DNA of 55,211 nt from Methylobacter sp. (lineage in GTDB: Bacteria; Pseudomonadota; Gammaproteobacteria; Methylococcales; Methylomonadaceae), in NCBI GenBank assembly GCA_024636505.1, contig JAGXGY010000009.1:1-55211 (forward strand), in the 5' to 3' direction. Positions 1 through 55,211 of the stretch are shown here, piece by piece. Position 1 is the stretch's first letter, and each line of letters begins with the position of its first letter. Position numbers and translations under genes: made by a program. A model generated the notes under the pieces. That model was not told the origin of the DNA, did no database searches, and saw nothing but the letters and a program-made list of their open reading frames with translations.

Positions 1-1
1 A

Positions 2-2225
2 AATCTGGCCCGTTATGTAGGCATGGCCTCCATGCATAAAATTTTACGCTTGCCAGAGGAGAGGCGCATCGCAACCCTTGTTGCTTTTGTTTATGCTTTT
101 GAAATAGCCGCGCTCGACGATGCGCTTGACGTACTTGATTTGCTGATCACCCAAGTGACCGCTGAGGCCAAAAAAAATGGGCGCAAGAAACGTTTGCGCA
201 CCATGAAAGACTTGGATAGGTCGGCACTCATTTTGGCGGAAGCCTGTGCTTTTATGTTGAATGGCGCAGGTAGCGATAATGATTTGCGCGATGCCCTTTT
301 CACAAAAATACCCAAAGAGAATATGCTTCAATCTATTGCCACCATTAATGAATTGGCACGGGCACCGGACAACAATTATTATGACGAAATGGTTGAGCAA
401 TATGGCAGAGTTCGCCGTTTTTTGCCGCACCTGTTGGATAAAATAGACTTCAAGGCTGCTCCAGCCGGAACAGCCCTGCTTGAAGCGCTCAATTATTTAC
501 GCCAATTGGATGGTAAACAGAAGCTATCCCTGAAAGATGTCCCCGTTGATATTGTTTCAAAATCTTGGCGGCGCTTAGTTTTTAATAAGGATGGTCAGAT
601 AAACAAGCAAGCTTATACCTTGTGCGTATTGGACAGGTTACAAGATAATCTGCGGCGTCGTGACATTTATGTTGAAGCCAGCGACCGCTGGAGCGATCCC
701 AGGGCAAAACTATTACGAGGCGAACACTGGGAAGCCAACAAACTGCAAATTTGTCGGGCGCTTGGCCATTCGCTGACGGCCGATGAGGCTACCAAAAACT
801 TGTCATCATCCCTCGATAATGCCTATAAACAAGCCGAAGCGAACTTTTCCACAAATGATGCCGTGCGGATTGAAACCGTCGACGACCCCCCAACGCTGAC
901 CATCACTAACCTTGACCCATTAGAGGAACCGCCAAGCCTGATCCAGTTGCGCCTGCAAGTCACAAGTTTTCTGCCGCCGATCGATTTGACCGAATTGCTT
1001 TTGGAAATCCATGCACACACTGGTTTCGCCGATACGTTCACGCATATCAGTGAATCCAATGCGCGTGCTGACGATCTGGCCATAAGCATTTGTGCCGTGT
1101 TAATAGCCGAGGCCTGCAATATCGGCATTGAGCCCTTGATCAAACACAATATTCCTGCCTTAACGCGTCATAGGCTAAACTGGGTGAAGCAGAATTACAT
1201 GCGCGCTGAAACATTGACGAGTGCCAATAGTCAGCTGGTCGATTATCACACAAGCATACCACTGGCAAAATCTTGGGGCGGTGGTGAAGTTGCATCGGCG
1301 GACGGCATGCGCTTTGTGACACCGGTCCGAACCATCAACTCAGGGCCCAATAAAAAATATTTTGGCTCGGATAGAGGGATCACTTGGTACAATTTCATAT
1401 CTGACCAGTTTTCTGGCTTTCACGGGATTGTCGTCCCCGGAACATTGAGAGATTCAATTTTTGTTTTGGAAGGCTTGCTGGAACAGCAGACCAGCTTGAA
1501 CCCCACTGAAATCATGACGGATACGGCAGGGTCGAGCGATATGATTTTTGGGCTTTTTTGGCTGCTGGGTTATCAGTTTTCACCACGGTTGGCGGATGCA
1601 GGCGAATCTATTTTTTGGCGTATTGATGTGAATGCCGATTATGGCACACTTGATAAGCTCGCCAGAAGTAACGTGAAAATGAACCGCGTTACGCAACATT
1701 GGGATGACATGTTGCGTATTGCCGGTTCGCTTAAACTAGGCACCATCCAGGCGTCAGAACTGATTCGTTCATTGCTCAAAAGCGAACGGCCTTCAAGTCT
1801 GGCCAAAGCGATTATTGAAGTGGGGCGCATCAATAAAACCATCTATCTGCTGAATTACATAGACAACAAGGAATATCGTCGTCGAATCTTAACGCAGCTT
1901 AATCGTGGCGAAGGCAGGCACGCCGTTGCCAGAGTAATTTGTCATGGTCAACGGGGTGAAATTCGCAAACGTTACCGCGAGGGCCAAGAAGATCAACTCG
2001 GCGCTTTAGGGCTTGTCACCAATGCCGTTGTGCTTTGGAATACCTTATACATGGAATCGGCGTTAAATCACATGAAAGGTCAGGGTATTCCTATCAATGA
2101 AGGGGATTTTTCTAGGTTGTCCCCATTGCTACATTCACACATAAATAATGTTGGGCCACTATTCCTTTGTGCTCACTGATCTCATTTCAAAAGGTAAGCT
2201 AAGGCCTTTAAATAATCAAAGTTGA
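2..2225 (+). pseudogene. tnpA: Tn3-family transposase TnpA, 5' cut by window edge and frameshifted near its 3' end
   Basis: DDE transposase that cleaves and joins Tn3-type transposon ends. The frame is open to the window edge (the first visible ATG at 23 is internal), giving about 725 residues of a protein normally near 980-1000. Family blocks are visible: GSDRGITWYNFISDQF, MTDTAGSSDMIFGLFW, the NRGEGRHAVAR stretch holding the last catalytic Glu, HGQRGEIRKRYREG and QLGALGLVTNAVVLWN. The open frame ends at 2179 with the atypical tail NNVGPLFLCAH. Removing one base in 2144-2149 restores HINMLGHYSFVL and a tail ending LRPLNNQS with a stop at 2223-2225, which is what the family has. I therefore read a 1-bp insertion that replaces the last ~27 residues. 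A sequencing error is the main alternative. Confidence 0.85.
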
Positions 2226-2237
2226 ATCATGATAGAA

Positions 2238-2275
2238 ACTAGCGTTACTTTTCGTACGGTTGGACTTCAAACCCC
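2238..2275 (-). repeat. 38-bp Tn3-type terminal inverted repeat (IRR)
   Basis: Read inward from the outer end on the minus strand it begins GGGGTTTGAAGTCC and ends AAAAGTAACGCTAGT, the usual layout of Tn3-family ends (outer GGGG, inner AACGCTAG/ACGCTAAG). It starts 12 bp after the reconstructed tnpA stop. The second copy is not in the window. Confidence 0.8.
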
Positions 2276-2279
2276 AAAT

Positions 2280-2304
2280 ATCGCGGGCGCGGGCCCGCTC
2301 CTAC
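2280..2304 (-). repeat. GTAG-type REP palindrome overlapping the tnpS stop
   Basis: On the minus strand it reads GTAGGAGCGGGC then CCGCGCCCGCGAT, nearly the Pseudomonas-type REP that is associated with RAYT transposases. It lies five bases beyond the Tn3 repeat, and its own TAG (2301-2303) is the stop codon of tnpS. Confidence 0.7.
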
Positions 2305-3314
2305 GGCGTATTTGCCGTCAGCATTGAGGCCATTTTTTCCATTAATATTACCGAGGCATTACTGGAAAATTGTTGGCCTTCTTCGATATAACCCCAGACT
2401 GTAGCATCGCTTTTCCAGCCGCCTTGTTTTTTAATTAACTCAAAATCCACCCGTTCTCGCGCCGCCGACGTCGATAGGCCGCGGCGAAAGCTATGGCTAC
2501 TCAATTCCGGTACAAAATCAAATTGGCAGGCTTTTCCCAACGTTTTGAGTAAATCGTTAATCGCACCTGGATTCAGGTTTTTTTCTTGAAGCTGATCCCA
2601 GCGGTTGACCGGTCTAAAAACTGGACCGTCAACAATGCCTGCCGCCTGAATCCAACCTTTAATGGCGGTGCCAGGGCAACAGCCTTCCGCACCAAAAGGC
2701 AACGCGCGAGCCAGTCCTACTGACTGCTGATCGGTTTTTGAACGTGGCAACCGGATGATCAGACCTTCCGGTTCCCACAGCAGATCTCTGACCTGAATAG
2801 CAACCAATTCACTCCGGCGAAAAGCGCCAAAAAAGCCGGTCAGCACCAACGCAATATTCCGGTATTTATTTTTGGTGTCCGGCAAGTGTTGTAAGTAATT
2901 CACCATCTGCGCGATATGCTCCAGACGCAGCGCCCTTGCCTTACGCTTAGGTTGACCGTGGGTACGGCGAATGCCTTCCATGGTTTTGCGTACCAGCGGA
3001 TCGCGTACCGGATCAACTAGCCCCTGGTAGTGATGCCACTGGCTGATCGCGGTGAGGTGCAGATCCAACGTTCGCGAGTTGAGGGACTCGGCACTGGCTA
3101 GAAGATAACCGATCAGGGTATCCCGATCGGTGGGCAGGCGTCCCCCCCATTTTTCAAATTGGCGGATGGCCGACCGATAGGCTTTGCGGGTGTTGTCAGA
3201 GGTAGCCGCCTGAAGGTAGCGCCGCAATAGTTCGGATTCCTGGCAAGTGGCTAGGCTTACCCGCTCATTACGCAATGATAAATCGAAAGTTGATTCTGAA
3301 GGTTTGTCCTTCAT
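2301..3314 (-). CDS. tnpS: TnpS-like tyrosine recombinase (transposon cointegrate resolution)
   Basis: Tyrosine site-specific recombinase of 337 residues, related to TnpS of the Tn4651 branch of the Tn3 family, where it resolves cointegrates at a res site together with TnpT. The SAM-like N-terminal core-binding domain (SDNTRKAYRSAIRQFEKW, about residues 38-56) is followed by the catalytic domain with the first Arg in GAFRRSELVAIQ, the HSFRRG box, a GGW motif and the nucleophile Tyr309 in VWGYIEE. It is divergent from the tnpT-like gene at 3516 with about 200 bp of palindromes between them, exactly the TnpS-res-TnpT arrangement. The last codons run into a REP element whose TAG ends the frame, so the native C-terminus may be altered. 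It sits outside the inverted repeat at 2275 and may belong to a second, decayed element. Start ATG at 3314. Confidence 0.8.
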   Translation of the reverse strand: MKDKPSESTFDLSLRNERVSLATCQESELLRRYLQAATSDNTRKAYRSAIRQFEKWGGRLPTDRDTLIGYLLASAESLNSRTLDLHLTAISQWHHYQGLVDPVRDPLVRKTMEGIRRTHGQPKRKARALRLEHIAQMVNYLQHLPDTKNKYRNIALVLTGFFGAFRRSELVAIQVRDLLWEPEGLIIRLPRSKTDQQSVGLARALPFGAEGCCPGTAIKGWIQAAGIVDGPVFRPVNRWDQLQEKNLNPGAINDLLKTLGKACQFDFVPELSSHSFRRGLSTSAARERVDFELIKKQGGWKSDATVWGYIEEGQQFSSNASVILMEKMASMLTANTP

Positions 3315-3349
3315 GAATAGTTCCCATCGGAGTTGCTGAAAAGACCGCT

Positions 3350-3479
3350 TGTAACAGCGTTACAGGCATTATTTTTTCGTTGTTTCATATAACCAACGAT
3401 AATAATCATTATCGTTGGTTATAAATATAATTTCAATCTAGATTGAAATATTATAAAATAATGGTATATTACGTAATAT
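3350..3479. promoter_or_regulatory. Candidate res (resolution) site with four palindromes
   Basis: The tnpS-tnpT intergenic region holds four inverted repeats in a row. TGTAAC/GTTACA with spacer AGC is at 3350-3364. A perfect 16-bp-arm palindrome with spacer AATC is at 3388-3423 (inner arm AACGATAAT). A perfect 20-bp palindrome centred on TCTAGA is at 3430-3449, and a perfect 14-bp palindrome ATATTACGTAATAT at 3466-3479. In Tn4651-like systems the recombination core is a palindrome with a short spacer in just this place, so 3388-3423 is the best core candidate and the others may bind TnpT. Confidence 0.65.
3443..3470 (+). promoter_or_regulatory. Predicted sigma70-type promoter of tnpT
   Basis: TTGAAA (3443-3448), 16-bp spacer, TATATT (3465-3470). 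The -35 box overlaps the 3430-3449 palindrome and the -10 box overlaps the 3466-3479 palindrome, so binding there would repress tnpT. Confidence 0.5.
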
Positions 3480-3515
3480 GTAATACATCACTAAAAAATC
3501 CCGGAGGAATTCACT

Positions 3516-4589
3516 ATGGCCCGCATCGGAGTCACCTACCAACATGTCGCCAAAGCCGCCGAAGCGATCAAAAGCCAGGACCAGGAACCTACGGTGGATC
3601 GGGTGCGTGAGCACCTGGGTACCGGCAGTAAAAGTACTATAGCGCCGCTTCTGAAACGCTGGCGGGCCGACAACAGAGACCGTGCCGATGTCAGTGGACT
3701 GCCGAATGATTTGGTAGAAGTGGTGCAATCGCTGCATGAACGTATGCAACAAATGGCCGACCATCGCATCGAGCAGGCTCGCCAGGCATTTGAAGCGTCA
3801 AATGATGAACTGCGAAGAGAACTGGCCGAGACCCGCAATACCATTACGCAGCTTACTGCTTGCCAACAGGATCTTGACGTCCAGATCGAGCGACTTGCAG
3901 AGCAAAATAGTCTGCAACGTAAATCCCTGGAGGACGCACGAGTCAATCTGGCTAAGACAGAGTCGCAACGGGACCAAGCTATCTCACGAACGACTGAATT
4001 GAAGAAGTCCGTGGCCGAACTTAAGCAGGAAAACCGGGATATTCGCAATCATTTTGAGCATTATCAACAGCGGACTGCCGAAGACCGTCAGCAAGAGCGC
4101 GATCAATTCCGCGCAACTAATCAGCAGTTGCACGACCAGATTCAGCTACTGAGAAGCCAGCTTGACCAGACCGAGGCGAGAGCAACCAAGCTGCTGGAGA
4201 ACAACACTCAACTGCAAAGAAGCATCAATGAACTTGAACAGACCAGCGCCGACCTAAACAGAGAGATAAACCGGAAGGCCGAACACATTGAGAATCTGAA
4301 GCGGGATATTGAAGTAGTCTTGACGAAAAGCCGGAAATACCAGGATAAAAAGGATCAGCTGGCTGAGCAAATAGCAACGCTCGCCCGGCAAAAAGCAGAG
4401 GCCGATAAAGAAGCGGCCTTATTGGCTCAGGCATTGGAGGCCGCCAAAACCGAACTGAAAGCCGCCCGGGACAAAACGACCCTTCTGACAAATGAGAATA
4501 AAGTGATTCTTCAGGAAAAAGCCGTGATTCAGGGACAGTTTAAACAGCTCCAGAGCTCTCTGCAGCAGTCAGGCGTGATTGGGGTCTGA
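3516..4589 (+). CDS. tnpT: TnpT-like KfrA-type DNA-binding coiled-coil protein
   Basis: 357-residue protein with an N-terminal KfrA_N-type DNA-binding region (about residues 1-115: helix-rich, with a VREHLGTGSKSTIAPLLKRW stretch) followed by a very long coiled coil rich in Glu, Gln, Lys and Arg (about 90-345). This is the architecture of TnpT, the accessory DNA-binding partner that helps the TnpS recombinase resolve Tn4651-type cointegrates; KfrA plasmid proteins share it. A strong ribosome binding site (GGAGGAA) lies 7 bp before the ATG. It is divergent from tnpS across the palindromic res-like region. The gene ends 13 bp from the convergent gene at 4603, so little room is left for a transposon end. 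Confidence 0.75.
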   Translation: MARIGVTYQHVAKAAEAIKSQDQEPTVDRVREHLGTGSKSTIAPLLKRWRADNRDRADVSGLPNDLVEVVQSLHERMQQMADHRIEQARQAFEASNDELRRELAETRNTITQLTACQQDLDVQIERLAEQNSLQRKSLEDARVNLAKTESQRDQAISRTTELKKSVAELKQENRDIRNHFEHYQQRTAEDRQQERDQFRATNQQLHDQIQLLRSQLDQTEARATKLLENNTQLQRSINELEQTSADLNREINRKAEHIENLKRDIEVVLTKSRKYQDKKDQLAEQIATLARQKAEADKEAALLAQALEAAKTELKAARDKTTLLTNENKVILQEKAVIQGQFKQLQSSLQQSGVIGV

Positions 4590-4602
4590 ACTTCAACCCC
4601 TG

Positions 4603-5115
4603 TTATCTTTGAATTAACTTTAGCGTTCTTTGCGGCAGGTTTTCGGTTGTCGCGCCCTCCAGATACAGGCGAGTATCTTCATGTATAGTGGTCATAAACC
4701 GGATTAACTGCATTTCGTGCTGCATTTTCTGTTCAATATCTTCCGCTTCCCACATATTATTCAATAAATGCTTCGCATGATGATGAATGGTAAAAGCGAC
4801 CGCCTCGGGCAAATCGGTATAGCTGGCCTGGATTGAAGACTTAAGCTTATCCAGCGAGGCCAGATACTGTTTATAGTCTTTAATATCCTGCTTGCACTTG
4901 ATTTTAAACATCGACAACTCGGCATTGTGCCTAGTCTTTAGTAAAAAGATATCGTGTTCCAGTCGTACGCTTTTCTTTTTTAATTCAGCTTCGAGAGCTT
5001 TCCCGGCTAAAACACGAGCATGCTTGAGTTCTGCCAGACGATCCTGATTAGCCTGCTGCCATTTTAGATTTTCGTCTTTAACCGAATACCACAGCTGAAT
5101 AAGCTTAGTTAACAT
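4603..5115 (-). CDS. Hypothetical coiled-coil protein (170 aa)
   Basis: Not recognised. The protein is highly charged and helical, with no signal peptide or membrane segment. Residues about 15-95 look like a coiled coil (DRLAELKHARVLAGKALEAELKKK), and the second half contains a HHHAKHLLNNMW stretch. It is the last gene of a minus-strand cluster, 9 bp downstream of the membrane protein at 5125, which has a similar Lys/Gln-rich helical part, so the two probably act together. It is convergent with tnpT. Confidence 0.6.
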   Translation of the reverse strand: MLTKLIQLWYSVKDENLKWQQANQDRLAELKHARVLAGKALEAELKKKSVRLEHDIFLLKTRHNAELSMFKIKCKQDIKDYKQYLASLDKLKSSIQASYTDLPEAVAFTIHHHAKHLLNNMWEAEDIEQKMQHEMQLIRFMTTIHEDTRLYLEGATTENLPQRTLKLIQR

Positions 5116-5124
5116 AGTCGCGGG

Positions 5125-5661
5125 CTAAATAAGAGTGGAGATTTTTTGCTGCAACATTAATAACGCCTCAATATCCTGATTTTTTCGATAGCAGGCAAGG
5201 TCTTGTTGCAACTGCCGATAAATGATTTCCGGCAGTTTTTTTTTAACCGGCAGCAAATCCTGATTGATGGCTTTAGATAGCAAGCGAATATGTTTGCGAT
5301 TATTGAGCGTTAACAGGCGTTTTTTGTTCAATTCATGCACCTGTTTCGTTTTTGATTTTTTAAAATAAAATAGGCGGTTAATCTGATCCTGCCTAGCATG
5401 AACAAACCATAAACGTCGCCGTAGCCGCTGTCTATACGAAAAATAATCTACAATAGAACGAATTGACAGCATATAAACAGCCAGGATTCCACCGATTATA
5501 AAAACCGAAAATGCACTTAACAGCATGACCGATCCCAAGGTAACCAGCATCCCCGGTAAACCGGGCACAGCTAACCACATCAACAGCTCTACCAGTAGAA
5601 ATACCGGTAATGACGCTAGAACTAATAACAAGGGAATTCGAATAATCAAAGTAGAATCCAT
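5125..5661 (-). CDS. Hypothetical membrane protein (178 aa)
   Basis: Not recognised. Two hydrophobic segments (about residues 8-28 and 34-66, the latter containing AVPGLPGMLVTLGSVMLLSA and IIGGILAVYML) anchor it in the inner membrane. The remaining ~110 residues are basic and helical (SYRQRLRRRLWF, KKSKTKQVHELNKKRL) and probably cytoplasmic. It lies between the nitrilase-family gene (32 bp upstream) and the coiled-coil gene (9 bp downstream), in one likely transcript. Confidence 0.6.
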   Translation of the reverse strand: MDSTLIIRIPLLLVLASLPVFLLVELLMWLAVPGLPGMLVTLGSVMLLSAFSVFIIGGILAVYMLSIRSIVDYFSYRQRLRRRLWFVHARQDQINRLFYFKKSKTKQVHELNKKRLLTLNNRKHIRLLSKAINQDLLPVKKKLPEIIYRQLQQDLACYRKNQDIEALLMLQQKISTLI

Positions 5662-5693
5662 AAAATCAATATCATCATCAGATGATTTTTATC

Positions 5694-6617
5694 TCAAGAC
5701 TGCATAATAAAGCCATATTGCAACGGCCAATCGCGGTAGTTAAAGACCTGCCCTTGATCGCGAACTGTCGCGCAAGCATCAAGCGCTACTTCGGCAAAAA
5801 CCCATTGCACCGCATTAAGCTTGCCCGCCGCCAAAATGCCGTTATCAGGAAAACCACGATCCACCGGCGTATAAACAGCCGCTGCGCCGATATTGACATC
5901 GACGGCTTCAGACCACGGCGCATTGCCTACTAGAACAGACTGAACGACATAGCACTGGTTTTCCAAGGCTCGCGCCTGACAGCCTATTTTGACGCGATGA
6001 TAACCTGCCAGCGTATCGGTACAACTGGGTACTAAAATCAGATTAGCTCCGGCTTCAACCTGTTTTCTTGCCAGCAGCGGAAACTCGCTGTCATAGCAAA
6101 CATTGATGGCGATTTTTCCGTACTCGCTATCAAAACACTTTAATTGCTCGCCTTTTTGAATCAGCCATTGCTCGTTTTCAAAACGGGTCATCATCAGTTT
6201 ATCCTGATAGTCACAGCAACCATCCGGCATACATAAATAAGCCCGGTTTCGGTAGGCGCCGGAATCGGTCTTTACCGGAAACGTACCCGGCTGGATGATG
6301 CACTGGTATTTTTTAGCCAAGGTTTGAAACAAGTTCAGATAATCATCAAGCAATGCCTGCATGGCTGCCAACTGCTTGTTTAACGATGAATAAACCGGCT
6401 CACCCGCCGAGCCTGTTCCCGACAGGCTTACGGCATACACACCATCCCTGGCGATAAATAACGAGGCCAATTCCATACTGGCATATTCGGGAAACAATAG
6501 AATCTTCGCACCCTGTTCTACGGCTTCAACAACCCAGCGTTCGGCTTTGCTTTGATACTGTTGCCAGTTTTCTAAAAAACTGATGTCATATTGGGCGCTT
6601 GCAATTTTAACGTTCAT
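5694..6617 (-). CDS. Carbon-nitrogen hydrolase (nitrilase superfamily) with an embedded palindromic element
   Basis: Amidase/nitrilase-fold hydrolase of 307 residues. The catalytic triad is visible: Glu44 in FPEYAS, Lys140 in DYQDKLMM and Cys174 in INVCYDSEF. The substrate is not evident; relatives cleave omega-amides or carbamoyl groups. The start overlaps the end of the GNAT gene by 11 bp, and in many bacteria a GNAT domain and this type of hydrolase are fused into one protein, so the two probably work on one pathway. Residues about 54-73 (IARDGVYAVSLSGTGSAGEP) interrupt the usual helix after the Glu motif and are encoded by a 53-bp repeat also present in rapA; see findings. Confidence 0.85.
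   Translation of the reverse strand: MNVKIASAQYDISFLENWQQYQSKAERWVVEAVEQGAKILLFPEYASMELASLFIARDGVYAVSLSGTGSAGEPVYSSLNKQLAAMQALLDDYLNLFQTLAKKYQCIIQPGTFPVKTDSGAYRNRAYLCMPDGCCDYQDKLMMTRFENEQWLIQKGEQLKCFDSEYGKIAINVCYDSEFPLLARKQVEAGANLILVPSCTDTLAGYHRVKIGCQARALENQCYVVQSVLVGNAPWSEAVDVNIGAAAVYTPVDRGFPDNGILAAGKLNAVQWVFAEVALDACATVRDQGQVFNYRDWPLQYGFIMQS
6405..6457 (-). repeat. Intragenic palindromic element, family A, copy 1 (in the nitrilase gene)
   Basis: This segment matches 14994-15046 in rapA at 46 of 53 positions. It contains the hairpin GCCTGT / TCCCG loop / ACAGGC at 6411-6427. The rapA copy has CCTGC / TCCCG / GCAGG, so one base pair changed on both arms. It is translated in frame as part of IARDGVYAVSLSG. 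Confidence 0.85.
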
Positions 6618-7209
6618 GTTTCAACCAGAAAGTCATCGGTTTTGGTGTCTCGTCAACATCATCCAGATCTTTCCAGATATAGACGGTGCTTAACTCAGGA
6701 TGCTTGACGTAGCCGCGTTTGTTCCAGAATCGATCCAAAGGCACATAACCGTCAGGTCGCCTGGGGTGATCTACCGGTCGCTCGACACAACAAAAACAAA
6801 TATGCTTGAAGCCGCCTAATTCGGCTGCATGCGCTTCTCTTTGCTCGAAAAATTTAACGCCAATACCTAAGCCGCGATAAGCCTTGTTCAACACCGACTC
6901 ACTGCAATAAAAAACCTCGTCGAGGTTGTAATCGTGCTCGACAAACGGTCTTTTCAGCTCATCGGTTTCATATTTCATCGGAATCGCTGTCGATGCCCCG
7001 ACCACTTTATCGCCATCGAACGCAATCACGATGACGCTTTCGGGACAATCGATATAAGTCTGTAAATATTTCTTTTCATAGTCAATATTCCCGTCATACA
7101 AATACGGAAAGTCGCGGAACACTTCAATTCTAAGCCGCGCCAGTTCAGGAATAAACTGTTCCAGAGCAACGCCGCTCCATCTTTCAATGCGAATATTTTT
7201 AGCCATCAT
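6607..7209 (-). CDS. GNAT-family N-acetyltransferase
   Basis: Gcn5-related acetyltransferase of about 200 residues. The acetyl-CoA loop is recognisable around VLNKAYRGLGIGVKFFEQRE, and the C-terminal part carries CVERPVDHPRRPDGYVPLDR, typical of the GNAT half of GNAT/carbon-nitrogen hydrolase fusions. The acceptor substrate is unknown. The frame is open to a GTG at 7251, but that adds an atypical Cys/Phe-rich tail; I prefer the ATG pair at 7209/7206 (MMAKNIRIERW). Its stop overlaps the hydrolase start by 11 bp, indicating translational coupling. First gene of the four-gene minus-strand cluster ending at 4603. Confidence 0.8.
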   Translation of the reverse strand: MMAKNIRIERWSGVALEQFIPELARLRIEVFRDFPYLYDGNIDYEKKYLQTYIDCPESVIVIAFDGDKVVGASTAIPMKYETDELKRPFVEHDYNLDEVFYCSESVLNKAYRGLGIGVKFFEQREAHAAELGGFKHICFCCVERPVDHPRRPDGYVPLDRFWNKRGYVKHPELSTVYIWKDLDDVDETPKPMTFWLKHER

Positions 7210-7398
7210 CTTACACAAACAAAAAAAACATATTTTAGCTGAACGCTTCACGTTTGCGTAGCTTATGCCATAAAAAGTCTGCCCATATTCAAAAGATAAC
7301 CATTGTCAGGGCAAGCGCATATTGTGAGATGATACTGATCTAATCGGTGTATGTTATAACGCCCTTCTTCAAAACTTTTCAATCTACTGATCTTAACT

Positions 7399-9087
7399 AT
7401 GAGAATTGCTTTATTCGTTGCATGGGTTGTTTTACTGAATGTCTGCTTGAACTGGTTAACCAACTTGCCTCAGGATGTAGGGTCGGACGTACCGTCAGGT
7501 AAGCTCAACAGCCTGTCATTCGCACCGTTTCGAGAAGGCCAAGGCCCTTTAGATAATATATTCCCTACACCAGAGCAAATTGAAGCCGACTTGCGTTTGA
7601 TGGGTGAAAAAACCCACTCTATTCGCACCTATGCCAGCGCCGAAGGCAGTATGCCGGTCATTCCCGCCTTAGCGAAAAAGCATGGCCTGAAGATGATTCA
7701 AGGTGCTTGGCTGGGTTCCATAAAAGCCGACAATGAAACAGAAATCGCCGAAGTCATCCGCTCCGCTAACGCGAATTCCGACGTGGTCAAACGGGTTATC
7801 GTCGGCAACGAAGTGCTGTTACGCGGCGATCTGGAGCCTGAGCAGCTGATTAAATACATACGCGAAGTCAAACGCTCGGTTAAACAACCGGTTTCTTATG
7901 CCGATGTATGGTCTATGTACATGAAATATCCGGAGTTAATCAAAGAAGTGGATTTTATTACCATCCATATTCTGCCCTACTGGGAGGATGAACCTATCAC
8001 CGTAGACCAGGCGCCTGCGCATATTGAGCGCATTTACCGGCAGGTTCAACAGGAAGCCGATTCCATTGCCCCCGGCAAACCCATACTGATCGGCGAATCA
8101 GGCTGGCCGGGCGTCGGACGGCAGCGCGGCTGGGCAGTGCCTAGCGTAGTCAACGAAGCAAAATTCATTCGCAAATTAATTGAAGTCGCCACTAAAAACA
8201 GCTTCGATTACAACATTGTCGAAGCCTTTAACCAATCCTGGAAAAGTGATTTTGAAGGTGTAGTCGGCGCTAACTGGGGGCTTTATTCTGTCGATCGTAA
8301 AGAGGTTTTTCCGTTGACCGGAAAAGTCTACGAAAATCCCGGCTGGTTTAACGGCGTTATCGCCTCAACGATCCTTTTTCTATTCATCGTTATCGGCTGC
8401 TGGAAGCCGTTACAATCGTTATCATCAATGCGCTTGGCAGTTTTTTTGCTATTCTCGCAACTGCTGGCCTTACTGCTGGTAATCATGGCTGAGAACCTGT
8501 GGTATACCAGTTATAGCGACTGGCAGCGTCTTCAAACAGGACTAACCGTGGCATTAAACACATTATTAGCCGGTTTACTATTGCGGCGTAGCTATGATCT
8601 GCTAGCTAATCGAATGACCCATCAAAAAATCGGCTCCTGGATATATACGCTCTATATACTGTTTACCGGATTTGCCGTTTATAAAACCTTCGGTTTAGCG
8701 CTAAATGGGCGATATATCAGCTTTCCGACGATATCGATTTACATTCCTGTTGTGGGAATTGTAGGCTTAATGGTCATTAACGCTATTATCGAACATTCAT
8801 ACTCATTAAAGACTATTGGGATTAATCGATTATCAGGATACATCCATACAAAATCCTATCAACATAAGATAGTGGGGTACGCGCTACTGGTCGTTGGCAT
8901 AGCGCTTATTATCAGGGAAACCCAAGCCTTCGTGGAAAGCCGCGACTTTATTCTTGCATATCCAAATGTGATCGAAAGAATTAGAGTCGCCTTGGTTTTT
9001 TCGGTAACCAATTATCAATTACTGGAATGGTTAATGTGCTTGTTCGTACTCTCGTTACCGTTGCTGATAAATGGCACTAAAAAATAA
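7399..9087 (+). CDS. GH17-family membrane protein (beta-1,3-glucan active, NdvC-like)
   Basis: 562-residue protein with an N-terminal signal anchor (about residues 4-20), a periplasmic glycoside hydrolase family 17 domain (about 35-310) and a C-terminal block of around seven membrane helices (about 318-555). The likely acid/base Glu138 (VGNEVLLRG) and nucleophile Glu233 (IGESGWPGVG) are both present. Bacterial relatives cleave, transfer or branch beta-1,3-glucans; linked glucan synthases are often family 2 glycosyltransferases, but none is adjacent here. It starts divergently from the GNAT cluster. Role (cyclic or linear glucan remodelling in the envelope) is inferred from the domain only. 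Confidence 0.8.
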   Translation: MRIALFVAWVVLLNVCLNWLTNLPQDVGSDVPSGKLNSLSFAPFREGQGPLDNIFPTPEQIEADLRLMGEKTHSIRTYASAEGSMPVIPALAKKHGLKMIQGAWLGSIKADNETEIAEVIRSANANSDVVKRVIVGNEVLLRGDLEPEQLIKYIREVKRSVKQPVSYADVWSMYMKYPELIKEVDFITIHILPYWEDEPITVDQAPAHIERIYRQVQQEADSIAPGKPILIGESGWPGVGRQRGWAVPSVVNEAKFIRKLIEVATKNSFDYNIVEAFNQSWKSDFEGVVGANWGLYSVDRKEVFPLTGKVYENPGWFNGVIASTILFLFIVIGCWKPLQSLSSMRLAVFLLFSQLLALLLVIMAENLWYTSYSDWQRLQTGLTVALNTLLAGLLLRRSYDLLANRMTHQKIGSWIYTLYILFTGFAVYKTFGLALNGRYISFPTISIYIPVVGIVGLMVINAIIEHSYSLKTIGINRLSGYIHTKSYQHKIVGYALLVVGIALIIRETQAFVESRDFILAYPNVIERIRVALVFSVTNYQLLEWLMCLFVLSLPLLINGTKK

Positions 9088-9256
9088 TCGGCTGTAATAT
9101 CTTCGCTGTTTAGCTATGACTCATCCTAAGTTTTAGGCTATTTTTTTAAATTTAGTGTATCTTAAAAAAGAACCTATAACTGTACTTTACGAAATAACCT
9201 GAAGTAAACTACGGGTAATATAAGAATTTTTAACCCAGCAATACATTAGGGAAAAG

Positions 9257-10027
9257 ATGCGTAACATTAAATTATTTGAATCCGTTGATCACCGTTTTAT
9301 TTTACTCAACGAGAGCGAGCCGGGCGAAGAAGACGGCGTTCGTTCCAATCAGTATCTGATCACCCATCATAATGACGGCGTCCTGCTCGATCCGGGCGGT
9401 TTTGGCGTGATGCCCCGGGTTCTGGCGGAAATGTTGCGTTACGTGGGGCCGGAACAAATTAAAGCTATCTTTTTATCGCATCAAGATCCCGACATCGTCG
9501 GCGGCCTATCGACCTGGCTGGAACTGTGTCACTCGCCTGTTTATGTTTCCAGCATTTGGATACGTTTTTTGCCGCATTACGGTTTAAAAGACATGGCGCG
9601 ATTTGTCGGCGTACCCAATGAAGGCATGAACTGCGAGCCATCTCCAGGTTTTAAACTAAAAATCGTACCCGCACATTTTTTACATTCGGAAGGCCAAATC
9701 AATGTATACGATCCAATTTCTAAAATCCTGTTCACCGGCGACATCGGCGCGGCGATGCTGCCCATGGATAAAAATGACGCCTATGTGGACGATTTTATCA
9801 ATCACATCCCTTATATCAAGGGATTTCACCGCCGCTACATGTGCTCTAACAAGGCAATACGCTGTTGGCTAGACACCATTGCCGACTTGGATATTGACAT
9901 GATCGCCCCGCAACACGGACCGATTTACCGGGGCGCAGCAGTGCAGGATTTTTTAAACTGGCTCAAAGACCTGCAATGCGGCATCGATTTGATGCAGCCG
10001 GGCGGACAGTTTCTGGAAGAGGATTGA
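9257..10027 (+). CDS. MBL-fold diiron protein of the ODP / flavodiiron type
   Basis: 256-residue metallo-beta-lactamase-fold protein lacking a flavodoxin domain. Metal ligands follow the flavodiiron/ODP pattern: H-x-D-x-D in SHQDPDIVGG, His in PAHFLHSEG, Asp in LFTGDIGAA and His in APQHGPIYRG. The HQDPD variant is typical of oxygen-binding diiron proteins (ODP), which serve as O2 or redox sensors. Only 2 bp separate its stop from the ATG of a GGDEF-EAL protein, so the natural inference is a sensor feeding a cyclic-di-GMP enzyme. The start follows GGGAAAAG. Alternatives are an NO/O2 reductase-like enzyme or a plain hydrolase. Confidence 0.75.
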   Translation: MRNIKLFESVDHRFILLNESEPGEEDGVRSNQYLITHHNDGVLLDPGGFGVMPRVLAEMLRYVGPEQIKAIFLSHQDPDIVGGLSTWLELCHSPVYVSSIWIRFLPHYGLKDMARFVGVPNEGMNCEPSPGFKLKIVPAHFLHSEGQINVYDPISKILFTGDIGAAMLPMDKNDAYVDDFINHIPYIKGFHRRYMCSNKAIRCWLDTIADLDIDMIAPQHGPIYRGAAVQDFLNWLKDLQCGIDLMQPGGQFLEED

Positions 10028-10029
10028 AC

Positions 10030-12291
10030 ATGAGCCAGTTATCGCACGACTACATGGATGCTGGAAGTACGACCACAGTAGAACAAGGCATAAAGCAGTT
10101 ACCGAGAGCGGTGGTTACCGAGATCGGCCACCTGGAAGCATTGCGCTTAAGAATTATCACTCAGATAGCCGAAATTCTAGAAAACCAAACACGCACCCAG
10201 CGCTCTTCTACGGGTATATCCGAGCTTAACCATAATGTGCATCAGGAGATTATCAGTAAATTGATGACAGCTATGTCCACTATGGCTGCCGATGACTCTC
10301 GTGCCATGATTGGCATGATCCCAACGATTACGCATATCATCAATACCTGCACACGCCTGGATAAAAGCCTTGACTTACTCTTCAAACAACGCAGTGAGCA
10401 ATGGACGGCTAATGATCGGCACATCAAAAACCTGATGATGGAATTCAATCAAACTTTGCTTGAGCTGTCTTCTGTTTTGATTGAAAAAGACTTACTGGAG
10501 CGGCAAAGCCAGGTGTTGCAGCGTATTATCCTGTCCCACGAACACATCTCGCAATGGAAAGAGTTTGTACAGGAAATTCTGGCGGATTTTTACGCTATTT
10601 TCCCGTTTAACTTTTTTTACATCGCCTTTGCCGAAGAACATGGCTTATCGCTGTATTTGTATTATCTGGGTCAGTACACGGATGAAACACGCGCGCAGGC
10701 GCGTGGTTTACTGAGTCAACAGATGCTGGAAAGTATCGGGCTGCCCCCAAATGCGGCACTGGATATTGAAGAATTTAATATTAATTGCGGGGCTCAAATA
10801 AAGCCGGATCTCGATATTAATATGATTAGCGTACCCGTACCCGATCATTCGACCAATTTGGCCGGTTTATTAGGGGTCGCTTACGCCGCTGAAAACAATT
10901 TATCAGCACAGGAAGCCAGCGTGATCCGTGCGATACTCGCCGTCATGGTTATGGTGGTAGGTTCCAGCAAGGTACTATCACGTACACTATTAGAGCTGGA
11001 ATACTACTCTGTACATGACCCCCTTACCGGACTGCACAACCGCCGCCAGTTTAACGATATTCTAAATTATGAAATCGGGCGTTCTGAGCGACATAAGCAT
11101 GAGTTCAGCGTACTGATGCTCGACCTGGACGATTTTAAAGATATTAATGATTCTTACGGACATCCCACCGGCGATACCGCGCTATGCGCCATTGCCAATG
11201 TACTACTTGAACATACCCGCAATGGCGATTTGTGTGCTCGTATCGGTGGAGATGAATTTGCTATTATCTTGACGGAAACCGGCCCCCAAGGTGCCAAGAT
11301 AGTTGCCGAAAAAATGGGGGAAGCATTACGGGAAATGGCGATCACCTCGACACAAGGCAACCGTTTTCATTTAACCGTCTCCATCGGTGTCAGCAGTTAT
11401 CCTACCGATGGCCTAACCATAGATACACTGCTGGAAGGTGTCGATGTCGCCATGTACAAAGCCAAGGATATGGGCAAAGACAGCGTCTGCACCTATGATG
11501 CAACAGAAGAACGCATCAGTATTCGCGAGACCCGCGATAAAGCGGAAAATTTGCGCGAGGCGTTAAAAGAAGGTCGTATTATTCCCTATTATCAATCGAT
11601 AGTTAATTGCCAAACCGGCGAACTCTATGCCTTTGAAACGCTGGCCCGGCTTAAATCTGCAACTGGGGAGACATCATCAGCTGCAGCATTTATCGAAACT
11701 ATAGATAAATATGGTTTAGCGCGTGAGCTTGACCTTGCGATGATCAACAACTCTTTTGCTGCTAAGCGTGCTTGCATGGACGCCAACCGGGCGGAAGCTA
11801 ACGCGAAAATTTTTATCAATTTATCGGTACAGGAAATTCAAGGCCGTGGCATTTTGGGTTATGCGGAAGAACTCTGCCAACAACTGGAACTCCCCCCTGA
11901 AAGCATCGTATTTGAACTATTGGAACGCGATGCGATTGGCGATATGACCAACATGCGCCGGTTTCTAACCAATCTGCGCCGAAAAGGTTTTGCCTTTGCA
12001 CTGGACGATTTCGGTACCGGTTATAACTCGTTTCATTATTTGCGTGAGCTGCATTTTGAATACGTCAAAATTGACGGTGCATTTGTGCGCAACATACTGA
12101 GCTCTAAAGTCGATTATGCCTTGGTGCATAACTTGTCCCGTTTGTGTCAGGACATTGATATTCTCACCGTTGCCGAGTTTGTTGAGAACCAGGAAATTTG
12201 GGAGGCATTGAAAGACATGGGCATCAATTACGCCCAAGGCTACCATATCGGTATGCCGCTACCGGAGTTGCGGCTACCCTTGAAAAAATAA
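10030..12291 (+). CDS. GGDEF-EAL cyclic-di-GMP regulator with N-terminal sensor region
   Basis: 753 residues from ATG 10030, preceded by GAAGAGGA; the frame opens earlier, at 9976, but that part overlaps the ODP gene. Residues 1-170 are helical without a domain I can name, about 175-330 look GAF-like, then GGDEF (intact GGDEF at 406-410) and EAL. The EAL signature is ETL at 536-538, keeping the metal-binding Glu; the later motifs INLSVQEI, DDFGTGY (659 on), VKIDGAFV and VAEFVENQEIW are complete, so both cyclase and phosphodiesterase activity are possible. Translationally coupled to the ODP-type sensor. No membrane segment, so cytoplasmic. Confidence 0.85.
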   Translation: MSQLSHDYMDAGSTTTVEQGIKQLPRAVVTEIGHLEALRLRIITQIAEILENQTRTQRSSTGISELNHNVHQEIISKLMTAMSTMAADDSRAMIGMIPTITHIINTCTRLDKSLDLLFKQRSEQWTANDRHIKNLMMEFNQTLLELSSVLIEKDLLERQSQVLQRIILSHEHISQWKEFVQEILADFYAIFPFNFFYIAFAEEHGLSLYLYYLGQYTDETRAQARGLLSQQMLESIGLPPNAALDIEEFNINCGAQIKPDLDINMISVPVPDHSTNLAGLLGVAYAAENNLSAQEASVIRAILAVMVMVVGSSKVLSRTLLELEYYSVHDPLTGLHNRRQFNDILNYEIGRSERHKHEFSVLMLDLDDFKDINDSYGHPTGDTALCAIANVLLEHTRNGDLCARIGGDEFAIILTETGPQGAKIVAEKMGEALREMAITSTQGNRFHLTVSIGVSSYPTDGLTIDTLLEGVDVAMYKAKDMGKDSVCTYDATEERISIRETRDKAENLREALKEGRIIPYYQSIVNCQTGELYAFETLARLKSATGETSSAAAFIETIDKYGLARELDLAMINNSFAAKRACMDANRAEANAKIFINLSVQEIQGRGILGYAEELCQQLELPPESIVFELLERDAIGDMTNMRRFLTNLRRKGFAFALDDFGTGYNSFHYLRELHFEYVKIDGAFVRNILSSKVDYALVHNLSRLCQDIDILTVAEFVENQEIWEALKDMGINYAQGYHIGMPLPELRLPLKK

Positions 12292-12330
12292 GGTGAATGA
12301 GTTTTGAATTTAGCCGTACCGTTTTAACTT

Positions 12331-12354
12331 TCAATCAATCAATCAATCAATCAA
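12331..12354. repeat. (TCAA)6 tetranucleotide repeat over the cvfB stop codon
   Basis: Six tandem TCAA units. On the minus strand they read TTGA repeats and provide the cvfB stop. Because the first units after GTT already give GAT TGA, gaining or losing units would not change the protein. Confidence 0.9.
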
Positions 12355-13177
12355 CCAGCTTGATGCCGTTTTTATCGACCGTGATTAATTGTTGCTTATA
12401 CAGCGCGCCGATAGCCTGCTTGAATACTTTTTTACTGACCCCGAATGTCGCATAAATGGCTTCAGGCGGGCTTTTATCGCTCAGCAGTAACTTGCCGTTA
12501 TTGGCTTTCAGCTTGGCGATAATGCTATCGGTAAGCAATAGCACCTTGGCGTATCCCGGCTGGTGCAAACTCAGGTCAATCTTATGATCTTCCCGTATCT
12601 GCTTAATGTAACCGTCCAATTTTTGGCCTTTTTTGACCGGCTGATACAACTCGTTTTGATACAACATGCCCCAATGGCTGTTGTTGATAATGGCTTTGAT
12701 ACCCAGATCAGAAGCATCGGCGATGATCAGCGACACTTTTTGACCGACTTCAAAATCGACCGATTCATCGCTGAGTAATTTATCAATCTTGGTGGTGGCT
12801 GCAATGCGGTTTTGCTCGTCAAGAAATACCTTAACCAGATAAGACCGCCCGACTTCCATCTCATGGTATTGCTCGCTAAAAGGCACCAGCAAATCTTTAG
12901 GCAGACCCCATTCCAGAAAAGCGCCCACATAATTGAGCGATACCACTTTCATCCAGGCTATATCGCCCACTTCGGCCAAGGGCTTTTTGCTGGTGGCCGC
13001 CAGATGCCCCTCCGCATCCACGTAAACAAATACCTCCAGGCTATCGCCAACCTGGCAGTTTGCAGGCAGTCTTCTGTCCGCCAGCCGCACTTTTCCCGAG
13101 GTTCCGTCATCAAGATAGACATCAGCACCTTGTTGTTTAACGACATTCAGTTTATTTATTTTGCCGATATTTATCAT
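12347..13177 (-). CDS. cvfB: CvfB-like S1 RNA-binding protein
   Basis: RNA-binding protein of the CvfB/YitL family: an N-terminal S1-like fold (INIGKINKLNVVKQQGADVYLDD), two further S1-type domains (about residues 65-130 and 140-210, the last containing GYIKQIREDHKIDLSL) and a C-terminal winged helix (about 215-276, SPPEAIYATFGVSKKVFKQAIG). Length of 276 is normal. The family affects virulence or stress gene expression in Firmicutes; the role here is not known. I chose the ATG at 13177; an upstream GTG at 13186 is possible. There is no Shine-Dalgarno: a palindrome begins 13 bp before the ATG, and a four-codon upstream frame (ATG at 13188) ends in a TGA overlapping the start codon. Confidence 0.8.
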   Translation of the reverse strand: MINIGKINKLNVVKQQGADVYLDDGTSGKVRLADRRLPANCQVGDSLEVFVYVDAEGHLAATSKKPLAEVGDIAWMKVVSLNYVGAFLEWGLPKDLLVPFSEQYHEMEVGRSYLVKVFLDEQNRIAATTKIDKLLSDESVDFEVGQKVSLIIADASDLGIKAIINNSHWGMLYQNELYQPVKKGQKLDGYIKQIREDHKIDLSLHQPGYAKVLLLTDSIIAKLKANNGKLLLSDKSPPEAIYATFGVSKKVFKQAIGALYKQQLITVDKNGIKLVD

Positions 13178-13189
13178 ATTACACACATC

Positions 13190-13289
13190 GTTCCCACGCT
13201 CCAGCGTGGGAATGCAGCTAGTGACGCTCCGGCGTCACGATTGGCAGCGCTGGAGCGTTGCCAGATCCGTTTCCGCGCCGGAGCGTGAA
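13190..13289. repeat. BIME-like cluster of four related palindromes
   Basis: Four hairpins share the core ACGCTCC(A/G)GCG. P1 is at 13190-13213 (GTTCCCACGC, loop TCCA, GCGTGGGAAT) and P2 at 13221-13238 (GTGACGC/GCGTCAC). P3 at 13243-13262 and P4 at 13271-13289 carry the core on the opposite strand. The head-to-head arrangement is that of a bacterial interspersed mosaic element. It fills the gap between cvfB and rapA and touches the cvfB ribosome-binding region. Confidence 0.8.
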
Positions 13290-13328
13290 AGCGATTATTT
13301 TTGTGTTTTTCGTGGACCGAAAATAACA

Positions 13329-16247
13329 TCAACTGGTAATTACAAATCTCACCGCGTCCAGCCTTAACTGCGCGGCCTGGATATTTTCATGCGCCAGCAT
13401 GGTCATATCCTTGAGTTGTTCGATTTCTTCGGTTCTGATGCTCGGATTCACTTTTTTTAATCTGACTAGGCGCTTGATTTCATTGCTCAACGATTTCAAC
13501 ATCGTTTGAGTCGCCTGATCGACTAACGCTTGCATATCGGCTTTGGCTTTTTGCTCAGCCGCACCCAATATATTAATAAGCTGCGGTCTTTGACTGTTCA
13601 AAAAAACAACAATCCGGTGCTTATCAAACTTGATACCGGCGTCAACCAAATCACGGTGCTCAATATCCTCACTGACATCTTTTTGGTTTTGATCGATCAA
13701 TACCCGGATCGGGGTATGCGGTAAAAACCGCCCGATTTGTAATTCGGCAGGCGCGCTACATTCGACAATAAACAAACACTCCAGAAAAAACTGCCCAGCC
13801 TTAAGATCGCTATGTTTAATTACACTGATCGCGGCGTTGCCGGTCTCAGAGGACAGCACCATATCCATCGATGCAGTGACCAACGGATGTTCCCACGTCA
13901 TAAACTGCATATCTTCCCGCGCCAGGGCAATCTGCCGGTCAATGGTAATAGTCATGCCGTCCTCGGTTAATCCGGGAAAATGCGAGACACGTAAATGGCC
14001 GCTGGGACGAACAATAAAACAATCCGGCGAATGGAATTCGGTGTCTACGCCGTAACATTCAAAGACATCTTCCATATAAGGCCAAAGCACACCCTCTTTC
14101 TCGTAGTCATTCAACTGCTCGATAAGCTCATCGGCCAATTCCTTGCGACAGGAATTCAACTCCAGCAATTGATCGCGACCATTATGCATTTGCGTTTCAA
14201 GTTCGGCACTGAGCGTTTGGGTCTTGGCGATAAGGCTATCAATATCGGCTGGGTTTTTACTAGCCAAAACAGCCGCCAGCTCATCGTGCAACAAATCCGC
14301 AACCCGTTGGGCCGATGAACTGTTGCAGGCAAATGCATTCAGACCTTCATCATACCAGCGATACAACACCGCATTATCAGTATGCTCCAGATACGGCACA
14401 TGAATCTGGATAATATGTTTCTGGCCGATACGATCCAGACGACCTATACGTTGTTGCAATAAATCGGGATTGGTCGGCAAATCCAGTAGAATTAAATGAT
14501 GCACAAACTGAAAGTTCCGGCCTTCACTGCCGATTTCAGAACAAATCAATAGTCGCGCCGCACTTTCCGGATCGGCAAAATAGGCCGCTGCACGGTCGCG
14601 CTCGATAATGCTCATGCCCTCATGAAACACCGCCGACGCGATACCGGCGCGGTTTTTCAGGGCTTGCTCCAGGTCAATTGCAGTTTGCGCCTGTTTGCAG
14701 ATCACCAAAGCTTTATCACCAATGATCGTGTGTATGCCGCCAACCTGCTGAGAGTTGGTGTGGCGTTGCCCTGTCAACTGTTTAACCTTATCTACCAGCC
14801 ATAAAAAGCGCGGGTCTTGTGGCCAGTCGTCGGTATTGGCCTGTCCGGTCAAGGCATAACCGTAACGCTCCCGCTCGGGAAAGCCTTGTACGGTTTGCCG
14901 GGAATTCCTAAATAAAACACGTCCTGTGCCATGATGATCGAGCAACACATTCACCAGCGCATCGCGCGCCGCCGCGGATTTTTCTGGTTCGTTCGCCGCA
15001 CCTGCTCCCGGCAGGTTTGCGGCATACACATCATCCCTGGCGATAAGGTTTTTCAGTAAACCGTCGACATTGTCATCTTTCAGCAGTGCGGTTAAATGTT
15101 GCTGCGCCTCTTCATTCAGAACTTCCTCCGCCAGCAACAACTTCGCCGCATGAGCCACCGGCTCAAACAAGCGTTCTTCTTCGACAAAAGCCGCAAAACT
15201 GTAAAATCGGTCGGGATCGAGTAACCTTAATCGGGCAAAATGGCTTTCCTTACCTAATTGCTCCGGGGTTGCCGTCAATAAAATAAGACTGGGGGAAATA
15301 GCCCCCAATTGTTCGACAAACAGGTAGTCAGCACTGGGTGCTAGTTCGCTCCATTCCAGATGGTGTGCTTCGTCGACTATCACCATATCCCAACCTGCCT
15401 CAATAGCCTGTTGCTGGCGGCGCGGATAATTGGAAAAAAAGCTTTGGCTGCAGAGAATCAATTGTTCGGTTAAGAACGGATTATCGGCAGCGGCGTCAGC
15501 TTCAGCCGCTTCAGCGAGCATGTCGTCTTCCGCATAGGTAGCGAGACAGCGCGCCTCGTCAAAAATACTAAAGCGCAGATTAAAGCGCCGTAGCATTTCG
15601 ACCAGCCATTGATGCAGCAGCGTTTCCGGCACGATAATCAACACCCGGTTGCTCAAGCCGTTAATCAGCCGATGGTGCAAAATCAAACCGGCTTCGATGG
15701 TTTTACCCAGGCCCACTTCATCGGCCAGCATGATTCGTGGCGCAGAGCGGTTAGCCGATTCATGCGCAATAAACAACTGATGCGGAATAAGCGAGGCACG
15801 ACCGCCCAGCAAGCCTTTAACCGGCGATTGTTGATGCTGTTGCAATCTGAGCCAGGTTTCATAACGCAACAAAAACCAGGCGGAAGGATCGACTTGCCCG
15901 ATAAACAACCGATCCTGAGGCTTGTTAAATTGGATGTGATGATTCAGCTCCACCTCATCCAACTGAACTTCGTGTCCATCTTCGTCCTTGCCCACATAAG
16001 TAATCAAGCCGTCCTGCTCAGTTAAACCGGTGACGGCCACTTTATCTTCGTCAATCGACTCAATAAGGTCGCCTACCGAAAATCGGACGCGCGTTAACGG
16101 GGCGTTATCTTGCGCATAGATACGCTTTTCGTCACAAGCCAGAAAAAGTACAGTGACCCGCTTGTGTGTCACATCAAGAATAAGACCTAAACCAAGCTCT
16201 GACTCAGTATTACTAATCCAGCGCTGGCCGGGGATAAATTGTTCCAT
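13329..16247 (-). CDS. rapA: RapA, RNA polymerase-associated SWI2/SNF2 ATPase, with an embedded palindromic element
   Basis: 972-residue homologue of RapA, which binds core RNA polymerase and promotes its recycling. The N-terminal Tudor-like domains (GQRWISNTESELGLGLI) precede a SNF2 ATPase with Walker A in ADEVGLGKTIEAG, the DEAH box in VIVDEAHHLEW, LLTATPEQ, and the C-terminal helicase lobe with LICSEIGSEGRNFQ and QQRIGRLDRIGQKH. Length matches E. coli RapA (968). Residues about 400-420 (LIARDDVYAANLPGAGAANE) lie in the linker before ARDALVNVLLDHHGTGRVLFRN and are encoded by a repeat shared with the nitrilase gene. The gene is monocistronic, with an ATG start at 16247. Confidence 0.93.
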   Translation of the reverse strand: MEQFIPGQRWISNTESELGLGLILDVTHKRVTVLFLACDEKRIYAQDNAPLTRVRFSVGDLIESIDEDKVAVTGLTEQDGLITYVGKDEDGHEVQLDEVELNHHIQFNKPQDRLFIGQVDPSAWFLLRYETWLRLQQHQQSPVKGLLGGRASLIPHQLFIAHESANRSAPRIMLADEVGLGKTIEAGLILHHRLINGLSNRVLIIVPETLLHQWLVEMLRRFNLRFSIFDEARCLATYAEDDMLAEAAEADAAADNPFLTEQLILCSQSFFSNYPRRQQQAIEAGWDMVIVDEAHHLEWSELAPSADYLFVEQLGAISPSLILLTATPEQLGKESHFARLRLLDPDRFYSFAAFVEEERLFEPVAHAAKLLLAEEVLNEEAQQHLTALLKDDNVDGLLKNLIARDDVYAANLPGAGAANEPEKSAAARDALVNVLLDHHGTGRVLFRNSRQTVQGFPERERYGYALTGQANTDDWPQDPRFLWLVDKVKQLTGQRHTNSQQVGGIHTIIGDKALVICKQAQTAIDLEQALKNRAGIASAVFHEGMSIIERDRAAAYFADPESAARLLICSEIGSEGRNFQFVHHLILLDLPTNPDLLQQRIGRLDRIGQKHIIQIHVPYLEHTDNAVLYRWYDEGLNAFACNSSSAQRVADLLHDELAAVLASKNPADIDSLIAKTQTLSAELETQMHNGRDQLLELNSCRKELADELIEQLNDYEKEGVLWPYMEDVFECYGVDTEFHSPDCFIVRPSGHLRVSHFPGLTEDGMTITIDRQIALAREDMQFMTWEHPLVTASMDMVLSSETGNAAISVIKHSDLKAGQFFLECLFIVECSAPAELQIGRFLPHTPIRVLIDQNQKDVSEDIEHRDLVDAGIKFDKHRIVVFLNSQRPQLINILGAAEQKAKADMQALVDQATQTMLKSLSNEIKRLVRLKKVNPSIRTEEIEQLKDMTMLAHENIQAAQLRLDAVRFVITS
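14994..15046 (-). repeat. Intragenic palindromic element, family A, copy 2 (in rapA)
   Basis: Same element and same orientation relative to the gene as 6405-6457. It contains the hairpin CCTGC / TCCCG / GCAGG at 15001-15015. It is read in the same frame as copy 1, giving ARDDVYAANLPGAG against ARDGVYAVSLSGTG. Confidence 0.85.
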
Positions 16248-16360
16248 TCTATTCGTTATATAAAATAATCGTTACAAGTCAATCACTTAAGAGTGCGCCA
16301 TATACTTTTCATAGCATTTTGATAGAGCCTCTATCTGATCCGGATAAGATCAATTCTACT

Positions 16361-16721
16361 TTGACATCCTCCCCCACCTAAAGGAAGGGGATTCCTGATT
16401 GCTCAGGAGTGAGTAGGTATCGCTACTGCTCACGGGTTTCTGCTGCTGACGGCCTTGTTGCACCGTTCACTTCACAGACTAGCCCCGTCTATCCGAGGGT
16501 TGTTTTACTTTTGTACGGTTATTCGAGATTTCACACAATTTGCTTGGTTATCGCTGATTATGCTTTTGAAGTCTTTTAAAACTAAGTTGCCATCATGAAG
16601 CGAGCCTAAGCGTCCTCTGCTAGCAATCTTGGTATAATTCTAACACAGGATATATTGTGCATATTATGAAAGATTCGGAATTGAGTCGCTGACATCCTCG
16701 CCCTGAACGGCGGGTGTTACG
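16361..16721 (-). mobile_element. IS200/IS605-type element remnant (no transposase)
   Basis: The left boundary TTGACATCCTCCCCCACC TAAAGGAAGGGG is the typical right end of an IS605/IS1341-type element, inverted here. The other boundary, ACATCCTCGCCCTGAACGGC around 16691, matches the same end in the element at 27505-27540. About 300 bp lie between them with no open tnpA or tnpB frame. The stretch 16420-16500 next to the right end is hairpin-rich and may be the old omega-RNA region. The element is too short to be autonomous. Confidence 0.6.
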
Positions 16722-16805
16722 CTACTTAGCGGTAAATCAATCCACCAAAAGCCACTATCGTTAATTGTAAACAAAAAAGAAACAATCTATTAATTTTTGA
16801 CTGTA

Positions 16806-16834
16806 TTGTAATCATATAGCTACATACGTATAAT
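16806..16834 (+). promoter_or_regulatory. Predicted sigma70 promoter of an orphan transcript
   Basis: TTGTAA (16806-16811), exactly 17 bp, then a perfect TATAAT (16829-16834). No open reading frame follows on this strand; a strong terminator lies ~205 bp downstream. Confidence 0.6.
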
Positions 16835-16840
16835 CTTCAT

Positions 16841-17045
16841 TCATTGCAATTAGACTTAATTTTCAGCGAATTTCGCTTCAACTATTATTTACAATGTTGT
16901 TATTTTAACAATATTGCTGTGCGATCATCACCTAATCACTGATCTGCAAAAGTTTCATATACCTCCTCGTAGTGTGAAAGTTCAGAACTATCCAGTATCT
17001 GTACACCTTACCTCCCGGTGTTTCTAACACCGGGAGGTTTTTTTT
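16841..17045 (+). ncRNA. Candidate small RNA (~205 nt), unknown family
   Basis: It is bounded by a consensus-like promoter and a 13-bp perfect terminator hairpin with eight T's. Three further hairpins can be drawn: AGCGA/TCGCT near 16865-16878, a 10-bp stem CAATGTTGTT/AACAATATTG (16892-16916) and GATCA/TGATC (16923-16944). A single-stranded stretch contains CCTCCT (16962-16967), complementary to Shine-Dalgarno sequences, as in many trans-acting sRNAs. It does not resemble 6S, tmRNA, RNase P or SRP RNA. Both neighbouring genes are on the other strand, so the terminator has no other obvious owner. Confidence 0.5.
17010..17045 (+). terminator. Strong intrinsic terminator, plus strand
   Basis: Perfect arms ACCTCCCGGTGTT (17010-17022) and AACACCGGGAGGT (17026-17038) with loop TCT, followed by eight T's. 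On the minus strand no T-run follows, so it does not serve the lipoprotein gene at 17066. Confidence 0.9.
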
Positions 17046-17065
17046 GCCTTTTTTCTTGAATGACC

Positions 17066-17611
17066 CTAACTTTCTGCCGCGATAAGCCCCTCAAGCCAAC
17101 GCTGAATTTTTTCAACAGCCTGCTGGGATAAATCAGTGAAACCACTAATTGCACCAGCCGCATCAGGCGTTTTAGTCGGTTGTTGCAGGTGAAATTCCCG
17201 CGTACCCACCTTCTTGTCCTCAGAATATGCTTCCACAGAAAAATCTAATATCACGCGCGACCGATCGGGTGCATCGAATTGCTGCTCAAAACTCTGCAGC
17301 CTAACGACTAATGCGTAATTCCGAGTGTTGCCGCCGGAATTCAGTAATTGCTCAAATAATTCAGGCGGCGAGGCAATCCAGCGATCCAACCCGTAAAATC
17401 TGACTTGCGATGGCGAAGCAAAAAGTAATCGATAACGGATACGGTTATCCCAAAGCCAAGTCGGCGCATTAACGGTAATCAACACCCTGCCTTGTTCTTG
17501 TTGAGGAACGACTGACGCGGACCAGCCAAAATCATGCAATGCCGGTTGCTGTGATGTAGTACTGCAACCTAGACTAAAAACTATTAGCCAGCCGATTAAT
17601 AAATATTTCAT
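17066..17611 (-). CDS. ABC-type transport auxiliary lipoprotein (PqiC-like)
   Basis: 181-residue lipoprotein: signal peptide residues 1-15 and lipobox FSLGC with Cys16. The mature part matches the auxiliary component family found with MCE transporters (PqiC type), with FDWRYRLLF-like features such as NRIRYRLLF and SPPELFEQLL. It is expected at the inner face of the outer membrane as partner of the MCE protein. It is the last gene of the permease-ATPase-MCE-lipoprotein operon and overlaps the MCE gene by 4 bp (ATGA). Confidence 0.8.
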   Translation of the reverse strand: MKYLLIGWLIVFSLGCSTTSQQPALHDFGWSASVVPQQEQGRVLITVNAPTWLWDNRIRYRLLFASPSQVRFYGLDRWIASPPELFEQLLNSGGNTRNYALVVRLQSFEQQFDAPDRSRVILDFSVEAYSEDKKVGTREFHLQQPTKTPDAAGAISGFTDLSQQAVEKIQRWLEGLIAAES

Positions 17612-18522
17612 TTTGGTTCCTTATAGCCAGGCTCACCCGGCCCTGAATCCCGTTGACTCGGCCCAAGCAACAACTCCTGCGGATTGTTTTCCAGCATCGT
17701 AGCGACTCTTTTTACCTGTTGGCTTGTCGATTGCAACTCGGTCAGCAACTTATTAACTTTCGGCAGTGTAGATTGAGCCAAGGCATCGCCGGTATTCTTT
17801 CCGCTATCGACTAGACTGGCTGCCTTTACGCTAAGACTTTGCACTTCTCTGGCTAAACCTTGAAAATCGTTAGTCAAGCCATCAATATTTTCCAGGGTTT
17901 TTCTGGCATCGGCAGTCAATGCAGGAATACCGGTCAGCGCCTTATCAACACCCTTCTGTAACTCGGAAAGCTTGTCGGTTAATGATTCCAGGTTACTTAA
18001 TATGTCACCGATATTCTTTTCATTTTCATCGTTTAATAATGAGCTAAGCCGCTGCATTAAATGATCGGCCTTATGTAAAAGTTCTTCTCCGGTATCCATC
18101 AGTCTGTCTGTCAACGATGGCACCAAAGGAATACGGGTCATCGGATCATTTCCCGGCCGCAATACTTCGGAAACAGCACCAGAATCTTCCAGTTGAATCT
18201 GGGTCAGGCCGGTCACGCCTTTTAAACGCAAGGTCGCGTATACCCCTTTACTAAGTACAATACTCTTATCCACCTCTATCGGTATGAGGATAATGCCGGA
18301 GTCTAAAGGATCGAACCGAACCTTAAGCACTTTCCCCACGGCTATGCCCCGGTAAAAGACCGTTGATTCGGGATTAAGACCCGACACCGACTCCCTGGTT
18401 GAAATAACATAGAGATTGCGCTCCTGATCCATGCTGCCAATCCAGAAAACAATTGCCGTCAATGCCGTCACCAAAGCAATTAAAAACAGCCCGGTAATCA
18501 ACGCATGATTTTCTCTACCCAT
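17608..18522 (-). CDS. MCE/MlaD-family substrate-binding protein
   Basis: Single-pass periplasmic MCE protein of 304 residues. ATG 18522 (MGRENHALITGLFLI) is preferred over an upstream in-frame start at 18585 that overlaps the ATPase gene. One membrane helix (about residues 8-29) is followed by the MCE domain (about 36-120, STVFYRGIAVGKVLKV and GVTGLTQIQLED) and a long helical region (about 140-290), which in the family forms a hexameric tube or needle for lipid transfer. The start overlaps the ATPase stop by 8 bp. Confidence 0.85.
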   Translation of the reverse strand: MGRENHALITGLFLIALVTALTAIVFWIGSMDQERNLYVISTRESVSGLNPESTVFYRGIAVGKVLKVRFDPLDSGIILIPIEVDKSIVLSKGVYATLRLKGVTGLTQIQLEDSGAVSEVLRPGNDPMTRIPLVPSLTDRLMDTGEELLHKADHLMQRLSSLLNDENEKNIGDILSNLESLTDKLSELQKGVDKALTGIPALTADARKTLENIDGLTNDFQGLAREVQSLSVKAASLVDSGKNTGDALAQSTLPKVNKLLTELQSTSQQVKRVATMLENNPQELLLGPSQRDSGPGEPGYKEPK

Positions 18523-19315
18523 GAGCCGTCTCCTGATACTGAAATACCCGTTCAGCGCGTCTATTGTGAAAAAACTCCGCAACAAAGGGATGCTTGCAAT
18601 TTAAGACATCAGCCAATGTTCCAAAAGCAACCATTTTATTATCCGCCAACACCGCAACCTTGGTACACAAATCCCTCAATATATCCAAATCGTGAGTCAC
18701 CATGACTACTGTAAAATGCAGATCTTTGTGCAGTTCGGATAACAGAGTAACAAAATCCTCGCTAGAAATGGGATCAAGACCCGAAGTTGGTTCATCGAGC
18801 AACAACAGTCCCGGTTCCAATACCATAGTACGAGCCAATGCCACCCTTTTAATCATACCGCCCGACAAATCGGCGGGTTTTAACCAGGCATCACTGGCCG
18901 CCAAGCCCACCATAGACAGCCTCATAAACACAATGCGAGTAATTAACTCTTCATCATGGAAACCCAGTTCCCGCAGTGGAAAAGCAATATTATCAAAAAC
19001 ATTTAAAACGCTAAATAAAGCCCCTTTCTGAAACAGCACACCGCAATTGTTACGCAGACGCTGGCCATGATCCGAATGAGCATTTTCCAAGGACTGCCCC
19101 ATCACAAATACCTCTCCCTGAGTAGGTGTTTGTAAGCCGATGATTTCGCGAAGCAAAGTAGTTTTCCCGCAACCGGATGCACCCACCAGTCCCAAAATTT
19201 CGCCATGCTTCAAACAAAGATTAATATCCTGATGCACAATTTTTTCTGTGCCTTTATCCGGGTCGCCAAATTTGGTCCATACATGCTTCAACTGTATCGC
19301 GTAGGCATCGCTCAT
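18515..19315 (-). CDS. MCE-associated ABC transporter ATPase (MlaF-like)
   Basis: 266-residue ATP-binding subunit. Walker A GASGCGKTTLL, Q-loop near LQTPTQG, signature LSGGMIKRVALART, Walker B LLLDEPTSGLDP and H-loop MVTHDLD are all present. The SGGM(I/R)KR signature is typical of MlaF/Mkl-type ATPases that drive MCE lipid transporters. It overlaps the permease gene upstream by 4 bp and the MCE gene downstream by 8 bp, indicating a tightly coupled operon. Confidence 0.9.
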   Translation of the reverse strand: MSDAYAIQLKHVWTKFGDPDKGTEKIVHQDINLCLKHGEILGLVGASGCGKTTLLREIIGLQTPTQGEVFVMGQSLENAHSDHGQRLRNNCGVLFQKGALFSVLNVFDNIAFPLRELGFHDEELITRIVFMRLSMVGLAASDAWLKPADLSGGMIKRVALARTMVLEPGLLLLDEPTSGLDPISSEDFVTLLSELHKDLHFTVVMVTHDLDILRDLCTKVAVLADNKMVAFGTLADVLNCKHPFVAEFFHNRRAERVFQYQETAHG

Positions 19316-20451
19316 GGCATGCCCACATTCATAAACAGAATCGCAAATACCGCATCGATCATAATCACCACGGTGATCGCCGCCACCACCGAATTAGTCG
19401 TCTCATTACCCAAGCTTTCGGTATTCGGCTTAATCCGGAAACCAAAATGACAAGCAATAAGAGCTATCATCAAGCCGAATACCGCGCTTTTCAACAGGCC
19501 GATAAACACGTTAATCAGCGGTATCGCATCCGGCAATTTAAGAAAGAACTGCTGATAACTGATGTCCAGCGTATTTTGCGCCGACACCATCCCACCTATC
19601 AGTGCTAACGCGCTGGTCCAGACACCAATGAGCGGCAGAACGATGGTTAATGCCATCACTTTAGGCAAGATCAGACGTAAGGAATGGGATATGCCCATCG
19701 CCGAGAGCGCATCAAGTTCTTCGGTAACCCGCATGATGCCGATTTGCGCGGTCATCGCCGAACCGGAACGCCCCGCAACCAGAATGGCTGCCAACAAAGG
19801 GCCTAATTCACGAATGACGCTCAAACCCAAAATATCGATGATATAAATTTCCGCACCGAAAATCTTCAATTGCAGCGCCGATAAATAACTGAGCACGATG
19901 CCGATCAAAAATCCCACTAGCGCAGTAATGCCCAAAGCCCGAACCCCGGATTCATAAATCGTGATGGAAATTTCCGACCAGGGAATTTCGCGTGGATGCA
20001 GCAATAAATAGCTTATATCCAACACCAACTGGCCTAATAAAATCACTAATTGCAGAAACTGTCGCCAAAAGTTAGCCAGCAGCTGATATCCGTATTTAAT
20101 GATCAGACTGGAACGGGAACCGACCGGTTCAGACACTGGAATTATCTGAACTTGCCAGCGCTCGAATAAACGTTGATGCTCAGCTCGAACCTGCAAAGCA
20201 TCCGGCAATTTTTTTCCCCATGCTTTCCAGAGTATCAATGCGCCGGCGCTGTCGAGCACCTCAATCGAACGCATATCCCATTCGATGTGCTTGTTCACTG
20301 CATAAGAGCCGATTTTTCTGTTCAGCTGAGGTGCTGTAACCAGATTTCGAAGATTCCAGCTACCTGATAATTTGACACAACGCTGTCCATCGCCTTGTTC
20401 AATCATAGTTAATGTAGGGGGTATATCCTGATTTATTAAGGTGTCAGCCAT
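19312..20451 (-). CDS. MlaE-family permease with N-terminal STAS-like domain
   Basis: 379-residue inner-membrane permease of an MCE lipid transport system, counted from ATG 20451 (MADTLINQD); the upstream in-frame start at 20484 is TTG. Residues about 10-105 form a STAS-like domain (GSWNLRNLVTAPQLN, IEVLDSAGALILWKAW), and about 150-375 the MlaE permease with five or so helices and the conserved GRSGSAMTAQIGIMRVTEELDAL block. This fused STAS-MlaE form occurs in many proteobacteria. Substrate is probably phospholipid, direction unknown. Confidence 0.87.
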   Translation of the reverse strand: MADTLINQDIPPTLTMIEQGDGQRCVKLSGSWNLRNLVTAPQLNRKIGSYAVNKHIEWDMRSIEVLDSAGALILWKAWGKKLPDALQVRAEHQRLFERWQVQIIPVSEPVGSRSSLIIKYGYQLLANFWRQFLQLVILLGQLVLDISYLLLHPREIPWSEISITIYESGVRALGITALVGFLIGIVLSYLSALQLKIFGAEIYIIDILGLSVIRELGPLLAAILVAGRSGSAMTAQIGIMRVTEELDALSAMGISHSLRLILPKVMALTIVLPLIGVWTSALALIGGMVSAQNTLDISYQQFFLKLPDAIPLINVFIGLLKSAVFGLMIALIACHFGFRIKPNTESLGNETTNSVVAAITVVIMIDAVFAILFMNVGMP

Positions 20452-20487
20452 AGGGATATGTATTATTGTCAACCTGAAAATCAACCA

Positions 20488-21282
20488 TTAACTCTCCAGC
20501 CAATCCATCTCGGCATCCGAAAAACCGGCAATTTTGCGCAATTCACGGTTAAACGGGCCTTTGGGTTTGCCGCCAATATAGTATTGATCGATCAGTTCCC
20601 GGTATTTGGATTCAGCCTCGAAACCGCGTTGCTGACAAACAAACCTAAACCAATAAGACCCCAGCTCTACATGCCCTATTTCGTCGGTTAAAATCCGTGT
20701 TAAAATTGCCGCACTGGCATCATCACCCAGCAGCTTGAATTTTTCAATAAGTGCAGGCGTTACATCCAAGCCTCGTGCTTCCATACAGCGAGGAACTATC
20801 GCCAATCGACCCGGCAAATCATCGGCAGTATCTTTAGCATGCTCCCACAACCCGCTGTGTGCCGGTAAATCACCGTACTCACAGTGCATAGCCCGTAAAT
20901 GGGTCCTAATGAGTTCAAAATGCTGTGCTTCTTCATCAGCAACACACAGCCAATCTTGATAGAATCGATCAGGCATGTCACGAAAACGATACAAAATATC
21001 CCAGGCTAGATAAATGGCGACGAATTCAACATGGGCAATGGCATGAAAAAAAGCCGCGACACCGGCAGTCGTAGTCATTTTTCGCCGAGGCATCTGGCGA
21101 GGAGCCAATAACACCGGTCGATCCGGAAATATGACGCTATCTATCGGCAATACCGAACTATCAGAGGTAATCGTTAATTTCCCAGAAACATACATGTGCC
21201 GAGCCTGATGCGTCAGCGCCAACTTTTTATCGATATTGGCCTGCTGGAAAAACGCCTCGGCAAAGTCAAATAAATTATTCAT
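20488..21282 (-). CDS. DUF455 ferritin-like protein
   Basis: 264-residue DUF455 protein. Helices with HAIAHVEFVAIYLAWD, VADEEAQHFELI and ILTDEIGHVELGSYWF give the paired Glu/His pattern of ferritin-like diiron folds, so it probably binds metal; the reaction is unknown. Some relatives act in tRNA modification (MiaE-like superfamily), but I would not assign that here. ATG 21282 is preferred over the TTG at 21288. Its start lies 5 bp from that of the divergent VanZ gene. Confidence 0.8.
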   Translation of the reverse strand: MNNLFDFAEAFFQQANIDKKLALTHQARHMYVSGKLTITSDSSVLPIDSVIFPDRPVLLAPRQMPRRKMTTTAGVAAFFHAIAHVEFVAIYLAWDILYRFRDMPDRFYQDWLCVADEEAQHFELIRTHLRAMHCEYGDLPAHSGLWEHAKDTADDLPGRLAIVPRCMEARGLDVTPALIEKFKLLGDDASAAILTRILTDEIGHVELGSYWFRFVCQQRGFEAESKYRELIDQYYIGGKPKGPFNRELRKIAGFSDAEMDWLES

Positions 21283-21287
21283 TAACA

Positions 21288-21659
21288 ATGACTATGATTA
21301 AAATTCTATATTTCACGTTATTATTTATCTATTGCCTGTTCATTTACTGGCTGTCCGACCAATCTTCCTTACCCACTCCAAAATTATTTATATTTGAAGA
21401 TAAAATGCTCCACGCCGGCGCTTATTTCATAATGGGTGTATTGGCATGGTACAGTTTCAAATACCTACACACTCAGCCGGTTATGCTGGCTTTACTGAGC
21501 CTAACCTTTTGCAGTTTATACGGTATATCTGATGAATGGCACCAATCTTTTGTTGCAGGACGTTTTTCGGATGTTGCCGATTGGGTTGCCGATACCAGCG
21601 GCGCGGGATTAGCGGTATTTTTACTGTATAAGCTTGGAGTGACAGCAAAATCGGCTTAA
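21288..21659 (+). CDS. VanZ-family membrane protein
   Basis: 123-residue protein with four membrane helices (about 5-21, 42-62, 64-84, 100-118) and the VanZ signature: DKMLHAGAYFIMGVLAW and YGISDEWHQSFVAGRFSDVADWVADTSGA. The function of most VanZ proteins is unknown apart from teicoplanin resistance in enterococci. Divergent from DUF455, with only 5 bp between the two start codons, so their promoters must overlap each other's coding regions. An alternative start is ATG 21294. Confidence 0.8.
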   Translation: MTMIKILYFTLLFIYCLFIYWLSDQSSLPTPKLFIFEDKMLHAGAYFIMGVLAWYSFKYLHTQPVMLALLSLTFCSLYGISDEWHQSFVAGRFSDVADWVADTSGAGLAVFLLYKLGVTAKSA

Positions 21660-21765
21660 ACAGAAAGCCTTGCATTCTTTAAGGATACCGAACAGCAGGG
21701 CCGGGATGATAAACCACGGCCCGCTCAATCATCTAAAAAAGACAGGGGGGGCGACTTGTTATGCC

Positions 21766-22053
21766 TCAGTCTACTTTAATCCAATCTTCCAGCGCATCGA
21801 TAATGGCTTTCGCCTGATCTTTACTGGAAATATTGAACTTCGATTTTTGTTTGTACTCGCCATTAAGTTTCTGGTAACGACGAATAGTGTATTTATCCGG
21901 ACCGTATTCTTCTTTAGCACGATTCCAGTCCTGATAACGATACATAATCGTAGCCCATGCACCCTTAGTCAACACCTTCTTATCCAGTTCCTTGACTGTC
22001 TCAATGCCGCCGTCTTCATACGTTACCGTCAATTCATCTACAGTTTCAGCCAT
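21766..22053 (-). CDS. Conserved small hypothetical protein (95 aa)
   Basis: Not recognised. Acidic soluble protein with a beta-like N-terminus (ELTVTYEDGGIETVKELD), a conserved-looking aromatic centre (WATIMYRYQDWNRAKEEYGP) and a C-terminal helix (KDQAKAIIDALEDWIK). A good ribosome site (GGAG, 6 bp before the ATG) supports it as a real gene. It lies 37 bp downstream of purA on the same strand and may be cotranscribed. Confidence 0.7.
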   Translation of the reverse strand: MAETVDELTVTYEDGGIETVKELDKKVLTKGAWATIMYRYQDWNRAKEEYGPDKYTIRRYQKLNGEYKQKSKFNISSKDQAKAIIDALEDWIKVD

Positions 22054-22090
22054 ATTATCTCCAGGTTATTGGTCTATCTTTGACAACCGT

Positions 22091-24585
<2,495 letters not shown>

Positions 24586-24606
24586 GTTTTATATGTCCAC
24601 TCAAAC

Positions 24607-24629
24607 AAAACGCCCCGCATGCGGAGCGT
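24607..24629 (-). terminator. Intrinsic terminator after hflC
   Basis: On the minus strand the arms ACGCTCCGC and GCGGGGCGT form a hairpin followed by TTTTGTTTG. It separates hflKC from hisZ-purA. Confidence 0.75.
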
Positions 24630-24688
24630 TGATTACGGATTTTCTAATAGGTGACCGATGGTCGTAGCTACTAGAATCTGATCTTTGC

Positions 24689-25543
24689 TTATTTTTGCTG
24701 TTTAAAGTATCGAAAGAAGTCGGAATCAGGATCAAGCACCATCATGCTTGAGCTTGAAAAAGTCTTTTTGTAGGCATTCAAACTACGATAGAAGGTAAAA
24801 AACTCAGTATCTTCACCATACGCTTTCGCATAAATCTCAGCGGATTTTGCATCGCCTTCACCGCGAAGTTTTTCCGCATCTCTGAAAGCATTTGCCATCA
24901 TAACAACCCGTTGCCTATCGGCATCGGCACGAATGCGTTCTGCGGCTTCCGCACCTTGCGAACGGAATTCACGGGCAACCCGTTCACGTTCAGCTTCCAT
25001 TCTACGGTACACGGAACTACTGACTTCTTCGGGTAAATCAATACGCATGACTTGAACATCAACAATTTCCATGCCTAAATCAGCGGCAATAGAACTGGAT
25101 TTTTTAATCAGAATTTCCCGAATTTCCTGGCGATCCGTTGAAACCAACTGCTTAATGTTTCGTTTACCGAATTCACCGCGAAAAGCATCTTTAATAATTT
25201 GATCCAGCCGTAAATTAGCCTGATCTACATCCCCGGCAACAACCGTATAAAAGGTAGTTACATCAGCGACTCGCCATTTAACGAAAGAATCAACAATAAC
25301 GTTTTTCTTTTCAGCCGTTAAAAAGCGTTCGGGTTTAGCCGACATCGTTTGAATGCGTTTATCAAACTTCTTTACGTTGTTAATAAACGGCCATTTAAAA
25401 TGCAATCCAGGCTCATAATCATTTTTTACGATCTCGCCTAAACGGAACTTAATGGCTTTTTCTGTTTCACTGACACTAAACACGCACATCATGCCGACAA
25501 ACAATACTGCTGCCAGACCTATCAATATTTTATTCTGTATCAT
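24689..25543 (-). CDS. hflC: HflC, subunit of the FtsH-regulating HflKC complex
   Basis: 284-residue inner-membrane SPFH/prohibitin protein. It has one N-terminal helix (about 5-22), the SPFH domain (FSVSETEKAIKFRLGEI onward) and a Glu/Ala/Arg-rich coiled coil (MEAERERVAREFRSQGAEAAERIRADADR region). With HflK it forms a large ring around FtsH. Its start overlaps the hflK stop in a TAATG junction, so the two are translationally coupled. Confidence 0.95.
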   Translation of the reverse strand: MIQNKILIGLAAVLFVGMMCVFSVSETEKAIKFRLGEIVKNDYEPGLHFKWPFINNVKKFDKRIQTMSAKPERFLTAEKKNVIVDSFVKWRVADVTTFYTVVAGDVDQANLRLDQIIKDAFRGEFGKRNIKQLVSTDRQEIREILIKKSSSIAADLGMEIVDVQVMRIDLPEEVSSSVYRRMEAERERVAREFRSQGAEAAERIRADADRQRVVMMANAFRDAEKLRGEGDAKSAEIYAKAYGEDTEFFTFYRSLNAYKKTFSSSSMMVLDPDSDFFRYFKQQK

Positions 25544-26739
25544 TAGCGTCCCCTTACATCACGACCGCGAGTTGAAGTTCGCACAGCAGGCTGCTGCGTT
25601 TCAACCCTTGTACGACTAGATTGTCCTGTTGAACTTTGAGGAACATTGGCTTCTTGTTGCTCCGAAGGCTGATGGATTATCTTATCTAATGGCAAATAAA
25701 GCATATTATTGCCGCCTTTAACGTCAATCATCACGGTATTGGCTTCAGAAAGCACATCTTCGATAGACTCGATATAAAGACGTTTTCTGGTGACATCCGG
25801 CGCTTTAGTATATTCTGCAAGTAATTTGGAAAAACGGTTAGATTCACCTTCCGCTCTAGCAATAACCTGTTCTTTATAACCCTCGGCTTCTTGTATTTTT
25901 CTTGCAGCGGAACCGCGCGCTTTCGGTACCACATCGTTGGAATAGGCTTCCGCCTCGTTAATTAAGCGTTGCTCATCTTCACGCGCCTTAATAGCATCTT
26001 CAAATGCATTTTGTACCTGTTCAGGCGGCTGCGCATCCTGAAGATTGACACTGGTAACCTGGATTCCAGACTTATAACTATCCATAACATCTTGTATTTC
26101 CGTTTTAATCTGAGCCACAACCTCACTACGGCCTTCAGTCAATACAAAATCCATTTTACTGCTGCCGACCACGCCACGCTGGACACTTTCGGTGACCTGT
26201 TTCAAGGTAGCCGCAGGATTCACGACATTAAAGATAAAATCTTTTGCATCTTTTACTTGATATTGCACTGCCAGACGTACATCAACAATATTTTCATCTT
26301 TAGTCAGCATCAGCGCTTCTTTAGGTACCGAACCAACAATTTGCTCGCTACCACCGCTACGATAACCGACTTCGATATAGCGTTGCTGTTTAACATCAAC
26401 AATATCAACTTGTTCAATAGGTGACGGAAAATGCCAGTTCAAACCCGACTGAGTTGTTTCCACATACTTACCAAACCGGGTTTCAACGCCATGCGTACCT
26501 TCATCGATAATATAAAAACCGGTTAACCCCCATATGACTGCTGCGCCGACAATCAGAAAACCGAGGCTTTTCATAGGAGGAACGCCTGATGAACCACCGT
26601 CATTACCACCGCCAAAAAAGCCGCTTAGCTTTTCTTGCAATGAACGTATTGCTTCGTCTAAATCAGGCGGACCTTTTTGATCACCACGACCGCTCCAGGG
26701 GTCTTTCTTATTATCACCGCCGGGTTCATTCCAGGACAT
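25543..26739 (-). CDS. hflK: HflK, subunit of the FtsH-regulating HflKC complex
   Basis: 398-residue partner of HflC. A Gly/Pro-rich cytoplasmic N-terminus (NEPGGDNKKDPWSGRGDQKG) is followed by one membrane helix (about 56-77), the SPFH domain (GVETRFGKYVETTQSGLNWHFPSP) and a C-terminal helical part with a Gln/Ser/Arg-rich tail. ATG 26739 follows GGAG. Upstream there is no hfq/hflX, the usual neighbours; instead an IS200/IS605 remnant begins about 220 bp away. Confidence 0.95.
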   Translation of the reverse strand: MSWNEPGGDNKKDPWSGRGDQKGPPDLDEAIRSLQEKLSGFFGGGNDGGSSGVPPMKSLGFLIVGAAVIWGLTGFYIIDEGTHGVETRFGKYVETTQSGLNWHFPSPIEQVDIVDVKQQRYIEVGYRSGGSEQIVGSVPKEALMLTKDENIVDVRLAVQYQVKDAKDFIFNVVNPAATLKQVTESVQRGVVGSSKMDFVLTEGRSEVVAQIKTEIQDVMDSYKSGIQVTSVNLQDAQPPEQVQNAFEDAIKAREDEQRLINEAEAYSNDVVPKARGSAARKIQEAEGYKEQVIARAEGESNRFSKLLAEYTKAPDVTRKRLYIESIEDVLSEANTVMIDVKGGNNMLYLPLDKIIHQPSEQQEANVPQSSTGQSSRTRVETQQPAVRTSTRGRDVRGR

Positions 26740-26957
26740 AAATTTTCTCCATATGGGTTACTTAAACGTTATTACGCATCCCGCAGGATGATTTCAACTT
26801 TCAGCAAGAGGTAACATTTCTAAGCTTACCGATTCATAATTATTATTCTATCGTAAATATTGGTAAAAGGCGAAGCCGTTACAATAATCTGATCAGTAAT
26901 ACGTCTGCTATGGCCGATCAATGCAATCCTATTATCCAACTTGCCCCTGACAGCGTA

Positions 26958-27540
26958 TTGACATCCTCCCCGACCTAAAGGATGGGGATTCCTACTGCTA
27001 GACGCTTATGCCCAAGCGCGAGAATGTTCTTTGCTGCATTCATATCTCTATCATGCATGGTGCCACACTCGGCACAAGTCCATGCTCTTATTCCAAGCCC
27101 TGCTCTACCTTTCGGACTACTGGCGCTTATGCAGCCTCAGCACCAACAGGCTTGATTTGTTTTTGTTGAACTGTTTTCTGGCTTTGCCATGAACGGCAAT
27201 GGTTTCCTGAACCGCCGTCGAGTCGATGATCATGCCGCGCTCTTTGCGGATGCCTTTCAAGTCTTTCATCAACTCAAACGCCGAGGTGCCACAGTTTATG
27301 TAGCCGACTTCTGGAATAAAAACCCAAGAAAACTCAGCAGAATATGCATTAGCGGCGTTCCAGACCTGATTGACATCAAACGCCATACGGTTCAATACAC
27401 TAGCGTGTTTATCGCGGACTCTGACTGAAAGTGTTCTAATTACGGGTTTCATGATTGCCAAGATACGGTCTGTCGATTACGCTGTCAAAAAAATCAAAAG
27501 CACACCTTACATCCCCGCTCTAAACGACGGGGCTTTACGG
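26958..27540 (-). mobile_element. IS200/IS605-type element, internally deleted
   Basis: The right end (TTGACATCCTCCCCGACC TAAAGGATGGGG at 26958) and the left end (ACATCCCCGCTCTAAACG around 27509-27540, hairpin CCCCG/CGGGG) bracket a shortened tnpB. No tnpA is present. It lies between hflK and the SulP gene. The left end matches the element at 16361-16721. Confidence 0.8.
26975..27452 (-). pseudogene. tnpB: TnpB with central deletion and frameshift
   Basis: The N-terminal ~100 residues (ATG 27452, MKPVIRTLSVRVRDKH to AVHGKARKQF) are intact and match IS1341-type TnpB. The C-terminal ~45 residues follow in another frame: GRAGLGIRAWTCAECG then TMHDRDMNAAKNILALGHKR, ending at the TAG at 26975, with the zinc-finger CxxC and the DRD catalytic Asp. 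About 200 or more central residues, including the first RuvC motifs, are missing, so it cannot cut DNA. The first part alone reads as a 111-residue open frame to 27117. Confidence 0.85.
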
Positions 27541-27848
27541 TGCTTTTTGGTAAAAGGAATCAAAATACTTATCAACAGCTCAGTGCTTAACGTTACAAAA
27601 AGCAAATAAACCGCTAAAAATCGAAATAAAATTCTATTCTATTTAAGGTTTTTTATCGTCAATTGCCGACAGCATACACTGAAAAAAAGTTAATTCGCAC
27701 GTTCCACCACAGCCATTTTTATAATAAACCAATACAATAAGCCGCAACAAAAGCGACTATTTCACGGTATAGGTTGAGGTTGCAGTCAATGCTACAGTGG
27801 TATAGTGGTAATTTATCAACACATTGATTACCAGTAACGAGGACCATT

Positions 27849-29447
27849 ATGAATAAACCATCACCAGCTATACCTCAAACCGGTTTAGCAGGCTTAAGTG
27901 AAAACTGGCTTAGCGATTTGCAATCTGGATTTCTGGTTTTCCTGATCGCCCTGCCGCTGTGTTTAGGCATATCCGTTGCATCCGGCTTCCCGCCTGCGTC
28001 GGGCATAATCACCGCTATTATCGGCGGGGTATTAGTATCGCGTATCAACGGCTCCTACTTGACTATCAACGGCCCGGCCGCTGGCCTGATTGTCGTGATT
28101 TTAGCGGCAGTGCAGACACTCGGAGAAGGTGACGCACTGGCCGGTTACCGCTATACCCTGGCGGCGATTGTATTGGCCAGCGCCTTACAAATTTTGCTCG
28201 GTTTTCTTAAAATGGGCAGACTGAGTTCGTTTTTCCCAAGCTCCGTCGTGCACGGCATGTTGGCTGCAATCGGCATCATTATCATCGCCACGCAAAGCCA
28301 TGTAATATTGGGTGTTACACCGGAACCCGGCAAACTTCTCTCGATTATTGCGCAAATCCCTCAAAGCATCTTTTCGATGAATGCCGAAATCGCCCTGATC
28401 GGTTTTCTAGGCTTGCTAATCATGATGATTTGGCCGCTCGTCGGCATCAGGATTCCCGCGCCTGTTATTGTCGTGCTGATCGGTATGGTATTCGCTTGGC
28501 ATTTTGATTTGGCCACAGATTCAGTAGCCGACGGAACCGCTTACCTGGTTGCGCTTCCCGACGATTTTTTGGCTAGCTTTTATTTTCCCGACTTTTCCAA
28601 GTTATTCACGTTTGCGTTTTGGGAGGCAGTACTGAGTATCAGTTTGGTAGGCAGCCTGGAAAGTTTATTAAGCACCACTGCGATAGACAAGCTTGATCCT
28701 TACAAACGCAGTTCCGACCTGGATCGCGATTTAACCGCTGTCGGAACCGGCAATTTTCTCGTCGGCTTTATCGGCGGTCTGCCGATGATTGCCGAAATCG
28801 TGCGCAGCTCGGCGAATATCGATAACGGCGCTAAAACAGCTTGGGCAAACTTCTTTCACGGTTTGATATTGCTGCTGTTCGTGGTGTTGTTTACCGGCTT
28901 TATCCAGAGCATTCCATTGGCATCTTTGGCGGCATTGCTGATTTATACCGGTTATAAATTAGCAGCGCCTGCAACATTCGCCCGAGCCATGGAAATCGGC
29001 AAAGAGCAGTTATTTGTATTTGTGGTGACAATTTTCGGGGTATTGGCGACCGATTTACTAATTGGCGTCGCCATCGGTATTGCGGTGAAACTGGTAATTA
29101 ACAGGGTTAGAGGCGTTTGGCCCAATAACCTGTTCAAAATTCACTTTACCATCACCCAGCAGGATAACGATACCTTGATTATCAAGTTGCTGGGCTCCGC
29201 GCTGTTTTCCAACTTCCTGCCGCTGAAAAAGGCGCTGGCGGAGTTAGAAAACGGCAAGACCGTTATTTTCGACTTTTCGGACGGCTACCTGATCGATCAC
29301 ACCGTTATGGAATTTATTCATGATTTCAGGAGGAACTATGAAGCCCAGGGAGGGCAATGCCGCAAAGTCGGCAAGGCTTTGGAAACGTTTTCCAATCATA
29401 CGCTCGCAGCTAGGCTGATGACTGCGGATGATCGAAAACACTTGTAG
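27849..29447 (+). CDS. SulP-family anion transporter with STAS domain
   Basis: 532-residue inner-membrane transporter of the SulP/SLC26 family (bicarbonate, sulfate or related anions; not resolvable here). The hydrophobic domain of 10-14 helices spans about 25-420 and begins with FLIALPLCLGISVASGFPPA. It includes the conserved GPAAGLIVVILAAV and SLVGSLESLLSTTAID blocks. A STAS domain occupies about 430-525 (TVIFDFSDGYLIDHTVMEF). No carbonic anhydrase is adjacent. Ribosome site GAGG precedes the ATG. Confidence 0.88.
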   Translation: MNKPSPAIPQTGLAGLSENWLSDLQSGFLVFLIALPLCLGISVASGFPPASGIITAIIGGVLVSRINGSYLTINGPAAGLIVVILAAVQTLGEGDALAGYRYTLAAIVLASALQILLGFLKMGRLSSFFPSSVVHGMLAAIGIIIIATQSHVILGVTPEPGKLLSIIAQIPQSIFSMNAEIALIGFLGLLIMMIWPLVGIRIPAPVIVVLIGMVFAWHFDLATDSVADGTAYLVALPDDFLASFYFPDFSKLFTFAFWEAVLSISLVGSLESLLSTTAIDKLDPYKRSSDLDRDLTAVGTGNFLVGFIGGLPMIAEIVRSSANIDNGAKTAWANFFHGLILLLFVVLFTGFIQSIPLASLAALLIYTGYKLAAPATFARAMEIGKEQLFVFVVTIFGVLATDLLIGVAIGIAVKLVINRVRGVWPNNLFKIHFTITQQDNDTLIIKLLGSALFSNFLPLKKALAELENGKTVIFDFSDGYLIDHTVMEFIHDFRRNYEAQGGQCRKVGKALETFSNHTLAARLMTADDRKHL

Positions 29448-29502
29448 ATTACTCTTAGGTTCGGGGGGTATTGCTAAGTAGCGCAATTTGCAAGTGATTC
29501 AC

Positions 29503-32500
29503 TCACCCCCTCTCATCCCAAGCCTTGTCCATTCGCTTTACCGAAACCGGATAGGCGGTTTTAAGCTGCTGGGCAAACTGCGACACTCTGAATTCCTCCA
29601 GCATCCAACGGAACGGGTCTTGCTCCGGAATTACCTGGTCTTTTTTGGCTTTTTTTTCTACGTCTTTCCAAAATCGTGTCGCATAACGACCGACTTCCTG
29701 AACTTTTTGCAAGGTGTTATCGCGTTTATCCAGCCGGTATTGCATGGCTTTTAAATAACGCGGAATGGCTTTAAGCTGCTGATAGGGAGTATTGCGAATG
29801 AAGCCGGCATAAATCATCAAATCCAGTTGCTCGCTAATATCTTTCGCCAGCGGGTCATTCGTATTCAAGCGGTTCAGTTGGGTAAGAATGGCGCTGTACA
29901 GTTCCATGATGTCCAGCGCAATTTTACCCGCTTCATTAGCAGCGCTGATCAAGCTGGCTTTGTTGGTTTGCACGGTTTGCTCAAAAGCCTGCTGAGTGCG
30001 GATGCTTTGGCCTTCGACAAATACGCCGTACAGGGCGACATACAGCAGGTCCTCTTTATAAGAAGGGCTAAAGCCGTAGTCCAGCAGCGGGTGTTTCGGC
30101 AGGCGGTTATAAGTCAATTCTGCCGCCGCAGATTTGGGCATGTTTTTGCTGATGTAAGTGCATTCTTTGCGCAGTTGCAGTTGAAACAGGCGCATTAAGC
30201 CGGCCTGATGCTGGAGCGCCGCTTTTTGATCGGTATCGAAAATGCGCACGCCGACCGCATCGCCTTCGTCGATGATCGCGGGGTAGCCGACAAAGGTCTG
30301 CCCTTTCTGGATAAACTGATACGTTTCCGGCAAATCGTCGAACGCCCAGCCAATACAGCCGGTGTAATTCAACTCGTCGGCGGCAATCTGATCGAAGCTG
30401 TCAACGGCTTTGGCGGTATGTTTAAGCTGCAGTTTTTTCAGGTCGCGGCCGTAATCGAGCAGTTGGCCTTGATCGTCGACCACCCGAAAATTCATCCGCA
30501 AATGATTGGTCAAGTTTTCGGTATTCCAGGCATTTAAAGGAATCGCCTCGCCGGTCAGTTTTCTTAAGCGATTGCCCAGCCATTCCTGCAACGCGCCTTT
30601 AAAATCCGGCTCGATTTCAAGACATTGTTTGACGGTTTCCGGCACCGGCACAAAGTGTTTCCTGATATTCTTGGGCAGGGATTTAATCAGCGCGATACAT
30701 TTTTCTTCCAGCAGCCCCGGCACCAGCCAGTCGAACGCGGTTTGCGAGACTTGGTTTAATTGATGCACCGGAATAATCGCGGTCACACCGTCTTCGTCAT
30801 GCCCCGGCTCGAACCGGTATTGCAGCGGAATGGTCAGCTTGCCCCTTGTTCCCAAGCTCCAGCTTGGGAACGAGTCCGGAAAATCCCATTCGTTAACATA
30901 ATCGTGCTCCTGATCCCGCGTTAAATCTTCCTTGGTTAAAAACAGGATCTTGGGATTGGCGCGTTCCGCCGTCTTGCGCCAAGTGTCCAGCGTCACGCCG
31001 CTGAACACTTCAAGCGGCAATTTGCTGTCGTAAAAGTCATACAGCCACTGCTCATCTTCAACCAAATCAACCCGACGGCCTTTGTGCTGAATCATGCCGA
31101 CTTCTTCGAGCAATTTCTGGTTGGCGATATAAAAGCGCGCATTGCTGTGATAATCATGATCGACCAGCGCCGAGCGGATAAAAATTTCCCGCGCGGCTTT
31201 GGCATCGACATGGTCGTAAGGAATCTTGCGCCCGGATTGCAGCGTCAAGCCGTACAACAAGGTACGTGAAGACACCATGCAACGTGCGCCTTTCTTCGAC
31301 CAATGCGGGTCGTAATAGTTTTGTTTGACCAAATGTTCGGCGCAATGCTCTATCCATTCCGGTTCGATGCGGGCGACGTTGCGCGCATAAACCTTGCTGG
31401 TTTCAACCTGCTCCGCCGCCATGATCCATTTGGGCTTGAGCTTATGCAAACCGGAACCGGGGAAAATGAAAAACTTCAGGCCGCGCGCGCCGAGGTATTC
31501 GTATTGCTCATGGCGAAAACCGATATTGGACAACAGGCCCGGCAACAACGCACGATGGATTTTTTCATAACGGGCTGTCCCTGCCCGTTCCTCTTCGAGC
31601 GCTGTGCGTGCCAATCCGCTCCCGGCGGATTGGTCATAACCAATATCATCGGTATTCAGAGTCATTTTTAAATCGCCTTTAACCACCTGCATGATTTGCG
31701 CGTGGATGTCGAACCATTCGCGCATCCGCATGTAAGACAGGAAATTGTCGCTGCAGTATTTGCGCAGCTTGCTGTTGGACAGGTGTTTTTTCTTGTCCTC
31801 GTAGGTATTCCAGATAGTCACCAGCGTTAAAAAGTCGGACTCGGGATGACGAAACGCCGCGTGTTTTTGGTCGGCCTGCGCCATCTTGTCGGCCGGTTTT
31901 TCCCTCGGGTCTTGCACGCTTAGCGCCGAAACGATAATAGCGACTTCGGTCAAACAATGCTCATGCGCGGCGGCAATCAGCATCCTGGCAAGCTTGGGAT
32001 CGGTCGGGAATTTGGCTAATTGTTTGCCCACATCGGTCAGTTTGCCGGATTTATCCAGCGCATTGACTTCATGCAGCACGGTTTTGCCGTCGCGAATCAT
32101 CTTGTCTTCGGGCGGCTCAATGAACGGAAAATCTTCAATATCGCCGAGTTTTAATGACATCATCTGCAAAATAACCGCAGACAAATTGGTACGCATGATT
32201 TCCGGCTCGGTGAACTCCGGTCTGGCTAAATAATCGTCATGCGAATACAGCCGAATGCAAATACCTTCGGCGACACGACCGCAGCGCCCTGCCCTTTGAT
32301 TGGCGGAAGATTGCGAAATGCGCTCAATCGGCAAACGCTGGATTTTGCTGCGATGGCTGTAGCGGCTGATCCGCGCATGGCCGGTGTCGATGACGCAACG
32401 GATGCCCGGCACCGTCAATGACGTTTCGGCGACGTTGGTCGCCAGCACGATGCGCAGCTTGCCGCCTTTGGGTTTGAACACCCGCTCCTGCTCGCTGACG

Positions 32501-33534
32501 CTGAGTTTGGAATACAGCGGCAGAATTTCATATTGGGTAGGATGATGCTTTTTCAGCGAATCGGCGGTTTCCCTGATTTCCCGCTCGCCGCTAAGGAAAA
32601 TCAGGATGTCGCCGCGCAAATCCCGGTACAGTTCGTCTACCGCATCCAGGATTGCATTTTGCAGGTCATCCGTAGTTTCATCAAGAGCTGTCCCTGCCTT
32701 TGCCCCTTCGGGCGCGATGCGTGCCAATCCGCTCCCGGCGGATTGGTCGTCCTCTTCTCTCTGCTCAATTGGTCGATAGCGCATTTCAACCGGATAAGTC
32801 CGCCCTGAAACTTCGATAATCGGCGCATGGTTAAAGTGCGTCGAAAAGCGCTGCGTATCGATGGTGGCCGAAGTGATGATTAACTTTAAATCGGGGCGTT
32901 TTGGCAGCAGCCACTTCATGTAGCCGATCAGGAAATCGATGTTCAAACTGCGCTCATGCGCCTCATCGATAATGATGGTGTCGTACTGATTCAGGTAAGG
33001 ATCGTTTTGAGATTCGGCCAGCAAAATGCCGTCGGTCATCAATTTTATTAACGATTCAGCATGGGTTTTGTCGTTAAAGCGGATTTTGTAACCTACTGAT
33101 TTACCCATTGGCTCGCCCAATTCTTCGGCAATACGGTCGGCGACGGTGCGCGCTGCAATTCGCCGGGGTTGGGTATGGCCGATAAAGCCCGCCGCGCCGC
33201 GCCCTATCGACAAACAAATTTTAGGCAACTGCGTGGTTTTGCCGGAGCCGGTTTCGCCGCACAGTATCACCACCTGATGGTCTTGTATCAGCTTGGCAAT
33301 GTCGTCTTTTTTGCCGGTGACCGGCAAATCGGGGAAGTTCAGCACAGGGAAACTGGCCAGCCGCTTGTTCCTGGCGGAGACCGATCTTGCAATTTTACTG
33401 GCCAGAACAGTTAATTCTTCAACTGATTTTTTGCTGCGACAGCGGTCTAACTGCCGTTTTAATAAGTGCCTGTCCTGGTTAAGACAATGCGCTAACTGAT
33501 GAGTGAGTTGCTTGATAAGATCGGAGTTGGACAT
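29503..33534 (-). CDS. hrpA: HrpA, ATP-dependent RNA helicase, with three embedded palindromic elements
   Basis: 1343-residue DEAH-box RNA helicase from ATG 33534 (in-frame TTG at 33537 rejected). Walker A GETGSGKTTQLPK, DEAH in IIDEAHERSLN, SATIDTQRF, TNVAETSLTVPGI and QRAGRCGRV are intact, followed by the HA2/OB domains and the long C-terminal DUF3418 region. Family members act on stalled ribosomes or mRNA processing. Three stretches look inserted compared with E. coli HrpA: residues about 263-283 and 634-654 (both containing DQSAGSGLAR) and about 888-896 (FPSWSLGT). All are encoded by palindromic repeats in frame. The helicase core motifs are untouched. Confidence 0.95.
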   Translation of the reverse strand: MSNSDLIKQLTHQLAHCLNQDRHLLKRQLDRCRSKKSVEELTVLASKIARSVSARNKRLASFPVLNFPDLPVTGKKDDIAKLIQDHQVVILCGETGSGKTTQLPKICLSIGRGAAGFIGHTQPRRIAARTVADRIAEELGEPMGKSVGYKIRFNDKTHAESLIKLMTDGILLAESQNDPYLNQYDTIIIDEAHERSLNIDFLIGYMKWLLPKRPDLKLIITSATIDTQRFSTHFNHAPIIEVSGRTYPVEMRYRPIEQREEDDQSAGSGLARIAPEGAKAGTALDETTDDLQNAILDAVDELYRDLRGDILIFLSGEREIRETADSLKKHHPTQYEILPLYSKLSVSEQERVFKPKGGKLRIVLATNVAETSLTVPGIRCVIDTGHARISRYSHRSKIQRLPIERISQSSANQRAGRCGRVAEGICIRLYSHDDYLARPEFTEPEIMRTNLSAVILQMMSLKLGDIEDFPFIEPPEDKMIRDGKTVLHEVNALDKSGKLTDVGKQLAKFPTDPKLARMLIAAAHEHCLTEVAIIVSALSVQDPREKPADKMAQADQKHAAFRHPESDFLTLVTIWNTYEDKKKHLSNSKLRKYCSDNFLSYMRMREWFDIHAQIMQVVKGDLKMTLNTDDIGYDQSAGSGLARTALEEERAGTARYEKIHRALLPGLLSNIGFRHEQYEYLGARGLKFFIFPGSGLHKLKPKWIMAAEQVETSKVYARNVARIEPEWIEHCAEHLVKQNYYDPHWSKKGARCMVSSRTLLYGLTLQSGRKIPYDHVDAKAAREIFIRSALVDHDYHSNARFYIANQKLLEEVGMIQHKGRRVDLVEDEQWLYDFYDSKLPLEVFSGVTLDTWRKTAERANPKILFLTKEDLTRDQEHDYVNEWDFPDSFPSWSLGTRGKLTIPLQYRFEPGHDEDGVTAIIPVHQLNQVSQTAFDWLVPGLLEEKCIALIKSLPKNIRKHFVPVPETVKQCLEIEPDFKGALQEWLGNRLRKLTGEAIPLNAWNTENLTNHLRMNFRVVDDQGQLLDYGRDLKKLQLKHTAKAVDSFDQIAADELNYTGCIGWAFDDLPETYQFIQKGQTFVGYPAIIDEGDAVGVRIFDTDQKAALQHQAGLMRLFQLQLRKECTYISKNMPKSAAAELTYNRLPKHPLLDYGFSPSYKEDLLYVALYGVFVEGQSIRTQQAFEQTVQTNKASLISAANEAGKIALDIMELYSAILTQLNRLNTNDPLAKDISEQLDLMIYAGFIRNTPYQQLKAIPRYLKAMQYRLDKRDNTLQKVQEVGRYATRFWKDVEKKAKKDQVIPEQDPFRWMLEEFRVSQFAQQLKTAYPVSVKRMDKAWDERG
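30848..30871 (-). repeat. Intragenic palindrome, family C (in hrpA)
   Basis: Perfect arms GTTCCCAAGC and GCTTGGGAAC with loop TCCA. The intergenic copy at 13190-13213 has C/G where this one has A/T in both arms. It is translated as part of DSFPSWSLGTRGK, between DFPD and the conserved LTIPLQYRFEPG. Confidence 0.85.
31574..31635 (-). repeat. Intragenic palindromic element, family B, copy 1 (in hrpA)
   Basis: It matches 32687-32748 at 55 of 62 positions. It contains the perfect hairpin CCAATCCGC / TCCCG / GCGGATTGG at 31611-31633 and a small one CTC/TTC/GAG. It encodes DQSAGSGLARTALEEERAGTA in frame. Confidence 0.85.
32687..32748 (-). repeat. Intragenic palindromic element, family B, copy 2 (in hrpA)
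   Basis: Second copy, exactly 1113 bp (371 codons) from the first and in the same frame. The main hairpin is identical (32724-32746); the small one is CCC/TTC/GGG, a compensatory change. It encodes DQSAGSGLARIAPEGAKAGTA. Confidence 0.85.
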
Positions 33535-33656
33535 CAAAAACAGCCGGATAAAATAAAAATATTATACGTGAATTTATTTACTTTTGATTTTATCCATAGA
33601 CTGTCGGCTAATTGTTTATTAAACTTGACATTATTTATCTACTGCGAAGGTATGTG

Positions 33657-34241
33657 ATGATTTCTTCGATATCCAGTAACCACTTCGCTGTCCGGCACAG
33701 TGATTTTTCTCAGCAGCAAGCATTCGATCCTGTAAACAACCCTGAGCAAAACGGTAAAAGCGATCCTACGTTAAAACCGGAAGCTGCTAAAGCAACATCA
33801 ATTAATACCCGGCAGACCGGCGATCAAAAAACCGGTAAGCTCTCCGAGTCCGAGTTAAAAGTCGTCAACGAACTCAAGCAAAGAGATGCCCAAGTCAGAG
33901 CGCATGAAGCTGCCCATCTGGCGGCAGCCAGCGGCATTGCCAAAGGCGGCGCCAGTTTTAGCTATCAGCAAGGCCCTGACGGCGGGCAATATGCCATCGG
34001 CGGCGAGGTCAGCATAGATACTTCGAGCATTGCAGGCGATCCTGGCGCATCACTGCGAAAAGCCGATACCATCAGAAGGGCGGCCCTGGCTCCAGCCGAA
34101 CCTTCCGGCCAGGATATACAGGTTGCCGCAAACGCGACCGCAATGGCAGCGAAAGCGCAAGCCGAATTATTACAAAAAAATCAAGACAGCCAAAATGGCA
34201 ATAAAGAACATCAAGGAACCCAAATCAACCTATCCGCTTGA
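33657..34241 (+). CDS. Putative metalloprotease, CJM1_0395 family (SprA-related)
   Basis: 194 residues from ATG 33657, preceded by GAAGG; an earlier in-frame start at 33612 lacks a ribosome site. The low-complexity N-terminal half (rich in Asn, Lys, Thr) is followed by ELKQRDAQVRAHEAAHLAAA, containing an HExxH-like zinc motif (HEAAH), then GGASFSYQQGPDGGQYAIGGEV and an Ala-rich helical tail. The family is named putative metalloprotease from this motif; activity has not been shown to my knowledge. Cytoplasmic, with no signal peptide. A hairpin follows at 34268. Confidence 0.78.
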   Translation: MISSISSNHFAVRHSDFSQQQAFDPVNNPEQNGKSDPTLKPEAAKATSINTRQTGDQKTGKLSESELKVVNELKQRDAQVRAHEAAHLAAASGIAKGGASFSYQQGPDGGQYAIGGEVSIDTSSIAGDPGASLRKADTIRRAALAPAEPSGQDIQVAANATAMAAKAQAELLQKNQDSQNGNKEHQGTQINLSA

Positions 34242-34267
34242 ATCCAATCATTCATTTCTCGAAATAA

Positions 34268-34290
34268 GGGCAACTATTGTGTAGTTGCCC
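34268..34290. terminator. Hairpin between convergent genes
   Basis: Perfect arms GGGCAACTA and TAGTTGCCC with loop TTGTG. There is no proper T-run on either side, so termination is only likely from its place between convergent genes. Confidence 0.5.
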
Positions 34291-34313
34291 GATCATCGTT
34301 TAGCCCCCGACAT

Positions 34314-35756
34314 CTATTGATAACTATCCGCAATATGTTGCAGACTCAATATAACCAGGGTCTGTGCCCGCTCCATACTATCGGCTTCCGCATAGCAACG
34401 CAGTTCCGGCGCGTTACCGGATGGACGCAAATGCACGATCTCACCGTTGTCGAAAGTCAGGCGTAAACCGTCAGTCAAATCTCTATCGGCAAGCGTTCCG
34501 AGTTCATTGCCCCACAGGCTTTGATAGGCTGTATCATCGCGTTGCAAGCTGTCCAGCAACGCTCGGCTGTGCTCAACCGGAAACGCCTGCAGGCGGTCGC
34601 TAGCGGTATAACGCTGCGGCAAGCCATCAAGCAATGCCGATACCTTATCGCCCTGTTGCCGGGCCATTGCCAGTATAATCAAGGCTGGCAGTACCGCATC
34701 GCGGGTCGGTAGCGCGGACAGGGTTTGTTGTCCGATCGTTAAATCATTAGCCACCAGAAAGCCGCCGTTGGCTTCAAAACCGACCACGCTGGAACTGCCG
34801 TCAGCAAGCGCCTGCTCCATGTCGGCAATCACATACGGCGAACCGATGCGAGTACGGATCACCTGCCGAAACAGCCCGGATGCCTCAATCGCGGTATTGC
34901 AGCTCACCGGCGTGACCACAGTATCGACTCCCAGGAATTGCGCACACAGTAAACCGACGATGTCTCCGCGTAACCAGTTACCGGTCTCATCGGCGATCAG
35001 CGGCCTATCGCCGTCGCCGTCGGTCGAGATGATCGCATCCAGATGATGCTCGGCCGCCCAGACGAGTCCGCGCCGACGATCTTCTTCGCTGACCGCTTCG
35101 GTATCGATAGGTACAAAGGCATCGGTGCGATCCAAACTGACCACATCCGCACCCAGAGCGCTCAGGACTTCACGCAGGCAATCCCGCGCCGCGCTGGAAT
35201 GTTCATAGTTACCGATCCGCCAACCGGTCAATAAATCGTCGGCAAACAGGTCGGTATAGCGTTGCTGATACTGCTGCATGGCGGCTAGGTTGACGGTCGG
35301 CAATATCCTATCCTCGGCAATCGCTTGCAGCTCAACCTCGGCATCGGCAATGGCCGCTTCGTCGGCCTTGCTAATCTCGCCGTCGGCCCGATAAAACTTG
35401 ATGCCGTTGCGGTCGAACGGAATATGGCTACCGGTAACCATGATTGCCGGAATGTCTTGCCTTAGCGCATACAGAGCTAGCGCCGGGGTTGGCAGCATCC
35501 CGCAAAAATCCACCTCGCAACCGGCCTGTCGAATACCGGCCACACAAGCGCGAACAATGGCAGGACTGGATGGGCGCAAATCCATGCCTAATGCAACTTT
35601 TTGACCCGGTTTCGCCAGATCAAGGCTCTGTAAAAATGCCAAGCTGTAAGCTGTGCAAACCTGATCGGTCATTTGGCTAACCAGTCCGCGTGCGCCGCTA
35701 GTGCCGAATGCTACGCCGCTTTCGGCCATCATTTGTTGAATATTGATTTTTGTCAT
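34314..35756 (-). CDS. Phosphohexomutase (phosphomannomutase family)
   Basis: Alpha-D-phosphohexomutase of about 480 residues, from ATG 35756 (MTKINIQQM); ATG 35783 is an alternative. The substrate-entry FGTSGARGLV, the phosphoserine loop MVTGSHIPFDRNG, the metal loop STDGDGDRPLI and the sugar loop GFEANGGFLVAND are visible, and the C-terminal phosphate-binding loop is LRPSGNAPELR. The TGSHIP variant of the Ser loop is common in one branch of bacterial phosphomannomutases. Likely Man-6-P/Man-1-P interconversion for nucleotide-sugar supply. Confidence 0.85.
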   Translation of the reverse strand: MTKINIQQMMAESGVAFGTSGARGLVSQMTDQVCTAYSLAFLQSLDLAKPGQKVALGMDLRPSSPAIVRACVAGIRQAGCEVDFCGMLPTPALALYALRQDIPAIMVTGSHIPFDRNGIKFYRADGEISKADEAAIADAEVELQAIAEDRILPTVNLAAMQQYQQRYTDLFADDLLTGWRIGNYEHSSAARDCLREVLSALGADVVSLDRTDAFVPIDTEAVSEEDRRRGLVWAAEHHLDAIISTDGDGDRPLIADETGNWLRGDIVGLLCAQFLGVDTVVTPVSCNTAIEASGLFRQVIRTRIGSPYVIADMEQALADGSSSVVGFEANGGFLVANDLTIGQQTLSALPTRDAVLPALIILAMARQQGDKVSALLDGLPQRYTASDRLQAFPVEHSRALLDSLQRDDTAYQSLWGNELGTLADRDLTDGLRLTFDNGEIVHLRPSGNAPELRCYAEADSMERAQTLVILSLQHIADSYQ

Positions 35757-35783
35757 GAGTGTTTGGTTTTTTAATGTTGTCAT

Positions 35784-36045
35784 TGTGGGTAAAAAAATCG
35801 GCTTTTAATCAATCTTCCTTGCCGGTTTGAACCTCGGTTTTTAGGCCGAAAGGAGCGCCCCGCACAAGCGAGGCGATATAGCTTTATCGGACGCGCATTG
35901 GCCAGGGGATACCTCATTGTTTGGATTTTCAATATAAGCAGCCGATGAAAGACCTCACTTGAGAGCATGAGTTTTTTCGTCTTTCGCCTTGTATCTGCTG
36001 GTAATATCGCCTGCAGGTAATCCCTTACCACAACACAGCATCAAT
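35784..36045. other. Intergenic stretch with hairpins, no gene supported
   Basis: 262 bp between two minus-strand genes. It holds a GC-rich hairpin (CGCCCCGC/GCGAGGCG near 35861-35882) and GATATAGCTTTATC next to it. An 83-codon open frame crosses it on the minus strand but has a basic, non-protein-like composition and no ribosome site. It could be another repeat family member; I see no riboswitch or tRNA. Confidence 0.4.
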
Positions 36046-36774
36046 CTAAATATCTACTATCCTGTTCTGATTAAATCCGGGCACAAGTTTTGCGCCGAAA
36101 TAGCCTCGGGGATTACACAGTATCCTGGCCCCTGCTATACGATAATCGACTTGACTGTGAACATGACCGTGAAACCAGGCGGCAATTTCGTATTCATGCA
36201 GCAACGGTTTCAAATCACTGCAATAAGCCAACTTCTTAAGCGCATGTGTCGAATCATTCCAGCTCCATTGCGAAGGAGCATGATGGGTTATGACGACGGT
36301 TTTCCCTGGAAACGGTTGAGCTAACGCCTCCTCCAGCCAAGTCTTCGAACGTTGATGTAAATGACTGAACAATCTCGCATCAAAAGGCTTTTCGGCAAAT
36401 CGAATTTTCCTGAAATCATTGATAGTCTTACCCAAAGCCTCGGCTTTTTCATTGCCCTCAACAAATAAATCCGCCCAGAGCGTACAACCTAAAAAACGCA
36501 CGCCCTGAAATATAAAACCGTCATTCTCAAGAAAGCTTACATTGCTGCTCTCACATTGCTTACGGATCAAGCGTAAAGTCTGTCGATATTCATGCGTATA
36601 AAACTCATGATTGCCTGCCACATAAATAACCGGTTTATTCAATGTCTTAAGCCAATTTATACCTTGCGTACCGATACCTATATCGCCTGCGGCAACAATA
36701 ATATTAGCATCATTATCAGGTGCTTCCAGCCCGCCAAACTCCAGATGTACATCAGAAAAATAATTTATCCTCAC
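36046..36774 (-). CDS. Calcineurin-like metallophosphoesterase
   Basis: 242-residue cytoplasmic phosphoesterase with the full metal-ligand set: DVHLE (D8, H10), GDIGIG, GNHEFYTHEY, VITHHAPSQWS and HGHVHSQVDY. The substrate cannot be told from sequence; relatives cleave cyclic nucleotides, dinucleoside polyphosphates or phosphodiesters. Stands alone, divergent from ispG. Confidence 0.85.
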   Translation of the reverse strand: MRINYFSDVHLEFGGLEAPDNDANIIVAAGDIGIGTQGINWLKTLNKPVIYVAGNHEFYTHEYRQTLRLIRKQCESSNVSFLENDGFIFQGVRFLGCTLWADLFVEGNEKAEALGKTINDFRKIRFAEKPFDARLFSHLHQRSKTWLEEALAQPFPGKTVVITHHAPSQWSWNDSTHALKKLAYCSDLKPLLHEYEIAAWFHGHVHSQVDYRIAGARILCNPRGYFGAKLVPGFNQNRIVDI

Positions 36775-36861
36775 ACTAAACTCTACTCAATGACCTGTAT
36801 CGGCGTATAATTTAACAACATTTTTTCAGATAACTGTAACCTTTTCCAAAAGATTTTATAT

Positions 36862-38079
36862 ATGTCCATTAGCCTTAGAAAAATCACCCATCAAGTTTTA
36901 GTCGGCGATGTTAAAGTCGGTGGCGGCGCGCCAATCGTTGTTCAGTCCATGACCAATACCGATACCGCCAATATTACTGCGACGGTTAACCAAATCATCG
37001 AACTGGCTGCGGCCGGTTCCGAACTGGTGCGCATCACCGTCAATTCCGAAGAAGCTGCGGCTGCCGTTGCTGAAATCCGCAATCAGCTGGATAAAAAAGG
37101 CAACTCAACTCCGATCGTTGGTGATTTTCATTTTAACGGCCATAAACTGCTGGAAAAATACCCCGATTGCGCCCGGGCTTTGGATAAATACCGCATCAAT
37201 CCCGGTAACGTCGGTCGCGGTAAAAGTCGTGACCCGCAATTTCAGCAAATGATCGAATTCGCCTGCCAATACAACAAGCCGGTACGCATCGGCGTCAATG
37301 GTGGCAGTTTGGACCAAGCGGTATTGACCCGTTTGCTGGACGAAAACAGAAGCCTGAAAACCCCTGAACCTTTAGCCGCCGTCACCCGTAAAGCCATCGT
37401 ACTGTCCGCGCTTGAAAGCGCCGCCAAAGCCGAGGAACTTGGACTTGGCAAAGACAAAATCATCCTGTCCTGCAAAATCAGCAACGTACAGGAATTGATC
37501 AACATCTATCAAGACCTGTCCAACCGTTGCGATTATGCACTGCATTTGGGATTGACCGAAGCCGGCATCGGTTCCAAAGGCATTGTCTCCTCAGCCGCCG
37601 CTTTATCAGTGTTAATGCAACAAGGCATCGGCGACACCATTCGTATTTCGCTGACGCCGGAACCCGGCGCCTCCAGAACCCAGGAAGTCATCGTCGGTCA
37701 GGAAATTTTGCAAACCATGGGCTTTCGTTCATTCACCCCGATGGTTATCTCCTGCCCCGGTTGCGGCCGCACCACCAGCGATTATTTCCAGAAACTGGCG
37801 ATGGACATTCAGAGCTATTTACGTGACCAAATGCCGGTTTGGCGCAACCAATATCCGGGCGTTGAAACCATGGAGGTGGCGGTTATGGGTTGCGTGGTCA
37901 ACGGACCGGGCGAAAGCAAAAACGCCAATATCGGCATCAGCCTGCCCGGCACCGGCGAAACGCCGGTAGCGCCGGTTTATGAAGACGGCGAAAAAACAGT
38001 TACGCTGAAAGGCGACCGGATTGCCGAAGAGTTTCAGGAAATCGTGCAACGCTATATTGAAACGCATTACGCGCCGTAA
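36862..38079 (+). CDS. ispG: 4-hydroxy-3-methylbut-2-enyl diphosphate synthase (IspG/GcpE)
   Basis: Seventh step of the MEP isoprenoid pathway, converting MEcPP to HMBPP with a [4Fe-4S] cluster. 405 residues: TIM barrel ([36 protein letters not shown]) and C-terminal cluster domain with ligands in [14 protein letters not shown] and [19 protein letters not shown]. Single-domain bacterial form of normal length. Confidence 0.97.
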
Positions 38080-38101
38080 TCCAAATACATTCCCGCAGCA
38101 A

Positions 38102-38134
38102 AGGTCGGGGGTACATTACGTTAACCCGACCTAC
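38102..38134 (-). repeat. GTAG-type REP-like palindrome after ispG
   Basis: On the minus strand it reads GTAGGTCGGGTTAACG and ends with CCCGACCT; arms AGGTCGGG/CCCGACCT. It resembles the repeat at 40781-40817 (TAACCCGACCTAC against TAACCCGACTTAC). It may double as an ispG transcription end. Confidence 0.6.
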
Positions 38135-38138
38135 GGTT

Positions 38139-38483
38139 CTACCAGTCCCCATGTTTGCCATGCTCTTCAATGAATTTACCTACCCCCGCCAATTCACTGG
38201 TTACTTCAAAACAGAATACTTCAGCCTGTGTTGCTGTTGATCCAAATCCGTCAATCTCAACCTCAAATTCACTCGCTTCCTGTATTAAATTATCATCCTC
38301 ATCATACTCGGCGTTAACGCCGTAGCAATCGCCGTAAACGCCGATAATAAGGTTGTCATAAATGGTCAAATACCGGTCATCATCGGACAGATAATCTTTG
38401 GTAGGCGTCCATGTTGTAATTTGTGTTTGATATAATGACTCGAAGTTTTTAGCTATTTGTATTTTTTGGCTATCACTGATCAT
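38139..38483 (-). CDS. Hypothetical acidic protein (114 aa)
   Basis: Not recognised. The soluble, strongly acidic protein has a helical N-terminus (SDSQKIQIAKNFESLYQTQI), then DYLSDDDRYLTIYDNLIIGVYGDCYG and an EYDEDDNLIQEASEFEVEI segment suggesting beta strands. No ribosome site is obvious. The composition would fit a small immunity- or inhibitor-type protein, but no toxin partner is adjacent and I do not claim it. Confidence 0.55.
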   Translation of the reverse strand: MISDSQKIQIAKNFESLYQTQITTWTPTKDYLSDDDRYLTIYDNLIIGVYGDCYGVNAEYDEDDNLIQEASEFEVEIDGFGSTATQAEVFCFEVTSELAGVGKFIEEHGKHGDW

Positions 38484-38584
38484 GTTTATTTATAATGGGT
38501 TATTTTCGATTGACTGGCATCATTTAATACCTCGAAACGGAAAGTGTCGATACCTTACTTACGGTCGAAGCATGATCAAACTAA

Positions 38585-38620
38585 ACAAAAAAGGGACTGT
38601 GACGAATCACAATCCCTTTT
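38585..38620 (-). terminator. Intrinsic terminator after pnp
   Basis: Arms GGGACTGTGA (38593-38602) and TCACAATCCC (38607-38616), flanked by A-run and T-run, so it works in both directions. On the minus strand TTTTTTGTTT follows. Confidence 0.85.
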
Positions 38621-38669
38621 TATACTTTTTTAAGCCGCCCTTTTGTTAAGAGCGGCTACCAAGCATGGG

Positions 38670-40748
38670 TTATTCTACTTCGATTTCTTTCATGCTCAAT
38701 CTGACTCTGCCTTGACGGTCTATTTCCAGTACTTTAACCTTGACCACATCGCCTTCATTCAATCGGTCGCTGACTTTATCAACGCGTTCATCTGAAATTT
38801 GCGAGATATGAACCAAGCCGTCTTTACCGGGAAGTATGGTAACAAAGGCACCGAAGTCCATTAATCTGACGACTTTGCCTTCGTAAACTTTACCGACTTC
38901 AACTTCAGCGGTGATTTCCTCGATCAAACGGCGCGCTTCTTCGCCGGCGGCTTTATCAACGGAGGCCACTTTAACGATTCCGTCATCGGTCAAATCAACG
39001 CTGGCGCCGGTCTGCTCGGTGATGCTGCGGATGGTTGCGCCGCCTTTACCGATCACTTCGCGGATTTTGGCAGGATCGATTTTGAAAGTAATGATCCGCG
39101 GTGCGAAATCGGACATTTCTTCACGGGTAGTGGACAACGCTTTGTTCATTTCGCCCAGGATATGCAAACGACCGTGTTTTGCTTGTTCCAGTGCCGACTT
39201 CATGATTTCTGCGGTAATGCCATCGATCTTGATGTCCATTTGCAGTGCGGTAATGCCATCTACAGATCCTGCAACCTTAAAGTCCATATCGCCTAAATGA
39301 TCTTCATCACCCATGATGTCCGACAATACGGCAAATTTGTCGCCTTCTTTTATCAGACCCATCGCAATGCCGGCAACCGGTGATTTAATCGGCACACCGG
39401 CATCCATTAACGCCAAGCTGCTGCCGCAAACCGAAGCCATGGAGCTTGAACCGTTGGATTCAGTGACTTCAGAAACAACACGAATGGTATACGGAAACTC
39501 TTCCATATTCGGCAACACTGCGGCAACACCACGTTTCGCCAAACGGCCATGACCGATCTCACGACGTTTTGGCGAACCGACAAAACCGGTTTCACCAACG
39601 CTATATGGAGGAAAATTGTAATGCAGCATGAACGGTTCTTTGTACTCACCGGCCAAAGCATCGATGATTTGCGCATCACGTTGCGTGCCTAATGTTGCAA
39701 CCACTAAAGCTTGCGTTTCGCCACGGGTAAATAATGCCGAACCATGAGTTCTAGGCAATACGCCGGTTCTGACGGTAATCGGTCTGATTTTGTCTAATTC
39801 GCGTCCGTCAATACGTTTGCCTTCGTTAAGAATAGCGTTACGAACAATGCTGTATTCCAGATGTTCGATAATGCCGCGAATCTCACTTTCTGCATACTCG
39901 GCATTGGCTACCAATTTTTCAACGACGGCATTTCTAATTTCTTTCAGCTGTTCTTGTCTAACCAGTTTTTCAGCAACTTGATAAGCGGCTTTAATAGCTG
40001 CTTCAACTTCTGCAGTGACCAGTTTTTTCAGTTCGGCATTCACTTCGGGGGCTACCCACTCAACGACGCCTGCACCGGCAGCGGCGGCAAATTCGTTAAT
40101 CGCATTAATGGCAACCTGCATTTGCTGATGGCCAAATAAAACCGCACCCAACATCACTTCTTCAGAAAGATTGTCGGCTTCAGACTCTACCATTAAAACC
40201 GCATGCGCAGTACCTGCAACTACCAGTTGCAGCGCAGACTCTTTCAATGCGTCAGGAGTCGGGTTTAAGAGATAGTCGCCGTCTTTAAAACCCACGGTAG
40301 CGGCGCCGATTGGGCCGTTAAAAGGCAAACCTGAAACTGCTAAGGCAGCAGAGGCACCCAATAAAGCAGGAATTTCCGGATCAACGTCAGGATTCAGCGA
40401 TACTACAGTCGCAATAATCTGAACTTCGTTGGTATAGCCCTCAGGGAAAAGAGGACGAATAGGTCGATCAATCAGGCGAGACGTTAAGGTCTCTTTTTCA
40501 CTGGGACGACCTTCTCTCTTAAAAAAACCGCCGGGTATTTTACCGGCTGCATAAGCCTTTTCTTGATAGTTTACAGTCAGCGGGAAAAAATCGCCGCCGC
40601 TTGCCTGTTTTTTACCGACGACGGTAACCAACAGTGTCGTACCGTCTACATCGATCATCACAGCACCGTCTGCTTGACGTGCCACTTCACCGGTTTCTAA
40701 TTTAACGAGTCGATCGCCGTACTGAAATTCTTTCCTGATAGGATTCAC
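38670..40748 (-). CDS. pnp: Polynucleotide phosphorylase
   Basis: 3'-5' exoribonuclease and polymerase of the RNA degradosome. 692 residues: two RNase PH domains (about 10-230 and 320-545, with [21 protein letters not shown] and [17 protein letters not shown]), a KH domain (about 552-615, [20 protein letters not shown]) and an S1 domain (about 620-690, [20 protein letters not shown]). Placed downstream of rpsO as in most gammaproteobacteria. AAAGGAA precedes the start. Confidence 0.97.
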
Positions 40749-40780
40749 TATAAGGTTCCTTTGCGAGGTTATTAAGGAGG

Positions 40781-40817
40781 GTTGTCAGGTTATTTTATCG
40801 GTAACCCGACTTACAAC
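40781..40817 (-). repeat. REP-like palindrome between rpsO and pnp
   Basis: Arms GTTGTCAGGTTA and TAACCCGACTTACAAC (imperfect). It shares TAACCCGAC(C/T)TAC with the repeat after ispG. Confidence 0.5.
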
Positions 40818-40820
40818 AAA

Positions 40821-40850
40821 AACGGCACAAGAGGGTTGTGCCGTTTTTTT
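40821..40850 (-). terminator. Terminator hairpin after rpsO
   Basis: Perfect arms AACGGCACAA and TTGTGCCGTT with a 5-base loop. A T-run follows on both strands (seven on plus, five on minus). It probably limits read-through from rpsO into pnp. Confidence 0.8.
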
Positions 40851-40856
40851 GTTCTG

Positions 40857-41126
40857 TTACTTACGTAAGCCGAGACGTTCAATTAAAGTACGGTAACGGT
40901 TTAAGTCTTTTTTCTTCAGATAATCCAGTAGCTTACGACGCTGATTAACCATACGCAACAGACCGCGACGTGAATGATTGTCTTTTTTGTGCTCTGCAAA
41001 GTGCGGCGCCAAATGAGTGATGTGCGCTGTCAATAAAGCAACTTGTACTTCAGGTGAACCGGTATCGGTTTCTGACTGACGATAAGCTTCAACGACTGCT
41101 TTTTTTTGTTCGGCTGTAAATGGCAT
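40857..41126 (-). CDS. rpsO: 30S ribosomal protein S15
   Basis: 89-residue primary 16S rRNA-binding protein of the small subunit. [44 protein letters not shown] and the C-terminal [12 protein letters not shown] match the family over the full length. Order truB-rpsO-pnp is conserved. The leader has a hairpin (CTGTTTC/GAAACAG, 41198-41224) that could belong to autoregulation. Confidence 0.98.
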
Positions 41127-41149
41127 TTGTAATCCCTATTTAATAGATT

Positions 41150-41185
41150 AAAAATTAAAAAATAAAGCCGCTGAAATCGGCGGCT
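41150..41185 (-). terminator. Intrinsic terminator between truB and rpsO
   Basis: On the minus strand arms AGCCGC and GCGGCT (41166-41185) are followed by TTTATTTTTTAATTTTT. Confidence 0.7.
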
Positions 41186-41254
41186 CCTTAAGTACACTGT
41201 TTCCGCGATAGGGTGTAGAAACAGGTGTATTCTTTAGTGCCTGAAGCAGCTAGC

Positions 41255-42205
41255 TTAAGGCAAATCGTTGTTCATATTAAACAACTTTTTCGGCGCTAGT
41301 TTACCATCCCTTAGCAATTCCCCCAAACCTAAAAATACGGTATCGTTATACATACGCACCGTACTCGGGTGTTCGTTTTTCCCGGATTCTCCGGAAGGTA
41401 GCAGACTAAGCGACTGACCGTATTTAATACAAATAGCTTGTTCATCAGTCAACTGCACAGCGGGTAGAGCTTCGAGCGGTTTATCGACATTTATCAGGCA
41501 TTGAAACAAATCTTGCCGATCCATTGCCGTCAATTGCTCGATAGTTCTGGCATTTTCAATGTTGAATTGCCCCGCTTCCAATCGCCGCAATTCTTTTACT
41601 GTTCCGCCGCAACCCAGAGCATGGCCGATGTCTTCGGCCAACGAACGAATATACGTGCCTTTTGAACAATAGACTTCAAGCATCAACTGATCCGGTTCCT
41701 TGGCTAAAGATTCGGAATCAGTCAGTAATTTCAGCTCGAATAGAGTAATGCGCCTGGCTTTACGCTCAATAGTTATGCCTTCCCGAGCGAGCTCATAAAG
41801 CTTTTTTCCATTATGCTTTAAAGCCGAATACATCGGGGGAACCTGGTCAATTTCGCCGGTAAATTTTTCAAGACAGGCCAGAATATCGTCAACCGATAGC
41901 TTGGGTACGGGTTTAGTCTCTATAACCGTACCTTCAAGATCGCCGGTATCGGTCATCATCCCAAGCTGAACAACAGTCTGATAACGTTTATGGTCGTCAA
42001 GCATCATTCCCGACACCTTGGTCGCCTCCCCAAAACAAAGCGGCAATAAACCGGTAGCCAGTGGATCGAGACTACCGGTATGCCCGGCTTTATTGGCATT
42101 AAACAAGCGCCTGACTTCCTGCAAGGCTTTGTTTGAAGAAATGCCCTGGCGCTTATCCAACAGCACTATGCCGTGAATATTGCACCCGGATTTACGTTTG
42201 CTCAT
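41255..42205 (-). CDS. truB: tRNA pseudouridine-55 synthase
   Basis: 316 residues. Makes the pseudouridine at position 55 in the T loop of tRNAs. The catalytic Asp lies in GHTGSLDPLATGLLPLCFGEATK; YSALKHNGKKLYELAREG and YCSKGTYIRSLAEDIG are typical TruB blocks, with a C-terminal PUA-like domain (about 250-305). Located 5 bp after rbfA in the nusA-infB-rbfA-truB operon. Confidence 0.96.
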   Translation of the reverse strand: MSKRKSGCNIHGIVLLDKRQGISSNKALQEVRRLFNANKAGHTGSLDPLATGLLPLCFGEATKVSGMMLDDHKRYQTVVQLGMMTDTGDLEGTVIETKPVPKLSVDDILACLEKFTGEIDQVPPMYSALKHNGKKLYELAREGITIERKARRITLFELKLLTDSESLAKEPDQLMLEVYCSKGTYIRSLAEDIGHALGCGGTVKELRRLEAGQFNIENARTIEQLTAMDRQDLFQCLINVDKPLEALPAVQLTDEQAICIKYGQSLSLLPSGESGKNEHPSTVRMYNDTVFLGLGELLRDGKLAPKKLFNMNNDLP

Positions 42206-42210
42206 GTGAC

Positions 42211-42573
42211 TTAACCTTTGTCGCGCTTGTCCACATCGCTTAACAGCTCTGAAACTCGCATGCCGGTATCAAATGAATCATCGTAAATGAAGCGTAAATC
42301 AGAGATATGCCGCAAACGCATCCTTTTAGCTAAATGATGCCGGATGACAGGCGACAACTCATTAAGCAATTTGACATTGACTTTTTTGCCCTGTTCATCA
42401 ACGTTCAATACCGTGACATACACTTTTGCAACAGCGAGATCTTTAGTGACGACAACCTCATTGATAGTAATAAAACCCAGCCGGGAATCATCGATATCAC
42501 GCTGAAGAACTAAAGAAAGCTCTTTTTGCATCTGCGATGAAACACGGGCATTACGACCGAATTCTCTTGCCAT
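42211..42573 (-). CDS. rbfA: Ribosome-binding factor A
   Basis: 120-residue KH-fold 30S maturation factor. FGRNARVSSQMQKELSLVLQ, AKVYVTVLNVDEQ and LRHISDLRFIYDDSFDTGMRV match the family. 5 bp from infB and from truB, in one operon. Confidence 0.96.
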   Translation of the reverse strand: MAREFGRNARVSSQMQKELSLVLQRDIDDSRLGFITINEVVVTKDLAVAKVYVTVLNVDEQGKKVNVKLLNELSPVIRHHLAKRMRLRHISDLRFIYDDSFDTGMRVSELLSDVDKRDKG

Positions 42574-42578
42574 AAGAT

Positions 42579-45239
42579 TTACAGTTCCCTTTTAACTTCA
42601 ATACGTTCAAATACTTCGATCTGATCACCAGATTGAACATCGTTATAGTTTTTCACTCCGATACCGCACTCCATGCCCATCTTAACCTCGGCCACATCAT
42701 CTTTGAAGCGACGCAAAGATTCCAGCTGTCCTTCATAAATAACTACGTTCTCACGCAGTACCCGGATAGGCAGATTTCTCTTTACAAAACCGTCAATAAC
42801 CATACACCCGGCAATTGCACCTAATTTTGGTGATTTAAATACATCGCGTACTTCGGCAAGACCGACAATCTGCTCTCTAATTTCAGGCGCCAACATACCG
42901 CTGATGGCTTTTTTAACTTCATCAATTGCTTCATAAATGATACTGTAATAATGTAGGTCGATGCCTTTTTCTTCAATCAGTTTACGTGCAGTAGTGTCGG
43001 CTCGCACATTAAACCCCATCAGAATGGCACCGGAAGCCAAGGCTAAATTCACATCGCCTTCATTAATGCCGCCCACGCCGCCAAAAACAACCTTGACCTC
43101 GACTTCGTTATTAGACAGGCTGATTAAAGAACTGCGCAACGCTTCCAAACTGCCTTGTACATCAGTCTTCAGCACCAGATTGACACTGGCAAGTTCGCCG
43201 GTAGCCATTCTGGAAAAGACTTCATCCAGTTTAGAGGCATGCTGTACAGCATGACGAGACAGTTTTTTACGATCTTCACGATGTTTGGCTAAGTCTTTGG
43301 CAATACGTTCGTTTTGTACCACCAAAAATTCATCACCGGCATTCGGTGTGCCCGAAAGCCCTAAAATTTCAACCGGCACACAAGGTCCTGCTTCTTTAAT
43401 AGCTTTGCCGTTCTCGTTAAACATAGCCCGAACACGACCATATTCATGACCGCACAACACCATCTGACCGCTTTCCAACGTACCTTTTTGAATCAGTACC
43501 GTAGCTACAACACCACGACCTTTATCCAGCCGTGACTCAATCACAATACCTAATGCAGAGCCTTCAACAGGCGCTTTCAATTCAAGGATTTCAGTTTGTA
43601 CGATCAATGCTTCGATTAACTCATCGATACCTTCACCGGTTTTTGCTGAAATCTTCAGGAACTGCACATCGCCGCCCCATTCTTCCGCAAGTACGCCGAT
43701 AGTGGACAGCTCCTGCATCACTTTGTCAGGATTGGCATCTGGCTTATCCATCTTATTCATCGCCACAATAATCGGCACATTGGCCGCTCTGGCATGTTCG
43801 ACGGCTTCTTTGGTTTGCGGCATCACGCCGTCATCGGCGGCAACTACCACAATGACCACATCGGTAACGTCTGCGCCTCGGGCACGCATGGCAGTAAATG
43901 CGGCATGACCCGGCGTATCCAAAAAGGTCACTGAGCCGTGATCGGTTTTTACCTGGTAGGCGCCGATATGTTGAGTAATACCCCCCGCTTCACCGGCGGC
44001 AACCCGTGTTTTACGAATATAATCCAACAGCGAGGTTTTTCCGTGATCGACATGGCCCATGATAGTTACAATAGGTGCCCGCGGTAATGCCACGCGATTA
44101 TCTTCTTCTTGTGCCTCAGCCAGCATTTCCTGCTCAAGATCGTCATCACTCTGCATAATCGCTTTGTGACCCATTTCTTCAACTAAAATAGCGGCGGTTT
44201 CCTGGTCTATGCTTTGATTGATAGTCGCCATAATACCGAGCTTCATCAAGTGTTTAATGACCATGGCGGCTTTAACACTCATCTTTTGAGCCAGGTCGGA
44301 CACCATAATCATTTCAGGGATGCTGACTTCTTTTACTACCGGCTCAACCGGCATTTCAAATTGATGCTTGCCATCAGATTTCACGCTGACGCGTTCAGCT
44401 TTCCTGCCTTTTTTCTTAGGCCTTTTGGCATCTCTGCCACCCGCTCCGGCACGCGTACTTTCTTCTTGTTTTTTTCTATGCAATATCTCTTGCTTGGCTG
44501 AAGCTTGCTGCCTTACTTTGTCGGCATTTCTTTTAATCGATTCTTCAAGCCGCGCATCTTTTTCCTGCTGTTTTTTCTTGGCTTCAGCGGCTTCTTTAAG
44601 CTTAGCCCGTTGCTCCAGGTCAGTCTTCCGCTCTTCCTCAGACTGTACCTCAGCAATGGGTAACACAGTCTCCTTTTCTTCAGCTGACAGAGGCGGTAAA
44701 GGCGGCGTAATAGGCAAGGACGTTGTCCCGGCACTTTCAGACACCTTAGCAACTTCAGGCTCAACTGCTTCGACAGCAGGTTTAATAACATCTTCTTTCT
44801 TTTCTTTCAAAACAACTTTTTCTTCTTTTATCTGTTCTTCAATTGCAGGAACATTTTCAGCTTGTTCTTTAAGAGCTTGCTTGGCTAACTCCAAATTCTT
44901 TTGCTCATCAGCTTCGATAATTTCACTGCGTTTTATATAGGTTTTCTGCTTCCGAACTTCAACGCTAATCGTTTTGGTAGTACTGCCCGGGACGTTAGAC
45001 TGTTTAAGTTCACTCACAGTTCTACGTTTTAAAGTCACCCGTTTCAGCGAACCATCAGCCTCGCCTTCGTTCTTACCATGGCGTTTGCGTAAATGCGCAA
45101 GCAATTGCATCTTTTCATCTTCATTAATCACATCATCAGGAGCGCTCGCAGATAACCCTGCTTCTTTTAGTTGCTCCAATAATCGCTCTAAAGGTATTTT
45201 TACTACTTCAGCTAATTGTCGTACCGTTTTATTACTCAT
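42579..45239 (-). CDS. infB: Translation initiation factor IF-2
   Basis: 886-residue GTPase that delivers fMet-tRNA to the 30S subunit. It has an N-terminal IF2_N region (about 1-55), a long Lys/Glu-rich helical linker (about 100-290), a second IF2_N domain (about 305-360) and the GTPase with [25 protein letters not shown] and AMNKMDKPD, then domains II-IV. The N-terminal linker accounts for long antisense open frames. Nine bp after nusA. Confidence 0.97.
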
Positions 45240-45248
45240 TTCAACCCC

Positions 45249-46766
45249 TTACCTACTCGCCTGTTCCTCAGCAAACCAAGGCTCACGCGCCTTCATAATC
45301 AACTTTGCCGCCCGGTCTTCGTTCATTCCCGGAAAACCCAACAAATCATCTACCGCCTGTTCTGCTAAATCGTCCATCGTAATAATGCCATGACTTGCCA
45401 TATCATAAGCCAAATCCTTGTTCATGCCTTCCATTTCCAGCAAATCCTGTGCAGGCTCTGCCGTTTCTATGACCTCTTCAGCCGCAATAGCATTAATCAG
45501 TAATGCATCTTTAGCGCGGTCTCTAAGCGCATTCACAAGATCTTCGTCAAAGCCTTCAATTTCCAGCATTTCACTGACTGGAACATAAGCAATTTCTTCA
45601 ACTGTATTAAACCCCTCTTCAACCAGAATCAGAGCAACATCTTCATCAACACCCAGTTGATCGACAAATAATTGTTTGATCTTATCAGCCTCGGCCTCAT
45701 TGTTTTCTTCTGCCTTAGAGGCATCGATAACATTCAGCTCCCAACCCGTTAATTGAGTGGCAAGACGTACATTTTGTCCGCCGCGACCGATAGCCTGAGA
45801 CAGATTGTCTGAGCTGACCGCCAAATCCATACTGTGCTTATCTTCATCGACAACAATAGACTGGATTTCAGCCGGTGACATCGCGTTGATCACATATTGA
45901 GCATCACTTGCATTCCAAAGAATAATATCAACACGTTCCCCAGCCAGTTCATTTGAAACCGATTGCACTCTCGACCCTCTCATACCGACACAAGCACCGA
46001 CAGGATCCAGCCTTGGATCATTACCTTTGACGGCAATTTTAGCCCTGGAACCCGGATCACGTGCGGCACCCATGACCTCGATCAAACCTTCGCCCACCTC
46101 AGGCACCTCAAGGCGAAACAAGGCAATCAGTAATTCCGGCGCAGTTCGACTGACAAACAATTGAGGACCGCGAGGTTCTGAGCGCACATCTTTCAAATAT
46201 CCCCGGATTCTGTCACCAATACGAATAGCTTCGCGAGGAATCATGTCTTCTTTGGCAATATACGCTTCGACATGCCCCCCTAAATCCAGATAAACACAGC
46301 CTTTTTCAATACGCTTTACGATACCGGTGATTAGCTCGCCTACACGACTCTGATAGGCATCGACTATTTTCTTGCGCTCAGCTTCCCTGACTTTGTGGAT
46401 AATAACCTGTTTGGCAGTCTGTGCAGCAATACGTCCAAAATCGACAGATTCAATTTCTTCCTCTATCAGATCACCGACTTTAACATCCGGATTATCGAAC
46501 CTGGCGACTTCCAATAACACTTGCGTCTCAGGAAACTCGACATCGCCATCAATTTGATCATTGGCATCAACAACTTCCCAGATTCTATAGGTAACGTAAT
46601 CGCCGGTTTTTCTGTCAATACTAACACGAGCTTTAATTTGATTCGCGTGACGCTTAATCGTAGCCGCTTCCAATGCTGACTCTATGGCTTGGAAAACAAT
46701 TTCTTTGTCAATATCCTTTTCATTCGAAAAAACATCCACCACCAATAAAATTTCTTTATTTGCCAC
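45249..46766 (-). CDS. nusA: Transcription termination/antitermination factor NusA
   Basis: 505 residues from GTG 46766. AGGAGGG lies 6 bp before this GTG; the in-frame ATG at 46784 would put the ribosome site inside the gene, so the GTG is preferred. The RNA polymerase-binding domain ([20 protein letters not shown]), S1 ([23 protein letters not shown]), two KH domains ([37 protein letters not shown]) and two C-terminal acidic repeats are present, as in E. coli. Overlaps rimP by 11 bp. Confidence 0.96.
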
Positions 46767-47241
46767 TGCGCCCTCCTTTTTCAATTAAATACTCAGGAAC
46801 CAAACGCGCTTTACTCATTGCGATAAATGGAACCTCAAAAATCTGATCGCCTTCTTGAAGCGAAATCGTATCACCATCAACTTTCACGATCAGACCGGTA
46901 ATTTTTCTGCGTCCATCAATAGCTTTAAATAAATTGACCAACACCCTGCTGCCAATATATCGCTCGAACTGACTTACTTTAAAAAAAGGCCGGTCTGCAC
47001 CTGGCGAAGAAACCTCCAAATGATAATTACCTAATATGGGATCTTCCACGTCCATGGCACCACTGATTTGATGACTCACTTTAGTGCAGTCTTCAACCAA
47101 AATCCCGTCCTCACTATCAATGTAGATTCTTAACAGACCATGTTTAGGGTGAGGATTATATTCAATGCCTACGCATTCATAACCTAAACCTTCAACAATT
47201 GGCTCAATTAGGTCAACCAAATGTTCAGGAGCCTGCTTCAT
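46756..47241 (-). CDS. rimP: Ribosome maturation factor RimP
   Basis: 161 residues from ATG 47241 ([14 protein letters not shown]), preceded by GAGG; the open frame extends to 47298 but runs through a terminator hairpin. Conserved blocks: [30 protein letters not shown] and [15 protein letters not shown]. Needed for 30S maturation. First protein gene of rimP-nusA-infB-rbfA-truB. Confidence 0.94.
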
Positions 47242-47261
47242 TTTTTCCTCACTTACTTTCG

Positions 47262-47288
47262 CACAAAAAAAAAGAGCCGACGGCTCTT
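47262..47288 (-). terminator. Attenuator-like terminator just before rimP
   Basis: On the minus strand arms AAGAGCCG and CGGCTCTT (47272-47288) are followed by nine T's, ending about 24 bp before the rimP ATG. It must be read through by any transcript starting at metY or upstream of it. Confidence 0.8.
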
Positions 47289-47316
47289 CCATTAACAATC
47301 AACTATGAGCTTGTGA

Positions 47317-47520
47317 ATGACTCCTAACCTAAAGGAAGGAGCTTCCAGCTTCAACGGGGCGATGCTCGGCATAATGCGGAGTCTAAAGTCCCCTCGACTG
47401 GCAGTACCGGATATTCCCTCCGGCAGGCTGAATTATCAGCACAGGAAAAATCGTACGCGGATGCACATCAAAAATCAAGAGCATCCTTATACCCCCTACC
47501 TGAAAGAAGGGGATTTACGG
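47317..47520 (-). mobile_element. Third IS200/IS605-type remnant (~204 bp), between metY and rimP
   Basis: One end reads GACTCCTAACC TAAAGGAAGGAGC, the other CCTTATACCCCCTACC with AAGAAGGGGATTTACGG, the same layout as the ends of the elements at 16361 and 26958. No transposase frame of more than ~70 codons is inside. Confidence 0.6.
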
Positions 47521-47551
47521 ACAAAATGGTTAAATCACTAAAGCCCAGAAA

Positions 47552-47573
47552 ACAAAAAACCCCAAAATGGGGT
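47552..47573 (-). terminator. Intrinsic terminator after metY
   Basis: On the minus strand AACCCC-type arms (CCCC 47560-47563, GGGG 47569-47572) with loop A/T-rich are followed by TTTTTTGTTTT. Confidence 0.8.
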
Positions 47574-47625
47574 TCTAGGCAACCAATCCCTAGTTATACT
47601 AATTCTGCATCCATGCAGTTTTATA

Positions 47626-47702
<77 letters not shown>

Positions 47703-47714
47703 ATTGATTTGATT

Positions 47715-47742
47715 ATTATAAGCCATTATTCATATTTAGCAA
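47715..47742 (-). promoter_or_regulatory. Predicted sigma70 promoter of metY
   Basis: On the minus strand TTGCTA (47737-47742), 16 bp, TATAAT (47715-47720). Start of transcription would be 5-7 bases before the tRNA. Confidence 0.6.
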
Positions 47743-47847
47743 CCTATTTGATAATCTATTTTATCAGCCCCACTAAAATCCGGCATCGCTTGCCTGAGTA
47801 AATGCCCGCTGCATCGATTTTAGATATAGAAAAAAAACATCGCAGTT

Positions 47848-49299
47848 TTAATCAATATAAATACCTAAAGCAGCCATTTTTTCAACGGCATAAGTATTTA
47901 ATGCGCCAACAATATCAACATTTACATTTACATTTTCGTCGCGGCGCAACTGTTGCAAGCGACTCAAATAATTATCAAGCAAAATACCTGCCCCTGCCTG
48001 GCGACCGGTTAACCTGTCAGCACAAAACCTATTCCACCTCAACAGCTCGTCACCGGTCAACATTTCCGGGTAATTTCTGGCTCGATATCGAAACAGCATT
48101 TCCGGCAACCGGCTATCGGTAAATTTAAAGACCGCTTTAGCTAATTGCTCAGGCAGTATATCCCTGATTTTAGCCATTTGCTTTTTATCGTCCCCGGAGA
48201 AAAACCCGCCGCTGTAAATTTCCAGATCGGGATCGGAATCTTGTTCAGCGTAAGCATGGTCGCTAAATACTGCCGCCAACTTTTCAGCCAGGCCGGTAAC
48301 AGCTTTAATGCTATCAATATTGGCTTGACACTGTGCCAGATCAATCTTCAGCCGTTGCGCATCATCCGGCCTGATAACAGACACAGGCGCTAAAACGGGA
48401 CATTTATTGATATGCACGGTTTTTAGCGGAACCCGTGCTACACCTTCAGGCAAATCGGCTGTTGCGGTAAAAATTCTCTGCTGAATTTCCTCCACAGACA
48501 AACTGAGCATTGGCTCCGGATCGACCGACAAGTCATAGACGATCACACCGTTAGTGTTGGTCGGATGCTTGCACACAGGCAGCACCACGGCGAGACAGTT
48601 TTTAGCCGCCGGATATTTACCCGAAACATGTACGACAGGTTTAAAGCTGCCCAATTGCAGCAGATTAAGCGCCTCGGCCTTGACGCGGTGCTGCAACAAA
48701 AACTGATAAAGTTTAGGCTGAGCTTGCTTAACCAACTTGGCAACCGCCAACGTGGCATAGACATCGGAAAGCGCATCGTGCGCGGCTTCATGGGCTATAT
48801 TGTTGGCTAGTGTAAGCTGCTCCAGCCTGAAACTGGGCCCGCCGCCCTCGTTAACCGGCCAGACGATACCTTCCGGACGCAAAGCTTTAGCCGCCCTGAC
48901 CACATCGATTAAATCCCAACGGGAATTACCGTTTTGCCATTCTCTTGCATAAGGATCATAGAAATTACGATACAGACAATTCCGGGTAACCTCATCATCA
49001 AAACGAAGACTGTTGTAACCCAGGGTGCAGGTATTAGGCTCAGCCAATTGTTCATGTATCAGGCGAATAAATTCAGCTTCGCAAACGCCTTTTTGCTCAG
49101 CGAGTTGCGGGGTAATCCCGGTAATTAAACAGGCATCAGGGTGAGGAAGGCAGTCTGCCGCCGGTTTGCAGTAAACGACTAAAGGATCGCCTACGATATT
49201 GAAATCAAAATCGGTTCTAATTCCGGCAAATTGAACGGCCCTGTCTCTTCTAGGATCGGTACCCGATGTTTCGTAATCATGCCAATAAAAGGTTTGCAT
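47848..49299 (-). CDS. sbcB: Exodeoxyribonuclease I
   Basis: 483-residue single-strand 3'-5' exonuclease used in recombination and mismatch repair. ATG 49299 (MQTFYWHDYETSGTDP) follows GGAG; a longer start at 49311 is less likely. DEDD-type motifs: DYET, LGYNSLRFDDEVTRN, HDALSDVYATLAVAKL. The C-terminal SH3-like and helical domains (ExoI_C) follow to about residue 480. Confidence 0.95.
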   Translation of the reverse strand: MQTFYWHDYETSGTDPRRDRAVQFAGIRTDFDFNIVGDPLVVYCKPAADCLPHPDACLITGITPQLAEQKGVCEAEFIRLIHEQLAEPNTCTLGYNSLRFDDEVTRNCLYRNFYDPYAREWQNGNSRWDLIDVVRAAKALRPEGIVWPVNEGGGPSFRLEQLTLANNIAHEAAHDALSDVYATLAVAKLVKQAQPKLYQFLLQHRVKAEALNLLQLGSFKPVVHVSGKYPAAKNCLAVVLPVCKHPTNTNGVIVYDLSVDPEPMLSLSVEEIQQRIFTATADLPEGVARVPLKTVHINKCPVLAPVSVIRPDDAQRLKIDLAQCQANIDSIKAVTGLAEKLAAVFSDHAYAEQDSDPDLEIYSGGFFSGDDKKQMAKIRDILPEQLAKAVFKFTDSRLPEMLFRYRARNYPEMLTGDELLRWNRFCADRLTGRQAGAGILLDNYLSRLQQLRRDENVNVNVDIVGALNTYAVEKMAALGIYID

Positions 49300-49330
49300 A
49301 CCGCTCCACATTAGGGATCATGAACCGATG

Positions 49331-49750
49331 TTACACACCGCCATAATGAGAAGTTACATGATTTGTAGCTAAAGCCCTTAATACGTCGGTACGGCTGACG
49401 ATCCCGACTAGCTCATTATCCTGAAAAACCGGAAAACTTCTGACGGTAGTCTGCTCGAATTTTTCCGCCAAATCCACGATACTGGATTCAGCATCAACAC
49501 TGATGACTTCTGTACTCATATAATCGCCTACCTTACCACTCATGCTTTGGTTGTAAACGGTCTCTAAAACAACCCTCATCACGTCCTTTTCAGAAAACAT
49601 GCCCAATAAGCGTCCCTGCCGATCAACGACAGGCGCACTGGTGATTTTATGATCCAGCAATAATTTTACAGCATCGACTACCCCGCTATCACGGGTAAGT
49701 GTAACCAATCTTTTCGACATATAATCTGCGACAGTAATTTTTGCCAGCAT
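49331..49750 (-). CDS. Protein with two CBS domains
   Basis: 139 residues consisting of a CBS pair (about 6-62 and 73-130: ADYMSKRLVTL, APVVDRQGRLLGMFSEKD, VGDYMSTEVISV, FPVFQDNELVGIVSRTD). Such pairs bind adenine nucleotides and regulate other proteins; the target is unknown. Cytoplasmic. A tandem 11-bp repeat lies upstream. Confidence 0.85.
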   Translation of the reverse strand: MLAKITVADYMSKRLVTLTRDSGVVDAVKLLLDHKITSAPVVDRQGRLLGMFSEKDVMRVVLETVYNQSMSGKVGDYMSTEVISVDAESSIVDLAEKFEQTTVRSFPVFQDNELVGIVSRTDVLRALATNHVTSHYGGV

Positions 49751-49788
49751 AATAAATTCCTGCTTATTGTTATTATTGTAAAAACTTC

Positions 49789-49810
49789 CGGACGACTCGC
49801 GGACGACTCG
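49789..49810. repeat. Tandem duplication of 11 bp
   Basis: CGGACGACTCG occurs twice back to back, in the leader of the CBS gene and after nqrM. Confidence 0.85.
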
Positions 49811-49848
49811 CCTAAAGCGCCTACTCTCGATAGTTTTGATGAAAGCTG

Positions 49849-50034
49849 CTAGCCTTGATTCAAACCGGCTTCCAATTTTTTTCTTTTATCGCACTTCTCC
49901 ACACAAACACAATTGGCGTTGTTTGCCGCGCCGCCACAGGAACCTTTAATCGCGCGTCTTCCGAAAATAACACCTATCGCCATAATGGCAATAACAAAAA
50001 CCATAAACACAAAAGTCACTAAAAAATAAATCAT
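49849..50034 (-). CDS. nqrM: NqrM, Na+-NQR maturation factor
   Basis: 61-residue membrane protein: one helix (about 2-23) and a Cys-rich tail (CGGAANNANCVCVEKCDKRKK) with the four cysteines thought to deliver iron to the NqrD/NqrE cluster. Placed directly after nqrF as usual, but a terminator lies between them. Confidence 0.92.
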   Translation of the reverse strand: MIYFLVTFVFMVFVIAIMAIGVIFGRRAIKGSCGGAANNANCVCVEKCDKRKKLEAGLNQG

Positions 50035-50074
50035 GGTACACCTCGTAAAACCTGTAAAGACCTAAAATAAAAAA

Positions 50075-50105
50075 CGAGGAGCAGGCTTATTAGCCACACT
50101 CCTCG
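50075..50105 (-). terminator. Intrinsic terminator between nqrF and nqrM
   Basis: On the minus strand CGAGGAG and CTCCTCG arms enclose an inner GGCT/AGCC stem and are followed by TTTTTTATTTT. nqrM must be expressed by read-through or its own promoter. Confidence 0.85.
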
Positions 50106-50141
50106 AGCAGATTAAGTCAACTTTAACGTAACCTACGATTG

Positions 50142-51362
50142 TTATCCGCCAAAATCATCCAGGAAGATATTTTCAGGTTCTACGCCATTATCTAACAGCA
50201 TCTTGATCACCGCTGAGTTCATCATCGGCGGTCCGCACATGTAGAACTCGCAATCTTCCGGAGCCGGATGATTCTTAATGTATTCCTCAAAAAGAACATT
50301 ATGAATAAATCCAGTATAACCTGTCCAATTATCATCCGGCAACGGATCGGACAAGGCAACATGCCAGTCGAAATTGTCATTTTCCTTGGCCAGCATATCG
50401 AAATCGTCGACATAGAACATTTCACGCTTACTACGCGCACCATACCAAAAACTCATCTTACGCTTGGACTTAAGCCTGCGTAATTGATCGAAAATATGCG
50501 AACGCATCGGCGCCATACCCGCACCACCGCCGACAAAGACCATTTCATTTTCGGTGTCTTTAGCGTAAAACTCGCCATAAGGCCCGGAAATAATACATTT
50601 ATCGCCCGGCTTCAGATTAAAGATATAGGAAGACATGATACCTGGCGGCACGCTATCCGGAGCCCCGGGAGGCGGTGTCGCAATACGCACGTTCAGCATA
50701 ATTTCTTTTTCTTCGGGATAGCTTGCCATCGAATAAGCGCGTAACGCAGGCTCTTTTACCTCGGAAACATATCGCCATATATTAAACTTATCCCAATCGT
50801 CGCGGAACCGTTCTTCGATATCGAAATCACTGTATTTGGCGACATACGAAGGACATTCAATCTGAATGTAACCGCCTGCCCGATAATTGATTTCCTCGCC
50901 TTCCGGCAACTCCAGCACCAACTCTTTAATAAAGGTGGCAACGTTATGATTGGATTTAACCGTACATTCCCATTTTTTAACGCCAAAGACATCGTCTTCG
51001 ACCTCAATGTTCATATCGTGCTTAACCGATACCTGACAAGAAAGACGCTCACCGTGAGCCGCCTCTCTTTTACTGATATGACTTAATTCAGTCGGTAAAA
51101 TTTCACCGCCGCCCGAATGCACTTTTACCTTGCATTGCCCACAAGTACCGCCGCCGCCACAGGCTGACGAAACAAACAAACCATTATCGGATAAAGCCGT
51201 TAACAGCTTTGATCCGGCAGGCACATGAATTTTCTTTTCATTATTGATCAGGATCTCAACATCTCCCTCAGCAACCAGTTTGCTTTTAGCACCGATAATA
51301 ACGAATACCAGTGCTATAACAAAAGCCGTGAAAATAATGATCCCTAATAGAATTTCCAGCAT
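50142..51362 (-). CDS. nqrF: Na+-NQR subunit F (NADH-oxidising)
   Basis: 406 residues: membrane helix (about 3-24), 2Fe-2S ferredoxin domain with [16 protein letters not shown] and LSCQV, FAD domain ([26 protein letters not shown]) and NADH domain ([32 protein letters not shown]-terminus). Electron entry point of the sodium pump. Confidence 0.97.
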
Positions 51363-51374
51363 TACGCTACCTTT

Positions 51375-51983
51375 TTAAAGTTGGATTCCAGAGAAAGCCA
51401 TGAAGCCAAGCGACATCAGACCCGCAGTAATAAAAGTAATGCCCAGACCTTGCAAACCGGCGGGAATATCACTGTATTTGAGTTTTTCACGTACGCCTGC
51501 CATGACGGTAATAGCCAGCGCCCAACCCAGACCGCTACCCACACCGTAAGTGACACTTTCCCCAAAATTATAGTCCCGCTCAATCATAAATAAACTGCCG
51601 CCAAGAATCGCGCAGTTCACCGTAATCAACGGCAAAAACACCCCTAAAGCGTGATACAACGCCGGGAAAAATTTATCCAGAATCATTTCCAGAATTTGCA
51701 CCAGCGCGGCAATCATACCGATACAGCTTAACAGCGCTAAAAAGCTCAAATCCACGCCGGTAATGCCCATCCACGACAGCGCATCCTCTTTTAACAAGGT
51801 ATGGTAAATAATATTATTAGCGGGAACGGTAATGGTTTGCACCACCATAACCGCAATCCCTAAACCCATCGCTGTCGAAATTTTCTTGGAAACCGCAATA
51901 AAGGTACACATGCCCAAAAAGAAGGACAGCGCAAGGTTTTCAATAAAGACAGCCTTAACAAATAAACTGATATAAGCTTCCAT
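51375..51983 (-). CDS. nqrE: Na+-NQR subunit E
   Basis: 202-residue integral membrane subunit with six helices. It carries half of the conserved Cys pair that with NqrD binds an intramembrane iron centre ([14 protein letters not shown] and [11 protein letters not shown]). TAATG junction with nqrD. Confidence 0.96.
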
Positions 51984-52663
51984 TAGTGATGCCCTCCTTC
52001 ACCATGAGAAATCGACAGAATTTTAAAATCCGCTTGTTCAACCTGATTTGGTTTCCATTGACGTACCGACCAGATAATCAAACCGATGATAAAGAACGCG
52101 CTAGGCGGCAACAACATCAAGCCGTTAGGATCGTACCAACCGCCATCTTTAGCCAGAGGAAAAACCTCAAAGCCCAATAATTTACCGGAACCTAAAGTCT
52201 CCCTAAAAAATGCAACGATAATCAATATCAAGCTATAACCCAAACCATTACCGATACCGTCCATAAAGCTTTCCAAAGGCGGATTTTTCATCGCATAAGC
52301 TTCAGCGCGGCCCATGACAATACAGTTGGTAATAATCAGACCGACGAATACCGACAATTGCTTGCTGATTTCATAAGCAAAAGCTTTCAAAACCTGATCG
52401 ACCACGATAACCAACGAGGCAATAATGGTCATCTGTACGATAATCCGTATACTGCCGGGAATATGATTTCGGATCGAACTGATGGCCGCACTGGAAAACG
52501 CCGTCACCAAGGTCAACGCCAGTGCCATAATCAGCGAAGTCGACATTTGCGACGTCACCGCCAAGGCCGAACAAATACCCAATACCTGCAAAGTAATCGG
52601 GTTGTCATTGACCAGCGGCGTGGTTAATACTTTTTTTGTTTCATCATTCAAGATTTCACTCAT
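51983..52663 (-). CDS. nqrD: Na+-NQR subunit D
   Basis: 226-residue subunit homologous to NqrE, with about six helices; Cys in [12 protein letters not shown] and [17 protein letters not shown] are iron ligands. Ends in an acidic/His tail (GEGGHH). Coupled to nqrE by a TAATG overlap. Confidence 0.96.
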
Positions 52664-52665
52664 GA

Positions 52666-53550
52666 TTAAACTCCCTTATCCGTTCTTACTTTGGCTAAAT
52701 ACGGCGCAAAACCTTCTTTGCTCATCCAATATTTAACCAGATTGCTGACACCGGTACTGGTCAACGTTGCACCCGCAAGACCATCAACCTGATATTGCGA
52801 ACCGGCTTTAGTATTATCAACCACGCCTTTGATCAAGCTTAACACCGGCTCATTCATATCGGCGCTGCTTTCGGAGTAGATTTTTTTGCCTTTCCATAAC
52901 GCTCGCCAAGCAGGATTAACCACTTCGCCACCCAATCCGGGGGTTTCGGCCTGATCGTAAAAATTAATACTTTGTACCGTTTGCCCATCGGGATCCACTG
53001 ACAGAAAACCATATAAAGTAGACCATAAACCATAACCGTTTATTGGCAGAATAATCGACTTAATCGCACCGTCTTCCTTGACCAAAAAGACCTTGGCATA
53101 TTTAGCTTTGACGCGAATGTGGGCAATATCCTTATCTTTTGGAATAGCGACACTTAACTCAGGATCTTTTGCCGCTTTACGCTGATCATAGTCGGCGACA
53201 TTCATATCCTCAACATAGTCGCCTGTTTCCAGATCGACGATTTTAGCTTCAATTTTTTCCGCAAAAGCCGAATCAATATCACTGTCTTCCTGAAGCAATC
53301 CGGCTACATCAAGAATATTCTTTTTCATGTCCAGTTCTTTGTTATGAACCTGAAGCGGCTTTAGGGCAACCGCAGAAAATGAAACCAGAACCGCACAAAC
53401 CAGACACAGCGCAACCGCAATAGCAATGGTTTTTTCCAGGCTGTCATTGCCTAAGGCAAGGATTTTATCCTTGTAAACTTTGAATTTTTGGTAATGCTCG
53501 CAATTATCCAGTGCGACGCAAATTTTATTGAAGTGTTCGCATTTAAGCAT
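52666..53550 (-). CDS. nqrC: Na+-NQR subunit C, with an N-terminal extension
   Basis: 294 residues. The covalent FMN site is the Thr in [17 protein letters not shown]. One membrane helix (about 40-62) is followed by the periplasmic domain. The first ~34 residues ([19 protein letters not shown] and on) precede the helix, whereas Vibrio NqrC begins about 8 residues before it; the extension has three Cys and two His. The start is supported by AAGGATG before the ATG and an 8-bp overlap with nqrB. Confidence 0.94.
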
Positions 53551-54744
53551 GGCGTTTCATCCTTCTTCTAATATTGGCCTGAACGACAAAATAATCAATC
53601 ATAGGCGCAAACATGTTGGAAAATAGAATTGCCAGCATAATACCTTCCGGAAATGCCGGATTAACAACCCTGATTAATACCGTCATAACCCCAACCAAGC
53701 CGCCAAACACCCAGCGACCGGTATCGGTCATTGCCGCGCTGACTGGATCGGTCGCCATATAAACCATGCCGAAAGCAAAGCCGCCCAGGGTCAAATGCCA
53801 GTACCAGGGCAACGCAAACATGCCATTAGTGTCGCTGCCGATGATGTTGAACATCAACGAGGTCACTACCATACCGGCAAATACGCCGCCCATCACACGG
53901 TACGATGCAACTTTGGTGTACAGCAAAAAAGCTGCGCCCATCAGAATTGCCAGCGTTGATGTTTCGCCAAGACAGCCCGGCATAAAACCGAAAAAAGTTT
54001 GCATCCAGCTGTAATTAGCCGAATAAACCGCTTCAAGACCGCCGGTTGCCGCCAAACCTAACGGCGTCGCTGCAGTAAAGCCGTCAACGGCAACCCATAC
54101 CGAATCGCCTGAAATAGATGCCGGATAAGCGAAATATAAAAATGCCCGACCGGTTAATGCAGGGTTCAGGAAGTTTTTACCGGTACCGCCGAACACCTCC
54201 TTGCCGATAACGATACCGAAAGAGATACCCAACGCCACCTGCCATAAAGGCATATCGGGCGGCATAATCAAGGTATACAACATTGACGATACCAGAAAAC
54301 CTTCATTCACTTCATGACCGCGAACGGTAGCGAATAACACTTCCCACACACCGCCGACAGCCAGCGTCACTATATAAATAGGCAGGAAATACAAGGCGCC
54401 GTGAACCATATTGGACAACGGGTTCATGGTACTGTAACCGAAGATCATCATCGGGATACTGCGCCAACCTTGGGCTTTTTCCAGACCCATCGCTTCCATG
54501 GCTAAATTGGCCTGATAACCGGTGTTATACCACGCCATCAAAATGCAAAAAAACGTCGCGATCACCACAAAAGTCATGGTTCGTTTCAGGTCATTGCCGT
54601 CACGCACATGGGTAGTGCCGCGCGTCACATCAGCCGGCGTATAGATAAAAGTATCGACCATCTCGTAGAGACCGTAATACTTCTCGAACCGCCCACCCTT
54701 GGTGAAATGCGGTTCCATGTTGTCTAAAATATCTCTAGGCGACA

Positions 54745-54745
<1 letters not shown>
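53543..54745 (-). CDS. nqrB: Na+-NQR subunit B
   Basis: 400 residues, about ten helices, related to RnfD. Covalent FMN is expected on the Thr of DGFTAATPLG; it also carries riboflavin and the ion path in the family. The N-terminal HFTKGGRFEKYYGLYEMVDTF is typical. TAATG junction with nqrA. Confidence 0.96.

Positions 54746-55211
<466 letters not shown>

Follow-up and report, generated by a model that had tools for sequence, protein, structure and literature searches.

Three-hairpin palindromic elements read in frame in hrpA of Methylobacter and in other genes of its relatives

Palindromic inserts that are read in frame within genes are best known from Rickettsia, itself hard to manipulate. 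Elements of the IS200/IS605 type and those mobilised by RAYT carry subterminal hairpins and insert 3' of a short fixed target without duplicating it. The Rickettsia palindromic elements (RPEs) are described as short sequences found between genes as well as in frame in unrelated conserved genes (PMC10969869, PMC2229807), with lengths of 105-146 bp and 12-bp terminal inverted repeats (PMC2229807). REPs offer a further comparison: those of the CGTC type have stems of 8-9 bp and loops of 4-5 nt (Di Nocera et al. 2013, PMC3733652), and some GTAG/CGTC REPs lie within genes, among them uvr, rec and RNA helicase genes (PMC3733652).

The window analysed here is a stretch of 55,211 nucleotides from Methylobacter sp. 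(contig JAGXGY010000009.1). Two copies of the element lie in one minus-strand open reading frame, identified as HrpA with 1622.8 bits (Table 1). They form a direct repeat (31563-31635 and 32676-32748) with a spacing of 1113 bp (371 codons) and 86% identity over 73 nt; over the 62 bp for which a sequence-only reading had reported the repeat, identity amounts to 89%. The unit inserted in hrpA measures 69 nt and both copies are in frame on the minus strand. As that reading had claimed, related peptides are encoded (DQSAGSGLARIAPEGAKAGTA and DQSAGSGLARTALEEERAGTA), the main hairpin, CCAATCCGC-TCCCG-GCGGATTGG, is perfect in each copy, and the small hairpin H2 covaries (CTC/GAG against CCC/GGG). A third hairpin, H1, was absent from it and is perfect in one copy, with one broken pair in the other (site 1). 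Folded alone, the site 1 copy departs from the family structure. With up to three mismatches allowed, a 28-nt core is present at two places of the window and in none of 100 shuffles. In the following, R1 denotes our covariance model of the element, whose design placed ATGA at each end, a point that weighs against the element model given below.

Table 1. Positions of the hrpA gene, the element copies with their parts, and the second palindromic family of the window.
Feature	Position	Strand	Basis
hrpA, 1344 aa	29503..33537	-	NCBIfam TIGR01967 and ORF list
Element copy, hrpA site 2 (CCAATC...CCCGTTATGA)	31565..31633	-	R1 98.3 bits over 31565-31637; empty alleles
Terminal ATGA, site 2, thought to be element-borne	31565..31568	-	right-end statistics
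Hairpin H1, site 2: AACGGGC-AGGGACA-GCCCGTT	31569..31589	-	
Hairpin H2, site 2: CTC-GAA-GAG	31591..31599	-	
Hairpin H3, site 2: 9-bp stem, loop CGGGA	31611..31633	-	
Left target ATGA of site 2 copy	31634..31637	-	empty alleles, e.g. GGGTTATGAAAAAATC
Element copy, hrpA site 1 (CCAATC...CTCTTGATGA)	32678..32746	-	R1 89.2 bits over 32678-32750; empty alleles
Hairpin H1, site 1, degenerate: CAAAGGC-AGGGACA-GCTCTTG	32682..32702	-	one non-standard pair in stem
Hairpin H2, site 1: CCC-GAA-GGG	32704..32712	-	
Hairpin H3, site 1	32724..32746	-	
Nitrilase/rapA family copies	6405-6457 and 14994-15046		

An alignment of hrpA from relatives (leaving out loci L046 and L058, which gave split matches) contains the element at site 1 in 9 of 44 rows and at site 2 in 6 of 42. 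At each of the two sites the E. coli protein shows a gap, just as the sequence-only reading had stated. Given the empty alleles and these gaps, the hrpA copies are insertions. The same reading had named, as evidence against itself, homologues with the same peptide and no palindrome; among 46 aligned hrpA rows the element-peptide motifs appear in 12, all with the palindrome. In L030 and L057 the palindrome is present and the peptide is missed by the motifs. At 11 sites there are cleanly empty alleles, which lack 69 or 63 nt; the two in hrpA were read by eye, and at each of the other nine at least two relatives are without one block of exact unit length. Some relatives deviate: L217 is without 72 nt and L219 without 66, and L212 and L214 contain other DNA. 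The joint is unreadable at L108, L175, L083 and L157, and most relatives are without 63 nt at L108 and 69 nt at L175.

Within the genus R1 yields 519 matches, and all 23 of its 23 genomes contribute. Matches occur in 66 of 151 genomes of the family and, in diverged form, in 40 of 274 of the class. The genome-wide covariance-model search, proposed beforehand as a check, shows the pattern enriched far beyond chance. The copies studied were mostly the best-scoring among the matches listed (150 rows) and fall at 58 flank clusters; L049 and L099 represent a single copy that was fetched two times and therefore enters the cluster, end/length and nearest-kin figures double. Two forms can be distinguished, A with 69 nt and B with 63-64 nt. 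The order of parts is fixed: H3 (loop CGGGA or CTGGA), H2 (CCC-GAA-GGG), H1 (stem-AGGGA-stem) and an NTGA end. H3 is mostly preceded by TGAC and, by eye, mostly followed by GCA. All three hairpins covary (pairs changed on both sides number 11/19, 13/19 and 18/19 in three analyses), while the loops CGGGA/CTGGA, GAA and AGGGA/AGGAA recur (by eye).

At the gathering cut-off, Rfam finds only a tRNA in the window; six element loci gave no match at E<=0.5, and ten loci of other orders gave tRNAs and weak matches only. Two weak Rfam matches overlap copies far below their cut-offs (L363 RtT, L371 MicX). The idea that the class-wide matches are cross-hits to tRNAs, which have a similar length, was rejected, as no ARAGORN gene overlaps one in 19 loci. 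With blastn at E 1e-5 no match was obtained against plasmids (one form B copy and one copy from another order), phages (the hrpA site 2 copy) or E. coli (one copy from another order).

When a copy is called intragenic if an open frame runs through it, 21 intragenic sites result. Hosts include uvrC (twice), rsmA, lptD, tilS and lnt; of the 19 host proteins other than HrpA, 18 can be named from Pfam. Left out were L149 (open frame, 64-nt unit, no Pfam match), L183 (minus-strand open frame, another frame, weak support) and copies just upstream of ORF starts, such as L067, L069, L130, L143, L169 and L173. The in-frame palindromic insertion family suggested earlier is supported. The length is divisible by three in 60/60 intragenic copies against 53/93 others, a difference favoured by the choice of sites by open frame. 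Few frames are used: for the plus frames, a Fisher test (8,2 against 0,6) gives p 0.007, and in the minus-frame test 5/5 sites use the rarest frame (p 1.6e-4), with target counts taken from 18 window ORFs and the form B stop in one minus frame ignored.

We consider it more likely than not that the element as a whole is a non-autonomous three-hairpin unit that inserts at NNNA, brings its own TGA and would move as single-stranded DNA by means of an HUH enzyme. The single strand would fold into hairpins, the left target would pair with the CA that comes after H3, and the cut 3' of NTGA may be made in trans by a Y1 enzyme similar to those of IS200/IS605 or RAYT. Folded alone as single-stranded DNA, the site 2 copy and L138 pair their left TG with the CA that follows H3 and keep their right TGA unpaired; in the site 1 copy the left-TG pairing does not form, which counts against the proposed mechanism. 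Non-TGA targets are unable to make the left-TG pairing. The small size of the peptide and its position in linkers would make insertion tolerable, and the match between terminal TGA and target could allow scarless removal by slippage or transposase, leading to the patchy presence in hrpA. A Y1_Tnp partner was sought in 75 fetched loci (two sets of 35 and 40, with 72 different places) of 141 Y1 matches; none has an R1 match at E<=0.01 or any better than E 0.024, and no autonomous relative was seen among the Y1_Tnp loci examined. The flanks of the RAYT-like gene of the own genome (L062) contain a different repeat. Across 23 genomes the element count shows a weak correlation with the Y1 count (Spearman 0.47, p 0.025), which genome size could explain, and local GC skew, a weak test of replication strand, averages -0.0017 over the 58 clusters.

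The ends of the copies bear directly on the choice between this mechanism and an ordinary MITE, whose DDE transposase would duplicate a short target (TGA or NTGA). The right end is NTGA in 56/58 site clusters, while the left end is NTGA in 32/58 and NNNA in 57/58. The sequences support insertion as one unit directly on the 3' side of an NNNA target, which in most cases is NTGA with A(A/T) after it. Since a terminal TGA comes with the element itself, the repeat at its flanks is no target duplication of the ordinary kind, and the ends resemble a short direct repeat with no duplication needed. Identical ends at several sites (L181 ACGGCATGA, L119 AGCCTGA, hrpA2 GTTATGA) would suit a MITE, and 6/58 copies (one doubtful) have matching ends of 6 or more, against about 1.7 from re-pairing, as would result from a target duplication of variable length. 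Overall, however, the match between the two ends of one copy is about as good as that between re-paired ends, the TGA is far more often intact on the right than on the left, yhdP (L125/L137) has TGA at the right end and, by eye, none at the left ends or in empty alleles, and no terminal inverted repeats were seen in the copies. We therefore regard a DDE-type MITE as unlikely. Simple target duplication is likewise disfavoured by the end statistics, a short variable one being still conceivable.

Other readings place the cause in the host gene. One or two old insertions per hrpA site might have been selected for their DNA/RNA structure and precisely lost in many lineages, mobility being incidental; a translation-pausing or mRNA-stability hairpin would be an example of such a role. 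In hrpA, identity at third codon positions is 94% and 96% within the element, compared with 60% and 70% in the gene remainder; it is not raised in the flanks, and differences at third positions are six to seven times rarer in the 69-nt insert than in the host gene. Paired changes alter amino acids (CTC/GAG to CCC/GGG in L051, H3 in L030), and for 35/38 copies the nearest kin sits at the corresponding site of a different genome (with ties included, and with one identical pair that was fetched two times), so that new insertion is rare. Nonetheless, the fewest tree changes over 40 rows are 7 for 8 filled rows at site 1 and 5 for 6 at site 2, and frequent loss counts against retention by selection. 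Moreover, L030 and L031 (Methylovulum), whose hrpA are mutually the closest of the eight filled rows with an aa difference of 11.9%, show the largest divergence in the element, at 12 places, whereas L012 and L025 differ there by 1 at 11.2% aa difference in hrpA. Selection for structure is thus a possibility that we take seriously but doubt. That the peptide is a functional protein module (xPEGxRAG), with the hairpins a by-product of its codons, seems very improbable: the PEG/RAG frame is used at 14/21 intragenic sites (forms A and B), but unrelated peptides result at five sites where the element has the opposite strand and at two sites of form A that use the other plus frame, 93/153 copies are not placed in genes, and the stems covary through residue-altering changes. 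Chance similarity or internal duplication of hrpA could be invoked since one gene holds two copies, yet the number of flank clusters, the empty alleles and the absence of matches in shuffles leave it practically no room.

The window also holds the nitrilase/rapA family, with 22 matches in its own genome at an E of 1.1e-6 or better. Both families have the hairpin loop TCCCG, which reads CGGGA on the complementary strand and from which the sequence-only reading had suggested one superfamily with exchangeable stems. Stems are indeed exchangeable within the hrpA-element family, but a joint superfamily is not established: a 17-nt piece of the nitrilase/rapA family matches R1 at E 0.16 only, and this family differs in its ends (TTATCGCC/GGCGATAA) and its one long hairpin, with no H1/H2 layout seen by eye. 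The earlier interpretation therefore stands for in-frame insertion, gaps, covariation and enrichment, and not for one superfamily with this family.

In a free-living, partly cultivable group, there is thus a large family whose empty sites are clear at numerous housekeeping genes. Consequently, the insertion rule, precise loss, protein cost and mobilising enzyme are all testable. The low third-position divergence in the hrpA insert is a sharp case either of nucleic-acid structure prevailing over codon drift or of a single site that received the element repeatedly by transfer, and the family illustrates mobile DNA as a source of short protein inserts. More speculatively, and with considerable reserve, these units of about 65 nt could be minimal homing-type elements across Gammaproteobacteria, which would move between species into identical housekeeping-gene codons, insert after NTGA, exit without a scar by their matching TGA, and persist in frame by DNA/RNA structure rather than by peptide.

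Compared with known systems, neither the terminal inverted repeats plus target duplication of DDE-type MITEs nor, in the loci scanned, a match of the element to a curated Rfam family at its cut-off was found. With its hairpins and its insertion on the 3' side of a short fixed target that is apparently not duplicated, the element resembles those of the IS200/IS605 and RAYT types; unlike these, no tnpA/RAYT gene with the ends of the hrpA element occurs among the loci examined. The weak GC-skew test shows no strand bias. Small hairpins and intragenic copies recall the GTAG/CGTC REPs. However, the hrpA element mostly has TGAC...GCA around H3 instead of CGTC...CCA or GTAG, no GTAG/CGTC (or TGTC/CCTC) tag stands beside the hairpin, and the unit is a fixed set of three hairpins with an NTGA end. 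Like RPEs, the family sits in frame in unrelated conserved genes, but it differs from them in its 63-69 nt, its three separate hairpins, its lack of terminal inverted repeats and its occurrence in Gammaproteobacteria. The hrpA element thus works like an RPE and belongs to another family, which is apparently undescribed.

The sequence-only reading had placed an in-frame palindromic element twice in hrpA, and indeed both copies lie within a single open reading frame, spaced 1113 bp apart, with an identity of 86% over 73 nt and 89% over the 62-nt stretch originally noted. A 28-nt core matched twice in the window and never in 100 shuffles. The named hrpA loci nearest to that of the window are labelled Methylobacter (identity up to 91%).

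Coordinates of hrpA, the element and other repeats in the window
Feature	Position	Strand	Remark
hrpA	29503-33537	-	TIGR01967, 1622.8 bits
Element, hrpA site 1	32678-32746	-	
Element, hrpA site 2	31565-31633	-	
Second palindromic family	6405-6457, 14994-15046, 14713-14765		TTATCGCCAGGGATGATGTGTATGCCGC..CCTGCCGGGAGCAGG..GGCGATAA
36-nt repeat	16361-16396, 26958-26993		TTGACATCCTCCCC..CCTAAAGG..GGGGATTCCT

On the coding strand the unit consists of C(A/C)AAT..., hairpin H3 (9 bp, loop CGGGA or CTGGA), a spacer, H2 (CCC-GAA-GGG), H1 (about 7 bp, loop AGGGACA or AGGAAA) and NTGA, in that order; form A measures 69 nt and form B 63 or 64 nt. The covariance model R1, built from 14 copies, holds 19 pairs, 11 of which change on both sides; 96.2% of its cells are paired. 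An alignment of 92 matches (A4; 79 distinct rows) gives 95.7% paired and both-side changes in 13 of the 19 pairs, though being aligned to R1 itself it leans towards the model. In a further alignment of 30 matches (A6; 28 distinct rows), also fitted to the model and including 7 matches from a genome of the same order (G297), pairing reaches 97.9% of cells, with both-side changes in 18 of 19 pairs. The A6 covariation is the strongest evidence that the hairpins, rather than the sequence, are kept.

In the own genome R1 finds 18 matches at E ≤ 0.01, rising to 21 when the cut-off is relaxed to E ≤ 1; across the genus it finds 519 at E ≤ 0.01, and all 23 genomes, own included, carry them. Matches occur in 66 of 151 genomes and 20 of 29 genera of the family sample (E ≤ 1e-4), and in 40 of 274 genomes of the class sample (E ≤ 1e-6, R1 E-values being rough), 37 of these outside the order. 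Loci from class-sample genomes keep the architecture with different stems, for example TCGACAATTTTGTCGGGAACAAAATTGGACGCG...CGCCCGAAGGGCG...GCCAGGGATGGC in L365. No tRNA gene overlapped an R1 match in the 19 loci scanned.

The hrpA alignment comprises the window and 45 of 47 fetched loci (46 rows; L046 and L058, with split matches, were excluded). The element occupies site 1 in 9 of the 44 rows reaching it, or 8 of 43 when residues on both sides are demanded (the ninth filled row, L057, is cut off by the end of its contig); at site 2 it is found in 6 of 42. All remaining rows are empty except for 8 at site 2, where longer, unrelated sequence is present. Empty L035 reads GAAGCCGATGAAACT and filled L015 GAGGCCGATGA-69 nt-GACT; empty L012 reads GGGGTATGAAAAAATCC and the filled window GGTTATGA-69 nt-AAAAATCC. 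The gaps that the sequence-only reading named in the E. coli homologue are real, as E. coli HrpA (9ggr) lacks the element at both sites. Nor does the peptide occur without the palindrome in this alignment: of the 46 rows, 12 show its motifs and each of these also has the palindrome; L030 and L057 keep the palindrome with a diverged peptide. At site 2, L030 carries a different in-frame repeat (EIPPSPPFSKGG...PPFEKGGLGGI) in place of the window's element. The linker at site 2 looks like an insertion hot spot.

Including the two hrpA sites, clean empty alleles were obtained at 11 sites. The missing block equals the unit length exactly in all relatives for uvrC 1 (5/5), uvrC 2 (5/5), GTPase (4/4), yhdP 1 (2/2; joint read by eye, the aligner having put the gap elsewhere) and GDPD (3/3), and in part for dsbD (4/5), rnfC (4/6), rsmA (2/3) and L094 (2/4). 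Exceptions are a relic (L213, dsbD site, 36 nt of the unit gone), a shortened copy (L221, L094 site, 27 nt gone; both losses divisible by three), other DNA (L212, L214) and blocks of 72 nt (L217) and 66 nt (L219). The joints at L108, L175, L083 and L157 were not readable. The right end is NTGA in 56 of 58 flank clusters; the left end is NTGA in 32 and NNNA in 57. After the right TGA comes A in 44 clusters, then A or T in 55. The left flank and right end of one copy share runs about as long as those between re-paired copies, save for a slight excess of long runs (6 against about 1.7). From the empty alleles, the end statistics and the re-paired ends we conclude that the element probably inserts behind an NTGA-like target and brings its own TGA. 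Tandem head-to-tail copies have one NTGA in common (period 63-64 nt), a pattern that insertion of a copy behind another's TGA would produce, as would slippage. In L067 and L089 a copy apparently entered at a start codon ATGA, so that ATGA flanks it on both sides.

The 58 clusters derive from 153 copies, and in the largest of them tandem arrays from two or more places are merged; form A is over-represented because mostly best-scoring matches were sampled. Based on open frame and codon score, followed by Pfam/NCBIfam, 21 sites were taken as intragenic: two each in hrpA, uvrC and yhdP, and one each in rsmA, lptD, dsbD, hrcA, comF/gntX, tilS, GDPD, lnt, rnfC, an outer-membrane efflux protein, a SPOR protein, an ABC transporter, a GTPase, a histidine kinase (near the protein's end) and the L094 protein (no family assigned). 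Unit length is divisible by three in 60 of 60 intragenic copies against 53 of 93 others; open-frame selection favours such lengths, but the same length difference in empty alleles is independent of it. Form A is read in frame DQSAGSGLAR..APEG.RAG at 8 sites, in the other plus frame at 2 and on the minus strand at 3, form B in plus frame LPEG.RAG at 6 and on the minus strand at 2. In all five minus-strand cases the first codon is TCA, which is the least common placement on that strand. B-form copies, several in tandem, also adjoin a 110-codon ORF, upstream and in frame, in several genomes (L069, L097, L098, L103, L104, L114 and others).

The second palindromic family has 22 own-genome matches (E 1.1e-6 or better), some tandem, and the 36-nt repeat resembles IS200/IS605-type element ends. 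In genome G048, ten copies of the element (L271-L280) are all embedded in one and the same larger repeat, CTGGATCTCGG|element|ATCCCTGCCGAGATGACGG, which varies slightly from copy to copy; the whole seems to be spreading as a composite. Others are nested in another palindromic repeat, CCTTCTCCCTCAGGG|element|TTAGGTTGGGATG (L154, L163-L167, L171, L172, L180, L182), or in GGGCGAATGAATTCGCCC (L123, L124, L128, L143, L156, L159 and, within lnt, L160).

No mobiliser was found: Y1_Tnp has matches in 23 of 23 genomes, but among the 75 loci fetched, which represent 72 different places, none holds an R1 match at E ≤ 0.01. An HUH enzyme may nonetheless mobilise it, as the insertion rule, the hairpins and a predicted pairing suggest, the left TG pairing with CA behind H3 in 2 of 3 copies folded on that strand. 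A RAYT-like gene in L062 is flanked by GTGGGAGCGACGCCTACGTCGCGACTAG repeats, a separate family.

On the HrpA tree (40 rows, insert regions left out), at least 7 changes are needed to account for the 8 filled rows of site 1, and at least 5 for the 6 filled rows of site 2. Between filled rows, third codon positions are 93.8% identical in the element against 60.0% elsewhere in hrpA at site 1, and 95.7% against 70.2% at site 2; the element exceeds the rest in 28/28 and 15/15 pairs, and 0/228 and 0/229 hrpA windows attain its value. Identity is not raised in the adjoining codons. For 35 of 38 copies the nearest kin lies at the same site (counting ties), and element and host distances correlate positively, not significantly (Mantel p 0.061 and 0.10). 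L030 and L031, mutually the closest hrpA among filled rows, nevertheless differ at 12 positions in the element, whereas L012 and L025 differ at one. Given the third-position conservation, the unraised flanks and this contrast, either selection would act on nucleic-acid structure, or copies would move between species into the same site with little flank.

Among the matches listed, the open-access literature searched holds no description of the element family, and its three-hairpin make-up, insertion rule and range are likewise undescribed there. The kind is already known, because Rickettsia palindromic elements (RPEs) lie in frame in Rickettsia genes and REPs inside genes. According to PMC2229807, an RPE-bearing guanylate kinase keeps its activity with altered substrate affinity; in-frame insertion in genes is what RPEs share with the Methylobacter element. 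REPs, according to PMC3733652, are present within uvr, rec and RNA helicase genes, and the Methylobacter element similarly lies in uvrC and hrpA.
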